Assembly: GCF_018224925.1 (NCBI RefSeq) | Contig: NZ_JAGTUF010000001.1 | Span: 558,001-622,000 of the forward strand | Direction: 5' to 3' | Source of the DNA: Magnetospirillum sulfuroxidans | Lineage (GTDB): Bacteria; Pseudomonadota; Alphaproteobacteria; Rhodospirillales; Magnetospirillaceae | Length of the DNA stretch: 64,000 bases | Part shown: positions 1 to 64,000 of the stretch, piece after piece | How positions within the stretch are numbered: the first letter of the stretch is position 1 | How the letters are laid out: the number at the start of each line of letters is the position of its first letter | Notes under the pieces: model-generated | What the model was told of the DNA's origin: nothing | Databases searched by the model: none | What the model saw: the letters and a program-made list of their open reading frames with translations, nothing else | Position numbers and translations under genes: made by a program

Positions 1-100
1 CCGGAATTTGCGGCGCTGGCGCCGTCTTGCTGAAATACCACCAGCCCCCCACGGCCAAAGCGGCACAACCAATCGCCAACAGGCTCGCGTTTTTTCGCAT
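1..100 (-). CDS. N-terminus of an exported or membrane-anchored protein (partial)
   Basis: Only the first 33 codons lie in the window. The ATG at 98-100 (minus strand) is preceded by a GGAAGG ribosome site. The peptide starts MRKNASLLAIGCAALAVGGW and continues with a short aromatic stretch and a Pro/Ala-rich segment. This is a basic start followed by one hydrophobic helix, so it is a signal peptide or membrane anchor. Many RND-pump periplasmic adaptor proteins begin this way, but nothing here proves that family. It is divergent from the PleD-like gene, so the 101-281 gap probably holds both promoters. Confidence 0.5.
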   Translation of the reverse strand, partial: MRKNASLLAIGCAALAVGGWWYFSKTAPAPQIP

Positions 101-281
101 GATGGCCTTCCGCCGCTTTAGAAATACTGATCCCGAATAACGGAACTGAACAGTTCGGTCAATCCAACCCTCTGGCCAGTTCTTCGGCCATGAAGGCTTA
201 AATGCAGATGCCCCCTTATGGGATCGGCTGATCCGTATTATCCTGGGGCCGTCACATATGCCTGTCAGGATCGGGAACCCT

Positions 282-1592
282 ATGATTCGCCTTGCCAACG
301 TGCTGATCATCGACGCCAACACCGCCCGTTCGGCGACTCTGAAGGAGCGTCTGGCCCGTGGAGGGTACCATGCCGGCACCGCCGACAGTGTGGCAAAGGG
401 TCTGGAAAACGCCCATATCGAACACCCCGACCTGATTTTGATCGGCACCCCGGACCAGGGCGACGCCGTGACCTTGGGCAGCCAAATCAAGCACGATCTT
501 GAGATCGCCGATATTCCCGTCGTCCTGATCGCCGACCGGCTGCTGGCCGAATTGTGCGGCCAATGTCTGGATGCCGGCCTTGATGACGTTCTCAGCATCA
601 GCTGTGACGACGCCGAATTGTTCGCCCGCATGCGGCCTTTGGTCCGCCTTGCCACCATGCACACGGAATTGCGCCAGCGCGCCATCACAGCCCGCAGCTT
701 TGGCGTCCAAGCGCGCGACCGCATGGTCAACAGCGCCGATACGCCGGCCACCATTTTAATTATCGGCGACGACCCGGAACCGGTCGGCGCCGTCTTGGCC
801 GGATACGGCGAAGTGGTTTTGGCGACCAGCCTGTACGAAGCCGAGGATCTGCTGGTGCGCCGCAATTTCGATGCCGCCGTGCTGTCTTTCGCCCAGGAAC
901 CAGAGGGCCTGCTCAGCTTTTGTTCGCAGGTGCGCAACAATCCGCGCCTGTTCAACCTGCCCATGGTCCTGCTGGCCGGTCTGGGCACCGACAATGCCGA
1001 TTCCTATCGCCGGGGCGCCACCCGCGTGCTGGGCCGGCCGGTGGAACCGCTGGTGCTGAAATCGGCGGTTTTGTCCTTGGTCCGGCGCCAGCAATTGCGC
1101 TGGAGTATTCGCGGCGCCTTGAACGACAGCTTGGCCCCCTCCACCCGCGAAGCCGTGACCGGCGCCTATAGCCGCGCCTTTCTCGAGGCTTATCTGGGCA
1201 GCCGCATTGAAACCGCCAAGACCCAGGATCGGCATCTGGCGGTGGTGTTCTTCGCCGCCCCCAATATCGAGGGCGTCCGTCAGCAATTCGGCGACGATGC
1301 CGCCTTGCACCTGACCCAGCAGGTCGGGCAATGGATCACCGGCCTGTTGCGGGCCGAGGACCTGACCGCGTCATTCAAGCCGCATGAATTTTGCGTCGTC
1401 TTGCCCGACACCCCGATTCACGAAGCCGAGGTGGTCATGCACCGCATCGCCGGTGTCCTGGCCTATACCGATTTCGCCGTCCGCGACGTCTACCAGCCGG
1501 TCAAGGTCTGGGTTCAGGTGGGTTGCACCGTCGTCGATGGCCAAGACAGTTTGGACAGCGTATTGTCCCGTGCCCGTCAAAACCTGGATTAA
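282..1592 (+). CDS. Degenerate PleD-like protein (REC-REC-GGDEF), probably without catalysis
   Basis: The order and spacing match PleD: two receiver domains (about residues 1-125 and 165-285) and a C-terminal GGDEF-type domain (about 290-436). Every key position is altered. In receiver 1 the phospho-acceptor strand reads LILIGTPD, with Gly where Asp is expected, and the conserved Lys region reads LSIS. In receiver 2 the matching strand reads AAVLSFAQ, with Ser for Asp. The GGEEF signature is KPHEF. It is therefore unlikely to be phosphorylated or to make cyclic di-GMP, and may act by protein contact. I prefer the ATG at 282, which has GGGA just upstream; an in-frame ATG at 258 would add eight residues. 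A working PleD is presumably elsewhere in the genome. Confidence 0.8.
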   Translation: MIRLANVLIIDANTARSATLKERLARGGYHAGTADSVAKGLENAHIEHPDLILIGTPDQGDAVTLGSQIKHDLEIADIPVVLIADRLLAELCGQCLDAGLDDVLSISCDDAELFARMRPLVRLATMHTELRQRAITARSFGVQARDRMVNSADTPATILIIGDDPEPVGAVLAGYGEVVLATSLYEAEDLLVRRNFDAAVLSFAQEPEGLLSFCSQVRNNPRLFNLPMVLLAGLGTDNADSYRRGATRVLGRPVEPLVLKSAVLSLVRRQQLRWSIRGALNDSLAPSTREAVTGAYSRAFLEAYLGSRIETAKTQDRHLAVVFFAAPNIEGVRQQFGDDAALHLTQQVGQWITGLLRAEDLTASFKPHEFCVVLPDTPIHEAEVVMHRIAGVLAYTDFAVRDVYQPVKVWVQVGCTVVDGQDSLDSVLSRARQNLD

Positions 1593-1604
1593 AGGCGCCT
1601 TGGA

Positions 1605-2252
1605 TTGAAGATCGAATTCATCTTCGATACCGTTTGCCCCTGGTGCTATGTGGGAAAGCGCCGTTTCGAGCGCGCCTTGGCGCAACGGCCGGGGACGCGG
1701 ACCGAGATCGTCTGGCGGCCGTTCCTGCTGAACCCCGATATCCCGCCCGAAGGCATCGACCGTCGGGCTTATCTGGACCGTAAGTTCGGCGGCCCGGCTC
1801 GGGTTCAGCGCATTCATGCCGCCGTCGCCGCCGCCGGCAACGCCGAGGGCATCGACTTCGCCTTCGATCTCATCAATCGCGCCCCCAACACCTTGAATTC
1901 CCATCGGATGATCCGTTTCGCCGCCGGCTTTGGATGTCAGCAAGAAACGGTTGAAGCACTGTATCGCGCTTATTTCACCGAGGGTCAGGATATCGGTGTC
2001 ATCCAAATTTTGGTGGGGTTGGGGGAAAAGCTGGGCATCCCCGCCGACGCGCTGGAAAACTATTTGCGTTCGGATACCGATATCAGCGCGGTGCTCAACG
2101 ACAACGCCCGCGCCCATCGTCAGGGCGTCAACGGTGTGCCCTGCCTGATCCTGGACGGTTCCTACGCCCTGGCGGGCGCCCAGGAGCCCGACATCCTGCT
2201 GCGCCTGATCGACATCGCCCGCCAGTCGGAAACGGAACTGGCATTGTCCTGA
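1605..2252 (+). CDS. FrnE-like DsbA-family thiol oxidoreductase
   Basis: A 215-residue thioredoxin-fold protein with no signal peptide, so cytoplasmic. The CPWC redox motif is at residues 11-14, in the MKIEFIFDTVCPWCYVGK start typical of the FrnE / 2-hydroxychromene-2-carboxylate isomerase branch of DsbA proteins. A helical insertion follows, and the C-terminal part contains the NGVPCLILDG cis-Pro loop that ends the thioredoxin fold. The start is TTG at 1605, with AAAGG nine bases upstream. It lies 12 bases after the PleD-like gene and may be co-transcribed. The substrate cannot be told from sequence; disulfide exchange in the cytosol is the usual role. Confidence 0.85.
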   Translation: MKIEFIFDTVCPWCYVGKRRFERALAQRPGTRTEIVWRPFLLNPDIPPEGIDRRAYLDRKFGGPARVQRIHAAVAAAGNAEGIDFAFDLINRAPNTLNSHRMIRFAAGFGCQQETVEALYRAYFTEGQDIGVIQILVGLGEKLGIPADALENYLRSDTDISAVLNDNARAHRQGVNGVPCLILDGSYALAGAQEPDILLRLIDIARQSETELALS

Positions 2253-2256
2253 GCCA

Positions 2257-3846
2257 TCACTGGCAGACGGTGCCGTTGGTGAAGCTGACGCTGCCACTGG
2301 CGAATGGCCCGCCGTGACAGGTGCCGCTGACCAGGATATTTCCAGTGGAAGACGCCGCGTTCAACGCGGTGGCCCCGTCGGCATTGAAAGCGTAGCTGAC
2401 AACGCCTGCCGCGCTGATGGAATTGTTCGATACGCTCAGTCCGGTGGCGCCGGCGGCCTCAATGCCGACGGCGCCGACGGTGGTGGCGCTGGACTGGATG
2501 GTGTTGTTATTGACCACCGCCCCCGTCGTTGTCACTATATCGACAGCAATGGCACCTTGGTTCGCACCGCTCACGATCAACGTGTTGCCAGTGATCGTCA
2601 CGTCAGACTGGCTTTGGGCCCTGATGGCGTACACAGCCCCAGCCCCAGCGGCTGTGTTCGAGACGGTCAGCCCGGAAACCGTGCTGCCGTCGGCCATAGT
2701 GATGGAAAAAATGGCGGCACCGGCCTGGGTGGTGATGGCGGCCTGCGTCGCCACATTGGCGACGCGGCCCGAGGCGCTGCGCACACTGATGCTGCCGGAC
2801 TTCACCGTCTGCCCAATCTGAAGATTGATCTGGGCATTGGTGCTGAAACTACCCGACAACAACACCGTGCTGTTGGCGCCGGCAGTGGCGAGAGCGGTAT
2901 TGAGTGCGGCCGCGGTGGTGGTGGACGCGCTGTTGACCACGGTGAAAGGCTGGCCATCGGCCAATTGCGACGCCGTTTCGGCGGGGCCGAAAGTTCCGGC
3001 CTGAGAGACGATGTCGATGTCGCGGACAATGGGGTCGGTCATGCGCCGCTCTTGCTGCGTCAGACGGGACAGCGGCGTATCGGCTTGAAGCGGGATGCGC
3101 AGCCGAGCCGTCAGGAAACCCTGAGTGCCGCGCGGATCGTCGTGCTGAACCTCGGCTCCCAGCGACAGGCGCGAACCGTCCCACAAATACGGGACCTCAT
3201 CGAAGCTGAGATCCAGTCGCCCGCGTGGTCCGCTGACGTCGGGGACAGTGTCGGCGTCGGCGCTGAAACGATAGCCGCCACCGTAAAGACGCAGATTGGT
3301 GCCTGATTCGGCATCGAACAGCGGGAGCCGCCAGCCGATTTCGCCGTCGAAACCGCCAAGGGAATGTTCCTCGCCGCCCCTGAAAATGACACTGGTGCCG
3401 GAAAGCTCGGCGGTGTTGAGGCTTTCGACCTGGTGGTGGGTGGTCCCCACCGGAATATAGGCGTTGGCGCGGACATCCCAGTCGCGGCCCAGCAATTCGG
3501 CACCGATGGTCACCTGACTGAAATAATTGCCCTGACCACTGCGGCGGCGGTCGAAATAGCCGTATCCGCCCAGGTTCCAACCATCATCCAGCATGTGCCG
3601 CAGGCCCAGACCGAAATTACCTTCGCGCCCGCCTTCGTCATCCAGGCGGGTGCGAATGCTGGCGAACAGCAAAGTGTCGTCATCTTGCACCACCGGCAGA
3701 AACAGGTCGGCTTCCCCCAGATGACGGTCGGTTCCCGCCTTGCCTTCCAGGTCGATGTGCCCGCCCCACTTGGCTTCATTTTCCCCGGCCCACGCATGGG
3801 CATTCGCTGCCATGATCGCCGCAAACGTAATGCTGGCAGATCGCAT
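2257..3846 (-). CDS. Inverse-autotransporter-like outer-membrane protein with beta-helix passenger
   Basis: Begins with a signal peptide (MRSASITFAAIMAANAHAWA, cleavage near residue 20). About residues 25-250 are alternating aromatic beta strands with the elements GLGLRHML, GGYGYFDRRRS and GAELLGRDWDVRANAYIP, which resemble the N-terminal beta barrel of intimin/invasin-type (type Ve) autotransporters. About residues 265-529 are Ser/Thr/Ala/Asn-rich repeats (VSNNSI, VNNNTI, ITGNTL) typical of a right-handed parallel beta helix, ending with two cysteines. In type Ve proteins the passenger follows the barrel, as here. The ATG at 3846 has GGGGGGACGAG upstream; the longer GTG start at 3870 would spoil the signal peptide. 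Expected at the cell surface, possibly as an adhesin; the ligand is unknown. Confidence 0.75.
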   Translation of the reverse strand: MRSASITFAAIMAANAHAWAGENEAKWGGHIDLEGKAGTDRHLGEADLFLPVVQDDDTLLFASIRTRLDDEGGREGNFGLGLRHMLDDGWNLGGYGYFDRRRSGQGNYFSQVTIGAELLGRDWDVRANAYIPVGTTHHQVESLNTAELSGTSVIFRGGEEHSLGGFDGEIGWRLPLFDAESGTNLRLYGGGYRFSADADTVPDVSGPRGRLDLSFDEVPYLWDGSRLSLGAEVQHDDPRGTQGFLTARLRIPLQADTPLSRLTQQERRMTDPIVRDIDIVSQAGTFGPAETASQLADGQPFTVVNSASTTTAAALNTALATAGANSTVLLSGSFSTNAQINLQIGQTVKSGSISVRSASGRVANVATQAAITTQAGAAIFSITMADGSTVSGLTVSNTAAGAGAVYAIRAQSQSDVTITGNTLIVSGANQGAIAVDIVTTTGAVVNNNTIQSSATTVGAVGIEAAGATGLSVSNNSISAAGVVSYAFNADGATALNAASSTGNILVSGTCHGGPFASGSVSFTNGTVCQ

Positions 3847-3927
3847 ATCTCGTCCCCCCGAAATGCACACCCCATAGCATGTTAGAGGAGAGGAAATCTC
3901 AAGGAAACCGCCTTTTAGTACTTTACA

Positions 3928-6900
3928 TTAAGTATATGTGGCATCGATGCGGGCGATGTCCACCAGCTTGGCGATCAGCTTTTGCGCCAGCTTCACCCGC
4001 TTGGCCGGTTCGTCCCAGGCGCGGATGAAGACCAGCTTGTGATCGGGACGCAACTTGGCGGCGCCAGCCTGCTGGGCGATGTATTGCACCAGACCGATGG
4101 GATTGGCGAAGACATTGCCGCGGAAGGTAACCACCGCGCCCTTGGGGCCGGCATCAAGTTTTTCCACCCCGGCCTGTTTGCACAAGGCCTTGATGGCGAC
4201 GACTTCCAGCAGATTTTCCACCTCGGGCGGCATCTTGCCGAAGCGGTCGACCAACTCGGCGGCCAGTTGATCGATTTCCTCGCGGTCGGCCAAGGTGGCG
4301 ATGCGCCGGTACAGTGACAGCCGCACCGACAGATCGGCCACATAGGTATCCGGGATCAGCACCGGCGTGCCAAGCGTGATCTGCGGCGACCATTCCTCGG
4401 CGGCGATTTCCCCGTCGCCACCCTTAGCCGCGGCGACGGCTTCCTCGATCAATTGCTGATACAGCTCGATGCCGACCTCGCGGATATGGCCCGATTGTTC
4501 CTCGCCCAACAGATTGCCGGCACCGCGAATGTCCAGATCGTGGCTGGCCAATTGGAAACCGGCGCCCAAGCTGTCCAGCGCTTGCATGACCTGAAGTCGT
4601 TTTTCCGCCGCTTTCGACAAAACCTTGTCGGTGGGCAGGGTGAAATAGGCATAACCGCGCGTCTTGCCGCGACCGACACGGCCGCGCAACTGGTACAATT
4701 GCCCCAGGCCGAACATATCGGCGCGGTGAATGATCAGGGTATTGACGCTTGGCATGTCCAAGCCGGATTCGATGATATTGGTGGAGAGCAGCACGTCGTA
4801 TTGCTTGTCGCCGAAAGCGGTCATCACCTCTTCCAGCTCGGTCGGCGTCAGCCGGCCATGGGCGATGGCGCACTTGACCTCGGGGACCAGCTTGGCCAAA
4901 CGGTCGGCGACGCGGTCGATATCGGCCAGGCGTGGGCAAACATAGAACACTTGGCCGCCGCGATAGCGTTCGCGCAAGATGGCTTCGCGCAGCACCACCG
5001 GGTCAAACGGCAAGATGAAGGTGCGAACCACCAGACGGTCAACCGGAGGGGTGGCGATGACGCTCATTTCCTTGACGCCGGTAAGCGCCAATTGCAGGGT
5101 GCGCGGAATCGGCGTCGCCGTCAGGGTAAGGACGTGCACATCGGCCTTGAGTTGCTTCAAACGCTCTTTGTGACCGACGCCGAAATGCTGTTCCTCATCG
5201 ACAATCAACAAGCCCAACCGCTTGAAATTAATCGATTTGGCCAGCACCGCATGGGTGCCGACGACGATGTCGACCGAACCGTCAGCCAAACCGGCCTTGA
5301 CCTCGGATGCCCGTTTGGCGGTGACCAATCGCGACAATTGCTCGATCTGCAACGGCAGGCCGTTAAAGCGGTCGGTAAAATTGCGGTGGTGCTGGCGCGC
5401 CAGCAACGTCGTCGGAACCACCACGGCCACTTGCATCCCGCTCATGGCGGTGACAAAGGCGGCGCGCATGGCCACCTCGGTCTTGCCGAAACCGACATCG
5501 CCGCAGATCAGCCGGTCCATGGGCCGGCCAGAGCCGAGATCGGCCACCGTATCCTCGATGGCACGGGCCTGATCCTCGGTCTCGGCATAAGGGAAACGGG
5601 CGCAAAACTCGTCCCACAGCCCTTCCGGTGGGCTGAGACTTTCGGATGTGCGCATCTGGCGCTGAGCGGCGATGGCGATCAACTGATCGGCCATGTCGCG
5701 GATGCGTTTCTTCAGCTTGGCCTTGCGCGCCTGCCACGCCGCCCCGCCCAGACGATCAAGCTGGGCGTTGGCCTGTTCCGAGCCGTACCGGGTCAGAACC
5801 TCGATGTTTTCCACCGGCACGAACAGCTTGTCGCCGCCGTCATAGATCACCCGCAGGCAATCATGCGGCGCGCCCGAGACTTGCAGCGTCACCAAGCCGT
5901 CATAACGGCCGATGCCGTGTTCCAGATGGACGACCAAATCGCCTTCGGACAAGGCCGAGGCCTCGGCCAGGAATTGCGAGCCCTTGCGTTTTTTCTTGGC
6001 TGGGCGGGCCAGCCGGTCCCCCAGCAAATCCTGTTCGGTGATCACCGCCACCTCGGCGGTGACAAAGCCGTGATCCAGCGCCAACGCCACCATGGGCAAG
6101 GACTTGGCCGGAGCATTCAAAGCCTCGGCCCAATTGTCCACCTGTACCGGGTTAAGCCCATGATCGGCGAGCACATGCGACAGCCGATCGCGCGAGCCGG
6201 CGCTCCATGCCGCCAGCACTACCCGGCGTTTCTTTTCCTCGGCCACATGCAGGCGCAAAGCTTCGTATACGTTGCCGTCGGGCCGGGTGCGCACATCGGC
6301 GAAATCGCGCCCGGCGCGGCCGCCGGCATCGGCGCCGTCGTCACTGGGGGCAAAGGGCGACAGGTTCAGACTGGGGCGCGCCGTCAGCAGCCGGTCCCAT
6401 TCATCGCGTTCCAGATACAACCGATGGGGCGGCAACGGGTGATAGACCATGCCCGATTCGGCCAGACCGGCGCCGGTGATGGTGCGGCGGGCGTCGTAAT
6501 ATTCCAGCACCAGGGCATGACGGGCGTCGCGGGCCTCCATCACTTGATGGTCAAGCACCGCCAGGGCATCGGGGACATAGGCGAACAAGGTATCCATGCC
6601 GTCATGGAACAACGGCAGCCAATGTTCCATGCCGTTGAACTTGATGCCTTGGGAAATCGCTTCGTACAGCGGATCGGGACCGCTGACCACGCCGAACATC
6701 TCGCGGTAACTGGTGCGGAAACGGGCGATGGAAGCGTCGTCCAAGGGCACCTCGCTGACCGGAGCCAACGAGAATGACTGCAAATGACCGGTTGTGCGCT
6801 GGCTCATCGGATCGAATGAACGGATGCTTTCCAGATCATCGCCGAAGAAATCCAGCCGCACCGGCTCGGGCGTGCCTGGGGGAAACAGGTCAAGGATACC

Positions 6901-7404
6901 GCCGCGCACCGCATACTCGCCCGGTTCCATCACCGTATCGGTGCGGCCATAGCCGTTGCGGTTCAAAAAGGAGACGACACCGTCGAGATCCAGACGGTTG
7001 CCCACCACGGCGGCAAAGCTGGCCGCCGCCAGCATCTGGCGCGGCGGCACCCGTTGCACCAGGGCGGCGACCGAGGTCAGCACGACCCGTGGCCCCTGCC
7101 CCGGCCCCTGCGCCAGCCGCGACAAGCCATCGATGCGCCGGGCCACCAGGTCCACATGCGGCGACACCCGGTCATAGGGCACGCAATCCCAGGCGGGGAT
7201 ATCGATGATCTCGACATCGGCGGCGAAGAACGCCAGCATCTCGGCCATGCGGGCCATGCGGGCATCGTCGCGGGCGACATACAGCACATCCCGTCCGACC
7301 CAGGCGCGGGCCAGTTCGGTCAACGCCAGGGCATCGACCCCCTCGGGGGTTCCGGCCAGGCAATGATGACCGGTGAAATCTGTTATGTTTTTTATATTAA
7401 TCAA
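3928..7404 (-). CDS. mfd: Transcription-repair coupling factor Mfd
   Basis: A 1158-residue Mfd of normal length. It removes RNA polymerase stalled at DNA lesions and recruits UvrA for nucleotide excision repair. The N-terminal UvrB-like module is followed by the CarD-like RNA-polymerase interaction domain (GDLVVHLEHGIGRYDGL near residue 490), a RecG-like translocase with Walker A GDVGFGKTEV near 635, a DEEQ box near 738 and TATPIPRTLQLAL, then the TRG and C-terminal regulatory domains. The start is TTG at 7404, overlapping the sdhE stop in the sequence TTGA, so the two are translationally coupled. Confidence 0.97.
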   Translation of the reverse strand: MINIKNITDFTGHHCLAGTPEGVDALALTELARAWVGRDVLYVARDDARMARMAEMLAFFAADVEIIDIPAWDCVPYDRVSPHVDLVARRIDGLSRLAQGPGQGPRVVLTSVAALVQRVPPRQMLAAASFAAVVGNRLDLDGVVSFLNRNGYGRTDTVMEPGEYAVRGGILDLFPPGTPEPVRLDFFGDDLESIRSFDPMSQRTTGHLQSFSLAPVSEVPLDDASIARFRTSYREMFGVVSGPDPLYEAISQGIKFNGMEHWLPLFHDGMDTLFAYVPDALAVLDHQVMEARDARHALVLEYYDARRTITGAGLAESGMVYHPLPPHRLYLERDEWDRLLTARPSLNLSPFAPSDDGADAGGRAGRDFADVRTRPDGNVYEALRLHVAEEKKRRVVLAAWSAGSRDRLSHVLADHGLNPVQVDNWAEALNAPAKSLPMVALALDHGFVTAEVAVITEQDLLGDRLARPAKKKRKGSQFLAEASALSEGDLVVHLEHGIGRYDGLVTLQVSGAPHDCLRVIYDGGDKLFVPVENIEVLTRYGSEQANAQLDRLGGAAWQARKAKLKKRIRDMADQLIAIAAQRQMRTSESLSPPEGLWDEFCARFPYAETEDQARAIEDTVADLGSGRPMDRLICGDVGFGKTEVAMRAAFVTAMSGMQVAVVVPTTLLARQHHRNFTDRFNGLPLQIEQLSRLVTAKRASEVKAGLADGSVDIVVGTHAVLAKSINFKRLGLLIVDEEQHFGVGHKERLKQLKADVHVLTLTATPIPRTLQLALTGVKEMSVIATPPVDRLVVRTFILPFDPVVLREAILRERYRGGQVFYVCPRLADIDRVADRLAKLVPEVKCAIAHGRLTPTELEEVMTAFGDKQYDVLLSTNIIESGLDMPSVNTLIIHRADMFGLGQLYQLRGRVGRGKTRGYAYFTLPTDKVLSKAAEKRLQVMQALDSLGAGFQLASHDLDIRGAGNLLGEEQSGHIREVGIELYQQLIEEAVAAAKGGDGEIAAEEWSPQITLGTPVLIPDTYVADLSVRLSLYRRIATLADREEIDQLAAELVDRFGKMPPEVENLLEVVAIKALCKQAGVEKLDAGPKGAVVTFRGNVFANPIGLVQYIAQQAGAAKLRPDHKLVFIRAWDEPAKRVKLAQKLIAKLVDIARIDATYT

Positions 7405-7664
7405 GTGATTGCAGCTTCATTTTGAACGAATGCCTTAACCATGCTCATGACGTCATGGTCCAGATGAGCCGGGGCCGCCTGCTTGCCGGTGACCCAGTTG
7501 AACAGATCGGTGTCCGTTTCGGCGATCAAGGTCTCGAACCGATCCACCTGTTCCGGCGTCAAGGTGTGCAGATACTTTTCGGCGAAGCCGCCGAACAAGA
7601 TATCGTTTTCGTTCGAGCCCATATGATGGGCGCGGAACTTCAGTCGCTTCAATCGTGCTTCCAT
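7401..7664 (-). CDS. sdhE: Succinate dehydrogenase assembly factor 2 (SdhE family)
   Basis: An 87-residue small helical protein of the SdhE/SDH5/YgfY family, which helps FAD attach covalently to SdhA. The family core is seen in NDILFGGFAEKYLHTLTP and in the acidic DTDLFNWVTG tail. Where most members have the motif RGxxE, this one reads MGSNE, so the Arg is replaced by Met. The ATG at 7664 is the only start that fits the family length; the upstream in-frame codons are unlike the family. Four-base overlap with mfd; divergent from recG. Confidence 0.88.
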   Translation of the reverse strand: MEARLKRLKFRAHHMGSNENDILFGGFAEKYLHTLTPEQVDRFETLIAETDTDLFNWVTGKQAAPAHLDHDVMSMVKAFVQNEAAIT

Positions 7665-7769
7665 GATCGCCTCTGAAATCTCCAAACCTGATCCCTGGCC
7701 TTGGCCGCGTCGGGCCACTAGGATATAGAGCGTTCCCGCCCGTCTGTCAGCCACCAACCCGACAAGGTC

Positions 7770-9851
7770 ATGCGTCCCAGCCTGCTCAATCCCCTGTTCG
7801 CCGCCATCACCACCTTGGCCGGCATCGGCCCCAAGATGGCGCCGCTCTACGAACGGCTGGCCGGTGGCCGGGTGTTGGACCTGTTGTGGCACCTGCCGTC
7901 GGGGGTGATCGATCGCCGCTTTGCCCCCAAGCTCGCCGACGCTCCATCGGGCAAGGTGGCGACGCTGACCGTGCAGATTGATGCCCATATTCCATCCAAC
8001 TCACCCAAACGGCCCTATCGGGTCCGCTGTTCGGACGAAACCGGCTTTCTGCACCTGGTGTTCTTCCATGGCCGCGAGGACTGGCTGCGCCGGCAATTGC
8101 CCGAGGGCGAATGGCGGGTGATCAGCGGCGTGGTCGAGCATTTCAACACCGAAATCCAGATGACCCATCCCGACCACATGGTCCCGGTGGCCGACAAAGA
8201 ACAGGTGATGAGCATCGAGCCGGTCTATCCGCTGACCGGCGGCCTGACCGGGCGCATGGTGACCAAGACGGTGCGCCTTGCCGTCGAACAAGCGCCACAG
8301 CTGCCGGAATGGCAGGACGAAGCGTGGTTCCGCCGGCAAGGCTGGCCATCCTGGCGCCAAGCCCTGGAGGCGCTGCACCAACCACAAAGCGAGCGCGAGA
8401 TCGTCGAGGATTCGCCGGCGCGCCGGCGTCTGGCCTATGACGAATTGCTGGCGAATCAACTGGCATTGATGATGGTGCGTGCCCATATGCGCAAGCTTAA
8501 GGGGCGGATCATCCCGTTGTCGCAACATTTACGGCCCCAGGTGATGACTGCGCTGCCCTTTTCGTTGACGGCGGCGCAAACCCGGTCCTTAGGTGAAATC
8601 GACGCCGATATGGGCCAGCCCCTGCGCATGCTGCGATTGCTGCAAGGCGATGTCGGCAGCGGCAAAACAGTCGTCGCCTTGCTGTCCATGCTTAACGCGG
8701 TGGAAGCCGGTGCCCAGGCGGCATTGATGGCCCCGACCGAAATCCTGGCCCGCCAGCATCTGGAGACCATCGGCCCGCTGGTCGAGACCGCCGGCCTGCG
8801 CGTCAGCTTGCTGACCGGACGCGATAAGGGCAAGGCCCGCAATGCCATCCTGGCCGATCTGGCCGAGGGCCGCATCGACATCATCATCGGCACCCATGCG
8901 TTATTTCAAGCCGATGTGGTTTTCGCCGATCTGGCCTTTGCCGTCATCGACGAGCAACATCGTTTCGGCGTTCATCAACGGCTGGAACTGGCGTCCAAGG
9001 GGTACGCGGTCGATATGCTGGTGATGACCGCCACCCCGATTCCGCGCACGCTGTTGCTGACCTCTTATGGCGACATGGACGTCTCGCGATTGGATGAAAA
9101 ACCGCCGGGCCGTCAACCGGTCAGTACCCGGGCATTGCCGTTGGCCCGTATGGACGAGGTGGTCGATGGCATCAGTCGCGCCGTCAGCGCCGGCGCCCGC
9201 ATCTATTGGGTTTGTCCGCTGGTGGAAGAATCGGAAACCTCTGACCTGGCCGCGGCCGAGGAACGCCACCGCCACCTGTCGCAGCTGTTGGGCGCATGTG
9301 TCGGATTGGTGCATGGCAAGATGAAGGGGCCGGACAAGGATAAGGTAATGGCCGCCTTCGCCGGTGGCGAATTGTCGGTTCTGGTGGCGACCACGGTGAT
9401 CGAGGTCGGCGTCAACGTCCCCGAGGCCACCATCATGGTCATCGAGCACGCCGAACGCTTTGGCTTGGCGCAATTGCATCAATTGCGCGGCCGCGTCGGT
9501 CGCGGCAGCGGGGCGTCAAGCTGTCTGCTGCTGTATGGCGCGCCATTGTCGGAAAACGCCAAGGCCCGGCTGGAGATCATGCGCGCCACCGAGGATGGTT
9601 TCTTGATCGCCGAGGAAGATTTGCGTCTGCGCGGCGGCGGAGAAATCCTGGGGACGCGGCAAAGTGGCCTGCCAGAATTCAAACTGGCTGATTTGGCGTT
9701 GCATGACGACCTGCTGGCCGTCGCCCGTGACGACGCCAACCTGATCCTGACCCGCGACCCCGATCTGGCCAGCGAACGCGGTCAGGCGCTTAGAGTGCTG
9801 CTTTATCTGTTTGAACGCGACGCGGCCATTCACACCATCAGGTCAGGCTGA
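7770..9851 (+). CDS. recG: ATP-dependent DNA helicase RecG
   Basis: A 693-residue RecG, the superfamily 2 helicase that reverses stalled replication forks and migrates branched DNA. The N-terminal wedge (OB) domain covers about residues 50-160. The helicase core has Walker A GDVGSGKTVV near 292, DEQHRFGV near 393, TATPIPRTLLLTSYGD, and the QLRGRVGRG motif VI. Start ATG 7770 has AAGG five bases upstream. Its last 14 bases overlap the 3-prime end of the convergent DUF502 gene. Confidence 0.97.
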   Translation: MRPSLLNPLFAAITTLAGIGPKMAPLYERLAGGRVLDLLWHLPSGVIDRRFAPKLADAPSGKVATLTVQIDAHIPSNSPKRPYRVRCSDETGFLHLVFFHGREDWLRRQLPEGEWRVISGVVEHFNTEIQMTHPDHMVPVADKEQVMSIEPVYPLTGGLTGRMVTKTVRLAVEQAPQLPEWQDEAWFRRQGWPSWRQALEALHQPQSEREIVEDSPARRRLAYDELLANQLALMMVRAHMRKLKGRIIPLSQHLRPQVMTALPFSLTAAQTRSLGEIDADMGQPLRMLRLLQGDVGSGKTVVALLSMLNAVEAGAQAALMAPTEILARQHLETIGPLVETAGLRVSLLTGRDKGKARNAILADLAEGRIDIIIGTHALFQADVVFADLAFAVIDEQHRFGVHQRLELASKGYAVDMLVMTATPIPRTLLLTSYGDMDVSRLDEKPPGRQPVSTRALPLARMDEVVDGISRAVSAGARIYWVCPLVEESETSDLAAAEERHRHLSQLLGACVGLVHGKMKGPDKDKVMAAFAGGELSVLVATTVIEVGVNVPEATIMVIEHAERFGLAQLHQLRGRVGRGSGASSCLLLYGAPLSENAKARLEIMRATEDGFLIAEEDLRLRGGGEILGTRQSGLPEFKLADLALHDDLLAVARDDANLILTRDPDLASERGQALRVLLYLFERDAAIHTIRSG

Positions 9852-10533
9852 GTTCCGGCTGATCAGCGTTCTTGCGGTTGGGCGGAACCAGAATTCCGGT
9901 GGAAATCACCATCTTAAGCCCCTCCTCCACGTTCATATCCAAAACCCGGACCTCGCTGCGCGGCAAGAACAGCAAAAAGCCAGAGGTCGGGTTGGGCGTG
10001 GTCGGGACGAAAACGTTGACCATGTCCTCGGCAAACATAGTGCCGATTTCACCCGAGGTTCTGCCGGTAATGAAGGCCATGGTCCACATGCCCTTGCGCG
10101 GATATTCGATCAACGCCACCTCGCGGAAGGCATTGGCCTTTTGCGCCAGCATGGTCTCGAAGATCTGTTTGACGGCGGAATAAATCCCCGACAGCACCGG
10201 CATGCGCTGCAAAAAGATGTCGTAGACCCTGACCAGGAAGCGACCGACGAAACCGGCCGTCAGCATGCCGATTAGGGTCAAACCGACAATCACCGCGATC
10301 AGGCCGAAACCGGGGAACCCCCAATATTGCGGGTTGATCTCGGGCGGCACCAGCGGCGACACCTGATTATCCATGAACTTGATGAATTGCCAGGCAAGAT
10401 AAAAGGTGATGGAGACCGGCGCCGTCACCAAAATACCGGCGAAGAAATAGGCGCGCAGACGCGCCATCAGACCGATGTGAAAGGGCACACCCTTGGCTTT
10501 CTTCGCCGGGCTTTCCTGGTTCTGCTCGCTCAT
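9838..10533 (-). CDS. DUF502 family membrane protein
   Basis: A 231-residue protein with two strong transmembrane segments, about residues 30-55 (AYFFAGILVTAPVSITFYLA) and 75-105 (AVIVGLTLIGMLTAGFVGRF), then a soluble C-terminal domain with the family element PTTPNPTSGFLLFLP. The function of DUF502 is not established. It starts 12 bases after the HlyD gene on the same strand, so it is probably the last gene of the type I export operon. Confidence 0.88.
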   Translation of the reverse strand: MSEQNQESPAKKAKGVPFHIGLMARLRAYFFAGILVTAPVSITFYLAWQFIKFMDNQVSPLVPPEINPQYWGFPGFGLIAVIVGLTLIGMLTAGFVGRFLVRVYDIFLQRMPVLSGIYSAVKQIFETMLAQKANAFREVALIEYPRKGMWTMAFITGRTSGEIGTMFAEDMVNVFVPTTPNPTSGFLLFLPRSEVRVLDMNVEEGLKMVISTGILVPPNRKNADQPELSLT

Positions 10534-10545
10534 GGGAGGCGTCGC

Positions 10546-11940
10546 TTACCGTTCGTGGAAGGATTGTTGAAGCTGGGTGAAGATAGGTTTGAGCATGTAC
10601 TGGAACAAGGTCTTATCACCAGTAATGATTTCCGCCGACACCGTCATGCCGGGAGAGATGGTGAAATGGCTGGGGTCCGCGCCCACGTGATTGGTTTCCA
10701 GGCTGATCTGAGCCTTGAAGAAAGGCTCGCCCTTTTCGTTGAGAAAAGTCGACGCCGACAGGCGTTCCAGCTTTCCGGTCACCGAACCATAGCGGGCAAA
10801 GTCATAGGTGGTGACCTTGATCCGCACTTTTTGGCCTACCTTCAAATGACCGATGTCACGCGGCAGAACCTTGGCCTCAACCCGTAATTCGCGGTCAACC
10901 GGAACAATCTCACTGACCAGACCGCCGGGCTGAATGACCGCCCCCTGATTCTTGACCGTCAGCCCCTTGATGTGACCGCGGGCCGGCGCCTCGATGATCA
11001 GGCGGGTAACCCGATCTTCCAGACGGGAAATGGTTTCCTGCACCTGGGCGAGTTCGGCGATCGTCACCCCCATTTCGTCCAGGTTCTGCTTTTGCAGAAT
11101 GGATTGGCTGTCGATCAGACGGTTTTCCATTTCCGAAACCGCTTCCCGCGCCGACACCGTTTGACCAAGAATGCGGGTCAGTTCCCCTTCGGCTCGGGCC
11201 AGTTCACGCCTGGTATCGAGATGGGTAATGCGGGTCACCAGCCCCTTGGCCACCAACTCGTCCCGGATTTTCATTTCCTCGGCCAGGGCAGCCACCTGCT
11301 CACGCAGGCTTTTGTGCTGGGATTCCATTTGCCGCAGATCGGCACGCTTTTGTTCGATCTGGGCCAAGATGATCGAGCGCGCCGTATTCCGCGCCTGGGT
11401 CTGAGCGTCGTAAATGGACTTATTATCGTTAACCAGCGACAGGTAATGCGGGCCGGCGAAGCTGAAATCGGGCTGACGACCTTCGACGAAAGCGCGCAAA
11501 CGCTCTGATTTCAGCAACAGGGTCATTTCGCGGGCGCGGGTCTGGTCCAGTTCGGCCAGGGCCTGGGCCGGCGACAACTTGATGATCGGCTGGCCGATCT
11601 CGACCAATTCGCCCTCTTTGACCAAGATTTGATCGACGATGCCGCCTTCCAGATGCTGCACCGTCTGCACCGATCCTTGCGGGACAATCTCGCCCTCGGC
11701 CACAGCCACTTCATCGACGGTGGTGATGGCGCTCCACACCAAAAAGACGGCACAGGCGGCACAGGCCAAATAAAGGGTCAGCCGGATCAGCGGCGCCGTC
11801 CCGCTTTCCTCGAGCTGAACGGCTTGGGCCAGATGCCGGGCCACCCGGCTGGATTGCTTGATGGTGGCGACGGCACGATGCTCGCCCTCGGGGACCGGGG
11901 GCGATGATTGCGGGACGTTCACAAGGCTTTGACTGGTCAT
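10546..11940 (-). CDS. HlyD-family membrane fusion protein of a type I secretion system
   Basis: 464 residues: a cytoplasmic N-terminus, one transmembrane helix near residues 55-77 (IRLTLYLACAACAVFLVW), a lipoyl half-motif after it (GEIVPQGSVQTVQHLEGGIV), long coiled coils over about 120-320, and a C-terminal beta-barrel domain. This is the HlyD/PrtE/LapC layout that joins an inner-membrane ABC exporter to a TolC-like channel. Two bases separate it from the upstream ABC gene. No TolC-like gene or RTX substrate lies in the window, so those partners must be elsewhere. Confidence 0.93.
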   Translation of the reverse strand: MTSQSLVNVPQSSPPVPEGEHRAVATIKQSSRVARHLAQAVQLEESGTAPLIRLTLYLACAACAVFLVWSAITTVDEVAVAEGEIVPQGSVQTVQHLEGGIVDQILVKEGELVEIGQPIIKLSPAQALAELDQTRAREMTLLLKSERLRAFVEGRQPDFSFAGPHYLSLVNDNKSIYDAQTQARNTARSIILAQIEQKRADLRQMESQHKSLREQVAALAEEMKIRDELVAKGLVTRITHLDTRRELARAEGELTRILGQTVSAREAVSEMENRLIDSQSILQKQNLDEMGVTIAELAQVQETISRLEDRVTRLIIEAPARGHIKGLTVKNQGAVIQPGGLVSEIVPVDRELRVEAKVLPRDIGHLKVGQKVRIKVTTYDFARYGSVTGKLERLSASTFLNEKGEPFFKAQISLETNHVGADPSHFTISPGMTVSAEIITGDKTLFQYMLKPIFTQLQQSFHER

Positions 11941-11942
11941 AG

Positions 11943-14108
11943 CTAAATCAAATCCGGAGGAATGCGGGCACGGACTTCGTCGGCGGGGCCGGCCAAACGC
12001 AGATAGCCGCCATCAAAAACCAGAATCTTATCGGCAAAGCGCAAATGGCTGGGCCGGTGGGTCACCATGAAGATGGTGGATTGGCCGCGGAAGAATTCAA
12101 CCGCCTGCATGAACTGGCGATCACCTTCAAAATCCAAGCCGTTGACCGGTTCGTCGAACAACATCAACGGGCTGCGCTTGAGATAACAGCGCGCCAGCGA
12201 CAGTTTTTGCACGAAACTGGTCGGCAGATGGTCGATGGTGCCGTCGCCAACCCGAGTCTCCATGCCCCGAGGCAGCCCCATGATCTCGTCCCAGACATCG
12301 GCCAGTTCGCAGGCCCAGCGGATATCAGATTCCGTCGCCGTCGGTTGGGCCAGTCGCAGGTTCTGGGCAATAGTGCCAAAAAACAGATTGCACACCTGCG
12401 GCACATAGCCGATGGCATGGCGCAATTCCAATGGATCGATCTGACGCATGTCGGAATTGTCGATGCGGATAGATCCAGCCTGTGGCGCGTACAATCCCAT
12501 CATCAGCTTGATAATGGTGGATTTCCCCGAACCATTGCGCCCCGTGACCGCGACCACTTCGCCCGGTTCGATATCGAACGACACGCCGACCAAAGCCGGA
12601 TCGGCGTCGTTGGAATAACGCAACGACACGCGGGAGAACGACACCCTGCCCTTCAGATTCTTCAAGGGCGCGACCATGGCCTTGGGATCGCGTTCGGGCT
12701 TCAAATTCATCAATTGGTCAATCTGGGTGATTGACCCACGCACCTGCTCGACCCGCTGGATCAGGGTGAAGGCGGTCTGCAACGGCCCCAAAACCCGCCA
12801 GACCAGCATCATGGCGGCGATCAGGCCGCCGGTGGTCATCACCCCGTCGATCACGCCGAGAACACCGGTGGCGATGGTGGCCAAGCCCGAAGAAACGATC
12901 AAGATATTGGAACCGGTGGTGATCATGGCGGTGAAGATGCCGTTCTTAAACCCGCCATAAGCCGCGCGCGCCGACATTTCCCGATAGCGCTTGACCCAAT
13001 TGTGCTCGACCCCCGACAACTTGACCGCACGCAGCTTGCCCAAGGTCTCGATCAGGAATTCCTGGCGCCGCGATGCCGCGCGCGACGCGATCGAAACGTT
13101 CTTGCGCACCACCGGCATGACCAAAAAACCACCGATCAGGAACAAGAAGGTGGAAATCACCGGGACCAAGGCCAAAACACCGCCCAGCATGAAGATGATG
13201 GCGAAATAAAAGATGGCGAAGGGCAGTTCCATGAACACCGTCGCCAATGGCCCGGTGAAAAATTCGCGGACCGATTCGAAATCCTTGATGCGCGCCACTT
13301 GGGCGCCAATGGTGGCGCGCTCGGTGAAACCGGGCGGCAGAGACAAGATGTGCTGAAAGATATTGTTGCCCATGATGTTGTCGAGACGGGCGCCGATAAA
13401 GGCCAGAATGCGGGCCCTGACCGCGCGCAAGATGGCGTCGAAGGTCAGCGCGAAGGCCACCCCCGCGCACAAGGCCACCAGCAACGGCATGGAATTGGTG
13501 CCGATCACCTTGTCATAGACGTTCATGACGAAAATCGGCGTCGCCAGGGCCATGACGTTCAGGAACAAGGTGACGAAAAAGGCCTGCCAGAATAACGGGC
13601 GGAAACGGTCGAGCACGGTCCGGAACCACCCCACCCGGCTTGGCGCGGCTTCGCCCATGGCGGTGAAGAAAAAGGCGGTGCCTTTAAGGCTCAGGTTCTC
13701 CATGTGCCGGGTTTCGCCGCTGGCGCTGTCGAACACCTCGACGCCGCTGTCATCCTTGGCGCGAACCACCAGGGCCGGTTGCTTGTCGGGCAGGAACAGG
13801 CACGGCAACAGACGCTTGTCGATATCGGCCAAGGCCACCCGCAACGGCCGGCTGGAATAATTCAACTGGGCCATGACGTTGCGCAGCCCGGTCAAATCCA
13901 GTTCGTTGGCGAAATGCGGCAGCGATTCGGCGACGTGACGGGGATCGCCCTTCCAGCCCAACGCCTTGAGCAGCGGCAACAGACACGCGGCCAGATCCGA
14001 AGCGGCGCTGAACCCGCCCAGGATGGAATGGGCCATTTGCGCTTGATAATGCTCGATGGCCTGCTGGCTGGCCTTGACCGTGGTGGCGGCGGCGGCGACC
14101 TGATTCAT
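11943..14108 (-). CDS. Type I secretion ABC permease/ATPase with degenerate C39-like N-domain
   Basis: 721 residues: an N-terminal domain of about 150 residues resembling the C39-like domain of RTX exporters but without a catalytic Cys, six transmembrane helices over about 165-430, and a nucleotide-binding domain with Walker A GRNGSGKST near 526. The Walker B region PLMLFDEPVNGLD and the H-loop His (VTHRPSHL) are intact. The ABC signature, normally LSGGQ, is replaced by LPTSF. It overlaps the preceding ABC gene by ATGA (14105-14108), so the two polypeptides are probably made in equal amounts and form a heterodimer. Confidence 0.9.
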   Translation of the reverse strand: MNQVAAAATTVKASQQAIEHYQAQMAHSILGGFSAASDLAACLLPLLKALGWKGDPRHVAESLPHFANELDLTGLRNVMAQLNYSSRPLRVALADIDKRLLPCLFLPDKQPALVVRAKDDSGVEVFDSASGETRHMENLSLKGTAFFFTAMGEAAPSRVGWFRTVLDRFRPLFWQAFFVTLFLNVMALATPIFVMNVYDKVIGTNSMPLLVALCAGVAFALTFDAILRAVRARILAFIGARLDNIMGNNIFQHILSLPPGFTERATIGAQVARIKDFESVREFFTGPLATVFMELPFAIFYFAIIFMLGGVLALVPVISTFLFLIGGFLVMPVVRKNVSIASRAASRRQEFLIETLGKLRAVKLSGVEHNWVKRYREMSARAAYGGFKNGIFTAMITTGSNILIVSSGLATIATGVLGVIDGVMTTGGLIAAMMLVWRVLGPLQTAFTLIQRVEQVRGSITQIDQLMNLKPERDPKAMVAPLKNLKGRVSFSRVSLRYSNDADPALVGVSFDIEPGEVVAVTGRNGSGKSTIIKLMMGLYAPQAGSIRIDNSDMRQIDPLELRHAIGYVPQVCNLFFGTIAQNLRLAQPTATESDIRWACELADVWDEIMGLPRGMETRVGDGTIDHLPTSFVQKLSLARCYLKRSPLMLFDEPVNGLDFEGDRQFMQAVEFFRGQSTIFMVTHRPSHLRFADKILVFDGGYLRLAGPADEVRARIPPDLI

Positions 14109-15850
14109 GCCGTCCCCCCGGCGGCTGCGGTCAGCGCCATGAACGGCCGCGTCTCATCCTTGGCGGTCTTGGGGCTCAGGCGGCCATGATCCAGATCGAA
14201 CACGCGGTCGGCCAGCTTGACCAGGGATGGCCGGTGGGTGACCAAAACCAGGGTACGCTTGCCTTTGGCCCGTTCCAGCCACACCCGCAGAAAATTGTCC
14301 CCTGCCGAATCGACGGCGGTATTGGCTTCGTCGAACAAAACGATGCGCGGATTGTTGACCAAAGAGCGGGCGATGGCGATGCGTTGCTTGATGCCGCGCG
14401 GCAAAGAATCATAGGCGCCATCGCCGACCGGGGTGTCGAAACCATAGGCCATGGTCGCCACCACCTCATCCAGCCCTAACAAGCCGGCGGTTTCCACCGC
14501 GATATCGTCAAATTCCGGCCGGAACATGGTGATGTTCTGCAAGATGGTTCCCTGGAACAAAATGCCCGATTGCGGCAAATACGCGATCTGATCGCGCACG
14601 GATTGCGGTTCATACTCGGTCATATCGACGCCATCGACCAGGACCCGCCCCTGGGTCGGCCGCAACGCCCCCTGCATCAGCGTCAATAACGTGGTCTTGC
14701 CCGATCCATTGCCGCCGGCAATGGCGATGCACTCGCCTTCTTCAATCTGAATAGAGGCGTTGTCGATCACAATCGGCATTTTTTCGCCAAAGCCGAAGCT
14801 GACCCCGTCCAATTCCAGCTTGCCCTTGGTCGCCGGCATCTTGGGCAGGCCGGCGGCGGATTCCGGCGGCAGGGCGAACAGTTTTTGCAGACGGCCACGG
14901 GCAAGAACAAAACTTTGAAAGCGGGTCCACACCCCCAAGGCTTTTTGCAGCGGCGCCATGGAACGCCCCGCCAGCAACGACGACGCCGCCAAGCCACCGG
15001 TGGTCATATCGCCCTGCATGACGATGATGCTGCCCACGGCGGCCACGGCGATGGTGGTCAATTGCGAAAAGAACGAAGAAACCCCCAAGGCGTTGGAACT
15101 GCGCAAGGCCACGGTGTAATAGCCCTCGGCGCAGCTTTCTTGCAGGCGCTCATAGCGCCGGACCATCTGCGATTCCATCGCCATGGCCTTGACGCTGTGG
15201 ATGCCGCCCAAGACTTCGATGAGAAAATTGAAGCGGCGATCATCGGCGACCATGCGTTTTTCGATGGCGTCGCGCAAGGAGGTGCCAATGCGCATGGCCG
15301 ACAAGCCGAACAAGACCAGCAAGACAATGGGCACCATGACCAGCCAGCCGCCCATGAACGCGACCAGCGCCAGGTAAATCAGGGCGAAAGGCAAATCCAG
15401 CAAGGTCAATAAAGCTTGGCCCGCATAAAATTCGCGCACGGTGGCCAGCGAATTAAGCCGTTCAAGATGAACGCCCGAGCCTTCCTTTTCGAAATTGTCG
15501 ATACTGGTCATCACCAGTCGATCCAAGGCCTGACAGCTGGCCTTGTGTTCGAAACGGGCGCCGATCCAGCCGGTGATATAGGACCGGCCAAAATTCAACA
15601 ACGATTCCAACAGCAAGGCACCCAGAACGCCGGCCATCAGCAGCACCATGGTGCCGGTGGATTTGTTGGGCAAAATGCGGTCATAGACCTGCAACAGCGA
15701 CATGGGCAGGGCAAGACCAAGGACGTTCAGGAACAGCGAGGCCAGCGCCAAATCGAACATGTTCGATTTCAGCGTGGAAAACGCGCCCAGCGAAAAAGCC
15801 GGCTTTTGACTTTTTTTACCCGCCGCGGCGGCGGTCTCAGCTTCGCTCAT
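14105..15850 (-). CDS. Type I secretion ABC permease/ATPase (second half of a probable heterodimer)
   Basis: 581 residues with no peptidase-like N-domain: six transmembrane helices over about 30-330 and an ATPase domain with Walker A GGNGSGKTT near residue 380, Q-loop LPQSGILFQG, Walker B RIVLFDEANTAVD and H-loop VTHRPS. The signature reads SLPRGIKQ instead of LSGGQ. First gene of the operon ABC-ABC-HlyD-DUF502; the promoter should lie in the 129-base gap shared with argE. The exported substrate is unknown; HlyD partnership points to a protein rather than a small molecule. Confidence 0.9.
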   Translation of the reverse strand: MSEAETAAAAGKKSQKPAFSLGAFSTLKSNMFDLALASLFLNVLGLALPMSLLQVYDRILPNKSTGTMVLLMAGVLGALLLESLLNFGRSYITGWIGARFEHKASCQALDRLVMTSIDNFEKEGSGVHLERLNSLATVREFYAGQALLTLLDLPFALIYLALVAFMGGWLVMVPIVLLVLFGLSAMRIGTSLRDAIEKRMVADDRRFNFLIEVLGGIHSVKAMAMESQMVRRYERLQESCAEGYYTVALRSSNALGVSSFFSQLTTIAVAAVGSIIVMQGDMTTGGLAASSLLAGRSMAPLQKALGVWTRFQSFVLARGRLQKLFALPPESAAGLPKMPATKGKLELDGVSFGFGEKMPIVIDNASIQIEEGECIAIAGGNGSGKTTLLTLMQGALRPTQGRVLVDGVDMTEYEPQSVRDQIAYLPQSGILFQGTILQNITMFRPEFDDIAVETAGLLGLDEVVATMAYGFDTPVGDGAYDSLPRGIKQRIAIARSLVNNPRIVLFDEANTAVDSAGDNFLRVWLERAKGKRTLVLVTHRPSLVKLADRVFDLDHGRLSPKTAKDETRPFMALTAAAGGTA

Positions 15851-15979
15851 TCGCCTCGTTCCGAATTGGCTGACATCCTCTTTGCTGGCACCCTTGCCTC
15901 CAGCACCTTATGATAGCCACGCACAACATTGTACAGCACGACGCAGCGCCGAATCTTGAGCCAGAAAGCAGGACCAGAC

Positions 15980-17131
15980 ATGCCGGAAAGCATGGACATG
16001 ATCGAACGCCTTATCAGCTTCGACACCACCAGTTACAAAACAAACATTCAACTCATCCAATTCGCCGCTGACGTGTTGTCCCGCCTTGGCGCCGATGTAC
16101 GTTTGACTTATGACGATGCCCACGAAAAGGCAAATCTATTCGCGACTATAGGCCCATCTCACCTGCCTGGCATTGTTTTATCCGGGCATACCGACGTAGT
16201 ACCTGTTGAGGGGCAAGATTGGTCCAGCGATCCTTTTCGGCTTTTACAGCGCGACGACAAGCTGTTTGGTCGCGGCACCGCCGATATGAAAAGCTTTATT
16301 GCCATTTGTTTGGCCCTTGCCCCTGAATTCGCCGCCGCCGCCCTGCGGATGCCCATCCACTTTGCTTTTTCCTATGACGAGGAAATCGGCTGTATCGGCG
16401 TTCGCCGGCTAATCCAGGATCTAACGAACCTCCCCGTCAAGCCCAGGCTGTGCATTGTCGGTGAACCCACCGAGATGAGGGTGATTGTCGGCCATAAGGG
16501 TAAAAAAAACGTTCGCTGCCACGTTCACGGCAAAGAATGTCATTCCGCCCTTAATCACCAGGGCGTCAACGCCATCGAGATCGCCGCCGAGATGGTCACC
16601 TTCCTGCGCGCCCTGCAAAAGCGCATTCGACAAGTGGGGCCTTTCGACGCCGGTTACCAGCCCCCCTATACCACCATTCACACCGGACTGATCAAGGGCG
16701 GCACCGCCTTGAATATCGTACCGGCCCAATGTTCGTTCGAGTTCGAATTCCGCAACCTGCCCAACCATGACCCCGAGGAATTGATGGCGGAATTGCGCGG
16801 CTTTGCCCAGGATCTGGTGCCGGAGATGCTGGCCATCGACGGCGCCACCGGCATCATGTTCGATGAATACAACACCACTGCCGGGCTGCTGACCGACGAT
16901 GCCGACGAAGCGGCGGTGCTGGCCCGGCAATTGTCGGGCAACAACGATACCGCCAAGGTCAGCTTCACCACCGAGGCCGGGCTGTTCAACAAGGCCGGTA
17001 TCCCCACCGTGGTCTGCGGCCCCGGCTCCATCACCCAGGCCCATAAACCCGACGAGTTCATCACCATCGAGCAAATCCGCCAAGGCGAGGCTTTTATCCG
17101 CCGTCTGCTGGCGCGGATGATTACGGGATAG
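15980..17131 (+). CDS. argE: Acetylornithine deacetylase ArgE (M20 peptidase family)
   Basis: A 383-residue cytoplasmic M20 metalloenzyme that removes acetate from N-acetylornithine in arginine synthesis. The metal site is visible: the SGHTDVVPVEGQDW His/Asp segment, GRGTADMKSF, the DEEIGCIG catalytic Glu pair, GEPTEM, and the C-terminal PGSITQAHKPDEF His. I chose the ATG at 15980 because of AGCAGGA just upstream; the earlier in-frame TTG at 15929 adds unlike sequence. Roughly the first third is visibly poorer in G and C than the rest of the gene. The last 11 bases overlap the convergent TAXI gene. Confidence 0.92.
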   Translation: MPESMDMIERLISFDTTSYKTNIQLIQFAADVLSRLGADVRLTYDDAHEKANLFATIGPSHLPGIVLSGHTDVVPVEGQDWSSDPFRLLQRDDKLFGRGTADMKSFIAICLALAPEFAAAALRMPIHFAFSYDEEIGCIGVRRLIQDLTNLPVKPRLCIVGEPTEMRVIVGHKGKKNVRCHVHGKECHSALNHQGVNAIEIAAEMVTFLRALQKRIRQVGPFDAGYQPPYTTIHTGLIKGGTALNIVPAQCSFEFEFRNLPNHDPEELMAELRGFAQDLVPEMLAIDGATGIMFDEYNTTAGLLTDDADEAAVLARQLSGNNDTAKVSFTTEAGLFNKAGIPTVVCGPGSITQAHKPDEFITIEQIRQGEAFIRRLLARMITG

Positions 17132-18443
17132 ACCGCGCCCAGGTGCTGGCCCCACTTTCTGCCGCCAGCAAGGTTGGCAGCAACGACGGGTCTTTCAGGT
17201 TAAGTTCGGGCACCCGTTCCAATATGCCGGCCCGAAGCTCGGCCAGACGGCGCTTGAGCGCCGCGACCTCCGACGGATCACAATCGGCGCTCAAAAGCTT
17301 GCGTTGCATGGCCGCCACTTCGACGATGCATTGCTTGATTTCCGCGTCGTGAAAGGCCTCCTTGATCGGCTTGCCGCGAAACCAGCGCAAAGCGATCATG
17401 CCGCCCGACATCAACGAAAACGCCAAGCCTGCCGCCGCCTTCAGCTTTTCCAGCAATTCACTGGACAATAACGGATCCTTGCGGGCGGCAAACGACAAGG
17501 TGCCCGGCGAGATCGGATAGCCCGATGGCAGCAAGATGTTCGCCTCGTCGAAGGAAAGGTGAGTGCGGCTGGCCACCGTCGGGCTATACAACGCCTCAAG
17601 CACGGCCTGAATGGCGCGGGGCGGCACCTGGGCATTGGCCAGCAGATGCAGGTTCACACCAACCGTTTTGATGTCTTGGGCCGGAACCGGCGGATCAATG
17701 CCATAGGTATAGCCCAAGATCGTGGCATCGGCGACCCAGCCCATGCGCAAAGCCAAAGAGCCGGGGAAAGGCAGCTCCAACACGGTATAGCCGCGTTCCT
17801 TGACCAGAAAGTCAGCGAGAAACGAGGGCTGGAACGAAACATTCACCACCGCGTCGGGCAATTCATCCGCCCGCATGCCAATGATGCGGTCGTTGCTGAA
17901 ATTGGTTTCGACATAATCAATGCCATCGGCCAATCCTGACGTCCGCAGGATATTTTGGGCAACCACGCGGGTCCCGCCGGATTTGCTGCCCAGGTTGACC
18001 ACCTTGCCCCGCAACTCGCTAACCGATGTGATGTTCGGCTTGACGATGAAATGAATGAGTTCGGGGGCCAAGGTGGCGACATGGACGACATTGTTGAAGC
18101 TCGGCTCCAGTCCGCCTTGCGACAGCGCCAGATCCAACTCGCCGGCTTCAAGCATTTCCAGCGCCGCCAAGGTGCCGTGGGTCGGCACGATCTTCAGCGA
18201 AACCCCTTGTTGAACCGCTTCATCTTGCAGAACCTTGGCCAAGAAGTGCCGATTCCCGGTGATTTCACCGCCGGTGATGGTCAGTTCGTGCCGCCGGGGT
18301 AACAAATCATAGATGAAATAGCCCGCGGCCCCGACAAAGACCGTCACCATCAAGATACCGATGGCTTTGCGGGCGATCTGGCTGTCTTGGAGACGCGCCA
18401 AGGTGTTTTGGAGGATCAGCGTGTAATCAGGCTCCTCAGACAT
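17121..18443 (-). CDS. Membrane-tethered TAXI-type solute-binding protein
   Basis: 440 residues. A short cytoplasmic N-terminus is followed by a transmembrane helix near 25-47 (AIGILMVTVFVGAAGYFIYD), then a periplasmic-binding-protein fold of the TRAP-associated TAXI / ABC-substrate type (GELDLALSQGG, LRGKVVNLGSKSGGTR). A second hydrophobic stretch near 335-355 precedes a charged, probably coiled-coil tail of about 80 residues. Free TAXI proteins lack these anchors, and no TRAP permease is nearby. Third gene of an operon after two PstS-like genes. It may be a membrane sensor or scaffold; transport is not shown. Confidence 0.75.
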   Translation of the reverse strand: MSEEPDYTLILQNTLARLQDSQIARKAIGILMVTVFVGAAGYFIYDLLPRRHELTITGGEITGNRHFLAKVLQDEAVQQGVSLKIVPTHGTLAALEMLEAGELDLALSQGGLEPSFNNVVHVATLAPELIHFIVKPNITSVSELRGKVVNLGSKSGGTRVVAQNILRTSGLADGIDYVETNFSNDRIIGMRADELPDAVVNVSFQPSFLADFLVKERGYTVLELPFPGSLALRMGWVADATILGYTYGIDPPVPAQDIKTVGVNLHLLANAQVPPRAIQAVLEALYSPTVASRTHLSFDEANILLPSGYPISPGTLSFAARKDPLLSSELLEKLKAAAGLAFSLMSGGMIALRWFRGKPIKEAFHDAEIKQCIVEVAAMQRKLLSADCDPSEVAALKRRLAELRAGILERVPELNLKDPSLLPTLLAAESGASTWARSIP

Positions 18444-18455
18444 CGGCTATCCCCC

Positions 18456-19283
18456 TTATTGAACCGCGATCAGGCCAAGGCTGACCAGCAAGGCCTGCCC
18501 CGCCGGCCCCTGCGCGAAATCCATGAACTCCCGTACCGCCTTTTTTTCCGTTCCATGCGTGATGCAAAAGAACGACCGGCTAAACGGATAGCGGCCCGAC
18601 AAAATGGTCCCCCGGTTCATGGGGACGCCGTCGATGGCCAGCACCTTGACCGCCGGAGTGATATCGTGCAGCGACAGAAAACCAAGGCCGCGCGGGTCGG
18701 CGGCGATCCGTTCGCGCATGGCGACGCCGCTTTCCACCACGGTGGCTTCCAAGCCCATGCGGGCGTGGTCAAGCACCAGCTTTTCCAGCGCTTTTTGCGT
18801 TCCCACCTCGGCTTTGCGGCTGTAAACCTGAACCGGACCAGGCTGGCCAGCCACACGCCCCCAATCGCGCACATTTCCCAGCAGCAACGAGGCCGCCGTT
18901 TTCCGGTCCAGGCCGGCAAGCGGATTGGCCGGATTAACCACCAGGGCAATGGCGTCCCGAGACAGCATGTATGATCGGGTCAGCTTTTCATCCTCGGTGG
19001 CTTTCAACTCGCGGGAAGCCAGGGCAATGTCGATCGCCCCGCGTTTGAGCGCCAATAAGCCCAGATCGGTTCCGCCGGCCTCGACCACCACGTCGATTCC
19101 GGGCTTGGTCTTCACGAACGCGTCGATCAGCTTCTTGGCATAGGGCAAAAACTCGTCGGATCCGGCGATCAGCAGGGATTCGTGCGGTGTGCCGCCAAAA
19201 TCAATGGAACTGGTGGCGCCGCCAAGAAAGGTGACGCAAAGGGCACTGCCGCCCATGACGAAAGCCCGCCGTTTGATATCCAT
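18456..19283 (-). CDS. PstS-like periplasmic binding protein
   Basis: 275 residues with a twin-arginine-like or general signal start (MDIKRRAFVMGGSALCVTF), then a PstS-type binding fold: SDEFLPYAKKLIDAF, the GGTDLGLLALKRGAIDIALA ligand loop, and the LGFLSLHD region seen in phosphate-binding proteins. It resembles the phosphate family, but oxyanion specificity cannot be proved from sequence. 12 bases before the TAXI gene and 11 bases after the other PstS-like gene, all on the minus strand. Confidence 0.75.
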   Translation of the reverse strand: MDIKRRAFVMGGSALCVTFLGGATSSIDFGGTPHESLLIAGSDEFLPYAKKLIDAFVKTKPGIDVVVEAGGTDLGLLALKRGAIDIALASRELKATEDEKLTRSYMLSRDAIALVVNPANPLAGLDRKTAASLLLGNVRDWGRVAGQPGPVQVYSRKAEVGTQKALEKLVLDHARMGLEATVVESGVAMRERIAADPRGLGFLSLHDITPAVKVLAIDGVPMNRGTILSGRYPFSRSFFCITHGTEKKAVREFMDFAQGPAGQALLVSLGLIAVQ

Positions 19284-19294
19284 GAGGGATTTCC

Positions 19295-20113
19295 TTACTT
19301 AATCGGAAGCAGGCCGGACGCGGCCACCACCGCCTGACCTTCGGCGGACAGGAACAAAGCGACGACCCGCCGCGCCTGGGGCGTACTGGCCGAGGTGGTC
19401 ACCAAGGACAATTGTCGACGGATGGGATAACGCCCGTCGCGGAGCGTTTCGCTGGTGGCGGCGATTCCATCGATGGCCAATGCCTTGACCGTGGAATCCA
19501 GCGCCCCCTGGCTGAGATAGCCCAAAGCCAAGGGATCGGTCGCCACCTTGGCTTTAATGTCCTTTTGCGTCAGCGTTTCCGCCTTGGCGCTGGGGATGGC
19601 GTCGCCGATGACCGCTTGCTTCCACCCCAAGGCGGTGCCGGAATTGGCCGGCATCACCAAGACGGTCAGCCCGGCGTCATGTCCGCCAAGTTCAGACCAG
19701 GAGCCGACCGCCCCCTGGTAGATCGCCCCCAATTGTCGCATGGTCAGCGACGAGACGGCATTGGACGGATGAACCACCGGAACAATCCCATCCAGGGCGA
19801 CAGGCTGGACATCCAGGGTCAGATTGGCGGCCTTGGCCCGCTTCTCGATCTCGGGCGGAATATCCGATGAGATCATGGCGATGTCGGTGGTGCCGTCCAG
19901 CAAGGATTTTAGTCCGGGCAGGCTGTCGCTGCCGCGCACCACGACGATGGCGTCGGGATGCTGCTCCATTTGCGATTCCGCGATTTTTTGGGCAATGCGA
20001 ACCAGCGATGAACTGCCGGAAAGATGCACCGCTTCCCCGGCCGAGGCCGAGACCGAAGCGGCAAGGGCAAGCGCCCCGGTCAAAAGGCCAATCCACACAC
20101 TGCAATGCTTCAT
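19295..20113 (-). CDS. PstS-like periplasmic binding protein (first of the operon)
   Basis: 272 residues from the ATG at 20113, which has GGTGAGAG upstream. Signal peptide MKHCSVWIGLLTGALALAAS ending near ASAGE. The mature part has the PstS pattern: LSGSSSLVRIAQKIAESQ, GSDSLPGLKSLLDGTTDIAM, and PANSGTALGWKQAVIG. Related to its neighbour but clearly divergent from it. No pstC, pstA or pstB lies nearby, so it is not part of an ordinary phosphate importer here. Confidence 0.78.
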   Translation of the reverse strand: MKHCSVWIGLLTGALALAASVSASAGEAVHLSGSSSLVRIAQKIAESQMEQHPDAIVVVRGSDSLPGLKSLLDGTTDIAMISSDIPPEIEKRAKAANLTLDVQPVALDGIVPVVHPSNAVSSLTMRQLGAIYQGAVGSWSELGGHDAGLTVLVMPANSGTALGWKQAVIGDAIPSAKAETLTQKDIKAKVATDPLALGYLSQGALDSTVKALAIDGIAATSETLRDGRYPIRRQLSLVTTSASTPQARRVVALFLSAEGQAVVAASGLLPIK

Positions 20114-20393
20114 CGCGGCACTCTCACCAAGGGAACGGTGGAACAAAACTTGTTCCAGGATAAGTATCCGCCGACAGAAAGACCATGATGATTTTTTGAT
20201 ATGAAAATCCATCCGCGCCGCGCGGCGCTTTGCGCCCAACCAAGTCCCGATGAGTTGAACTCAGCCGGACTTGGTCTTATACCAGCCGCCCTTTGAAATG
20301 ATCCGTTTGGGCGGCCGGCAAGCCCGCGCGGCGTTGAGCGAAACCATCTCGGCATGAACGGACCCAACGGGTCAGTTCATTGGCCGGGTGGTA
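20114..20393. other. 280-base intergenic region with a long imperfect palindrome
   Basis: The longest gene-free stretch in the window. It must hold the promoter of the binding-protein operon (minus strand). I see no convincing coding sequence. Its main structure is the palindrome at 20239-20275, listed separately. Confidence 0.6.
20239..20275. repeat. 37-base imperfect inverted repeat
   Basis: Outer arms ACCAAGTCC (20239-20247) and GGACTTGGT (20267-20275) are perfect complements; inner arms TGAGTT and AACTCA flank a central G at 20257. Three mismatched bases lie between inner and outer arms on each side. It could be an operator, a transcript-end hairpin or a cruciform. There is no T-run on either side. 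Confidence 0.6.
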
Positions 20394-21275
20394 TTAGCGT
20401 CGGATCACCAAGGCCACCCCCAAGGCGGCCAAGCCCATGCCGGCCAAGCCGCTGAGGGTCAAAACCTCGCCGAACAGGCCCCAGGCCAAGGCCGCGGTGA
20501 CCGGCGGCACCAGATAGAACAGACTGGCCACCCGCGCCGCCTCGCCGTTGCGGATCAACATCATCAACAAGGTGATCGCCCCCAGCGACAGCACCAGAAC
20601 CAGCCAAGCCAGGGCGAGGACGAATTGCAACGACCACTGAACCTGCATGGTTTCCGTCGCCATGGCCACCGGCAGCAATACCAGCAGCGCCCCGACATAT
20701 TGAACCGCCGAGCCGGTGCGCAGATCCATGCCGGCGCCAAAGCGTTTCTGATACAGCGTCCCGATGGTGATACCGGCCAGGGCGATCATGGCGAAACCGA
20801 CCCCCAGCCACGAGACCCCGTCAACGGAAAAGCCGCCCTGGCGGGACGCCAGGACCAGGGAAACACCGACCAGCCCAAGCACCAGCCCACCCCATTGCCG
20901 GAGGCTGATGCGCTCTCCGAACAGCGGTCCGGCGACCAAGGCGGTCAGCAGCGGCTGCAAGCCAACCAGCAAGGCGGCCATGCCCGACGGCAAGCCGTGA
21001 TGAATGGCGGCGAACACCCCGCCCAAATAGGCGGCATGGACCAAGCTGCCCGAGACCAGCAGATGCAGGATTTGCTTGCCTCCACGCGGCCACGGCGCCT
21101 TGGCGACCCAGCCCAGGCCGACCAGCACGACGATGATCAGGACCAGCCGGATGCTGAGAAAGGTGAAGGGTTCGGCATAGGGCAAACCGTACTTGGCGCC
21201 GATGAAGCCGGTGCTCCACAACAAAACGAACAAAGCTGGCATGGTCTTGGTGAAAACTGCCGAACGCATGACCAA
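20394..21275 (-). CDS. EamA/DMT-family inner-membrane transporter
   Basis: A 293-residue, ten-helix protein made of two homologous five-helix EamA halves. The first half starts near residue 10 (PALFVLLWSTGFIGAKYGLP, the classical EamA opening); the second is near 150-290. Members export amino acids, nucleobases or other metabolites; the substrate here is not evident. The gene is separated from the BON-domain gene upstream by a terminator and probably has its own promoter. Confidence 0.88.
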   Translation of the reverse strand: MVMRSAVFTKTMPALFVLLWSTGFIGAKYGLPYAEPFTFLSIRLVLIIVVLVGLGWVAKAPWPRGGKQILHLLVSGSLVHAAYLGGVFAAIHHGLPSGMAALLVGLQPLLTALVAGPLFGERISLRQWGGLVLGLVGVSLVLASRQGGFSVDGVSWLGVGFAMIALAGITIGTLYQKRFGAGMDLRTGSAVQYVGALLVLLPVAMATETMQVQWSLQFVLALAWLVLVLSLGAITLLMMLIRNGEAARVASLFYLVPPVTAALAWGLFGEVLTLSGLAGMGLAALGVALVIRR

Positions 21276-21289
21276 GCCACCTTTAAAGC

Positions 21290-21322
21290 GAAACGGGCGG
21301 CAGGATAGCCGCCGCCCGTTTC
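21290..21322 (-). terminator. Hairpin terminator behind the BON-domain gene
   Basis: A perfect 12-base stem, GAAACGGGCGGC (21290-21301) with GCCGCCCGTTTC (21311-21322), and a nine-base loop. On the minus strand the stem is followed by a weak T-containing stretch. It lies 28 bases after the BON-domain gene and 14 bases before the EamA start. Confidence 0.75.
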
Positions 21323-21350
21323 AGAAACAACCTGATGAAAAGCATGGGGA

Positions 21351-21938
21351 TCAGGGACGGACGGCGGTGTAATTGACCACTTTTTTCACGCCATTGCCGT
21401 CCCGGACACGCGCCAGGGCTTTTTTCGCCTCTTCGCCGGAGCGGGCGCGCCCCAGCAAATAGACCGTGCCATAAGCATCGGTGGTGGTGCGGAAATTGAC
21501 ATCGGCGACGCCGGCGGTGCCGACCAGCCGGCCTTGCGCCTTGGTCGCCATGACGGTGACGTCGGCCCAATCCAGCAGCGCTTTGCGCTTGGCGTCATCC
21601 TTGGCCAGATAGGTCACGTGCCAATACAGTTTCTTGATCCCTTGGACCTGACGAACGTCTCGCTCGAAGCGGTCGTACAATGCCTTGTCGTCGAAAATGC
21701 CGGTGATCAGCAGCCGCTGTTCGTAGATTTCGGTCGATGCCTTGATCGTCGCCAATTTCCCCATAATGCCGTTGACCTTGACGACGATCTCGTTGTCCTT
21801 GGCGATATCACCGGCCGAACGGGCTTCGATGGCACGGTCGAACAGGGTTTTCGGCGCCGTCAGCACGTCCATCAACTGCGCTTGGGCTGGTGCAATCGTC
21901 AGCAGAACCAGCAGGCTTGCCGTCAACAATGAACGCAT
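21351..21938 (-). CDS. Periplasmic BON-domain protein
   Basis: 195 residues with a clean signal peptide (MRSLLTASLLVLLTIAPAQA). Two BON-type alpha/beta repeats follow: one near residues 45-110 (QRLLITGIFDDKALYDRFER) and one near 125-190 (GRLVGTAGVADVNFRTTTDA), like OsmY/DolP envelope proteins that bind phospholipid. There is no lipobox Cys, so it is probably soluble in the periplasm. It starts 10 bases after the upstream helix-turn-helix gene and may share its transcript. Confidence 0.82.
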   Translation of the reverse strand: MRSLLTASLLVLLTIAPAQAQLMDVLTAPKTLFDRAIEARSAGDIAKDNEIVVKVNGIMGKLATIKASTEIYEQRLLITGIFDDKALYDRFERDVRQVQGIKKLYWHVTYLAKDDAKRKALLDWADVTVMATKAQGRLVGTAGVADVNFRTTTDAYGTVYLLGRARSGEEAKKALARVRDGNGVKKVVNYTAVRP

Positions 21939-21948
21939 GACGCCCTCC

Positions 21949-22872
21949 CTATGATTTCAGATGTTTGTGTACCGCTTGACGGGAAATGCCCAATTCCTTG
22001 CCGATCCGCGCCAAGGACCAATGCGGGTTATCGCGGCGCAGGCGATGACACTTGCTCTTGCTGCCTTCACTTTGCCCCAAGGCGATGCCCTGGGCGGTCA
22101 AACGGGCCAAATCAGCGGCCAGAACGCCATAGCCGCGGCCGTCATCCCCTCCCCGGCTGGTCCAGAAATCCAGCCGCGCATGGAGCTCGGTCACGGTCTG
22201 TGCCGGCAGCTCCCGCGCCCATAAATCCTGCACCAATCGGTGACGGGCCGTGCAGGCGGTCGGCAGCACGGCGTTGCCGGGACCGTCGGCCAGCACCGCC
22301 AGTTCCGCCAGACGTTCTTCCCAGCTCAGGCATTCCGCCCGAGCATCGGCGATGCTTTCCGGCAACGGACAGGCGATGGTGACGCTATGGGCCAATTCGT
22401 CGGGGATGGGGTGCCACGGCACCGACCAGCCGGCCAGCGGCGCCCACGGATCGGCGCTGTCGTCGGACAGAAATTCCGCCGCCTGGATGAACATCAGTTC
22501 CAGCGCCGTCGGCCCCAGCGCCGCCTCTTCCGAGCCATAGCGGCTGATAATGGCGCTGCGCTCATCGGTCATCTTGGCCGCTTCGGCCAAGGCGGTCTCG
22601 GTCTGACGGATCAAGGTGCCCGGATCTTCGGCTTCTTCGCGCAGGCGCAGGGCTGGCAACGGCTGGTCGCGGCTTTCATGTCGGGCGGCCAGAAGGTCCA
22701 GCCCGGCGGCATAGCCGCCCCATTCCTTCCCGCAAAACACCATGGCCCGGCCCATGGCTTCCTCGCGCACGGCCGGATCGTCGGATTGATAAAGCGCGAC
22801 GATTGCTTCCAGCCGGTCCAGCGCCTTATGGCGCTGGTCCTCGGCATTGTCCATCAGTTGCAACAAATCCAT
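21949..22872 (-). CDS. Unrecognised protein with C-terminal helix-turn-helix
   Basis: I do not recognise this 307-residue protein. It is acidic, Ala/Leu/Glu-rich and probably all-helical, with no signal or membrane segment. Its last 20 or so residues (ARIGKELGISRQAVHKHL) are a clear helix-turn-helix of the kind that binds DNA, preceded by a basic KSKCHRLRRDN stretch. The body may be a sensing or oligomerisation domain. The ATG at 22872 has GGGGT ten bases upstream; an in-frame start at 22890 is also possible. Next to a BON-domain gene, which it might regulate (inference). Confidence 0.7.
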   Translation of the reverse strand: MDLLQLMDNAEDQRHKALDRLEAIVALYQSDDPAVREEAMGRAMVFCGKEWGGYAAGLDLLAARHESRDQPLPALRLREEAEDPGTLIRQTETALAEAAKMTDERSAIISRYGSEEAALGPTALELMFIQAAEFLSDDSADPWAPLAGWSVPWHPIPDELAHSVTIACPLPESIADARAECLSWEERLAELAVLADGPGNAVLPTACTARHRLVQDLWARELPAQTVTELHARLDFWTSRGGDDGRGYGVLAADLARLTAQGIALGQSEGSKSKCHRLRRDNPHWSLARIGKELGISRQAVHKHLKS

Positions 22873-22923
22873 CGCACACCCCGTCAACAAGCGGGTTGAC
22901 GGTGCGCCGCATGGGAAGTGTTG

Positions 22924-23322
22924 TCAAGCCGGCTGCTTGCGCTCGATCAGCTCGATTTTATAGCCGTCCGGGTCTTCGATGAAGGCAATGACGGTCGCGC
23001 CATGCTTCATCGGTCCCGGTGGCCGGGTGATCTTGGCCCCGGCTGCCGCCAAGGCGTCACACGTAGCGTAAATGTCAGGCACGCCCAGGGCGACGTGACC
23101 GAATCCGGTGCCCACGTCATAGCTGGCGGTGTCCCAATTATGGGTCAGTTCGATCACCGCGTTGTCGGCTTCGCCGCCGTAGCCGACAAAGGCCAAGGTG
23201 AAGCGGCCATCGGGATAATCCTGCCGCCGCAGCAGGCTCATGCCCAGCAGGCGGGTGTAGAAATCAATGGAGGCATCCAGATTGCCCACCCGGATCATGG
23301 TGTGCAGCATGCGCCAGCTCAT
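22924..23322 (-). CDS. gloA: Lactoylglutathione lyase (glyoxalase I)
   Basis: A 132-residue single-module glyoxalase I that turns the methylglyoxal-glutathione hemithioacetal into S-lactoylglutathione. It has the family opening LHTMIRVGNLDASIDFYTRL with the first metal His, the NWD...GTGFGHVALGV His, and the FIEDPDGYKIELIE Glu. The length is that of the Ni-type bacterial enzyme. It overlaps lpxB by four bases, so it is the last gene of the lipid A cluster, an unrelated passenger by function. Confidence 0.95.
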   Translation of the reverse strand: MSWRMLHTMIRVGNLDASIDFYTRLLGMSLLRRQDYPDGRFTLAFVGYGGEADNAVIELTHNWDTASYDVGTGFGHVALGVPDIYATCDALAAAGAKITRPPGPMKHGATVIAFIEDPDGYKIELIERKQPA

Positions 23323-24497
23323 GGGCGTTTCCTTTCAGCGATATAATCCAAAACCACTTGGGCGGCACGGTCGCCGGGCGACGGCCCGCCCAATCCCAAC
23401 CGGGTCATGGCCTCGGCCATATGGCGACGGCGGCGGTCGCGATCGTCGGCATCGGTCAACATACGCTCCAGCACCGGGGCAATTTTAGCGGCGTCACAGT
23501 TTTCTTGCAGGAATTCCGGCATCACCGGCCGGTCCAGCATCATGTTGATCAGCGTCGCCCACCTGATCTTGAAGCCGAAGAAGCGGCGGGCGACAAAGGC
23601 GGTCAACGCCGACAGGCGATAGGCGATCACTGTCGGCAGACCGGCCATGGCCAGCTCCAACGCCACCGTTCCCGACGCTGCCAAGGCGCAATCAGCGGCG
23701 GCGAAGGCGTCGTATTTCTCGGCCGCATCTTCAAGGATCAGCGGCGAAAATGGCCAGGATGAAGCCGCTTGCCGGATTTCCTCGACCAAATGCGGCACTG
23801 CCGGCACCACCACACGCAAATGCGGCTGGGAAAGGCGCAGACGTTCCAAGACGGCGGCGAAGACCGGCAGTAACCTGCCGCTTTCCGAATGCCGGCTGCC
23901 GGGCAGCACCGCCAACAGCTTGGTGTCAGCCGCCAGATGATGGCGTTGACGAAACCTTGCGCCATCGCCCTGCCCGGCCCCGCATTCGATCACCGGATGG
24001 CCGACATGGATGGTCCGCAAGCCTTCCTTTTCGAAGTAAGGCGGCTCGAACGGCAGCAATGTCATCAACAAATCCAGCACGCCGGCCAGTTCGGCCGCCC
24101 GCTTGGGCTTCCATGCCCAGACCATGGGAGCAACGTAATGGATGCGGGGAAGATCGCCGTATTGACGCTGACAGCGCTTTTGCACCCGGCCGGTAAAGCC
24201 CCAGGAATCGATGGTGATCAACGCCGCCGGCTGGCATTGCCCGATATCGTCCACGGTCTCGCGCACCCGGCGCAAAATACGGGGAATGCGCGGCACAACC
24301 TCGGTCAACCCCATCACCGTCAGCTCGGTCATGGGAAACAGTGATTGCAATCCTTGCTCTTGCATGTGCGGACCGCCGATGCCGGCAAAGCGGATAGCAC
24401 CGCCGGCGCGGGCCTTCAGGGCGGCCATCAACCGCCCGCCGAGCAAATCCCCCGAAGGTTCGCCGGCAATAATATAGATCAACGGCTCCGCCATCAT
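23319..24497 (-). CDS. lpxB: Lipid A disaccharide synthase LpxB
   Basis: 392 residues, glycosyltransferase family 19. It joins UDP-2,3-diacylglucosamine and lipid X into the lipid A disaccharide at the inner membrane. Diagnostic segments: IIAGEPSGDLLGGRL at the N-terminus, GIGGPHMQEQGL, and the ALAASGTVALELAMAGLPTV nucleotide-binding region. ATG at 24497 (a second ATG follows directly) overlaps the lpxI stop by four bases. Confidence 0.97.
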   Translation of the reverse strand: MMAEPLIYIIAGEPSGDLLGGRLMAALKARAGGAIRFAGIGGPHMQEQGLQSLFPMTELTVMGLTEVVPRIPRILRRVRETVDDIGQCQPAALITIDSWGFTGRVQKRCQRQYGDLPRIHYVAPMVWAWKPKRAAELAGVLDLLMTLLPFEPPYFEKEGLRTIHVGHPVIECGAGQGDGARFRQRHHLAADTKLLAVLPGSRHSESGRLLPVFAAVLERLRLSQPHLRVVVPAVPHLVEEIRQAASSWPFSPLILEDAAEKYDAFAAADCALAASGTVALELAMAGLPTVIAYRLSALTAFVARRFFGFKIRWATLINMMLDRPVMPEFLQENCDAAKIAPVLERMLTDADDRDRRRRHMAEAMTRLGLGGPSPGDRAAQVVLDYIAERKRP

Positions 24498-25306
24498 GTG
24501 CGGCCCAGAATGAACAATCCGGCACTGTCGGCCAGTTCCGCTATCTGCGTTCGGTCCAGCACCAAGGTGCCGCCGGCCTCGACGCAGATGCCACGCAATC
24601 CGGCGGCGATTGCCTCCCGCAAAGTGCCCAAACCGATGGTGGGCAAATCCAGGCGGCGATCCTGGCCGGGCTTCTTGACCTTGACCAGAACGCCGCCGGG
24701 ACCGTCGCGGCGCAACTCGGCGCAGCGACGGATCAGGCGGTCGGTGCCCTCGATGGCTTCGACCCCCAGCACGATGCCTTGTTGCACGATAACCGATTGC
24801 CCGACATCCAGGGCGCCAAGACCCTTGGCCACCTCCCAGCCACGGCGGATATCGGCTTCGGCCTCGTCATCGGGGGCATGACGACCGAACAGCCCCTGGG
24901 GGGCCAAGCAATCGGCCAGCACGTCATCGATGCCGACCAGGCGAAAGCCCTCTTGTTCGATTTCGCCGGCGACCGCACGCAACAAGCCGTCATCGCCCAA
25001 GGCTTTTAGCCCGACTTTGGCGAAAAACTTGGTGGTGCGGAAATCGGGGGCCAATTCCTTCAAGCTCGGCCGGCGCACCGGACCGATCATCACCAAGTCG
25101 GTGACGCCGGCTTCGTGCAGTTTTTTGAAGCCGGTCCCGGCTTCACCCAGCCGGATCCAATCAACCGGGGCGTCGCCGATCACTTTTGGATCGGCGTGAC
25201 CGGACAGGGCCAAAACATGAAACGGCCGGTCTTGCGAGCGACAAGCGGCGATGGCGAGTCCTGGGAACTCGCCGCCGCCGGCAATGATGCCGAGCTTACT
25301 TGCCAT
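24494..25306 (-). CDS. lpxI: UDP-2,3-diacylglucosamine pyrophosphatase LpxI
   Basis: 270 residues, the DUF1009 family that many alphaproteobacteria use instead of LpxH to make lipid X. It begins KLGIIAGGGEFPGL, has LVMIGPVRRPSLKEL, and contains DVGQSVIVQQGIVLGVEAIE and DLPTIGLGT typical of the family. The ATG at 25306 overlaps the last 11 bases of lpxA. No lpxH candidate is present here. Fits exactly between LpxA/LpxD and LpxB in pathway and in gene order. Confidence 0.95.
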   Translation of the reverse strand: MASKLGIIAGGGEFPGLAIAACRSQDRPFHVLALSGHADPKVIGDAPVDWIRLGEAGTGFKKLHEAGVTDLVMIGPVRRPSLKELAPDFRTTKFFAKVGLKALGDDGLLRAVAGEIEQEGFRLVGIDDVLADCLAPQGLFGRHAPDDEAEADIRRGWEVAKGLGALDVGQSVIVQQGIVLGVEAIEGTDRLIRRCAELRRDGPGGVLVKVKKPGQDRRLDLPTIGLGTLREAIAAGLRGICVEAGGTLVLDRTQIAELADSAGLFILGRT

Positions 25307-26096
25307 CCTCGAAGCCGGGTGTGCACAGCGAACGGGACGAATCATCGCGAATGAATTCGATGACTTCCATCACTGCGGCGTTGTTTTGAAACTGCTCCGA
25401 GACATCGGCCAAGCGTTCCTGAAGCGTGCCTTCCGGCCCGAACAGCAGGCGATAGGCGTTGCGCAGGCTGTGAATCTCGTCGCGGGAAAACCCTCGGCGC
25501 TTCAAGCCGACGATATTGAGACCGTTCAGATGGGCGCGATTGCCGATAACCATGCCGAAGGGAATGATGTCAGCCTCGACCCCGGACATGCCGCCGACCA
25601 TGGCGTGCTTGCCGATGCGCACGAATTGATGCACCGCCGACAACCCGCCCAGAAAGGCATACTCGCCGACCATCACATGACCGGCCAAGGTGGCGTTGTT
25701 GGCCATGATGACGTTATTGCCCAAGATACAATCATGAGCGACGTGAGCACTGGCCATGAACAGGCAATTATCGCCGACGCGGGTGATCATGCCGCCGCCT
25801 TCGGTCCCCGGCTGCATGGTCACATATTCACGGATCTGGTTGTTGCTGCCGATTTCCAGCGTCGACGGCTCGCCGTGATATTTCAGATCCTGCGGCTGAT
25901 GGCCGATGGAAGCGAAGGGGAAAATCCGGGTGCCTTCGCCAATGGTGGTGCGACCTTCGACCACCACATGCGACAGCAATTCGACGTTTTCGCCCAAACG
26001 GACATGCGGCCCGACAACGCAGAACGGGCCGATGGAAACCGATCCGGCGATATCCGCCTGGGGATCGACTATGGCGGTGGGATGAATATTGGGCAT
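25296..26096 (-). CDS. lpxA: UDP-N-acetylglucosamine acyltransferase LpxA
   Basis: 266 residues, a left-handed beta-helix built of hexapeptide repeats over about residues 1-185 and a helical C-terminus. It adds a 3-hydroxyacyl chain from ACP to UDP-GlcNAc, the first step of lipid A synthesis. The catalytic His is in SAHVAHDCILGN, and the GGLSAVHQFVRIGKHAMVGG segment is characteristic. The ATG overlaps the fabZ stop by one base (TGATG). Confidence 0.97.
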   Translation of the reverse strand: MPNIHPTAIVDPQADIAGSVSIGPFCVVGPHVRLGENVELLSHVVVEGRTTIGEGTRIFPFASIGHQPQDLKYHGEPSTLEIGSNNQIREYVTMQPGTEGGGMITRVGDNCLFMASAHVAHDCILGNNVIMANNATLAGHVMVGEYAFLGGLSAVHQFVRIGKHAMVGGMSGVEADIIPFGMVIGNRAHLNGLNIVGLKRRGFSRDEIHSLRNAYRLLFGPEGTLQERLADVSEQFQNNAAVMEVIEFIRDDSSRSLCTPGFEDGK

Positions 26097-26566
26097 CAGT
26101 TGTCCAGAATCATGGCGGCATAGGTGGCTTCGGCCATCAAGGTCTCACCGACCTTGGCCTCGGCGCGGAACTTCCACACGTTACCACGCGAGCGCTCTTT
26201 GAACACGTGAACCGACAACTGATCCCCCGGCCCCACCGGCTTGCGAAAACGGGCGCTGTCGACGCTCATGAAATAAACCAGTTTGCCTTCGGCCGACGGG
26301 CCCAAGGTTTCCACCACCAGCACAGCGGCGGTCTGCGCCATGGATTCGATGATCAGAACACCGGGCATGACCGGACGCTGGGGGAAATGGCCCTGGAAGA
26401 ACGGCTCGTTGATGGTGACGTTCTTGATCCCGATGGCGCTGACATTGGGGATGATCCCGATCACCTTATCGACCATCAGGAACGGATATCGGTGCGGAAT
26501 CATTTCCATGATCCGATTGATATCAATCGCCTTCCCGGTCTCGGTTTCGTTCACCATGCTGTCCAT
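26096..26566 (-). CDS. fabZ: 3-hydroxyacyl-ACP dehydratase FabZ
   Basis: 156 residues, hot-dog fold. Dehydrates 3-hydroxyacyl-ACP in fatty-acid synthesis and so competes with LpxA/LpxD for the same substrate, which explains its place among the lpx genes. The catalytic His is in [11 protein letters not shown] and the Glu in [14 protein letters not shown]. The start at 26566 is supported by AAGGAAG eight bases upstream; the longer open frame to 26677 overlaps lpxD and is unlike the family. Confidence 0.96.
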
Positions 26567-26594
26567 CCTGTGCTTCCTTGAATGCTGATCTTTT

Positions 26595-27614
26595 TCAACG
26601 CTTGGTCCGCGCCATCTTACCCAGAATGACCGATTGGCGCAGCCATTCCAGGCGCGGCACCGCCGGATAGCCGCCATAGGTCTGTCCCGCCGGAACGTCG
26701 CCGATAACCCCGGCCTGCGCGGCGATCTTGGCGCCGGAACCGATCTTTAGATGGCCGGCAAAACCAGATTGCCCACCCGCGGCGACAAAGTCACCGAACT
26801 GAGTAGAGCCGGAAATGCCGACCTGGGCGACAACGACGCAGCCTCGGCCCAATTGGACGTTGTGACCGATTTGCACCAGATTGTCGATCCAGCAACCATC
26901 ACCGATCACCGTATCCGGGCCGGCGCCACGGTCGATCGTGGTGTTGGCGCCGATTTCCACATTGTTGCCGATAACCACCCGGCCCAATTGCGGCACCTTA
27001 AGGTGCCCTTGCACCCCCATGGCAAAGCCGAAACCATCCTGGCCGATACGGGCGCCGGGATAGATGTTCACCTTGGCGCCGATCAGCGCGCATTGAATGG
27101 TGGCGTTGGCGCCGATGGCGCCGTCGGCGCCGATGACCACGCCGGCACCGATCACCGCATGGGATCCAATCCGGCAGCGATCGCCGATTTCAGCCCCGGC
27201 ACCAATAATGACGCCATGATCGATCCAGCAATCGGCACCAATGCGGGCGCTGCCATCCACATGAGCCGAAGGCGAAATCCAGGCAACCGGCGCCGGGCTG
27301 GGATAGAAGGTCTGGGCGACCATGGCATAGGCGCGGTACGGATCCTTGGACAACAGCAACGCCGTCCCCGCCGGTCCACGCTCGGCCAGATCGGGGTGAA
27401 CAATCACCGCCCCGGCGGCGGTCGCGGCAAAGGCGCTGACATATTTTCGGTTGTCGAGAAAGCTGATCTGATCGGTGGAAGCGCCCTCAAGCGCGGCGAC
27501 ATCGCTGATCACCTTGCCGGCATCGGCACCGGCCGACAATTCCGCTCCGCAGATTTCAGCCAATTGCCCCAGGGTGAACGGCCCCGCGACCTGAAAAAAC
27601 CGAGGATCGGCCAT
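26595..27614 (-). CDS. lpxD: UDP-3-O-acylglucosamine N-acyltransferase LpxD
   Basis: 339 residues: an N-terminal uridine-binding domain (about 1-100) followed by a hexapeptide-repeat beta-helix (about 105-310). Adds the second hydroxyacyl chain to the lipid A precursor. The segments [14 protein letters not shown], the catalytic-His region [15 protein letters not shown] and [19 protein letters not shown] are diagnostic. Two bases separate it from the upstream skp gene. Confidence 0.97.
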
Positions 27615-27616
27615 AA

Positions 27617-28237
27617 TTATTTCTTTCCTTTGGCAGGCGCGCCTTCCGGTTGGCTGGGTTTTTCCACATCGGGAACCGGAAAGGGAACCGAACTCAACCG
27701 CTTGTTCAGGCGTTCGATGACGGTGTTGGTGATGTCCATGCGTTCGTCGTGCAGGAAGACATGCTGCTTATGCAGCACCAACCCCACCCCTTGTTCCGAG
27801 GCCACCTCGCTGGTGACGGCGACGACGGCTTTTTGCAATTCATTGCTGGCCGCCGCGCTGGACTTGTCCAAAGCCCGCACCGCCCCTTGATATTGCCGTT
27901 GGAATTCGGCAACACGGGAATTCAAGGCGCGAACCTTTTCCTGGAACACCTCGGCCGGCAACGACGTTCGCTGCTGAGCCAGTTCTTTTTCCGAGACCTG
28001 CAATTGCTTACGCGCCGTCTCGAATTCATTGTTGAAGGTCTGCTGATAACGCTCGCGCTCGGCCACAACCGCCTTCCCGGCCAGACTTTCACGCTGGATC
28101 CGGTTGGCATCGACGACGACGATGACCGTCGGCGTGTTGGCGCCGCTGCGGGCTGGCGGATTTTCGGCCAGCGCCGCAGAAGACAACACCATGCAGACCA
28201 AACCCGCCGCGAAGCGGATGGCCCTGAAATCGGCCAT
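27617..28237 (-). CDS. skp: OmpH/Skp-family periplasmic chaperone
   Basis: 206 residues with a signal peptide ([18 protein letters not shown]). The body (about 45-160) is a long charged helical coiled coil, the tentacles of the Skp trimer, rich in Gln/Arg/Glu. Skp holds unfolded outer-membrane proteins on their way to BamA, encoded just upstream. A Pro-rich, Lys-ended tail of about 20 residues is slightly longer than usual. One base separates it from bamA. Confidence 0.92.
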
Positions 28238-28238
28238 C

Positions 28239-30521
28239 CTAGAACCTCGTGCCGAAATTGAAGTGGAAGAACTCGTCTTCGTCGAACGATTCCTTCAACA
28301 CCGGCACAGCCAGATCAAGAGCGACCGGCCCCATGGGCGATTTCCACGTTACGCCCACGCCAACCGAGGCACGCAAGGAACTGGCCTGATTGATGGAGGA
28401 GGAATTGGGGTAATCCTCGGTCGGGCCAATGGCGCCGAAATCAGTGAAGACCTGGCCGGCGAAACCCAATTCTTCCGGCAATCCCAGCGGGAATTTCATC
28501 TGCACCGATCCGGTAGCCTGCCACAAGCCACCCAAGGCGTCATCCGAACTCTTGTCGCGCGGGCTGACACCCGAGCTGGCGAAACCGCGCAGGGAATCAC
28601 CGCCAAGGAAATAACGTTCGGTAATCCGCACTTTTTCGTCGCCAAAGCTGGAAATCATGCCGGCGGTGCCGCTGACGCCCAACACCACCTGCTCATCCAG
28701 CATGAAATACTGGGCGCCGCTGATGTTATTGCGAATCCACTTCTGGGTCCCGCCGAAACCGGCCAGTTCATTGTTCAGCTTGATGACATAACCTTCCGTC
28801 GGCTCCAGCTTGCTGTCGCGGTAATCCCACGTCAGAGTTTGCTGGATCGACGAGGTGACCGAGCTTCCCATTTGTTCGCGAACGAAGATGGAGGCATTGT
28901 TATCAACGTTTTCAACCTTGTCGCGCTTAAGCTGATAGCGCAAATCCTGGCGCAGGTTGTCGTTGATGTAATAGCCCGTGCGCATGGCCACGCCCATGGT
29001 GCTGTGATCATACGAGCTTTCGCTTTGCAACTTACGGGTCAGGGCGAAGATATCAGCGCCAGCCGACAGCTTTCGATCGAGAAAATAAGGCTCGGTGAAC
29101 GACAGCTCGGTGCTGGTGCGGCGCGTGCCCAACGAAGCCGAGAGCTTGAGATCCTGCCCCTTGCCCAACAGATTGCGTTCGCGAATGGAAGCCTCGACCA
29201 AGGGACCGACCACGGTCGACCAGCCGACACCGAAAGACAACTCGCCCGTGGATTTTTCCTGCAAATCGACCTTGACGATCGTGCGGTCAGGGGCGGTTTC
29301 CGACGGCACATTGGTGACTTCGGCTTTGTCGAAGAAGCCCAAATCCTTGATGCGCTGACGCGAGCGGCGCAACTTGGCGGTGTTGAAGGCATCGCCCTCC
29401 ACCAAGCGGAATTCACGCCGGATCACCTTGTCCAAGGTGCGGACATTGCCGGTGATGTCGATGCGCTCGACATAGACGCGGGGGCCTTCCTTGACGTCAT
29501 AGGTGATGTTGATCACCTTGTTATCAGGGTCACGGCTGACCTGCGGCCGCACATCGACGAAGGCGAAGCCCTTCGACCCAAGGGAATCCGTCAAATTCTG
29601 GACGATGTCTTCGACTTGATCGGCGTTGTACCACTCACCCGGAACGCTGGTCAGCATCGGGTTGAGCTCGTTCGAATCCAGGTCGCGCAGGTTGGCGTTG
29701 ATGGTCGCGTTGCCAAATTTATAGCGCTCGCCCTCTTCCACCGTGAAGGTCAGGAAGAAGCCGCCGCGATCCGGGGTCAGTTCGGCGACGCCGGAAACCA
29801 CGCGGAAATCGGCGAAGCCGTGCTTGAGGTAATAGCGGCGCAGCAATTCGCGATCATAGGTCAGACGGTCGGGATCATAGGTGTCGTCCGACGACAAAAA
29901 GCGATACCAACGTTCTTCCTTGGTCGACAGCACCTCACGCAGACGCGAATCGCGATAAAAGCGATTGCCGACAAAATTGATGCGCTTGACGTAAGTGGGC
30001 TCGCCTTCGGTGATCTCATAGGCCAAGTCGACGCGGTTTTGCTCGAGTTGGATCAGCTTGGGCTCGACCGTGGCGGCGAAGCGGCCGTTGCGGCGATAAA
30101 GGTCAAGGATGCGCTTGACGTCGTTTTGCACCTTGCTGCGGGTATAGACGACGCGCGGCCGCAGCTGGGTTTCTTGCTCCAGTTGCTCGTCCTTGATGCG
30201 CTTGTTCCCTTCAAAGGCGATGCGGTTGATGATGGGATTTTCCACCACGCGAACCACCAGCGCCTCGCCCTCCTGACGGATGGCGACATCGGCGAACAAG
30301 CCGGTGTTGAACAAGGTCTTGAGCGAACGGTCGATGCGCTCGGCGTTATAGGGATCGCCTTCGGCGATGGCCATATAGGATTTGACCGTCTCCACCTCGA
30401 CGCGCTGGGTGCCCTGCACGACGATCTGCCGAACGGTGCCGGCATTCTGCGCCCAAGCCGGCGCTATGGCCGACAACAAAAGCGCGATCAGCACCGCGGT
30501 GTTACGTAACAAACCCATCAA
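28239..30521 (-). CDS. bamA: Outer-membrane protein assembly factor BamA
   Basis: 760 residues: signal peptide (NTAVLIALLLSAIAPAWAQ), five POTRA domains over about 25-420 (VRQIVVQGTQRVEVETVKSY starts the first) and a C-terminal 16-strand barrel (about 430-760). The RGF motif of loop 6 is in GGDSLRGFASSG, and the protein ends in an aromatic Phe strand (FHFNFGTRF). It is the core of the machine that inserts beta-barrel proteins, including the inverse-autotransporter-like protein at 2257-3846. Confidence 0.97.
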   Translation of the reverse strand: MMGLLRNTAVLIALLLSAIAPAWAQNAGTVRQIVVQGTQRVEVETVKSYMAIAEGDPYNAERIDRSLKTLFNTGLFADVAIRQEGEALVVRVVENPIINRIAFEGNKRIKDEQLEQETQLRPRVVYTRSKVQNDVKRILDLYRRNGRFAATVEPKLIQLEQNRVDLAYEITEGEPTYVKRINFVGNRFYRDSRLREVLSTKEERWYRFLSSDDTYDPDRLTYDRELLRRYYLKHGFADFRVVSGVAELTPDRGGFFLTFTVEEGERYKFGNATINANLRDLDSNELNPMLTSVPGEWYNADQVEDIVQNLTDSLGSKGFAFVDVRPQVSRDPDNKVINITYDVKEGPRVYVERIDITGNVRTLDKVIRREFRLVEGDAFNTAKLRRSRQRIKDLGFFDKAEVTNVPSETAPDRTIVKVDLQEKSTGELSFGVGWSTVVGPLVEASIRERNLLGKGQDLKLSASLGTRRTSTELSFTEPYFLDRKLSAGADIFALTRKLQSESSYDHSTMGVAMRTGYYINDNLRQDLRYQLKRDKVENVDNNASIFVREQMGSSVTSSIQQTLTWDYRDSKLEPTEGYVIKLNNELAGFGGTQKWIRNNISGAQYFMLDEQVVLGVSGTAGMISSFGDEKVRITERYFLGGDSLRGFASSGVSPRDKSSDDALGGLWQATGSVQMKFPLGLPEELGFAGQVFTDFGAIGPTEDYPNSSSINQASSLRASVGVGVTWKSPMGPVALDLAVPVLKESFDEDEFFHFNFGTRF

Positions 30522-30564
30522 CGCCCCCTTCCCAATCCACCCATTCCCCTGGGCAGTTGCGAAA

Positions 30565-31695
30565 TCAAGAGAACAACCGCTTTATGGCGTCCCAGGCCGG
30601 CAACGATACGATATCGTTACGGGTCGCGAAGACCATCAAGGCCAATACCAGAAACAGCCCGATTCGGAAACCATATTCTTGTGCCTTCTCGCCCAAGGGC
30701 CTACCAAGGATGGCCTCGAAAGCATAAAAGACCAAGTGTCCACCATCTAATATCGGGATTGGGAACAGATTGATCAGCCCCAGATTGAGCGACAGCATAA
30801 TCACATAAAAGGCGACGCTCGCCACGCCCAATTGTGCCGCTTCGCCGGCGCCCTTGGCGATACGGATCGGCCCCCCCAGCTCATCACTGTCGCGGGAACC
30901 ACTGATCATCTGCCCGATGCCGACAAAAGTCGCCGAAATCATCGTCCCGGTTTCGCGCACGGCCAGCACCAGGGCGGTGCCGGGGCCATGGGTGACGATA
31001 CGGGTGCTGGCGCTGTCGGCGGCGATGCCCAGGACCGGCACCTTTTCCATATCGCCGAACATGCCCTTGCGTTCGACGATACGCGGCTGCGCCACCAGTT
31101 CCACCTGCTGGCCGTTGCGGTCGATCCGCAAGGTTAGCGGCTTGTCGATATCCAGACGGACGATGCGCTGAATGTCTTGGAACCGTTCGACCGAACTGCC
31201 ATTGGCGATGACGATACGGTCGCCGGCTTGCAATCCAGCCTGCTCGGCGGCGCTATCGGGCAGCACCTGACCGACCACCGGCTCGGTCACCGGCTGGCCC
31301 AGGACCATGAACATCACGGCCAGACCGACGATGGCGAAAATGAAATTGGCGGCCGGACCGGCAAAGACGATGGCGGCGCGCTGACCAACCCGCTTGTGGC
31401 GGAAGCTGACGGCCATTTCCTCGGCGTTCATCGGCCGCGGATCGCCGGTGGCCGAAGCCGCGTCGGCGTCGCCGAACATCTTCACATAGCCCCCCAGGGG
31501 CAACAGACTGAAGCGCCAGCGCGTGCCGCTGCGGTCGTTGAATCCCCAGATCTCGGGGCCAAAACCGATGGAAAACACCTCGACCTTGACGCCGTTCCAG
31601 CGGGCTACCAAGTAGTGGCCCAATTCATGGACGAACACCACCACGGTCAAAATACCGAAGAAAACGACGATATAGTTCCAGAAAAATTCCATCAC
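30565..31695 (-). CDS. rseP: Site-2 intramembrane metalloprotease RseP
   Basis: 376 residues. The zinc-binding HELGH motif is at residues 23-27 in the first membrane helix; the second metal ligand is in LNLGLINLFPIPILDGGHL near the C-terminus. One recognisable PDZ domain lies between (about 120-220, QVLPDSAAEQAGLQAGDRI). Cuts membrane anti-sigma factors in envelope stress and removes leftover signal peptides. Normally located between dxr and bamA, as here. Confidence 0.96.
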   Translation of the reverse strand: MMEFFWNYIVVFFGILTVVVFVHELGHYLVARWNGVKVEVFSIGFGPEIWGFNDRSGTRWRFSLLPLGGYVKMFGDADAASATGDPRPMNAEEMAVSFRHKRVGQRAAIVFAGPAANFIFAIVGLAVMFMVLGQPVTEPVVGQVLPDSAAEQAGLQAGDRIVIANGSSVERFQDIQRIVRLDIDKPLTLRIDRNGQQVELVAQPRIVERKGMFGDMEKVPVLGIAADSASTRIVTHGPGTALVLAVRETGTMISATFVGIGQMISGSRDSDELGGPIRIAKGAGEAAQLGVASVAFYVIMLSLNLGLINLFPIPILDGGHLVFYAFEAILGRPLGEKAQEYGFRIGLFLVLALMVFATRNDIVSLPAWDAIKRLFS

Positions 31696-31702
31696 GTCCC
31701 GA

Positions 31703-32869
31703 TCAGGTTCGTTTGTTGATCAGCGCCTGCGCACAAACCCGCGCCTCGCCGTCTTGCGCCAAGACATCGGCGATGCTGCCGAGGCCAACCGGGCTGAGGC
31801 TTTGCAGGGTCTGGTCGACGATCTCGGCGATATTCAAGAAGCCGATGCGGCCGGCCAGAAAAGCGGCGACCGCTTCTTCGTTGGCGGCATTGAGGACAGT
31901 AGGTGCCGACCCACCGCTTTGCAAGGCTGCCCGCGCCAGGGCCAAGGCCGGAAAACGGATCGGATCGGGGGCTTCGAAGGTCAAGGTGGCGATGGCCGCC
32001 AGATCCAGCTTGGGCGCCGGCGAACTGATCCGCCGCGGCCAGCCCAAGGCATAGGCGATGGGGGTGCGCATGTCGGGACTGCCCAATTGCGCCAGCACCG
32101 AACCATCGGCATAAGCGACCATGGAATGAATAACCGATTGCGGATGGACCAGAATATCGATCTTATCCTCGGGCATGATGAACAGGTGGTGCGCTTCGAT
32201 CAGCTCCAGCCCTTTGTTCATCATCGAGGCCGAATCCACCGAAATCTTCGCCCCCATGGACCAATTGGGGTGAGCCACCGCCTGCGCCGGACTCATGGCC
32301 GCCATTTCGGCCAAGCTTTTTTGCCGGAACGGTCCGCCCGACGCGGTCAACACGATCTTGTCGATGGCGGCGCGCTGATCGGTCTCGAAAACCTGAAAAA
32401 TGGCCGAATGCTCGGAATCCACCGGCAACAAGGTGGCGCCATGGGCGGCGACTTCCGCCATCACCAGCGCCCCGGCGCATACCAGACTTTCCTTGTTGGC
32501 CAAGGCGACGACACAGCCACGGCGCACCGCTTCCAAGGTCGGGGCCAGACCGGCGGCGCCGACAATGGCCGCCATCACCCAATCGGCGGGCAGACGCGCC
32601 GCCTCGATCACCGCCTGCGCCCCAGCGGCGACCGCAATGCCGCTGCCATTCAGCAAGTCCCGCAGCAGCGGCAAGGCTGATTCATCGGCCAGGACCGCCA
32701 CGGCCGGGCGCAAGCGCAACGCCTGCTCCGCCAGCAAGCGGGCGCTGGTATTGGCGACCAAGGCTTGTGTGCGGTACAGATCGGGGCGAGCTTCGATCAA
32801 TTCGACCGTGTTGCGGCCAATGGAACCCGTCGATCCCAAAATGGTGACGGTTCGCCTTGTGTCGCTCAT
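31703..32869 (-). CDS. dxr: 1-deoxy-D-xylulose 5-phosphate reductoisomerase
   Basis: 388 residues. NADPH-dependent second step of the MEP pathway to isoprenoid precursors, which feed undecaprenyl phosphate (uppS next door) and hopanoids (hpn genes at 50601). The N-terminal Rossmann element is TILGSTGSIGRNT; the metal and substrate region includes ANKESLVCAG, PVDSEHSAIFQ and TASGGPFR. The ATG at 32869 follows GAGGTGGG. Confidence 0.97.
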   Translation of the reverse strand: MSDTRRTVTILGSTGSIGRNTVELIEARPDLYRTQALVANTSARLLAEQALRLRPAVAVLADESALPLLRDLLNGSGIAVAAGAQAVIEAARLPADWVMAAIVGAAGLAPTLEAVRRGCVVALANKESLVCAGALVMAEVAAHGATLLPVDSEHSAIFQVFETDQRAAIDKIVLTASGGPFRQKSLAEMAAMSPAQAVAHPNWSMGAKISVDSASMMNKGLELIEAHHLFIMPEDKIDILVHPQSVIHSMVAYADGSVLAQLGSPDMRTPIAYALGWPRRISSPAPKLDLAAIATLTFEAPDPIRFPALALARAALQSGGSAPTVLNAANEEAVAAFLAGRIGFLNIAEIVDQTLQSLSPVGLGSIADVLAQDGEARVCAQALINKRT

Positions 32870-32879
32870 ACCCACCTCG

Positions 32880-33716
32880 TCACGACCACAACAATACCGC
32901 CTGGCCACTGGCCAGGGCGGCCAGGGCGACGGCGACAGCCGCCGCCAGCAAGCCATCAACCCGATCCAGCACACCGCCGTGACCGGGAATGATGGCGCTG
33001 GAATCCTTGACGTCGCAACGGCGCTTGACCCAGCTTTCCAGCAAATCGCCGGCTTGGGCGATCACCGCCAATACGGCGCTGCCAATGATCAAGGCGGGCA
33101 AGGTCGATACCCCCGACAGCCAAACGATTCCGGCCCCCGCGACCATGGCCGAAACCATGCCCCCCAGCAGGCCGGCCCAGGTCTTCTTTGGACTGACCGC
33201 CGGCATCAGCAACGGCCCGCCGATGGTGCGGCCGGCGGCATAGGCGCCGATATCCGTCGCCCAAACCAATAAGAACAGCCAGATGACGGTGATCAGACCG
33301 GTTTGCGGCTCTTGGCGCAGCCATACCAGCGCCACCGACGGCAGACCGGCATACAGCGCCCCCATTCCCGCCCACAGACGCGGCCGCTCGCCCGCAAGCG
33401 GCGCCATCGCCGCCGAGGCAATGGCGGCGGCGACCACCAGCAACACCGCCAAAGACGGCGAGTGCAGCGCCAACAAGGTGGCGATGGCGCAGCCAAAGGC
33501 GGCCACCCAACCGGCGACGGGAAAGCGCTTGACCACCATGCCATGCCATTCCCAGCACATGATGGCGGCGGCCACCGCCACCAGCATGGCAAAGGCCCAG
33601 CCGCCGTACCAGACCGCCGCCAGGGCCGGCGGCGCCATTACCAAGGCAGAGAGGATGCGGGTGCGCAGCACGACGGGATCAGCCGGGGGCGTTGCCGTAA
33701 CGGCGATCGCGACCAT
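32880..33716 (-). CDS. cdsA: Phosphatidate cytidylyltransferase CdsA
   Basis: 278 residues, about seven membrane helices. Makes CDP-diacylglycerol, the branch point of phospholipid synthesis. The family signature is at the C-terminus: [20 protein letters not shown], with the metal-binding Asp residues. The start is not certain: ATG 33716 overlaps uppS by 38 bases, while a GTG just after the uppS stop ([10 protein letters not shown]) would give a shorter protein that still keeps all helices. Confidence 0.93.
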
Positions 33717-34419
33717 GGAAGTCGCGCATGGCGTCCTCCAACTGGTCGCGGCCGAAATCGGGCCATAAGACATCGGAAAAGACGAATTCGGCGTAAGCCG
33801 ATTGCCACAGCAAGAAATTGGAAATGCGCTTTTCCCCCGAGGTGCGGATGACCAGATCGGGATCGGGAATGTCGGCGGTGAACAACCGCGCCGACAGCGC
33901 CTGTTCATCAATGGCATCGGCCTGAAGGGTGCCGGCCGCCACGGCGGCGGCCAAGTGGCGGGCCGCCGCGACGATTTCCTGGCGGCCCCCATAGGACAAG
34001 GCCAACACCAGGGTCAGGGCGGTGTTGCCAGCGGTCTTGGCCTCGGATTCATCGATCAGAGTGACGATATCGGGGCTCAGACGGCTGCGATCGCCGATGA
34101 TCCGCAGACGAATGCCGTTCTTGTGCAAATTGGAAACCTCGTTGCGCAAATACAGCCGCAACAAGCCCATCAGGTCGGTGACCTCGTTGGTGGGGCGTTT
34201 CCAGTTTTCAGACGAAAAGGCATAGAGGGTCAGATAGGAAATGCCCAACGCGCGCGCCGCCTCCACCGTCCGCCGCACGGCTTCGGCGCCGCGCTTGTGG
34301 CCGGCGGTGCGCGGCAACCCGCGGGCTTTGGCCCAACGACCGTTGCCGTCCATGATGATCGCCACATGGACGGGCGGCGGCGGTGAACCGGCAGGAGTGG
34401 GGGCAGTCTCCATCACCAT
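33679..34419 (-). CDS. uppS: Undecaprenyl diphosphate synthase UppS
   Basis: 246 residues, cis-prenyltransferase. Builds the C55 lipid carrier for peptidoglycan and O-antigen. The active-site start [18 protein letters not shown] holds the catalytic Asp; later SSENWKRP and the C-terminal [18 protein letters not shown] are also diagnostic. ATG 34419 follows the frr stop by one base; an in-frame ATG six bases on is equally possible. Confidence 0.97.
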
Positions 34420-34420
34420 C

Positions 34421-34993
34421 TCAGACCTGCATGATTTCCTTTTCCTTATGGGCCAGGGTCTCATCAACCCTCTTGATGGTCTCGTCGGTCAAGCTCTGCA
34501 CTTCTTTTTCGTGCTTCTTGATCTCGTCTTCCGAGATATGGCCGTCCTTTTCCATCTTCTTCAAGGTGTCCATGCCATCACGGCGCACATTGCGAATGGC
34601 GACACGGGCCTGTTCGGCATACTTGCTGGCCACCTTTTGCAATTCCTTGCGCCGCTCTTCGTTCAGCGGCGGAATCGGCACCCGCACCAACTGGCCGTCG
34701 GTCTGCGGGTTCAGACCCAGGCCAGCGTCACGGATGGCTTTTTCCACCGCCTTGACTTGGCCCTTGTCCCACACCTGCACGGTCAGCATGCGCGGTTCCG
34801 GCACGCCGATGGTGCCGCATTGGGTCAGCGGCATGGTCTGGCCGTAGGCCTCGACCACCACCGGTTCCAGCAGCGACGCGGCGGCACGGCCGCTGCGCAG
34901 ACCGGAAAATTCCTTTTTCAGCACTTCCACCGTGTTGTCCATGCGGTGGGCGACGTCCTTCTTGAGATCGCTCCAAGTGGTCGGTGCGGACAC
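34421..34993 (-). CDS. frr: Ribosome recycling factor
   Basis: A 190-residue two-domain protein (three-helix bundle plus alpha/beta domain) that splits terminated ribosomes with EF-G. The family elements are [39 protein letters not shown] and [16 protein letters not shown]. Three bases after pyrH, in the usual tsf-pyrH-frr order. Confidence 0.98.
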
Positions 34994-34996
34994 GGC

Positions 34997-35722
34997 TCAA
35001 CCCCCTTCGTTGATAATGGTGAAACGCCCACGCCCCAACACCACCTCGGCGAAGGCCTTGTCGGTATGCATGTCGAAGACGACGATGGGCACGTTGTTTT
35101 CCCGGCACAGGGAAATGGCCGACGCGTCCATGACCGCCAGATCATTGGCGAGCACGTCATGGAAGGTCAAGGTGTCGTAGCGCACCGCGTCTTTGACCTT
35201 TTTCGGATCGGCGGAATAGACGCCATCGACCTGCGACGCCTTAAGCAGGGCATCGCAGCCCATCTCGACCGCGCGCAAAGCGGCGGCGGTATCGGTGGTG
35301 AAGAACGGATTGCCGGTGCCGGCGGCGAAAATCACCACCCTGCCCTTTTCCAGATGGCGAATCGCCTTGCGCCGGATAAAGGACTCACACACCGACGGCA
35401 TGGGAATAGCGGATTGCACGCGGGTATCGATGTTGCGCGCTTCCAGCGCATTTTGCAGCGCCAAGGCGTTCATCACCGTGGCCAGCATGCCCATGTTGTC
35501 GGCCGCCGCCCGTTCCATGCCCTTGGCGGCGCCGGACAAGCCGCGAAAGATATTGCCGCCACCGACGACGCAACAGACGTCAACCCCGAGGTCGCGAACC
35601 GATTGAACCTCGGCGGCGATACGGTCGATGGTGGTGATGTCCAACCCGAACTCTCGGTCTCCCATGAGACCTTCACCCGAGATCTTGAGGAGAACGCGGC
35701 GAAACTTGGCGTCGCTGGCCAT
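34997..35722 (-). CDS. pyrH: Uridylate kinase PyrH
   Basis: 241 residues, hexameric UMP kinase of the amino-acid-kinase fold. Segments [13 protein letters not shown] (phosphate loop), [10 protein letters not shown], and [20 protein letters not shown] (nucleotide binding) identify it. ATG at 35722 was chosen over the longer open frame to 35797 because homologues begin close to the [10 protein letters not shown] strand. Likely expressed with frr and uppS. Confidence 0.97.
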
Positions 35723-35837
35723 TGTGCCCCCAAAAGCCTGGATTGTTGGTGTCCCGACTGGTGCCGGGCCGTTTGCCGGGTGGCGATCATACACCATTCC
35801 ACCCGCCTGTCTCCCCTGATGTGGTCAGAGGCGAAAA

Positions 35838-35867
35838 CCGCCGCCAGAGAATACTCCCTGGCGGCGG
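35838..35867 (-). terminator. Terminator hairpin behind tsf
   Basis: Ten-base perfect stem, CCGCCGCCAG (35838-35847) with CTGGCGGCGG (35858-35867), ten-base loop. Read on the minus strand it is followed by TTTTCG. It lies between tsf and pyrH, so the pyrH cluster probably has its own promoter in 35723-35837 or depends on read-through. Confidence 0.7.
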
Positions 35868-35899
35868 CGGTAAACCGGAAATCAAGAATTCCCGCGAAA

Positions 35900-36826
35900 T
35901 CAGCCGCCCAGCTGGGCAGCCACTTCGGCGGCGAAATCCTTCTCTTCCTTCTCGATCCCCTCGCCCAGGGCGAAGCGGACAAACGCGGTCAGCTTGACCG
36001 GAGCGCCGACATCCTTGGCGGCGTTCTCGACAACCTTGGAAATCTTGTTTTCCTGGTCGATGACGAACACCTGATCGAGCAGACAGACTTCTTCGTAGTA
36101 CTTGCGGATGCGGCCCTGAACCATCTTCTCGATGACTTCGGCCGGCTTGCCCGACGCCTTGGCCTGTTCGGTCAGAACGGCGGTTTCACGTTCCAGAGCG
36201 GCCTTGTCGACCGAGCCGGAATCCAGGAACAGCGGGTTGGCGGCGGCCACATGCATGGCGATCTGCTTGCCCAGGGCTTCCAGCTTGGCGACATCGCCAG
36301 CCGATTCCAGGGCGACCAGCACGGCGATCTTGCCCAGACCCGGCGCCACGGCCGCGTGCATGTACGAGGCGACGACGCCCTGCGACACTTCCAGGCAAAT
36401 GGCGCGACGCAGGTTCATGTTCTCGCCGATGGTGGCGATCATGGCGGTCAGATGGTCGGAAACCGACTTGCCGGCGCCGGGGAATTCGGCGGCCTTGATG
36501 ACGTCGACGTCCGAACCCTTGGCCAAGGCGACCTGGGCGACACCGGACACCAAACCCTGGAACTGGTCGTTGCGGGCGACGAAATCGGTCTCGGCATTGA
36601 CTTCGACGGCCACACCCTTGGCGCCGGCGGCGGCGATGGCCACCAGACCTTCGGCGGCGACGCGGCCGGCCTTCTTGGCGGCAGCCGCCAGGCCCTTCTT
36701 GCGCAGCCAATCGATGGCGGCTTCGACGTCACCAGCGGTCTCGTTCAGCGCCTTCTTGCAATCCATCATGCCAGCGCCAGTCTTTTCGCGCAGCTCCTTG
36801 ACAAGCGCAGCGGTAATCTCGGCCAT
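35900..36826 (-). CDS. tsf: Translation elongation factor Ts
   Basis: 308 residues. Nucleotide-exchange factor for EF-Tu. The N-terminal UBA-like domain contains [20 protein letters not shown], followed by [20 protein letters not shown], then the two core subdomains. The ATG at 36826 is preceded by an AGGAAT-type site; the longer frame to 36874 is not conserved. Confidence 0.98.
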
Positions 36827-36891
36827 GGGAATATTCCTCTTCGTTTGGTGTGTGCGAAGAAACAGGTTTGTCACGCTATGCCGTCAAGAAA

Positions 36892-36917
36892 ATGGCGGCG
36901 ACGTGTGTCGCCGCCAT
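36892..36917 (-). terminator. Hairpin with T-run between rpsB and tsf
   Basis: Eleven-base perfect stem, ATGGCGGCGAC (36892-36902) with GTCGCCGCCAT (36907-36917), four-base loop, followed on the minus strand by TTTTCTT. It looks like an intrinsic terminator or attenuator placed inside the rpsB-tsf pair, which would lower tsf relative to rpsB. Confidence 0.75.
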
Positions 36918-36934
36918 ATCCGTCAGGCAAAGAC

Positions 36935-37738
36935 TTACTCGGCCGTGGCGGTCTCGACGACAGCGACGGGAGCGGCTTCGACTTCGGCCGGAATGACTTC
37001 CACCGGAGCTTCGGCCTGGGCGCCAATGTCACCACCCGAACGGCCGATTTCAGCCTGGATACCGTCGAGGACGGAACCGACCATCAGATCGCAATAGGTC
37101 TGAATGGCGCGGATGGCGTCGTCATTGCCGGGAACCGGGAATTGCACGCCCGACGGGTCCGAGTTGGAATCGAGGATGGCCACCACCGGAATGCCAAGCT
37201 TGTTGGCTTCCTGCACCGCCAAGGCTTCCTTGTTGGTGTCGATGATGAACAAGATGTCCGGCAGGCCACCCATGTCCTTGATGCCGCCCAAAGCGCGATC
37301 CAGCTTTTCCTTTTCGCGGGACAGAACCAGCTGTTCCTTCTTGGTCAGGCCAGCCAGGGCGCCGGAAGCCAGCTGCTCGTCCAGTTCGCGCAAGCGCTTG
37401 ATCGAATGCGAGATGGTCTTCCAGTTGGTCAGCATGCCACCCAGCCAGCGGTGGTTGACATAGTACTGACCACACTTCTTGGCGGCTTCGGCGACGGTGT
37501 CGGAAGCAGCGCGCTTGGTTCCCACGAACAGGACGCGGCCACCGCCGGCAACGACGTTGCGCACGGCGGTCATGGCGGCATGCATCATCGGCACCGATTG
37601 CTGCAAGTCGATGATATGGATGCCGTTGCGAATCCCGAACAGGAACGGCGCCATCTTGGGGTTCCAGCGGCGGGTGTTGTGACCGAAGTGGACGCCCGCT
37701 TCGACGAGCTGACGCATGGAGAAAGTCGGCATGGACAT
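36935..37738 (-). CDS. rpsB: 30S ribosomal protein S2
   Basis: 267 residues. The family start is [20 protein letters not shown], with [20 protein letters not shown] after it and [13 protein letters not shown] in the middle. The C-terminal tail of about 40 residues is acidic and Ala/Val/Glu-rich, a usual alphaproteobacterial extension. ATG 37738 has AAGGAA eight to nine bases upstream; a second in-frame ATG is at 37732. Confidence 0.98.
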
Positions 37739-37859
37739 GGAGAAAATTCCTTTTCGTTCTCCGGTTGAGCCTCCGCGGGTATCGCCGGGAATCCCCGGCA
37801 CCGGAGCGACAGACACCCTAAGGTGCCGCCGCGGACCCGCGTGCGGATTAGTGGCCGGG

Positions 37860-37888
37860 TTCATACAAGCTTGCGGCCGGTTTGGCAA
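37860..37888 (-). promoter_or_regulatory. Sigma-70-type promoter of the rpsB cluster
   Basis: Minus strand: -35 TTGCCA (37883-37888), 17-base spacer, -10 TATGAA (37860-37865). The predicted transcript start is about 115 bases before the rpsB ATG, leaving a GC-rich leader with several self-complementary stretches (around CCGGGAATCCCCGG). S2 is known to regulate its own leader in other bacteria; whether that holds here is inference. Confidence 0.6.
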
Positions 37889-37915
37889 GCACCGGATGCG
37901 CGATCCGGTCCCGGC

Positions 37916-38785
37916 TCAGCGCACCGAGGCTTCCCGCGCCCCCGGTCGGTCAAGGATATTAGCACAAACCGACGGCAAATCGGGCCGGCGCGTATTGGGT
38001 TTGTCGCGCCCGTTATCGGGCAGGATCGTCGATTTCACCAGCCACGACGACAATTCGGCGCCGCAACCGTCGCCGGCCGCCACCGCCGCCTGCGGGGTGC
38101 AATTGACGTCGCCCGCGGTGCATGTCAGCCGCACATGAAAATGTTCGTCATGGCCCCACCACGGGCGCAGCTTGCCCAGCCAGGCGCGATCCCCCCGGAT
38201 TGTCTTGCAAGCCGCCGCCTTGATCGCCGGATTGACGAAAATCCGATCCACCTCGGGCGAGGCCGCCGCCAATTCCAGCACCTTCAATTGCCGGGCGCCC
38301 CAGTGGCGGGTATCCACCGCGCGCCCGCGCACCATGGAGACCGGCACCGGGTTCGACCGTTCGGCCGCCGCCAAGGGCTTGCCCGGCAAGCGAAACCAGA
38401 TGTCCACATCCAAGCCATTTTGGTGGCTGCCATGGCCATAGGCCATGGGACCGCCGCGCGGCTGCGACAGATCCCCCACCAATAGCGGAGCCAAGCCCTG
38501 GTGCTGCGCTTGGCGGCCCAACTGGTCAAGGAAAGCGATGGTGCGCGGATGCGACCAAACGCGATTCCGCTGCGGTCGCAAGATTTGAAGGCCCGGCGTA
38601 TTGTCGGGCAAGGCGACGGCGCCGGTCAGACACCCGGCAGCGGCGCTGCCGATGGAAGACGGCGCCGACTCCACCGGCGCGGTCAACGCCGCCCATGGGC
38701 CGGCACTCATCGGCTCGGCCCAGGCAACGCCGCCCATGGCCATAACCGCCACCATTGTGGTCACTATTCCCCTGCTCACACGCAT
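37916..38785 (-). CDS. mepA: Penicillin-insensitive murein endopeptidase MepA
   Basis: 289 residues with a signal peptide (SRGIVTTMVAVMAMGGVAWA). Periplasmic LAS-type metallopeptidase that cuts D-Ala-meso-DAP cross-links in peptidoglycan. Zinc-site segments are visible: GGPMAYGHGSHQNGLDVDIW (His and Asp ligands) and WWGHDEHFHVRL (HxH motif). ATG 38785 has GGGCGGA upstream. Several Cys residues suggest disulfides, as in E. coli MepA. Confidence 0.95.
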   Translation of the reverse strand: MRVSRGIVTTMVAVMAMGGVAWAEPMSAGPWAALTAPVESAPSSIGSAAAGCLTGAVALPDNTPGLQILRPQRNRVWSHPRTIAFLDQLGRQAQHQGLAPLLVGDLSQPRGGPMAYGHGSHQNGLDVDIWFRLPGKPLAAAERSNPVPVSMVRGRAVDTRHWGARQLKVLELAAASPEVDRIFVNPAIKAAACKTIRGDRAWLGKLRPWWGHDEHFHVRLTCTAGDVNCTPQAAVAAGDGCGAELSSWLVKSTILPDNGRDKPNTRRPDLPSVCANILDRPGAREASVR

Positions 38786-38834
38786 GTTCCGCCCTCCGCC
38801 ATCGGCAAAGGGGAACATGGCAGGGCATCGGGGG

Positions 38835-39950
38835 TCAATCAAATACGGTTTCGGCGAATCGCGCCTGGATTTGTTCGATTTCGCCCTTGTTCGACAACAA
38901 GATATCGACGCAATCGGCATCGAATTTGGTCCCGGCGTTCTGGCGCAGCAATTGCATCGCCTCGTCGTTGGTCCAGGCTTTTTTATAGGGGCGTTCCGAC
39001 GTCAGGGCATCGAAGACGTCGGCGACGGCGGCGATACGCGATTCAATCGGAATCTGATCCCCCTTGAGACGGAACGGATAGCCGCTGCCATCCAAGGATT
39101 CGTGGTGATAAGCGACGATATTGCGCAGCACGTCCAGGTACGGCATGGATTTCAGACCGAAATCGCGCATCATCAGATCAATGATTTCCAGCCCCTTATC
39201 GACATGCTTTTTCATCTGCTCGAACTCGTCCTCGGTCAGCCGGCCGGGCTTGAGCAAAATGGCGTCGGGCACGGCGATCTTGCCGACATCGTGCAGTGGA
39301 CAGAACTGAAACAGGAATTCGACGAATTCGTCGGTCAGACCGTAATGAGCGGGCATCTTGGTGGCGATCAGACGGGCATATCGGGCCATACGGGCCAGAT
39401 GCGAGCCGGTTTCCTCGTCACGGGCGGAACTGACCGACCGGATGACCTTAACCGCCGCCTGCATCATCCGCACGGTATCAAGCTCGCGCATTACCGCCAA
39501 CGAGATCAGCTCGGCATAAGGGCGCAGCCGCTGCACCACCGCCGGCTGGAAAAAGCCGGTCTCAAAGGAATTGAAGAACAAGAAGCCGTAAAAGGTCCCC
39601 TTGTTGACAATCGGCACGGTATAGCTGGAACGATACCCGGCATCATAGAGGCGGCGGGCGAATTCCCGGCCTTCATGGGCCGCCGGGGCCAGATCGTTGA
39701 CGATCCGCCGCGCCCCCGTCGATGCCAATTGCTTCAACGAGACGCAATCGGCCAATTGAGCGGTAGCGCCATCCACCGGATTATCGCCATCGGAGGAATG
39801 GATGAAGGTCTTGAGCAGATCCGAGGTACCGTCATAAAGAGCAACCGCGATCCGGCTCAACGAAGCCAGCGAGCGTTCCCCCTTGATTTCATCGTGCAGG
39901 CAGATCAAACGCTCGGCAATGCCTCGGTGGACAGCGGGCAACTGATACAT
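38835..39950 (-). CDS. HD-GYP domain phosphodiesterase with GAF-like N-domain
   Basis: 371 residues. The N-terminal part (about 1-170) resembles a GAF sensor (SYTVPIVNKGTFYGFLFFNS). The HD-GYP domain follows: HDVGKIAVPDAILLKPGRLT near residue 220, and YHHESLDGSGYP near 275 with all the expected metal ligands. Such proteins hydrolyse cyclic di-GMP. No membrane segment, so cytoplasmic. The ATG at 39950 follows GAG six bases upstream. The input ligand is unknown. Confidence 0.92.
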   Translation of the reverse strand: MYQLPAVHRGIAERLICLHDEIKGERSLASLSRIAVALYDGTSDLLKTFIHSSDGDNPVDGATAQLADCVSLKQLASTGARRIVNDLAPAAHEGREFARRLYDAGYRSSYTVPIVNKGTFYGFLFFNSFETGFFQPAVVQRLRPYAELISLAVMRELDTVRMMQAAVKVIRSVSSARDEETGSHLARMARYARLIATKMPAHYGLTDEFVEFLFQFCPLHDVGKIAVPDAILLKPGRLTEDEFEQMKKHVDKGLEIIDLMMRDFGLKSMPYLDVLRNIVAYHHESLDGSGYPFRLKGDQIPIESRIAAVADVFDALTSERPYKKAWTNDEAMQLLRQNAGTKFDADCVDILLSNKGEIEQIQARFAETVFD

Positions 39951-40132
39951 AATCTCGGCGTCGCCCCCATCCCCATTGATTATTATCAAAACTAGGGCAC
40001 ACCATACGCCTGTGCTCAACGAGGGTCAATTTAACCCCTTTCATGAAGCCCTATCCTATGCGAACGACCTATTCACTGGGGTGGAGGCCTGCCCCCCTTG
40101 ACAGCCCCTTCCGTTCGCGCCTGAGATAAACC

Positions 40133-41044
40133 ATGCGCCTTGCCCTGGTCATCAACCGCTCCGCCGGTACATTCCGCCACCTGCCGCTGGAGGCAACCGC
40201 CGCCGCCATCGGTTCGGCATTGCGGCGGCACGGCCACGTCATCCACACCGATATCTGCGGCAGGCGCGACTTGTCGACGACACTGGCCGCTTGGGCAAGG
40301 CGCGACGACGTCGATGCGGTGATCGTCGGTGGCGGCGACGGCAGCTTCCTGACCGCCATCCTGGCCGGATTAGGCCGCGACAAGCCGTTGGGGCTGCTGC
40401 CGTTGGGAACGTTGAACCTGCTGGCCCGCGACCTTGGCCTGCCCGTCGATCCGCTGGCGGCGGCGGCCTTGCTGGCCCGCTGCCGCGTCGCCGAAATCGA
40501 TCTGGCCGAAGTCAACGGCCTGCCCTTCGCCATCTGGGCATCCTTGGGCATGCATCCCCGCGTGGTGCGACGGCGCGACAAACTTCAGGCCGAGGGATTG
40601 AGCAAGTGGCGGGCTTTCGCCCTGGCCGCCTTGCGGGCTTTCCGCCGCTATCCCTTGATGCAGGTCAACCTTTCCGTCAACGGCCAGACCACAACGGTAA
40701 CCACCCCCATCGTCGTCATCTCCAACAATGCCTGGGCCGAAACCCCTTTGCCGCTGCCGCCGTCACGGGTCAGCCTGGATCGCGGCGAATTGATGGTCCA
40801 CGTGGCCAAGACCACATCGCGGTTGGGATTGCTGTGGCTGGCCCTGAACGCCTTGGTCGGACGTTGGCGGGTCAACCGCCTGCTCGACATCTTCCGCGCC
40901 GACGAGGTGGTGGTCACCGGCCGCAAAAGCCGAATGATCCTTTCCTTGGATGGCGAAGTGACGGTTTTGCGGGCGCCGCTGGTATTTCGCAGCAACCCGA
41001 AATCCCTGCGCATTCTGATTGCGGACACCTGCCCATGCGATTGA
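40133..41044 (+). CDS. Diacylglycerol/sphingoid-type lipid kinase
   Basis: 303 residues of the DAGK catalytic (YegS/BmrU/DgkB) family. The N-terminus LALVINRSAGTFR is the phosphate-contact strand; the nucleotide signature GGGDGSFLTAILAG replaces the usual GGDGT; LLPLGTLNLLARDLGLP is the conserved GTxNdfAR element. It probably phosphorylates diacylglycerol or a related lipid. Its last ten bases overlap the start of the metallophosphoesterase gene. Confidence 0.88.
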   Translation: MRLALVINRSAGTFRHLPLEATAAAIGSALRRHGHVIHTDICGRRDLSTTLAAWARRDDVDAVIVGGGDGSFLTAILAGLGRDKPLGLLPLGTLNLLARDLGLPVDPLAAAALLARCRVAEIDLAEVNGLPFAIWASLGMHPRVVRRRDKLQAEGLSKWRAFALAALRAFRRYPLMQVNLSVNGQTTTVTTPIVVISNNAWAETPLPLPPSRVSLDRGELMVHVAKTTSRLGLLWLALNALVGRWRVNRLLDIFRADEVVVTGRKSRMILSLDGEVTVLRAPLVFRSNPKSLRILIADTCPCD

Positions 41045-41856
41045 TCGCCCATTTATCCGATCTGCATTTCGGCCGCACCGATCCGGTGGTGGTCGAAGCC
41101 CTGACCCGCGACCTTGTTCAGCAAAAACCCGATCTTGTCATAATTTCCGGCGACCTGACCCAACGGGCCAAAAGCCATCAATTCGCCGAGGCCCGCCATT
41201 TTCTTGACCGCCTGGAAATCCCGGTCCTGGTGGTTCCCGGCAACCACGACCTGGCGCCGTTCTATCGCCCGCTCAAGCGCCTGTTGGCGCCACGCGCCAA
41301 GTTCCAGAAATATCTGCCCAACTTGGCCCAAGCCACCTGCTGGAACGACGAGGAAATCATCGCCATCGGCCTGGACAGCACCCGGCATTTGCGCTGGCAA
41401 AGCGGCAAGCTGCGCTCGCATCACCTTGACCGCGTCGAGGAAAGCCTGAGCAACAGCGCCGACCATCATTGCAAAATCGCCTTTTTGCACCACCCGCCCA
41501 GCACGGCGCGGTCGGGGCATCCGTTTCAGACGCTGACCCAACGGGGCGTCGACCTGATCTTGACCGGGCACGTGCACAAGGCCCATGTGGAACTGATCCA
41601 TTCCGCCCAGCATGGCGCCGGTGTGCTGGTTCAAGCGTCCACCGCCTGCTCGACCCGCTTGCGCGAGGATGCCAACGGCTATGCCCTGATCCAGGTCGCC
41701 TGGCCGGAAATAAGAATCGACGTGCGGGGCTGGAACGGCTTGACCTTCCATGCCGTGCGCAGCCACGGCTTCATCAAGGATAGTCGGGGCTGGCGCGAAC
41801 AGGATTGCCCCCTGCCGCATGCCGCACCGCGAAACTCGCCGATTGAAGAATACTGA
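41035..41856 (+). CDS. Calcineurin-like metallophosphoesterase
   Basis: 273 residues carrying the full dimetal set: SDLHFG near residue 8, SGDLTQRA near 38, PGNHD near 67, HHPP near 155 and GHVHKAH near 180. This arrangement fits the cyclic-nucleotide phosphodiesterase / 3-prime,5-prime-cAMP family (Icc/CpdA-like) as well as generic phosphoesterases. The start at 41035 lies within the end of the lipid kinase gene, so translation is coupled. No signal peptide. Substrate unknown. Confidence 0.9.
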   Translation: MRLIAHLSDLHFGRTDPVVVEALTRDLVQQKPDLVIISGDLTQRAKSHQFAEARHFLDRLEIPVLVVPGNHDLAPFYRPLKRLLAPRAKFQKYLPNLAQATCWNDEEIIAIGLDSTRHLRWQSGKLRSHHLDRVEESLSNSADHHCKIAFLHHPPSTARSGHPFQTLTQRGVDLILTGHVHKAHVELIHSAQHGAGVLVQASTACSTRLREDANGYALIQVAWPEIRIDVRGWNGLTFHAVRSHGFIKDSRGWREQDCPLPHAAPRNSPIEEY

Positions 41857-41905
41857 CGCCAATGATAGCATCACCCTCTTTGGTTGTTAATCATTGAGGT
41901 TTACC

Positions 41906-43588
41906 ATGCCGTTGCGACTAACTAATCTGTCGATTACTCACAGAATTGTCGGAAGCGCGGTTATCGGAACCGCCTTGAGTGTGGTCGCCATCGTCGCCTT
42001 GGTGCTCTCCATCGTTTCCGACAATCTGGCCCGCCAGGCGGTGGAAAGCCAAAAAGTCAATCTCAAGGTGTTTCAGGAATTGCTGCGGGCCAAGGGCGGC
42101 GGCGGTCCGCATCTGCTGGACGGCAAGCTGGCCTGGGGCAATTATGTGGTTGATGACAACCACGAGGTGGTGGATATCCTGCGTCAGGTGATGGGCATCG
42201 GCGCTTCCATCTTCAAGGGCGATCTGCGCGTTTCCACCAACGTGCTGACCACCGAGGGCAAGCGCGGCGTCGGCACCAAGCTGGCCCAAGGCGCCATCTA
42301 CGACACCGTGTTGAAGAACGGCCAATCATTCTTCGGCGAGGCCAATGTCATCGGCACTCTTTATCTGGTCGGCTATGACGCCATCAAGGACGATAGCGGC
42401 AAGGTCATCGGCGCCATGGTCGCCGGCATGCCGCGCTCGACCTTCTTTTCCATGCTGGAAGACATTCGCCTGCCGGTGATCGGCATCACCGCCGCCATCG
42501 GCGCCGTCACCTGCCTGATGATTTTCCTGATCACCCGGGCGCAGATGGCGGCGTTGCCCCGGCTGGCCCAATCCATGGACCGGCTGGCCGGCAAGGATTA
42601 TGCCTCGGATATTCCCCATCTGAACCGCAGCGACGAAATCGGCGCCATGGCCCGGGCGCTGAACGGGTTCAAGACCTCGTTGCGCCATGCCGAGGAATTG
42701 GACCGGACGCAAACCGCCGAACGCGAAGCGCGCGAACGGACCCGATTGGCCATGGATAGCGCCACCCGCGATTTCGCCGCCACCATCGAACAGGTGGTCA
42801 AGTCAGTGGCGAACTCGGCTTCGGATCTGCGCGGCAACGCCCAACGCCTGTCTTCGGCCGCCGATCAGACCCTGGGCCGGTCGTCGGCTGTCGCCGACGC
42901 TTCCAACACCGCATCGGGCAATGTGCAAGCGGTGGCCTCGGCCACCGAGGAATTGTCGGCTTCCATCGGTGAAATCAGCCGTCAGGTGGCCCAGGCGACA
43001 GAAGTCGCGGTCGAGGCCGTCAACGAAGCGGAAAACACCAACGCCACCGTCCGTTCGCTGGCCGCCTCGGCCGCCCGCATCGGCGAAGTGATCAAGCTGA
43101 TCAACGATATCGCCAGCCAAACCAATCTCTTGGCCTTGAACGCCACCATCGAGGCGGCGCGAGCCGGCGAAGCCGGCAAGGGTTTCGCCGTGGTCGCCGC
43201 CGAAGTCAAGGGACTGGCCAACCAAACCGCCCGTGCCACCGAGGATATCCAGTCGCAGGTGGAAGCCATCCAGCAAGAAACCACCCGAGCGGTCCGCGCC
43301 ATCGCTGATATCGGCCAGACCATCAACCGCATCTCGGCCATCACCGCCACCGTCGCCTCGGCGGTGACCGAACAAGGCGCGGCCACCTCGGAAATCGCCC
43401 GCAGCGTCGGCCAAGCCTCGTCCGGCACCAACGAAGTCAGCCATAGCATCGCCGACGTCACCGCCGCCGCCCGCGACACCGAACAAGGAGCCTCGGAAAT
43501 CCTGGCCTCGGCCACCACCTTGACGGGGCAATCGGAAGCGCTGCAACGCGAGGTCGATAACTTCATTCAGCGGATTCAGGCCGCCTGA
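41906..43588 (+). CDS. Methyl-accepting chemotaxis protein with periplasmic Cache-type domain
   Basis: 560 residues. Membrane helix 1 near 15-38; a periplasmic domain about 40-190 of the single-Cache type (WGNYVVDDNHEVVDILRQVM, IFKGDLRVSTNVLT, GKVIGAMVAGMPRS); membrane helix 2 near 193-212; a HAMP domain; and the cytoplasmic signalling hairpin ([20 protein letters not shown]). No CheR pentapeptide at the C-terminus. ATG 41906 follows GAGG. Cache domains of this type bind small organic acids or similar ligands; the ligand here is not evident. Confidence 0.94.
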   Translation: MPLRLTNLSITHRIVGSAVIGTALSVVAIVALVLSIVSDNLARQAVESQKVNLKVFQELLRAKGGGGPHLLDGKLAWGNYVVDDNHEVVDILRQVMGIGASIFKGDLRVSTNVLTTEGKRGVGTKLAQGAIYDTVLKNGQSFFGEANVIGTLYLVGYDAIKDDSGKVIGAMVAGMPRSTFFSMLEDIRLPVIGITAAIGAVTCLMIFLITRAQMAALPRLAQSMDRLAGKDYASDIPHLNRSDEIGAMARALNGFKTSLRHAEELDRTQTAEREARERTRLAMDSATRDFAATIEQVVKSVANSASDLRGNAQRLSSAADQTLGRSSAVADASNTASGNVQAVASATEELSASIGEISRQVAQATEVAVEAVNEAENTNATVRSLAASAARIGEVIKLINDIASQTNLLALNATIEAARAGEAGKGFAVVAAEVKGLANQTARATEDIQSQVEAIQQETTRAVRAIADIGQTINRISAITATVASAVTEQGAATSEIARSVGQASSGTNEVSHSIADVTAAARDTEQGASEILASATTLTGQSEALQREVDNFIQRIQAA

Positions 43589-43611
43589 TCGGTCCCGATC
43601 AGCGCGACACG

Positions 43612-44058
43612 TCAGCGCCGATTCAAACCCTCTTGCCGTTGACGGATTTCCACCGGCCAAAGGGATTTGATATAGGCCAGCGACGCCCGGATATCGTCAT
43701 CACTCAACTTGCCGACAAAAGACGGCATGTTGGTTTTGTAATCCGGTGGGGCAAAACGGGCCAGACCGTGCTTGGTCACCGCGAACAGGTATTCGTCGGC
43801 ATGATGCCAGGTATGGCCACTGGCATCATGCGGCGGCGCCGGCAATTCGCCGCTGGGCAAACGGGTTCGCCAATTGGGTTCGCCCTGTAACCGAAGACCA
43901 TGGCATTGCCCGCAATGGCGATCATAAACCGCCTTGCCGCGCGCCACCTGTGTCGGGTTATCGGGATCAATGCGGCCTTGTCCCTGCCACCACCAGGCCC
44001 CAACGCCGATGATTGCCCCCGCCAATCCGACGATCACCACGACACTGCCCCACCTCAT
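43612..44058 (-). CDS. Membrane-anchored c-type cytochrome
   Basis: 148 residues: one N-terminal membrane helix or uncleaved signal (VVVIVGLAGAIIGVGAWWW), then a monohaem class I cytochrome c domain with CGQCH heme attachment near residue 53 and an axial Met in TNMPSFVGKLSDDDI. Expected in the periplasm, moving electrons. ATG 44058 follows GGGGGACGGGC. The redox partner is not indicated by the neighbours. Confidence 0.88.
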   Translation of the reverse strand: MRWGSVVVIVGLAGAIIGVGAWWWQGQGRIDPDNPTQVARGKAVYDRHCGQCHGLRLQGEPNWRTRLPSGELPAPPHDASGHTWHHADEYLFAVTKHGLARFAPPDYKTNMPSFVGKLSDDDIRASLAYIKSLWPVEIRQRQEGLNRR

Positions 44059-44172
44059 GCCCGTCCCCCTTGCTGATGGCCACACTATACCCCGCCGCCC
44101 ATACCCATCCCAGGCTTGAAATTGCCGTTTCTTGGCGCATCATGTTGTCGTTGCCCTGCCGGAGAAAAGCTG

Positions 44173-44685
44173 ATGACCGCCGCGCTGATCTCGATTTCCT
44201 GCCCCGACCGCCCCGGCTTGGTCGCCGCCATCACCGGCCGGTTGTTCGATCTTGGCGTCAATTTGGGCGACAGCAGCTTCGCCATGCTGGGGGCTGGGGC
44301 GGAATTCAGCTCGGTGTGTGAGCTGCCGGCGGCCTTGTCGGTCGATGAAGTGCGGGCCGCGCTGGCCGCGCTGGCGGAACTATCCCAAGCCCGGATCGAC
44401 GTTCGCCGCTTCGAACTGGATTGCGCCCCTGGCGTACTGGGCCGCATTACCCATCGGGTCATCGTCTCGGGCGGTGACCGCCCCGGTCTGGTCGCCCGTC
44501 TAAGCGAGGTGTTCGGCCAATTCAGCGCCAATATCGTGCGCATGGACGCCCAGCGGGTGCCCGAACAAGACCTGTATGTCACCCGTTTTTCCGTCTGCAT
44601 CCCCGAACGGGCCGCCGCCTGTCTGGCCACCATCACCAACACCGCCGGCGAATTGCACCTGTTCAGCCACATCGAAGAGGTTTAG
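44173..44685 (+). CDS. Tandem ACT-domain protein (GcvR-like)
   Basis: 170 residues with two ACT domains: about 1-80 (SCPDRPGLVAAITGRLFDLG) and about 90-165 (SGGDRPGLVARLSEVFGQFS). The layout matches GcvR, the glycine cleavage repressor, and related amino-acid sensing proteins. There is no DNA-binding domain, so any effect would be by protein contact. ATG 44173 has GGAG nine bases upstream. No gcv gene lies in the window. Confidence 0.85.
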   Translation: MTAALISISCPDRPGLVAAITGRLFDLGVNLGDSSFAMLGAGAEFSSVCELPAALSVDEVRAALAALAELSQARIDVRRFELDCAPGVLGRITHRVIVSGGDRPGLVARLSEVFGQFSANIVRMDAQRVPEQDLYVTRFSVCIPERAAACLATITNTAGELHLFSHIEEV

Positions 44686-44706
44686 CCCAAAGCGAAAGCC
44701 TCCCCC

Positions 44707-45636
44707 TCAGGGCAACAGCACCGTCAACATCAGGGTCGATTGCAGCGGGTTGAAATTGTCATCGGAAAGAATGGTCGCGACCAAACGGCCGTCGGCACGG
44801 GGGCGCACGGCCAGGGCTTCGAAATTGTCGACGGCCAAGGGTGGCTCCAGCACCACCAATTCCTCCCCTTCCAGCCGACCGCCGCGCAGATCGGCGGCGG
44901 CGATCCGCCGTAACCGCATCGCCGGGCCGCCCGGCAAGGTATAACGGCGTTCCAGAACCAGCACGCCGCCATCGGGCAAAGCGGCGGCGGCAGTGGGACG
45001 AAAACGGCCGTGATGGGGAAAATCAAGGGATTGCCACTGACCGGGCCGCCCAATCCAGGCCGGGGATGTGGCGGCGTCATCTTGTCCCTCGGCGATCAGC
45101 AGCAACCGGCCATCCCCCAGGCGGGTCATCGACTCGATGCCTTCATTGGCGCCAAGAGCCTGGGTTTGCGTCGCCAACGCCACGTTTTCCCAGCCTTGCG
45201 CCAAATCAGCGCCATAGCGCCAGACCCGGTGGCGGCGCTCGAACGCCACCAGCCAATTCCCGTTGCCGTCAGCGGTGATGTCTTCGGCATCGCCCTCGGC
45301 CTTATCGCTGCCGACGCCACCCAGACGGCCCCCGCGCAAATCGCCCACCGCTTGCGGCCGGCCCAAGGCATCGACGTGAACGGCAAAGCGCAACCACGAC
45401 CCGGTATCCGAGACCGCCACGATCTCGTCAGCATCCCAGGCAATGCCGGAAATGCCGCCAAACCATGATTGCGGCGCGGTCAAGCGCCACAGCCCCAGAA
45501 CCTGGATTTTGCCCACATCGGTCATTTCCGGATTTTGTCCCGACAGCGGCAACGGCGTGGCGACAAGGGTTTCGTCCCCACGGGCCAGACAGCCGGCGGG
45601 CAAGAACAGCAGCAAGAGCAAGATGATCGGACGCAT
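44707..45636 (-). CDS. Phytase-like esterase-family lipoprotein
   Basis: 309 residues. Signal with lipobox LPAGC, Cys16, so likely a lipoprotein. The mature part is a beta-propeller-like fold of the phytase-like domain family (GGISGIAWDADEIVAVSDTG, NEGIESMTRLGDGRLLLIAE, DNFEALAVRPRADGRLV). Family members are annotated as esterase-like or phytase-like with little proof of activity. Convergent with the ACT gene, 21 bases apart. Confidence 0.85.
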   Translation of the reverse strand: MRPIILLLLLFLPAGCLARGDETLVATPLPLSGQNPEMTDVGKIQVLGLWRLTAPQSWFGGISGIAWDADEIVAVSDTGSWLRFAVHVDALGRPQAVGDLRGGRLGGVGSDKAEGDAEDITADGNGNWLVAFERRHRVWRYGADLAQGWENVALATQTQALGANEGIESMTRLGDGRLLLIAEGQDDAATSPAWIGRPGQWQSLDFPHHGRFRPTAAAALPDGGVLVLERRYTLPGGPAMRLRRIAAADLRGGRLEGEELVVLEPPLAVDNFEALAVRPRADGRLVATILSDDNFNPLQSTLMLTVLLP

Positions 45637-45692
45637 GCCGCCATATTAGCATTCATTCTTGCGGCTGGCATCCCCTTCGCGCATGCGGCACA

Positions 45693-46364
45693 ATGGCGAT
45701 CATGAATGCTGAATTCGCCACCACCTTCCCGCAATTCACCCGGCTGGATCCCGAATCGGCCCAGATTCTCACGGCTGCGGCCCGCGTCGTCACCTTGCCG
45801 GCCGGTACCGCCATTTTTCACGACGGCAGTGCCTGCGCCAATTACGTGCTGGTCATCGACGGTTCGGTCCGGGTGCAAAAAGTCGCCGAAAACGGCCGCG
45901 AAATCGTGCTGTACCGGGTGGAAAGCGGGCAATCATGCGTGCTGACCACCAATTGCCTGATTTCCCACGGCGATTATGCCGCCGAAGGCATCGCCGAGAC
46001 CAATGTCAAGGCGCTGATCCTGCCGGCCATGGCCTTTCGCACCTTATTGGCCCGATCCGAGCAATTCCGCGATTTCGTCTTTTCCGCCTATGCCGCCCGC
46101 ATCTCCGACCTGTTGCTGCTGATTGAGGAAGTCGCCTTTGGCCGCATCGACGTGCGCTTGGCGGCATGGCTGCTGCATCATAGCGCCGGCGACGGCAACA
46201 TAAAATCCACCCACCAGGACCTCGCCACCGAATTAGGCACGGCCCGCGAAGTCATCAGCCGCCAGCTCAAGGAATTCGAGCGGCGGCATTGGGTTACCCT
46301 GCATCGCGGCCGGGTCGAGGTGATTAATCGCGATGGGCTGGGGTCTTTGCGCGATTCTGTGTGA
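45693..46364 (+). CDS. Crp/Fnr-family transcription regulator
   Basis: 223 residues: cyclic-nucleotide-binding-like beta roll (about 20-125), long dimer helix, and a C-terminal winged helix-turn-helix with the recognition helix in LGTAREVISRQLKEFERR. The FNR-type iron-sulfur Cys cluster is absent. Its body resembles Crp/Fnr members that respond to sulfur or redox state in alphaproteobacteria. It lies 78 bases before a DUF2892 gene, its likely target. An ATG at 45702 is an alternative start; neither has a strong ribosome site. Confidence 0.9.
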   Translation: MAIMNAEFATTFPQFTRLDPESAQILTAAARVVTLPAGTAIFHDGSACANYVLVIDGSVRVQKVAENGREIVLYRVESGQSCVLTTNCLISHGDYAAEGIAETNVKALILPAMAFRTLLARSEQFRDFVFSAYAARISDLLLLIEEVAFGRIDVRLAAWLLHHSAGDGNIKSTHQDLATELGTAREVISRQLKEFERRHWVTLHRGRVEVINRDGLGSLRDSV

Positions 46365-46442
46365 CCTAGTCACCGAATGATAGGCGGAACAGGGCTATAA
46401 CCCCACCATCAATTGGTTTTGCCCTTTCGGAGTCTTCGACCC

Positions 46443-46631
46443 ATGAACAAGAATGTTGGCGGTATTGACCGCATCCTGCGCATCGTCGTCGGTCTGGTCC
46501 TGATCGCCTTGGCCGTGACCGGCACTGTCGGCGTCTGGGGCTATATCGGCGTGGTGCCGCTGCTGACCGGCCTGATCGGCTGGTGCCCGGCCTATCTGCC
46601 GTTGGGGATCAAGACCTGCAAAACCCCGTGA
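46443..46631 (+). CDS. DUF2892 small membrane protein
   Basis: 62 residues from the ATG at 46443. Two hydrophobic helices (ILRIVVGLVLIALAVTGTVG and a second after GVW), ending in CPAYLPLGIKTCK. This is the membrane module also found fused to rhodanese in YgaP, and members are linked to sulfur or thiol chemistry. Follows the Crp/Fnr gene and precedes a strong terminator. Confidence 0.88.
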   Translation: MNKNVGGIDRILRIVVGLVLIALAVTGTVGVWGYIGVVPLLTGLIGWCPAYLPLGIKTCKTP

Positions 46632-46664
46632 CAACCGCTTTGTAAACGACGGTTTACAGTCGGG

Positions 46665-46700
46665 AAACCCGCTGAAAGCTTGGCTTTCAGCGGGTTTTTT
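46665..46700. terminator. Strong bidirectional terminator
   Basis: Fifteen-base perfect stem, AAACCCGCTGAAAGC (46665-46679) with GCTTTCAGCGGGTTT (46683-46697), three-base loop, and a T-run on the plus strand. It lies between the DUF2892 gene (plus) and the end of putA (minus) and can serve both; the minus-strand T-run is short. Confidence 0.9.
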
Positions 46701-49621
46701 CATTTCCGCCGACACAACAGATCCACATTGCCGCCCCGTGCCGTGACATTGATGCTGGTAACTATTTCTGTTGCGTAACGAAGCAGGGTGAAAGGTCCGC
46801 CGGATTTCGGCCCAGTTCCCGAAAGTCCCATTCCACCGAACGGCTGACATCCAACCATAGCGCCTGTCATCCCTCGGTTGACATATATGTTGCCGATTCG
46901 AGCCTCTTTGCCAATTTGTTGGCATAGCGTATCGATACGCGAATGAATCCCCAGCGTCAGCCCGTGGCCATTTTGACGCAGCCACGTCAGAACCAGGGGT
47001 AATTGATCGCGCCGCCAGCGCCGAACCTGTAACAAGGGACCAAAGGATTCATGCGTCGGCAGATGATCCCACCCGACCTCATAGGCGGTGGGGGCCATGA
47101 AAACGCCCGTTTCCGGCACCGCCCCAGTGAACAGCATACGACCGTGGCTGGCCAGGGCGCGCTGATCGGCTTGCAAGCGGGCCAATGCCGCGGCGTCAAT
47201 CAACGGTCCCATGTCGGTGGCCGGGTCCAAGGGATCGCCCAACCGCATTTGCCCGGCCATGCCGGCCACCAGATCCAAGACGCTGTCGGCGATTTCTTCT
47301 TGCACGAACAAAAGACGTAAGGCCGAACAGCGTTGCCCGGCCGCGCCGAAGGCCGAGGCGACGATATCGGCCGCCGCCTGTTCGGGCAAAGCCGATGAAT
47401 CGACGATCATGGCGTTGACGCCGCCGGTTTCGGCGATCAACGGCACCAGCGGCCCCTGCCCCTGGGCCAAAATGGCGGCGATCCGGCGGGCGGTGGCATG
47501 CGAACCGGTGAAAGCGATCCCAGCTATTCCCGGTTGTCCGACCAGGTCGGCGCCAAGATCGGCACCGCCAAGGACCACGGCCAACACCGCCGGGGGCACC
47601 CCGGCCCGGTGCAACAAGGCAGTGGCGGCAATCGCCATCCTTGGCGTTTGCGGCGCCGGCTTGGCCACCACGGTGTTGCCGGCGGCCAAGGCGGCGGCCA
47701 CTTGGCCGATGAAAATGGCCAAGGGAAAATTCCACGGCGAAATGCAGACAAATACCCCCCGCCCTCGGATCTCCAGCTGATTGGCTTCGCCGGTGACAGC
47801 GGGCAGAACCAGCGCATGGACACATAACCGGCGGGCTTCGGCGGCGTAATAGCGCAGAAAATCAACGGCTTCGCGGATTTCGGCGATGGCGTCGACCCAA
47901 ATCTTGCCGGCTTCGACGATGGCCAGATGCAGGAAGGGTTCGGGCTCGGCTTCCAAGAGATCGGCGGCGCATTCAAGCATATCCGCCCGTCTTGCCCCGC
48001 CCAAGCCATCCCAGCCGGCGAATGCGTCAATAGCTTGGTTGACAATATCCTGCGGGTCGCCCGCCGGAATTTCCACATCACCGCAAGAAAGCCCCGCAAG
48101 CCTTTGCTGCATATGGGATATTGTTTCGCCATCGCAAAGATCGCGGCCAAGCGACAAACGACGTTGCGGCGAAAAGATCATCACCGGCGGCGCCAGCCGG
48201 CTTTCGTCAACCGGCGCATTGACAACATCTTCCGGAGCCACCCGCGGATCAGCCGCCAGATGGACGAACGAGCTGTTGGCGCCGTTTTCCAACAATCGCC
48301 GCACCAGATAAGGCAACAGATGACAATGGCGGCCGACCGGGGCATAGACCCGACACGATCGTCGGTCCAACATGGGCCGGTAAACCGCCTCGCCCATGCC
48401 GTGCAGGCGCTGAAACTCCCAATCCTGGCGCTCTCCGGCCAAGACGTCGATGGCGGCGATGGTCGCGGCGTTGTGGCTGGCAAAGGCGGATTGGATCAGA
48501 TTTGGCGCCGCCAGCATGGCCTGGGCACAGGCCAGATAAGACAGATCGGTGGCCGCCTTGGTGGTGAACACCGGGTAATGGGGCAATCCACGCTCCTGTG
48601 CCCGCTTGATCTCGCTGTCCCAATAAGCCCCTTTGACCAACCGCACGCTCAGCCGGCAGTGAAAGTGCCGGGCCGCCGCCGCCGCCCAGTCGATCACCCC
48701 GATGGCCCGCTTCTGATAGGCCTGAACCGCCACCCCCAAGCCATTCCAGCCAGCCAGGCCCGGCGCGGCCAGCACCGCTTCCACAACGTCGAGGGATAAA
48801 TCCAACCGATCAGCCTCTTCGGCATCAATTGTCAACCCAATGTCAACCGCCTGGGCCGCACGGCACAAATCCACTACAACCGGCACCAGCTCGGCCATTA
48901 CCCGTTGTTTCTGCAAGGGATGATAGCGCGGATGCAAGGCCGACAGCTTGACCGACACCCCCGGACCACTCAGCGGCCCCTGCCCCGGCGAAGCCGCGCC
49001 AATGGCGGCGATGGCCGCGTGATAGGAAGCCCGATAGGATTCGGCTTGGCCGGCGGTGCGGGCCTCTTCCCCCAGCATGTCGAAAGAATGACGAAATCCG
49101 GCCTGATCGGCGGCGGCGGCACGCCGCAAGGCGGCCGCGATAGTTTCGCCCATGACGAAAATACCGCCCAGACGGCCCATGCCAAATTCAAGCGCCTGCC
49201 TGATCGGCCATTGCGCCAAATCCAGGCCAACGCCACGCCGCGCCAATGTCAATGCGATACTTGACAAATTGACCACTGCCGAGTCGGAATGGCCGCGATG
49301 CCCATCCCACTGCCCGCGCTCCAAGGTGTCGGCGATCATTGCATCCTTGGTCGCGGCGTCGGGGATGCGCAACAGCGCCTCGGCCAAGCCCATCAAGGCC
49401 TGACCGTCGGCGCTGGACAGGCTGTATTCCAGCAAGAACGCTTCGATTTCACTGGGACCATGCGCCCGCGCCGCCGCGATCAAGGCCAAGGCCTTACCAT
49501 GCATGGCCTGCCGCATTTTGCGCGGCCATTGGCAAGGACGCCGCAGATATTCAAGGCATTCCGCCTCGTCCATGCGGTGCAACAGGCGAATATGGGCGCG
49601 GCACTCGGCAAGACTGGCCAT
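46700..49621 (-). CDS. putA: Bifunctional proline dehydrogenase / L-glutamate gamma-semialdehyde dehydrogenase PutA
   Basis: 973 residues, a short PutA without an N-terminal DNA-binding domain. The proline dehydrogenase barrel occupies about 30-460 (SVKLSALHPRYHPL, FHCRLSVRLVKGAYWD, FVHLAADPRVAPE), the aldehyde dehydrogenase about 500-950, with catalytic Glu in IAETGGVNAMIVDSSAL near 732 and Cys in GAAGQRCSALR near 765. Oxidises proline to glutamate with FAD and NAD. The last 280 bases of the gene look less GC-rich than the rest. Monocistronic as far as can be seen. Confidence 0.95.
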   Translation of the reverse strand: MASLAECRAHIRLLHRMDEAECLEYLRRPCQWPRKMRQAMHGKALALIAAARAHGPSEIEAFLLEYSLSSADGQALMGLAEALLRIPDAATKDAMIADTLERGQWDGHRGHSDSAVVNLSSIALTLARRGVGLDLAQWPIRQALEFGMGRLGGIFVMGETIAAALRRAAAADQAGFRHSFDMLGEEARTAGQAESYRASYHAAIAAIGAASPGQGPLSGPGVSVKLSALHPRYHPLQKQRVMAELVPVVVDLCRAAQAVDIGLTIDAEEADRLDLSLDVVEAVLAAPGLAGWNGLGVAVQAYQKRAIGVIDWAAAAARHFHCRLSVRLVKGAYWDSEIKRAQERGLPHYPVFTTKAATDLSYLACAQAMLAAPNLIQSAFASHNAATIAAIDVLAGERQDWEFQRLHGMGEAVYRPMLDRRSCRVYAPVGRHCHLLPYLVRRLLENGANSSFVHLAADPRVAPEDVVNAPVDESRLAPPVMIFSPQRRLSLGRDLCDGETISHMQQRLAGLSCGDVEIPAGDPQDIVNQAIDAFAGWDGLGGARRADMLECAADLLEAEPEPFLHLAIVEAGKIWVDAIAEIREAVDFLRYYAAEARRLCVHALVLPAVTGEANQLEIRGRGVFVCISPWNFPLAIFIGQVAAALAAGNTVVAKPAPQTPRMAIAATALLHRAGVPPAVLAVVLGGADLGADLVGQPGIAGIAFTGSHATARRIAAILAQGQGPLVPLIAETGGVNAMIVDSSALPEQAAADIVASAFGAAGQRCSALRLLFVQEEIADSVLDLVAGMAGQMRLGDPLDPATDMGPLIDAAALARLQADQRALASHGRMLFTGAVPETGVFMAPTAYEVGWDHLPTHESFGPLLQVRRWRRDQLPLVLTWLRQNGHGLTLGIHSRIDTLCQQIGKEARIGNIYVNRGMTGAMVGCQPFGGMGLSGTGPKSGGPFTLLRYATEIVTSINVTARGGNVDLLCRRK

Positions 49622-49688
49622 GGGCTTTCCCCTGGAGCGATTACCCCATGGAAATCATGTGAGAGGGCCGCGGCGTTCCGGCAAGGGG

Positions 49689-50522
49689 TCAGAAACGTCC
49701 GAGCAGGGCGGCCATGGCCAAGCGAATGGGCATGGGTTGCGGGCGAAACGAACGGGAATCGAAAACATCGCCGCCCAAGGCCCGCATCCGCCGGCCATAA
49801 GCCGCCGCCAACACCGCCGGCAGCAAGGCGGCAATCGCCGCCCGTGGCGCCTTGTGCCGGCGGGCTTGGACTAGTTGCTGCTGGACCACGCTCAGCAAGT
49901 TCATCACCACGGCGGGCAAGGCCGCTTTGTCGGCCTTGGCCGCCGCGACCATCTCGGGCTCCAGCCCGGCGGCGCGCAGCGCCTCGACCGGCAAGGTCAT
50001 CCAGCCTTGCGCCAGATGAAAGGGTAAGGAACGCAACAGCCCGGTCAACGCCCAAACGGTGCCGACCGGCTGCGCCGCCGCCGCCTCGTGCCCCAGCACC
50101 AGGGCGGCCAAATGGGTCAAGGCCCCCGAAGTGTCTTGGCCGTAAGCGTGCCAATCGGCGATGCTGGCAAAAGGAACGGCGTCGAAATCGCGTTCACGCC
50201 CCTCCAGCAGCCGGTGAAAATGCGTCAATGGCAGTTGACGCGATTCGATCAGTCTCAGCAATTTACCGCCGACCGGATGGCGCAACGCCTCTTCCCGCCG
50301 CGTCCCTTCGACCACATCGCGCCACCATTGCAGACGGATCATCCCGGCCAGCGGCTCACGCACCTGCGCCCGGATCTGGCTAAGCTCCAGGTTAAAGGCG
50401 TACAGCACCCACAAATCGGCCCGCCGTTCGGGCGGCGCGAACATGGCGGTAACGAAACGATCGTGGTCGTGACGGCGCAGGCTTTCGCCCAAGGCGGAAA
50501 GATCAGCAAGATCATCAAGCAA
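49689..50522 (-). CDS. NDUFAF6-like squalene/phytoene-synthase-fold protein without catalytic Asp
   Basis: 277 residues of the squalene/phytoene synthase fold. Where true synthases have the first Asp-rich motif (DDxxD), this reads YAFNLELSQIR; where the second is expected, it reads RSLPFHLAQGW. It therefore cannot bind prenyl diphosphate-magnesium in the normal way. It resembles the NDUFAF6 group, which in mitochondria helps assemble complex I. The start is uncertain: TTG at 50522 has AGGGA upstream; no in-frame ATG or GTG fits without overlapping hpnC. Divergent from hpnCDE. Confidence 0.75.
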   Translation of the reverse strand: MLDDLADLSALGESLRRHDHDRFVTAMFAPPERRADLWVLYAFNLELSQIRAQVREPLAGMIRLQWWRDVVEGTRREEALRHPVGGKLLRLIESRQLPLTHFHRLLEGRERDFDAVPFASIADWHAYGQDTSGALTHLAALVLGHEAAAAQPVGTVWALTGLLRSLPFHLAQGWMTLPVEALRAAGLEPEMVAAAKADKAALPAVVMNLLSVVQQQLVQARRHKAPRAAIAALLPAVLAAAYGRRMRALGGDVFDSRSFRPQPMPIRLAMAALLGRF

Positions 50523-50560
50523 AGCGGAATTTCCCTGTGGGGCAACGATGGATTGCCATA

Positions 50561-50566
50561 TATAAT
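50561..50566 (+). promoter_or_regulatory. Candidate -10 element for hpnC-hpnD-hpnE
   Basis: TATAAT lies 35 bases before the hpnC ATG in the 78-base gap between two divergent genes. No good -35 hexamer stands 16-18 bases upstream, so the promoter may need an activator. Confidence 0.35.
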
Positions 50567-50600
50567 CCTTCTCTGTCGCAACACCAATGGGAGGACGCCC

Positions 50601-51449
50601 ATGGCCCGAGCCGTCGCCGTTCCCCTGCCCGCTTCGGCCGGCAAGCATGCGGGGGACGAGAATTTTCCCGTCGCCTCGTTGCTTCTCAGCCCCACCTTGC
50701 GCCCCCAGGTGTTGGCGTTTTATCGCTTTGCCCGCGCCGCCGACGATATCGCCGACAATCCCGCCCTGGATGGCGAGGACAAGTTGATGCAGCTTGATGA
50801 TTTCGACCGTGGCCTGGGGGGATTGTCGGGGGCGCAACCGGCCTTGGATCTGCACGCGGCTTTAGGCGGCAATTCCCGTCTGCTCGGCCATGCCGCCACC
50901 TTGCTGCATGCCTTTCGCCGTGACGCCATGGTCAATCATTGCCGGTCATGGTCCGATTTGATGGCCTATTGCGCGTGTTCAGCCGCTCCGGTCGGGCGCT
51001 TTTTGCTGGATTTGCACCATCAGCCGGTGAATTTGCACGCACGCGCCGACTGCCTGTGCTGCGCTTTGCAAATTCTCAATCACCTGCAAGATTGCGGTGA
51101 CGATTATCGCACGCTTGACCGGGTCTATCTGCCGGCCGATTGGCTGGCCGCCAGCGGTTTTCCGCTGTCCCAGCTGGCACAGGACAAGGGCGGCGCCGCC
51201 TTGCGCCATGTCATCGACCTGATGCTTGATCGGGTCGAGATGCTGATCGACCAGGCCGCCGGTCTGCCGGCGGCGATGACTGATCGCCGCCTGGCCATGG
51301 AAACCGCGGTGACGATCGAGGTCGCCCAACGCCTTGCCGCCCTGCTGCGGCGCCACGACCCCCTGACCAGACGGGTGCGCTTATCCCCCCTGGCCTATGC
51401 CGGCGCGCTGGTCCGGGGCGTCATCAAGGGATTGCGGCCGACGGCATGA
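50601..51449 (+). CDS. hpnC: Hydroxysqualene synthase HpnC
   Basis: 282 residues, squalene synthase fold. With HpnD and HpnE it makes squalene for hopanoids: HpnD forms presqualene diphosphate, HpnC turns it into hydroxysqualene, HpnE reduces it. The first Asp motif is in FARAADDIADNP, the second in LQILNHLQDCGDD, and RVYLP follows. ATG 50601 has GGGAGGA upstream. Overlaps hpnD by ATGA. Confidence 0.95.
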   Translation: MARAVAVPLPASAGKHAGDENFPVASLLLSPTLRPQVLAFYRFARAADDIADNPALDGEDKLMQLDDFDRGLGGLSGAQPALDLHAALGGNSRLLGHAATLLHAFRRDAMVNHCRSWSDLMAYCACSAAPVGRFLLDLHHQPVNLHARADCLCCALQILNHLQDCGDDYRTLDRVYLPADWLAASGFPLSQLAQDKGGAALRHVIDLMLDRVEMLIDQAAGLPAAMTDRRLAMETAVTIEVAQRLAALLRRHDPLTRRVRLSPLAYAGALVRGVIKGLRPTA

Positions 51450-52243
51450 CCTCTCGATCCTCGTTTTATTGGCCCATGCGGTTGCTGCCCCAGGCCAAGC
51501 GTCAAGCCATGTTCGCCCTGTACGGCTTTTGCCGGGCCGCCGACGATATCAGCGATGGCGCCGATGACATTGCCGTCAAGCAGGCCAAGCTGACCACCTT
51601 GCGCGCCGCCTTGGCCGCCTGGAGCCAAACCGGGATCGCCCTGCATCCGGCCGTTGCCGCCCTGGCTCCGTTCATCCGACGCTTCGACCTGCCCGTCAGC
51701 GAATTAGAGCTGTTGCTGGACGGCATGGAAACCGATGTCAATGCGCCATTGACGGCTCCGGCGCGGCGGGAATTACGCCTGTATTGCCGCCAAGTCGCCG
51801 GCACCGTCGGCATTTTGGCCATCCACATCATGGGCCGCCCCGATGCCGGAACCTTTGCCTTGGCCTTGGCCGAAGCCCTGCAATTGACCAATATCTTGCG
51901 CGACGTTGCCGAGGATGCGCGCCACGGCCGCCTTTATCTGCCGCACGAAGACCTGCATCAGGCCGGGATCATCACCCCAAGCCCGCGCGCCGTGCTGACC
52001 CATCCGGCATTGCCCCGGGCCTGTATGATCTTGCACCAGGCGGCCGAGGAAAAATTCACCGAAGCGCAAGCCGAATTGGCCCGCGTCGGCCGGCGGAACT
52101 TGTGGCCGGCGGTGGCGATGATGGCCATCTATCACGCCTTGCTGCTGCGCCTGCCCCGCCGCGACTGGACGACGCCGCCGCCCCGCCTGGGGCATTGGCA
52201 TCGATTGTGGATCGCAGTTGGGGCGGCCATTCGCTTGGCATGA
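51446..52243 (+). CDS. hpnD: Presqualene diphosphate synthase HpnD
   Basis: 265 residues. Joins two farnesyl diphosphates into presqualene diphosphate. Both Asp motifs are intact: CRAADDISDGADD and LTNILRDVAEDARHGRLYLP. The opening SFYWPMRLLPQAKRQAMFA is typical of the family. Overlaps hpnC and hpnE by four bases each, which suggests a fixed ratio of the three enzymes. Confidence 0.95.
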   Translation: MTSRSSFYWPMRLLPQAKRQAMFALYGFCRAADDISDGADDIAVKQAKLTTLRAALAAWSQTGIALHPAVAALAPFIRRFDLPVSELELLLDGMETDVNAPLTAPARRELRLYCRQVAGTVGILAIHIMGRPDAGTFALALAEALQLTNILRDVAEDARHGRLYLPHEDLHQAGIITPSPRAVLTHPALPRACMILHQAAEEKFTEAQAELARVGRRNLWPAVAMMAIYHALLLRLPRRDWTTPPPRLGHWHRLWIAVGAAIRLA

Positions 52244-53415
52244 CCGCAATCTTGCACATCGTCGGCGCCGGATTGTCCGGGCTGGCCACCGCCGTCGCCG
52301 CCAGCCAAACCGGCCACAAAGTCCGGCTGTACGAAGCCGCCGGCCATGCCGGTGGCCGCTGTCGGTCCTTCCATGATCCGGTTCTCGATCGGGTCATCGA
52401 CAACGGCGCGCACCTTGTCTTGGGCGTCAACCGCAATGCCTTGGCCTTTGCCACCGCCATCGGCGGCATCCAGGCGATGGACGCCCTGCCCGCCCACATC
52501 GCCTTTGCCCATCTGCGCCAGGGCTGGCGCCGCACGGTGACCCCCCGGCATATGCCCGTCAGTCTGGCCGAAGCCTTGCGCGCCTGCCGACCATGGATCG
52601 GCCAAAGCGTGACCGTGGCCGAACATCTGGGCCACCGCCAAGGCTTCGCCGATTTCTGGCAACCGCTTTGCTTGGCCATCTTGAACACCGCCCCGCAACA
52701 CGCCTCGGCCCAATTGTTCGCACGGGTGTTGCGCACGATCTTGCTGGCCGGCAAGGATGGATTGCGGGGCTATGCCTTTCCCCACGGCCTCAGCGCCGCC
52801 TTGATCGATCCGGCCCTGGCCTTGTTGCGCCGAAACGGGGGGGAAATCCACTTTCACCACCGGCTGACCGCCATCAGTCAATCAAAGTTGACATTCACCC
52901 CCAATGACATCCCCTTGACCGCCGCCGATCGGGTGGTGCTGGCGCTGCCGGCATGGGTAGCGGCGGATTTCGTCCCCCAACAGATTCAGTTACCAACCGA
53001 AACAATCGCCAATGTTCATTACCGCTTGGCGTCGGCACCGGATATCCCCAGCCCCTTGGGCTTGCTTGGCGGTGTCGGGCAATGGCTGTTCGTGCGCGAC
53101 GATGTCGCCTCGGTGACCATCTCCGCCGCCATTGCCGCCCCCGATCCTGTCGCCCTATGGGCGGAAATCGCCCCGCTGCTGGGGCAAGAGCCCCCCATCC
53201 CCCCCCATCGGGTCGTGTGGGAAAAGCGCGCCACCTTGTCGCACCGCCCCCATGTCCTGAACCATCGCCCTGGTACGCTCAGTGGTCTTGAAGGGGTGTT
53301 TCTGGCCGGCGATTGGCTGGCCTCGCCATGGCCCTGCACCATTGAATCCGCCATTTCTTCTGGCCTGATGGCCGCGCGGGCGGCGTTGGGTCGCGACGAT
53401 CTCCGATTCTCGTGA
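52240..53415 (+). CDS. hpnE: Hydroxysqualene dehydroxylase HpnE
   Basis: 391 residues, FAD-dependent amine-oxidase-like fold. The dinucleotide motif is at the N-terminus (HIVGAGLSGLATAVAASQ, then GHAGGRCRSF), and the C-terminal FAD-contact element is in GVFLAGDWLASPWPCTIESA. Removes the hydroxyl from hydroxysqualene to give squalene. Last gene of the hpnCDE unit; the squalene-hopene cyclase gene is not in the window. Confidence 0.94.
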   Translation: MTAILHIVGAGLSGLATAVAASQTGHKVRLYEAAGHAGGRCRSFHDPVLDRVIDNGAHLVLGVNRNALAFATAIGGIQAMDALPAHIAFAHLRQGWRRTVTPRHMPVSLAEALRACRPWIGQSVTVAEHLGHRQGFADFWQPLCLAILNTAPQHASAQLFARVLRTILLAGKDGLRGYAFPHGLSAALIDPALALLRRNGGEIHFHHRLTAISQSKLTFTPNDIPLTAADRVVLALPAWVAADFVPQQIQLPTETIANVHYRLASAPDIPSPLGLLGGVGQWLFVRDDVASVTISAAIAAPDPVALWAEIAPLLGQEPPIPPHRVVWEKRATLSHRPHVLNHRPGTLSGLEGVFLAGDWLASPWPCTIESAISSGLMAARAALGRDDLRFS

Positions 53416-53514
53416 TAGGATTTTGCCACTTCACATTCGCGCCGCGCCTCCCTATGTTGTGCGGCAGGTTTAGACATTTTCCAAACTATCCTTCAACACT
53501 ATGCATAAGAGGCA

Positions 53515-54114
53515 ATGATGGCTTTCGAGCTTCCCCCGCTTCCCTATGACAAGACCGCCCTTGAGCCGCATATCTCGGCCAACACGCTGGACTTCCATCA
53601 CGGCAAGCACCACAACGCCTATGTCACCAACCTGAACAATCTGGTCAAGGACACCGATCTGGCGACCAAGTCGCTGGAAGAAATCATCCTGATCGCCGCC
53701 AAGGATTTGCCGGCCAAGCAGGGTGTTTTCAACAACGCCGCCCAGGTTTGGAACCACACCTTCTTCTGGAATTGCCTGAAGCAGGGCGGCGGCGGCAAGC
53801 CGACCGGCACCGTTCTCGCCCGTATCGAGGCTGATTTCGGTTCCTACGAAAAGTTCGCCGAAGAATTCAAGAACGCCGCAATCACCCAGTTCGGTTCCGG
53901 CTGGGCCTGGCTGGTCGAAGAAAACGGCACGTTGAAGATCACCAAGACCGCCAATGCCGATCTGCCCCTGGCCCACGGCCAAAAGGCGCTGCTGACGGTG
54001 GATGTGTGGGAACACGCCTATTATCTGGACTTCCAGAACCGCCGCCCCGACTTCGTCCAGACCGTTTTGGACAAGCTGGTGAATTGGGATTTCGTCGCCG
54101 CCAACCTGGGTTAA
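53515..54114 (+). CDS. sodB: Iron superoxide dismutase
   Basis: 199 residues. Turns superoxide into oxygen and hydrogen peroxide. Metal ligands: His in [17 protein letters not shown], His in [11 protein letters not shown], and Asp/His in [11 protein letters not shown]. Residue pattern ([17 protein letters not shown]) fits the Fe type; metal preference cannot be fully settled from sequence. No signal peptide, so cytoplasmic. Starts at one of two tandem ATGs (53515 or 53518) after AAGAGG. Confidence 0.96.
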
Positions 54115-54138
54115 ACCCCAAGTTTGATGCGACCGCGA

Positions 54139-54168
54139 AACGGCCCTTCCCTTTCGGGAGGGGCCGTT
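54139..54168 (+). terminator. Terminator hairpin behind sodB
   Basis: Thirteen-base stem with one G-T wobble, AACGGCCCTTCCC (54139-54151) with GGGAGGGGCCGTT (54156-54168), and a TTTC loop. The following bases are T-poor (CCATATTT). Confidence 0.75.
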
Positions 54169-54234
54169 CCATATTTCCGCCACGTTCCATGGCGATCATC
54201 GCCAGTCGGACTCACTTTCCTAGGGGACATGAAC

Positions 54235-54762
54235 ATGCGTCGTCTCGCTGTTTCTTTCACCGCTCTGACCGCTCTTTTGGCCGTCGCTGCTTGCTCTGAC
54301 ACCGCGCAGCAGACCGGCGGCGCCACCGGTTCGGGCTCTAATGTCGGCTCCAACACCGCGCAGCGCCCCACCGGCAGCGTCATGAGCGAGGCCGAGCGCC
54401 TGGCCCAGATGCAGCGCGAATTCCAGACCTCGGTCGGCGACCGCGTCTATTACGGCACCGACAGCCACGCGCTGAACGCCGACGCCAAGGCCACCTTGGA
54501 CCGTCAGGCCGCCTTCTTGCGCCGCTATCCCGCCATCATGCTGCGCATCGAAGGTCATGCCGACGAACGCGGCACCCGCGAATACAACTTGGCGCTGGGC
54601 GACCGTCGCGCCCAGTCGGTCAAGGAATACCTGTTGGCTCAGGGCGTCGCCTCGGGTCGTCTGGCGACCTCGACCTTGGGTAAGGAACGCCCGGAAGCCA
54701 TCGGCTCGAACGAGCAGGCCTGGGCCCAGAACCGTCGCGCCGTCAGCGTCATCGCCCAATAA
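54235..54762 (+). CDS. pal: Peptidoglycan-associated lipoprotein Pal
   Basis: 175 residues. Lipoprotein signal with lipobox VAAC, Cys20, a Gly/Ser/Thr-rich linker, then an OmpA-like peptidoglycan-binding domain (about 75-175) with RIEGHADERGTREYNLALG and RAQSVKEYL. Part of the Tol-Pal envelope system. ATG 54235 suits the AGGGGA site better than ATG 54229. Terminators on both sides make it a single-gene unit; tolB and tolQRA are not adjacent, which is unusual. Confidence 0.95.
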   Translation: MRRLAVSFTALTALLAVAACSDTAQQTGGATGSGSNVGSNTAQRPTGSVMSEAERLAQMQREFQTSVGDRVYYGTDSHALNADAKATLDRQAAFLRRYPAIMLRIEGHADERGTREYNLALGDRRAQSVKEYLLAQGVASGRLATSTLGKERPEAIGSNEQAWAQNRRAVSVIAQ

Positions 54763-54780
54763 AGGCGGTCCGTTTGAAAG

Positions 54781-54813
54781 AAAAGCCCGGAACCATCGGC
54801 TCCGGGCTTTTTC
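54781..54813 (+). terminator. Intrinsic terminator behind pal
   Basis: Eleven-base perfect stem, AAAAGCCCGGA (54781-54791) with TCCGGGCTTTT (54801-54811), a nine-base loop and a T-run continuing TTC TTTT. Confidence 0.9.
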
Positions 54814-54834
54814 TTTTGTCATTCTGACGAAGAC

Positions 54835-55281
54835 TTATCCGCGCTGGGGGGCACCGGCTTGCGCCGCCGATCCCTGTTCCAGCATTTTCCACAATGCCAT
54901 CCCCGCCACCATGGCCAAGCAGAACCATAAGGCCTGATATACGCCGCCGCCCGCAGCCAAGATGGCGGGGCCAGGACAATATCCCACCAAACCCCAGCCC
55001 AGGCCAAACAAAGCAGAGCCGACGAACAGCCGCGCATCCAGGCTTTGGCTGGTCGGGATTTGATAATGTACCGCGCAAAGCGGGCCGGACCGGCGCAGGC
55101 ACCAGCGATAGCCCAAAGCCGTCACCCCCAAGCCGCCAGCCATGACCAGGGCCAAGGTCGGATCCCACAGGCCGAACAGGTCGAAAAAACCAAGAACGCG
55201 GGCCGGATCAGCCATGCCCGACAGCAACAGCCCTCCCCCGAACAACAGACCCGCGGCAAAGGCCGACAACAGGCGCTTCAT
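54835..55281 (-). CDS. YeeE/YedE-family half transporter, C-terminal half
   Basis: 148 residues, about four membrane helices, with the family motif LVGYCPGPAIL near residue 100. It follows its partner half by one base. Together the two make up the fold of one YeeE/YedE (TsuA-like) protein, which takes up thiosulfate or other sulfur compounds. Paired small forms are known as PmpA/PmpB. Start ATG 55281; the longer frame overlaps the partner gene. Confidence 0.85.
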   Translation of the reverse strand: MKRLLSAFAAGLLFGGGLLLSGMADPARVLGFFDLFGLWDPTLALVMAGGLGVTALGYRWCLRRSGPLCAVHYQIPTSQSLDARLFVGSALFGLGWGLVGYCPGPAILAAGGGVYQALWFCLAMVAGMALWKMLEQGSAAQAGAPQRG

Positions 55282-55282
55282 C

Positions 55283-55714
55283 TTAGCCCCCCCACAGATG
55301 ACGGCTGGCGTAAACGGTGAGCCCACACACCAGCATGAAGGTGACGACAGCGGCCAGCGACCGTATGGACAGCCGCGACAGACCGCAAATGCCGTGCCCC
55401 GAGGTGCAGCCATTGCCCATGCGACTGCCGAAACCGACCAGGAAACCAGCCGCCAGCAGCACCGGCAAACCAAGATCGACGGCCGGACCCTTCAGGCCGC
55501 CGACCAAACCGGCACTCAGCGCCGGCACCAGCAGACCGGCGACAAAGGCCAATCGCCAGGAAGTATCGGGATCACGCGCGCCATTCAACAGCCCGCCCAA
55601 GATGCCGGCGATCCCCATGATGCGGCCATTGGCCAGCATCAGCAGCACCGCCGCCGCTCCGATCAGCATGCCGCCGGCCAGTGCCGTCAGCGGTGAAAAT
55701 TCCGCGATAACCAT
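55283..55714 (-). CDS. YeeE/YedE-family half transporter, N-terminal half
   Basis: 143 residues, about four membrane helices. The signature GFGSRMGNGCTSGHGICGLS near residue 95 holds the conserved Cys pair lining the sulfur path in TsuA-type transporters. First gene of the pair. Given the nearby DUF2892/Crp pair at 45693-46631, sulfur handling is a plausible theme, but the link is inference. Confidence 0.87.
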   Translation of the reverse strand: MVIAEFSPLTALAGGMLIGAAAVLLMLANGRIMGIAGILGGLLNGARDPDTSWRLAFVAGLLVPALSAGLVGGLKGPAVDLGLPVLLAAGFLVGFGSRMGNGCTSGHGICGLSRLSIRSLAAVVTFMLVCGLTVYASRHLWGG

Positions 55715-55828
55715 TCGCGTGCCCCCATGAGCGAAGCCAGAAACAGCGGGGACTAATTTAGCATCCGCAGCAAAACGTCAATGAATGTTTGCGCATAGCT
55801 TGAATCTGGCGGCAGAAGCGGCTACTTC

Positions 55829-57199
55829 GTGCATCAAATCCCCTTGCCCGTAAGGAGCACCACCATTCCCAAGATCGGCATCGTCAGCCTGGGTTGCGCC
55901 AAGGCCCTGGTTGATTCGGAACGCATCCTCACCCGTTTGCGCGCCGAAGGCTACGACATCTCGGACAGCTATGACGGCGCCGATGTGGTGGTGGTCAACA
56001 CCTGCGGCTTCCTTGACACCGCACGGGCGGAATCGCTGGAAGCCATCGGCGAGGCCATGAACGAAAACGGCCGCGTCATCGTCACCGGCTGCATGGGCGG
56101 CGAGGAAGATCTCATCCGCAAGGCCCACCCGGATGTGCTGGCGGTCACCGGACCGCACCAATACCAACAGGTGGTTGACGCCGTGCATCAGGCGGCGCCG
56201 CCCGAAAGCTCGCCGCTGCAATCGCTGGTGCCGCCGGAAGGCCTGCACCTGACGCCGTCGCATTACGCCTATCTGAAGATTTCCGAGGGCTGCAATCACC
56301 GTTGCAGCTTTTGCATCATCCCCGGGATCCGTGGCGATCTGGACAGCCGGCCGGCGGCAGAGGTGCTGGAAGAGGCCGAGCGTCTGGCCATGGCCGGAAT
56401 CAAGGAAATCCTGGTCATCAGCCAAGATACCGGCGCCTATGGCCTGGATATCAAATACGCCGAAAGCCAATGGCACGGCCGCCCGGTCAAGGCGCGGCTG
56501 ACCGAACTGGCCGAAGCTTTGGGCGATCTTGGGATCTGGACGCGCCTGCACTACGTCTATCCCTATCCCCATGTGGACGAGGTCATTCCGTTGATGGCGG
56601 CGGGCAAGATCCTGCCGTATCTGGATATCCCGTTCCAACACGCCAGCCCGAAAATCCTCAGGGCCATGCGCCGCCCGGCCGATCACGAAAAGCTGTTGGA
56701 ACGCATCAAGGGCTGGCGCGAAATCTGCCCCGATCTGGCCATCCGCTCGACCTTCATCGTCGGATTTCCTGGCGAAACCGAAGAGGATTTCGAGTTTTTG
56801 CTGGAATGGTTGGAACAGGCCAAGATCGACCGGGTCGGTTGTTTCAAATACGAAAATGTCGGCGGCGCCGCCGCCAACACCTTGGCCGACCATGTGGACG
56901 AAGACGTCAAGGAGGAACGCTATAACCGCCTGATGGAAGTGGCGCGGCAAATCTCCGACGAAATTTCCAGGGCCAAAATCGGCAAAACCATCGAAGTCAT
57001 CATCGACGAAGTCGACGAAGACGGAGCCTTTGGCCGCTCATGGGCCGACAGTCCCGAAGTCGATGGCACCGTCTATATCAACGGCCAAACCGACGCGCAA
57101 CCGGGTGATCTGGTCATGGTCGAGATCGAAGAAGCCGAGGATTTCGACCTGTGGGGCCGCATTGTCGGCCCGGCGGCGCAGCGTCAGCGGAAATACTGA
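55829..57199 (+). CDS. rimO: Ribosomal protein S12 methylthiotransferase RimO
   Basis: 456 residues. Radical SAM enzyme that adds a methylthio group to Asp of ribosomal protein S12. The N-terminal domain carries a first cluster ([28 protein letters not shown]); the radical SAM motif is [12 protein letters not shown]; a TRAM domain ends the protein. The start is doubtful. GTG at 55829 is in frame but has a poor ribosome site. A strong TAAGGAG (55851-55857) precedes an ATT at 55865, which would give the normal N-terminus. Confidence 0.94.
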
Positions 57200-57369
57200 T
57201 AAACGCCCACCCGCAAATAGCTTTCCATGGCCCTGACAACAAAAGAGGCCATGGAAAGCGGAGCTAATGAGCAAACGGATGGTTGCGGCGGGAGAAACAG
57301 GCTGACATCAGGCTGAGCAAGGGACGATGACCTCATCCCCTGCCATCCAACCACGCTTCCCGCAAGCAA
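57200..57369. other. 170-base gap with structured sequence between convergent genes
   Basis: Contains a 13-base perfect stem GCTTTCCATGGCC (57219-57231) with GGCCATGGAAAGC (57246-57258), a 14-base loop, no T-run. Further on, GTTGCGGCGGGA and TCCCGCAAGCAAC are roughly complementary across about 80 bases. No coding sequence is seen. It may be a transcript end or a small RNA. Confidence 0.5.
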
Positions 57370-57786
57370 CTAATGCCGCGTCAGCTTTTTGATGAAAATC
57401 CAGAAGGTTCCCAAAATCGGGCTGGTTTTCAGGTGAATGCGGACCTTGTAAGCGAGGTTTTCAACCGCGCAATCAAACACCACATTCATGCCGTCGCCAT
57501 CGACGCCGCGCCGGAATTCCTCGGCGATCATCGACGCACCGGCCCAAGGGGCGATCTGGGCGAAGAATTTGGCGCCGCCCTTCGACGCCGCCGCAGGACC
57601 GCGATCCCCCGGTTCGGTATCGATATAGCTTACCACCGCGCCATCGCGGTCAAGCTCCGCCGCGCCGAAAGGCAGACGCTCCACCTCGGCGACGGATAAA
57701 CGAAGAAGCGGATTTTCCGGGTCGTCTTGCGCAAATGCAAAGACGGTCATATTCCAAGGCCCGGCCTGTGTCGTGATTGTTGGCAT
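57370..57786 (-). CDS. Photoactive-yellow-protein-like PAS protein lacking the chromophore Cys
   Basis: 138 residues, cytoplasmic. From residue 38 it aligns without gaps to photoactive yellow protein of Halorhodospira as I know it: LPFGAAELDRDGAVVSY for LAFGAIQLDGDGNILQY, 19 residues to the shared FF, then AQIAPW for KDVAPC. Tyr54 and Glu58 match PYP Tyr42 and Glu46, which bind the chromophore. Trp81 (codon 57544-57546) stands at PYP Cys69, which carries p-coumarate. The C-terminus GTFWIFIKKL matches the last strand. Divergent from the chemotaxis operon, 86 bases away, so a sensory role is likely. ATG 57786 is preferred by length; its ribosome site is weak. Confidence 0.8.
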   Translation of the reverse strand: MPTITTQAGPWNMTVFAFAQDDPENPLLRLSVAEVERLPFGAAELDRDGAVVSYIDTEPGDRGPAAASKGGAKFFAQIAPWAGASMIAEEFRRGVDGDGMNVVFDCAVENLAYKVRIHLKTSPILGTFWIFIKKLTRH

Positions 57787-57872
57787 GTTTAGTTCTTTTG
57801 GCCCTATTCCCAAGTCAGGAATTTGACGTATTATCGTTCGTGGGTCCACAGGGAAAACGCGGTTACACTTTT
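57787..57872. promoter_or_regulatory. Divergent promoter region of the PYP-like gene and the chemotaxis operon
   Basis: 86 bases between two divergent starts. It must hold promoters for both, and is A/T-rich compared with its surroundings. I see no consensus pair I trust. Confidence 0.45.
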
Positions 57873-58181
57873 ATGGAAATCAACGAGCAGAATGGAAGAC
57901 TTGTAATTGAACTGCCGGCTGTGCTTGACCTGCCGGCCGCAGCCGAGATTCGTGATTTGCTCATTGATGCCGCCGCCCGTGACACTGCCGCCGACGTTAT
58001 TCTTAACTTTCATAACGTTGACCGCATTTCAACCGCCGCCATTCAAGTGACCTTGGCCGCCGCCGCCGCTCTGCGCCTCGCCGCTCGCCGGCTGGAAGCC
58101 GAGGCGGTAAGCCCGGCTGTGGTCGATGCCTTCCGCAATCTGGGCCTTGCGTCCGATCTTGATCAACTTTTAGACACCTGA
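57873..58181 (+). CDS. STAS-domain protein (anti-sigma-antagonist-like)
   Basis: 102 residues, single STAS fold (RLVIELPAVLDLPAAAEIRD, then VILNFHNVDRISTAAIQV). The ISTA segment holds Ser/Thr at the phosphorylation position of SpoIIAA-like proteins. First gene of the chemotaxis operon. STAS genes at this place occur in other alphaproteobacterial che clusters; the role there is not settled. The ATG at 57873 has only a weak upstream site. Confidence 0.85.
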   Translation: MEINEQNGRLVIELPAVLDLPAAAEIRDLLIDAAARDTAADVILNFHNVDRISTAAIQVTLAAAAALRLAARRLEAEAVSPAVVDAFRNLGLASDLDQLLDT

Positions 58182-58193
58182 CAGAGGATGAAC

Positions 58194-58560
58194 ATGGCTA
58201 AGTGCGTTCTGGCCGTCGACGATTCGAAAACCATGCGCGACATGGTGTCGTTTACCTTGCGCGGCGCCGGCTACACCGTCGTGGAGGCCGAACATGGAAT
58301 CGCCGCCCTGAAGGTGCTGCAAGGCCAGAAGGTCGATGTCATCATCACCGATGTTCAACATGCCCGAAATGGATGGCATCACCCTGGTGCGCCGTGTTCG
58401 CGGCCTGCCCAGCTATACCGGCACGCCCATTCTTATTCTGACCACCGAAAGCGATCAGAGCAAAAAGGACGAGGGCCGCTCTGCCGGGGCCACCGGCTGG
58501 ATCGTCAAGCCGTTCAGCCCCGACAAACTGTTACAGATCGTCGCCAAGGTCTGCCCCTGA
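58194..58560 (+). pseudogene. cheY: cheY response regulator with a one-base frameshift
   Basis: Codons from ATG 58194 (after AGAGG) read as CheY up to the phospho-acceptor: CVLAVDDSKTMRDMVSFTL, then QKVDVIITD with Asp53 at 58350-58352. One extra G at 58353 shifts the frame. Skipping it restores FNMPEMDGITLVRRVRG, the Thr in LILTTES and the Lys in WIVKPFSP, ending at 58560. Everything on both sides is intact, so the change is recent or a sequencing error. Read as written, the product keeps Asp53 but has a foreign tail and stops at 58571. An intact gene would give 121 residues. Confidence 0.88.
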
Positions 58561-58587
58561 GGTCGCCTTAGTTTAAGGAACGACGAA

Positions 58588-60663
58588 ATGTCAGACGATC
58601 AAGGCTATGATCTGTCACAATTCAAGGCTACCTATTTCGAGGAATGCGCCGAGCTGTTGGCCATGGCCGAGGAAACCATCGCCCGCCTGCAAGAAGGCAG
58701 CGGCAGCGACGAGGATTTGAACGCCGTTTTCCGTTGTGTCCACTCCATCAAGGGCGGCGCCGGCGCTTTCGCCTTCGACGATTTGGTTAATTTCGCCCAT
58801 GTGCTGGAAACCGCGCTCGATCACCTGCGTTCGGGCCGGGTGGCGCTGACCCCGCACATGGCCGACCTGATGGTGCGCGGCAACGACGTCTTGGGCGATT
58901 TCGTTCGCGCCGCCCAAGCCGGCACGGCCTTGCCGCCCAATCACGGCGCCGATATCTTGGCGCAACTGAACACCCTGATCGGCGGGGAACAAACCACGCT
59001 CAAGCCGGTTCTCGCCACGCCGCCAACAGCACCGCCCGCCAGCGCCGAAGCCGCTAAAACCTTCCATATCAGCTTTCGCCCCGCCCCGGACATGCTGCGC
59101 ACCGGCAACGACCCGTTGTTGATGTTTCGGGAATTGGCCGGTCTGGGCGATTTGTCGCTTGTGGTCGACCGTTCGGCCTTGCCGCAACTGACCGAGATGG
59201 AGTCTTCGCGCTCTTATCTGTCGTGGAATGCCACGCTGGTCACCAGCAAGGGCCGCAACGCCATCGACGAGGTGTTCGAATTCGTCGCCGGCGACACCGC
59301 CGAAATCATCATCACCGAAGGCGATGCCGCCGCCGCTTTTGTCGGTGAAGCCGAGGAAGGCGAGGGTTGGGGCTTGTTCGCCCCCCCGCCCGTCGAAACC
59401 CATCCTGTCGCCCCCTCCGCCCCCGCCCAAGCGGCCAAACCGGCGGGCACCGCTCCGGCCGCCGGCGGCGATGCCGTGCATACGGCGTCGATCCGCGTCG
59501 ATCTGGACAAGATCGACCGCTTGGTCAACATGGTCGGCGAACTGGTCATCACCCAAGCCATGCTGGGACAACAGGCCAGCGGCTTCACGGTCGAATCCCA
59601 CCCCGAGCTGATCCAAGGCTTGCAGGAACTGTCGCATCACACCCGCGAATTGCAAGAAAACGTCATGGCCATCCGGGCACAACCGGTCAAGGCGCTGTTC
59701 TCGAAGGCGCCACGTCTGGTGCGTGATCTGTCGGGCAAGCTGTCCAAGCAGGTCCGCTTGGTGATGAGCGGCGAGAACACCGAGGTGGACAAGACCGTTA
59801 TCGAGCAATTGTCCGATCCCCTCACCCACCTGATCCGCAACGCGCTGGACCATGGCATCGAGACGCCGGAAGAACGCATGGCGGTGGGCAAACCGGCCGA
59901 AGGCACCATCCATCTGGGGGCGGAACATCGCTCGGGCCGCATCTTCATCCAAATCCAAGATGACGGGCGCGGCATCAACCGCGAACGGGTGCTGGCCAAG
60001 GCCCTGGAAAAAGGGCTGGTCGAGCGTGGCCAGCAACTGACCGACGAACAGATCGACATGCTGATCTTCGCGCCGGGCTTTTCCACCGCCGCCGAGGTTT
60101 CCGACGTTTCCGGCCGGGGTGTCGGCATGGACGTGGTGCGCAAGAACATCCAAGACGTCGGCGGCCGCGTGGTGGTGCAATCCACGCCGGGGGTCGGGTC
60201 GCGTTTTATCTTGTCGCTGCCGCTGACGCTGGCGGTGATGGATGGCATGCTGGTGCAAGTCGGCGGCCAGCGTTACGTGCTGCCGCTGACCAATATCGTC
60301 GAATCATTGCGGCCGACGGCGCAACAGGCGCGCTCGCTGGTGGATGTGGGCGAAGTTCTGACCATTCGTGGCGAATACATCAACCTGATGCCGCTGCATG
60401 CCATTTTCGGCATCGAAAACGCCATCACCGACCCGACCAAAGGCTTGGTGGTGATCGTCGAGACCGAAGGCGGCGAGCGGGTCGGCCTGCTGGTGGATGA
60501 ATTGCTGGGTCAGCAGCAAGTGGTGATCAAATCGCTGGATTCCAATTTCCGCCCGGTACAGGGCATTTCGGCCGCGACCATTCTGGGCGATGGCCGGGTC
60601 GCCTTGATTCTTGACGTTAGCGCCTTGCGGCAAATGGGGGCCTTGGCCCTGGCGGCGCAATAG
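58588..60663 (+). CDS. cheA: Chemotaxis histidine kinase CheA
   Basis: 691 residues. Hpt domain at the N-terminus with the phosphorylated His52 in RCVHSIKGGAGAF; a middle region of about 130-300 that includes a stretch unlike the classic P2 domain; dimerisation helices (DKIDRLVNMVGELVITQAML); the ATPase domain with HLIRNALDHGIE near 417, IQDDGRGIN and GRGVGMDVV; and a CheW-like domain at the end. It phosphorylates CheY and CheB. All catalytic motifs are present. Confidence 0.96.
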   Translation: MSDDQGYDLSQFKATYFEECAELLAMAEETIARLQEGSGSDEDLNAVFRCVHSIKGGAGAFAFDDLVNFAHVLETALDHLRSGRVALTPHMADLMVRGNDVLGDFVRAAQAGTALPPNHGADILAQLNTLIGGEQTTLKPVLATPPTAPPASAEAAKTFHISFRPAPDMLRTGNDPLLMFRELAGLGDLSLVVDRSALPQLTEMESSRSYLSWNATLVTSKGRNAIDEVFEFVAGDTAEIIITEGDAAAAFVGEAEEGEGWGLFAPPPVETHPVAPSAPAQAAKPAGTAPAAGGDAVHTASIRVDLDKIDRLVNMVGELVITQAMLGQQASGFTVESHPELIQGLQELSHHTRELQENVMAIRAQPVKALFSKAPRLVRDLSGKLSKQVRLVMSGENTEVDKTVIEQLSDPLTHLIRNALDHGIETPEERMAVGKPAEGTIHLGAEHRSGRIFIQIQDDGRGINRERVLAKALEKGLVERGQQLTDEQIDMLIFAPGFSTAAEVSDVSGRGVGMDVVRKNIQDVGGRVVVQSTPGVGSRFILSLPLTLAVMDGMLVQVGGQRYVLPLTNIVESLRPTAQQARSLVDVGEVLTIRGEYINLMPLHAIFGIENAITDPTKGLVVIVETEGGERVGLLVDELLGQQQVVIKSLDSNFRPVQGISAATILGDGRVALILDVSALRQMGALALAAQ

Positions 60664-60743
60664 CGTTCCGTTTGCCGTGAAAGCAATGGCCTGTGGCCGT
60701 TGCCGTTTGAAACCTTGGTCTGTATTTGCCAGAGGGATGGATT

Positions 60744-61235
60744 ATGCAGAACGCTGCCCCCGCACCCGAAGTCCAAACCGGAGGGACGCGCCAATTCATA
60801 TCGTTCACCATCGGTGACGAAGAATACGGCGTCGATATCATGGCCATCCGCGAGATCAAAGGCTGGACGGCTTCGACCGAATTGCCCAATACCCCCCAAT
60901 ATATGCGCGGCGTCATCAACCTGCGCGGCGCCATCGTGCCTATCTTCGACTTGCGATCACGCTTTTCCGGCGGTCTGACCCAAGCCTCGGCGCGACATGT
61001 CATCATCGTCGTTTCCGTGCATGACCGGGTGATTGGCATCCTGGTCGATGCCGTCGCCGACATCATCACCGTTTCCGCCGCCGACATCCAGCCGGTGCCT
61101 GAATTGGATCATCACGATCATTCGGGCTTTCTGACCGGCTTGGTCACTGTCGATGGCCGCATGGTCGCCCTGCTCGACCTGCATCAGTTGTTCGATATCG
61201 AATTAGTCGCCGACGCCATTACCGCGGCCGCGTGA
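60744..61235 (+). CDS. cheW: Chemotaxis coupling protein CheW
   Basis: 163 residues. Two SH3-like lobes; [20 protein letters not shown] and [17 protein letters not shown] are family signatures. It links receptors to CheA. ATG 60744 follows AGAGGG. The N-terminal 15 residues are unstructured. 80 bases separate it from cheA. Confidence 0.96.
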
Positions 61236-61252
61236 TTCAAGGGGAAATTATC

Positions 61253-63688
61253 ATGTCGACCAAAACTTCCGGCCTGACGGTCAAAGGCCGTATCTACGGC
61301 GGCTTCCTGCTTATCCTGGCCTTTTTGGCCGCGGTCGCCGGAGTCAGTTTCTTCGGCTTTTCCACCGCGGAAAAGGGCACCAACGACCTGAGCTTCGTTT
61401 CGGGCGCGACCCTGCGCGTGTCTCAAATCGAGCGCGAAGTGGTCGGCATACGCCGCAACGCCTATCTGTATGCCGACAGGGGCGACAAGGCGGCGCTGGA
61501 CCGCATCCACGAATTGGAACCGTCCTTGCGCAAGAACCTGAAGGACGCGCTGGCGGCGACCGTCAGCCCCGAGCGCAAGGCCTACCTGGAACGGATGACC
61601 CTGCTGTTCGAGCAGTACATCAACAATCTCAATCGCGCCGTCGAACAAAAAAATCGGCGTGACGAGGTTTACAGCGTCAGGCTGGTCCCCATCGCCAACG
61701 AGCTGACCAAGGCCTTGTCGGGCCTTCTCGACGCCACCTTGGCCGCCCATGACATGGAAACCGCCGCTCTTGCCGGCAAGGCGCAGGAACAGATGTTGCT
61801 GATGCGCATCCAGGCGCTGCGTTTCGTCGATAACCCGACCCAAGCGGTGATCGACACCTACAAAGAGCAATTCATCGTCGCCACCCGGACGATCAAAGCC
61901 CTATCGGACAGCGAAAAAGACGCCGAACACCGCAAGGTCATCGATTTCGTTCGCGACAATCTGCCCAATTACGACCGCCTGTTCCTGGAAATGGCCCAGT
62001 TCACCATGCAGGTGGACAATCTGGTCAATAAGGAAAACTCGGTCCTGGCCTCGGAATTCTCTGATCTGGCGGCCAAGACCAAGGCGTCGCAGCAGGCCTA
62101 TATGAACGAGATCGAACATTCGACCGTGAACAGCGTCCAGGCGCAAAAGCTGACCGCCACCATCGTTTCCATCGCCGCCATCGGCCTGGGCCTGCTGTTC
62201 GCCTGGCTGATCGCCCGTTCGATCCTGACCCCGATCGGCGCCATGACCGGCGCCATGGGCGAACTGGCCGGCGGCAAGCTTGACCTTACCGTTCCGGCAT
62301 TGGAGCGGACCGACGAAATCGGCGCCATGGCGCAAGCGGTGCAGGTGTTCAAGCAGAACGCCATCGACAAGGTGCGCATGGAAGAGCAGCAGCGCGCCCG
62401 CGAGGAAGCGGAACGCCAGGCCGAAGCGGCGCAACGGGCCCGCGAGGCGGCGATCGTCGCCGAAGTGGCGGAAGTGGCCAAGGCGGCATCGGAAGGCGAT
62501 CTGGATCGCCGTATCGATCTGACCGGCAAGGACGGCTTCCTGCTCAACCTGTGCGAGGGCGTCAACAATCTGGTCAAACTGACCGGGATCGCCCTGACCG
62601 ATGTCGCCGGCGTGCTGTCGGCGGTGGCCCGCGGCGATCTGACCCAGCGCATCACCAACAATTACAACGGCCTGTTCGGCCAGTTGAAGGGCGACGTCAA
62701 TCAGACCGCCGACAAGCTGTTTGAAATCGTCACCAACATCAACTCGTCGGCCGGTCAGATCGGTTCGGCCGCGTCGGAAGTCGCCGCCGGATCGCAAGAT
62801 CTGTCCGAGCGTTCGGAGCAGCAAGCCAGCGCGCTTGAAGAAACCGCCGCCTCCATGGAAGAACTGGCCGCCACCGTGCGCCAGAATGCCGCCAACGCCC
62901 AGCAAGCCAATCAATTGGCCGCCGGGGCCCGCGAAGTCGCCGCCGGCGGCGGTCAAGTGGTCTCCGACGCCATCGACGCCATGGGCCGCATCGAAAGCTC
63001 CAGCCAGAAGATCGAGGATATCGTCGGCATGATCGACGAAATCGCCTTCCAGACCAATCTGCTGGCGCTGAACGCGGCGGTCGAGGCGGCACGAGCCGGC
63101 GATGCCGGCAAGGGCTTCGCCGTCGTCGCCCAGGAAGTGCGCAATCTGGCCCAGCGTTCGGCCCAGGCCTCGAAAGAGATCAAGGGGCTGATCGCCGAAA
63201 GCTCGACCCAGGTGCGCTCTGGCGCCGATCTGGTCAAGGGCGCCGGCAAGACCCTGGAAGACATCCTGGGCAGCGTCAAACGAGTGGCCGATATCGTCTC
63301 TGAAATCGCCGCCGCCTCGTCGGAACAGGCCAGCGGTATCGACCAAGTCAACGCCGCCGTCAGCCAGATGGACGAAATGACCCAGCAAAACGCGGCCTTG
63401 GTGGAAGAATCCGCCGCTGCCGCCCATGCCTTGGAAGACCAGTCGCGCGAACTCAATCGCCTGATGGGCTTCTTCCATACCGGTGAAGCCGCCGCTGCGG
63501 TTGAGCAGGCGTCGTTCCGCCCGGCGGCCAAGCCGGCGGCCAAACCCGCCGCCAAGCCGGCCATGAAACTGGCGGTCAAGGCCAAGCCGGCCCCGCAACG
63601 CGGCCATCTGGCCAAGTTGCAGCAAAAGGCGGGGGCTCCGTCGCCGACACCGACTGCTTCTAAAGATGAAGATTGGGCTGAATTTTAG
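61253..63688 (+). CDS. Methyl-accepting chemotaxis protein with C-terminal CheR tether
   Basis: 811 residues. Membrane helices near 15-37 and 305-328 enclose a four-helix-bundle periplasmic domain of about 260 residues. A HAMP domain ([18 protein letters not shown]), a linker coiled coil and further HAMP-like repeats ([24 protein letters not shown]) lead to the signalling hairpin ([19 protein letters not shown]). The tail is a flexible Ala/Lys/Pro linker ending in DWAEF, which fits the aromatic-x-x-aromatic pentapeptide that binds CheR/CheB in E. coli receptors. cheR is the next gene. ATG 61253 follows AGGGGAAA. Confidence 0.94.
63525..63562 (+). repeat. Short Ala-Lys-Pro repeat inside the receptor tail
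   Basis: The 12-base unit encoding roughly AKPA occurs three to four times in tandem ([15 protein letters not shown]), forming the flexible linker before the CheR pentapeptide. Confidence 0.7.
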
Positions 63689-63703
63689 TATGCTTACAAA
63701 ATC

Positions 63704-63728
63704 CCCCGCCGCGATCATCGCGGCGGGG
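63704..63728 (+). terminator. Hairpin between mcp and cheR
   Basis: Eleven-base perfect stem, CCCCGCCGCGA (63704-63714) with TCGCGGCGGGG (63718-63728), three-base loop. No T-run follows, so it is more likely a stabiliser or processing/attenuation hairpin than a full terminator; it would set cheR output below mcp. Confidence 0.6.
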
Positions 63729-63751
63729 AGTGTTCCCGGGGGGGAATTTAA

Positions 63752-64000
63752 GTGCAAAACCGGCAAGAAACCGCCAACGGTCAGCGCCGCGAGTTTGAAT
63801 TAGGCGACGAAGAATTCCGCTTCCTGGCGTCCTTCATGTCGCGGGAAACCGGCATCGTCTTGTCCGAGCACAAACGGGAAATGGTCTGTGGCCGCTTGGT
63901 CAAGCGTTTGCGTGCCCTGGGCCTGCGTGAATTCAGCGAATATTGCGATATGTTGCGCGGTCGCCAAGGGGCGGCCGAGGTGGAAAACCTGGTTAACGCC
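63752..64000 (+). CDS. cheR: Chemotaxis methyltransferase CheR (N-terminal part)
   Basis: 83 codons before the window ends, starting at GTG 63752 after GGGGGGGAA. The N-terminal helical domain is recognisable: FRFLASFMSRETGIVLSEHK, then MVCGRLVKRLRALGLREFSE. CheR adds methyl groups to receptor glutamates and would bind the DWAEF tail of the receptor upstream. The SAM-binding domain lies outside the window. Confidence 0.93.
   Translation, partial: MQNRQETANGQRREFELGDEEFRFLASFMSRETGIVLSEHKREMVCGRLVKRLRALGLREFSEYCDMLRGRQGAAEVENLVNA

Follow-up and report, generated by a model that had tools for sequence, protein, structure and literature searches.

A tryptophan-type relative of photoactive yellow protein beside an F7-like chemosensory operon in Magnetospirillum

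Photoactive yellow protein (PYP) is a model PAS photoreceptor, but for the most part its signalling partners have yet to be identified (PMC9664959, PMC12826048). What, then, is the function of a PYP-like protein that has a tryptophan in place of the chromophore cysteine, and whose gene faces a chemotaxis operon? The question arises from the window analysed here, i.e. a 64-kb stretch (64,000 nucleotides) of Magnetospirillum sulfuroxidans DNA. A first-pass annotation, made from the sequence alone, had reported in it a PYP-like protein with a divergent che operon alongside, and both are borne out by profile matches and by the gene map (Table 1). The protein will be referred to as PYP-W. No RNA families or tRNAs were found in the window. 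At 50088-53415 two ORFs resembling squalene/phytoene synthases stand in a row with one resembling an amine oxidase; these are perhaps hopanoid genes.

Table 1. Features of the PYP-W locus (window coordinates)
Feature	Position	Strand	Remarks
PYP-W, 138-aa PYP-family PAS protein	57370..57786	-	Trp81 at the Cys69 site; ATG at 57786, stop codon 57370-57372 included
Trp81 codon (PYP Cys69 equivalent)	57544..57546	-	numbering from the start codon
Divergent intergenic region, 86 bp	57787..57872	.	between the PYP-W and STAS genes
STAS-domain protein, first gene of the che operon	57873..58181	+	Pfam STAS E 6e-9
cheY	58188..58571	+	listed ORF leaves the receiver frame about halfway
cheA	58588..60663	+	Hpt, H-kinase_dim, HATPase_c, CheW
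cheW	60726..61235	+
MCP	61253..63688	+	HAMP, HAMP_2, MCPsignal; no PAS match; C-terminal DWAEF

PYP ancestry of PYP-W

By its sequence and its predicted fold PYP-W is placed in the PYP branch of the PAS proteins. The PYP profile TIGR02373 matches residues 16-135 (E 4.3e-17) with a score of 62.3 bits, which is below the equivalog cut-off of 143.05. With phmmer against the PDB, PYP-W matches PYP with an E-value of 1.1e-14, and every one of the 33 sequences hit below E 0.001 is PYP or PYP-derived, FAST and nanoFAST being among them. Aligned to PYP, residues 16 to about 109 show no gap, a longer stretch than the roughly 45 residues claimed initially. The alignment has an offset of 12 and reproduces the correspondences given at that time: Tyr54 to Tyr42, Glu58 to Glu46, Arg62 to Thr50, Pro64 to Arg52 and Trp81 to Cys69.

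The AlphaFold2 model of PYP-W, built from 16 sequences, has a mean pLDDT of 85.9, the weak stretches being residues 1-10 and 61-70. When this model is compared with the PDB by Foldseek the first 41 hits are PYP or PYP-derived and the next one has an E-value of 0.02. For the best hits the TM-scores by query are moderate, at 0.54-0.59; the rmsd is about 11 angstroms to full-length PYP and 3.3 to nanoFAST. The N-terminal part of PYP has short helices; the PYP-W model has a strand at residues 14-18 and no helix before residue 32. The large rmsd to full-length PYP would thus reflect a differing N-terminal part in PYP-W. TIGR02373, the PDB matches and Foldseek rule out an unrelated PAS family, the alternative envisaged by the first-pass annotation; even up to E 1 there is no match to any Pfam family, generic PAS models included, and membership of the CetB-type FAD-PAS proteins is for this reason unsupported. 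A DNA-binding domain was found neither with Pfam or TIGR02373 nor in the model.

Distribution, pocket residues and chromophore supply

In the host family 26 of 55 genomes have a match, 24 of them, own genome included, of the Trp type and two of the Cys type (G013 and G004; L025/L112 and L026/L114). These two are omitted from all PYP-W counts, and L027-L041, 15 named records that duplicate 15 of these 24 proteins, add nothing to the counts. Magnetospirillum aberrantis SpK, M. molischianum DSM 120 and M. fulvum are among the named carriers, and others are uncultured Magnetospirillum and Phaeospirillum. In a tree of 41 proteins (24 of the Trp type, 16 others and PYP) the Trp type forms one clade with support 100/100 and a long stem (1.55). 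This tree has a midpoint root only, and long branches are flagged for L024 and two outside rows. As far as these sequences tell, the Trp group has a single origin.

Profile searches found no Trp type outside the host family in the samples covered, which partly overlap: class (385 genomes, 9 matching), phylum (299 genomes, 5 matching), both with own genome included, and order (297 genomes, 29 matching, 24 of them the Trp group). Site 69 is Cys in 17 and Ser in 2 of the 19 non-Trp loci that were aligned from the class, phylum and order matches, two of these loci lying inside the host family. A further search gave 47 matching genomes, 38 of them only weakly (E 3.9e-6 or worse), and another gave 9 likewise weak matches among 35 genomes; the weak matches, presumably generic PAS proteins, were left unaligned. 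In L082 and L083 (G681 and G558), from another family of the same class, open frames of about 900 aa include PYP-like domains whose site 69 is Ser and whose site 46 is Ala.

Within the Trp group site 69 is Trp in all 24 proteins of the family alignment, which rules out a lone mutation or a sequencing error at this site. Each of the 24 genes adjoins STAS-cheY, so that the check on orthologues proposed in the first-pass annotation comes out in its favour. The equivalents of Glu46, Phe62 and Trp119 are present in 24/24 and that of Tyr42 in 22/24, with His in the other two. The remainder of the pocket has changed: Tyr94 is replaced by Cys and Phe75 by Ile or Val in every sequence, Phe96 is never retained, and the Met100 position is deleted throughout, the Tyr98/Met100 loop being two residues shorter than in PYP (four in L024). 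Thr50 is kept in a single protein and Arg52 in none.

Across the 24 sequences 36 of 138 columns are invariant, among them the N-terminal Gly-Pro-Trp, Asp-Thr-Glu-Pro around Glu46, Cys106 and three tryptophans (11, 81 and 129); the N-terminal AGPWNMTV segment is conserved. Since this amounts to about a quarter of the columns, the invariance of Trp81 is not extraordinary by itself, and the concerted change of the pocket residues carries more weight. No internal stop occurs within the PYP match in any of the 24. The side-chain volumes summed over 11 pocket sites, a quantity that does not measure the cavity itself, fall short of the sum for PYP without chromophore by 33-200 cubic angstroms. This deficit is not special to the Trp group, since the same sum ranges from 0 to -210 in 16 Cys/Ser-type loci.

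Tyrosine ammonia lyase (TAL) is a member of the aromatic amino-acid lyase family PF00221. No match to PF00221 was found in the 24 PYP-W genomes, own genome included. The family is present in 2 of the 55 host-family genomes. One is G013, the only genome there whose PYP exceeds the TIGR02373 cut-off; in the 14.5 kb around this Cys-type PYP a search for che genes found none. The lyase absence is nevertheless not decisive, since G004 has a Cys-type relative and no aromatic lyase either, and PYP-W hosts may take up p-coumarate. Among pyp operons only 5% were found to contain a TAL gene, and p-coumarate genes are often elsewhere or hard to recognise (PMC12826048). Reaction-centre genes occur in 3/24 PYP-W genomes against 3/31 of the others. 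Thus the distribution of PYP-W is independent of phototrophy, and a link between the two was rejected. Nor does the che neighbourhood contain a recognised chromophore gene. With its covalent p-coumaric acid site lost, PYP-W should not run the classical PYP photocycle; that it is without standard PYP photochemistry is well supported by the sequences, and it probably no longer works as a PYP-type light sensor.

The divergent operon and its receptor

In its own genome the operon extends past the window with cheR, cheD, cheB, a Pfam-less protein and an EAL protein. The resulting order STAS-cheY-cheA-cheW-MCP-cheR-cheD-cheB is that of the published stage-1 F7 cluster (PMC7184735), the cheR-cheD-cheB part having been read in own genome only. 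Two other features of that cluster, two cheW genes and an Aer2-like PAS receptor, were not found in own operon, which has one cheW and a PAS-less MCP. By its gene order the operon may be called F7-like, and in our reading the STAS gene would correspond to the antagonist of the published order. The two genes downstream of cheB, for the Pfam-less and the stand-alone EAL protein, are at L111:3120-3803 and 3852-4619; the latter hints at a c-di-GMP link of the operon.

The listed cheY frame covers positions 1-50 of the 111 of the receiver profile, and the remainder was seen by eye in a neighbouring frame, so that the frameshift is either genuine or an artefact of assembly. In 18 of 23 related loci, where its length was read, cheY encodes 116-124 aa. 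Matches in pieces also occur in L090 (MCP, cheW and cheA) and L086 (MCP), possibly through frameshifts by sequencing error.

PYP-W is divergent from STAS followed by cheY in all 23 relatives' loci that were fetched as well as in the window. In 21 of the 23 cheA comes next, and the other two contigs end before it. The cheW and receptor genes are seen in fewer loci because contigs end; L100 has no cheW match. The genomes with a strong STAS match (E 4.8e-20 or better) are the very 24 of 55 that have PYP-W, with both at one locus. Weaker STAS matches occur without PYP-W in G012, G014 and G015.

The region between the PYP-W and STAS genes has a conserved core. In 23 of 24 loci the two genes are 83-90 bp apart, in the remaining one 114 bp. 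Of the 24 orthologous regions 21 contain TTTGMCGTATTAT and 23 contain GGTCCAC. When own genome was searched for a regulon sharing the 16-base core AATTTGMCGTATTATC, the only exact match was that at the PYP-W locus; three further matches had two mismatches, the reversed control giving none, and the idea of a genome-wide regulon was dropped.

The 24 loci include 16 operon receptors, 13 of which are complete in their contig. Twelve of these 13 end in a pentapeptide of the CheR-tether type (DWAEF in 11), and the thirteenth, in L086, ends early and may be frame-shifted. Among the 55 MCPsignal matches of own genome the operon MCP reaches 184.5 bits and the next one 139.6, which suggests that in this host the array may rely on one dedicated receptor. 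Two of 54 MCPs belong to such a high score class in G021. We take this genome to be probably that of M. gryphiswaldense MSR-1; if so, its PYP-W gene, the sole TIGR02373 match of the genome and of the Trp type, probably lies beside cheOp4. In M. gryphiswaldense, for which 55 MCP genes are given, cheOp4 is an F7 pathway and its deletion impairs aerotaxis (PMC12442639).

The receptors of the PYP-W operons have HAMP, HAMP_2 and weak helical-bundle matches; PAS was found in none of the 7 scanned. By contrast, STAS-cheY-cheA-cheW is not accompanied by PYP-W in G014 and G015, where a same-strand receptor precedes STAS; this receptor has three PAS stretches and MCPsignal scores like those of the window MCP. 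As both genomes are of one genus, this contrast counts as one event. In G012, also without PYP-W, an MCP-like gene occupies the place divergent from STAS. By analogy with CetB, which serves CetA, the contrast with G014 and G015 suggests that PYP-W stands in for a fused PAS. The operon MCP nevertheless has its own presumed periplasmic region and so need not have a PAS partner.

Possible roles and comparison with known systems

The reading that we favour, at slightly under even probability, is that PYP-W has lost the covalent p-coumarate site and is a soluble, separate input or regulatory partner of the adjoining F7-like array. Co-inheritance and the pocket changes make a role in the array likely; PYP-W would act on the operon receptor or on CheA, CheW or STAS. 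The first-pass annotation had proposed either a different ligand in the same pocket or sensing by contact, and a possible input to the che operon. In the mechanism that we consider most likely the kept Tyr42-Glu46 pair would form, with the invariant Trp81 and Cys106, a remodelled pocket that could either bind a small non-covalent ligand or contain a redox switch at Cys. The altered N-terminal part would then pass its state to the PAS-less receptor, on the model of CetB signalling to CetA and of the fused PAS domains in Aer2-type F7 receptors. That the PYP-W gene is divergent from, and not co-operonic with, the che genes counts against the favoured reading. A bolder version, which we think rather unlikely, has the PYP fold turned a single time into a chemical or redox sensor that is independent of light, with a pocket lined by Trp and Cys, and that works as detached PAS input to an F7-type array. 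If true, a membrane receptor and a free sensor would replace a PAS-bearing receptor, and proteins now listed as photoreceptors from magnetotactic and purple bacteria would be misnamed.

A partner of the array need not bind any ligand. Trp81 could simply pack the core of a scaffold that acts solely by contact with che components, as is suggested by the exchange of Cys for the bulky Trp while Phe75, Tyr94 and Phe96 shrink, which resembles core repacking, and by the conserved AGPWNMTV segment. The volume sum below that of PYP speaks against such packing, though several Cys-type relatives equal it, and there would be little to hold Tyr42 and Glu46 in place during evolution; we regard this explanation as doubtful. 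Sensing of light through another, non-covalent chromophore or through the protein's own tryptophans is improbable. The three invariant Trp would fit it, and so would the matches to FAST and nanoFAST, which bind fluorogens without a covalent bond, but neither the che neighbourhood, with no recognised chromophore gene, nor a distribution independent of phototrophy does.

The conserved intergenic core would be explained if PYP-W regulated transcription at the shared divergent promoter region instead of signalling to the array. We consider this quite improbable, as the PYP match takes up residues 16-135 of 138 and no DNA-binding domain was found. That PYP-W could be the relic of a decaying photoreceptor, retained by linkage, agrees with the missing chromophore cysteine; it is very improbable for a protein with 36 of 138 columns invariant and uninterrupted by stops in all 24 sequences.

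Read as a partner of the array, PYP-W and its chemosensory operon would provide a small, testable system for the study of light-free signalling by a PYP fold to chemoreceptor arrays, and of what such a fold may sense in place of light. PYP photoreceptor genes have been given for MSR-1, SP-1, BB-1 and Phaeospirillum (PMC6532209), and this count for magnetotactic bacteria may include proteins unable to carry p-coumarate in the usual way.

PYPs without Cys69 are already known, in the PYP_like branch and in methylobacterial Ppr, and a shift of function towards redox sensing has been proposed for them (PMC9664959). The PYP_like branch may include the PYP-W group. In the text covered, that paper mentions neither a Trp variant, nor Magnetospirillum, nor a whole che operon, and its methylobacterial Ppr variants are multidomain kinases, unlike PYP-W. 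Neither a Trp variant of PYP nor its tie to a che operon was found in the literature searched, mainly open-access main texts; within it, a Trp branch tied to one che operon appears undescribed.

PYP-W resembles the PYP of H. halophila (TIGR02373) over residues 16-135, in its PAS fold and in Tyr42 (22/24), Glu46, Phe62 and Trp119. It differs by Trp for Cys69, Cys for Tyr94, an extended N-terminal segment and genomes free of the lyase. A coupling of PYP to chemoreceptors has precedents. Twelve PYP-MCP fusions are described (PMC12826048), but these contain Cys69 and are fused. Ppr of Rhodocista centenaria is, like PYP-W, PYP-containing and chemotaxis-linked, but there CheW binds the kinase domain and not the PYP domain (PMC2993699). 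The PYPs of Leptospira and H. halophila have been proposed to signal through sensor-less chemoreceptors in the manner of CetB and CetA (PMC9664959). The CetB/CetA pair of Magnetospirillum likewise combines a soluble PAS protein with a separate receptor; CetB however binds FAD and forms a gene pair with CetA, whereas PYP-W is of the PYP family and divergent from the che operon (PMC12442639). The stage-1 F7 cluster, described for gamma- and betaproteobacteria, has in common with the present operon the STAS-type gene, cheY, cheA, cheW, receptor, cheR, cheD and cheB, as well as the CheR pentapeptide on the receptor; the PYP-W operon is distinguished from it by its one cheW, its PAS-less receptor and the PYP-W gene upstream (PMC7184735).
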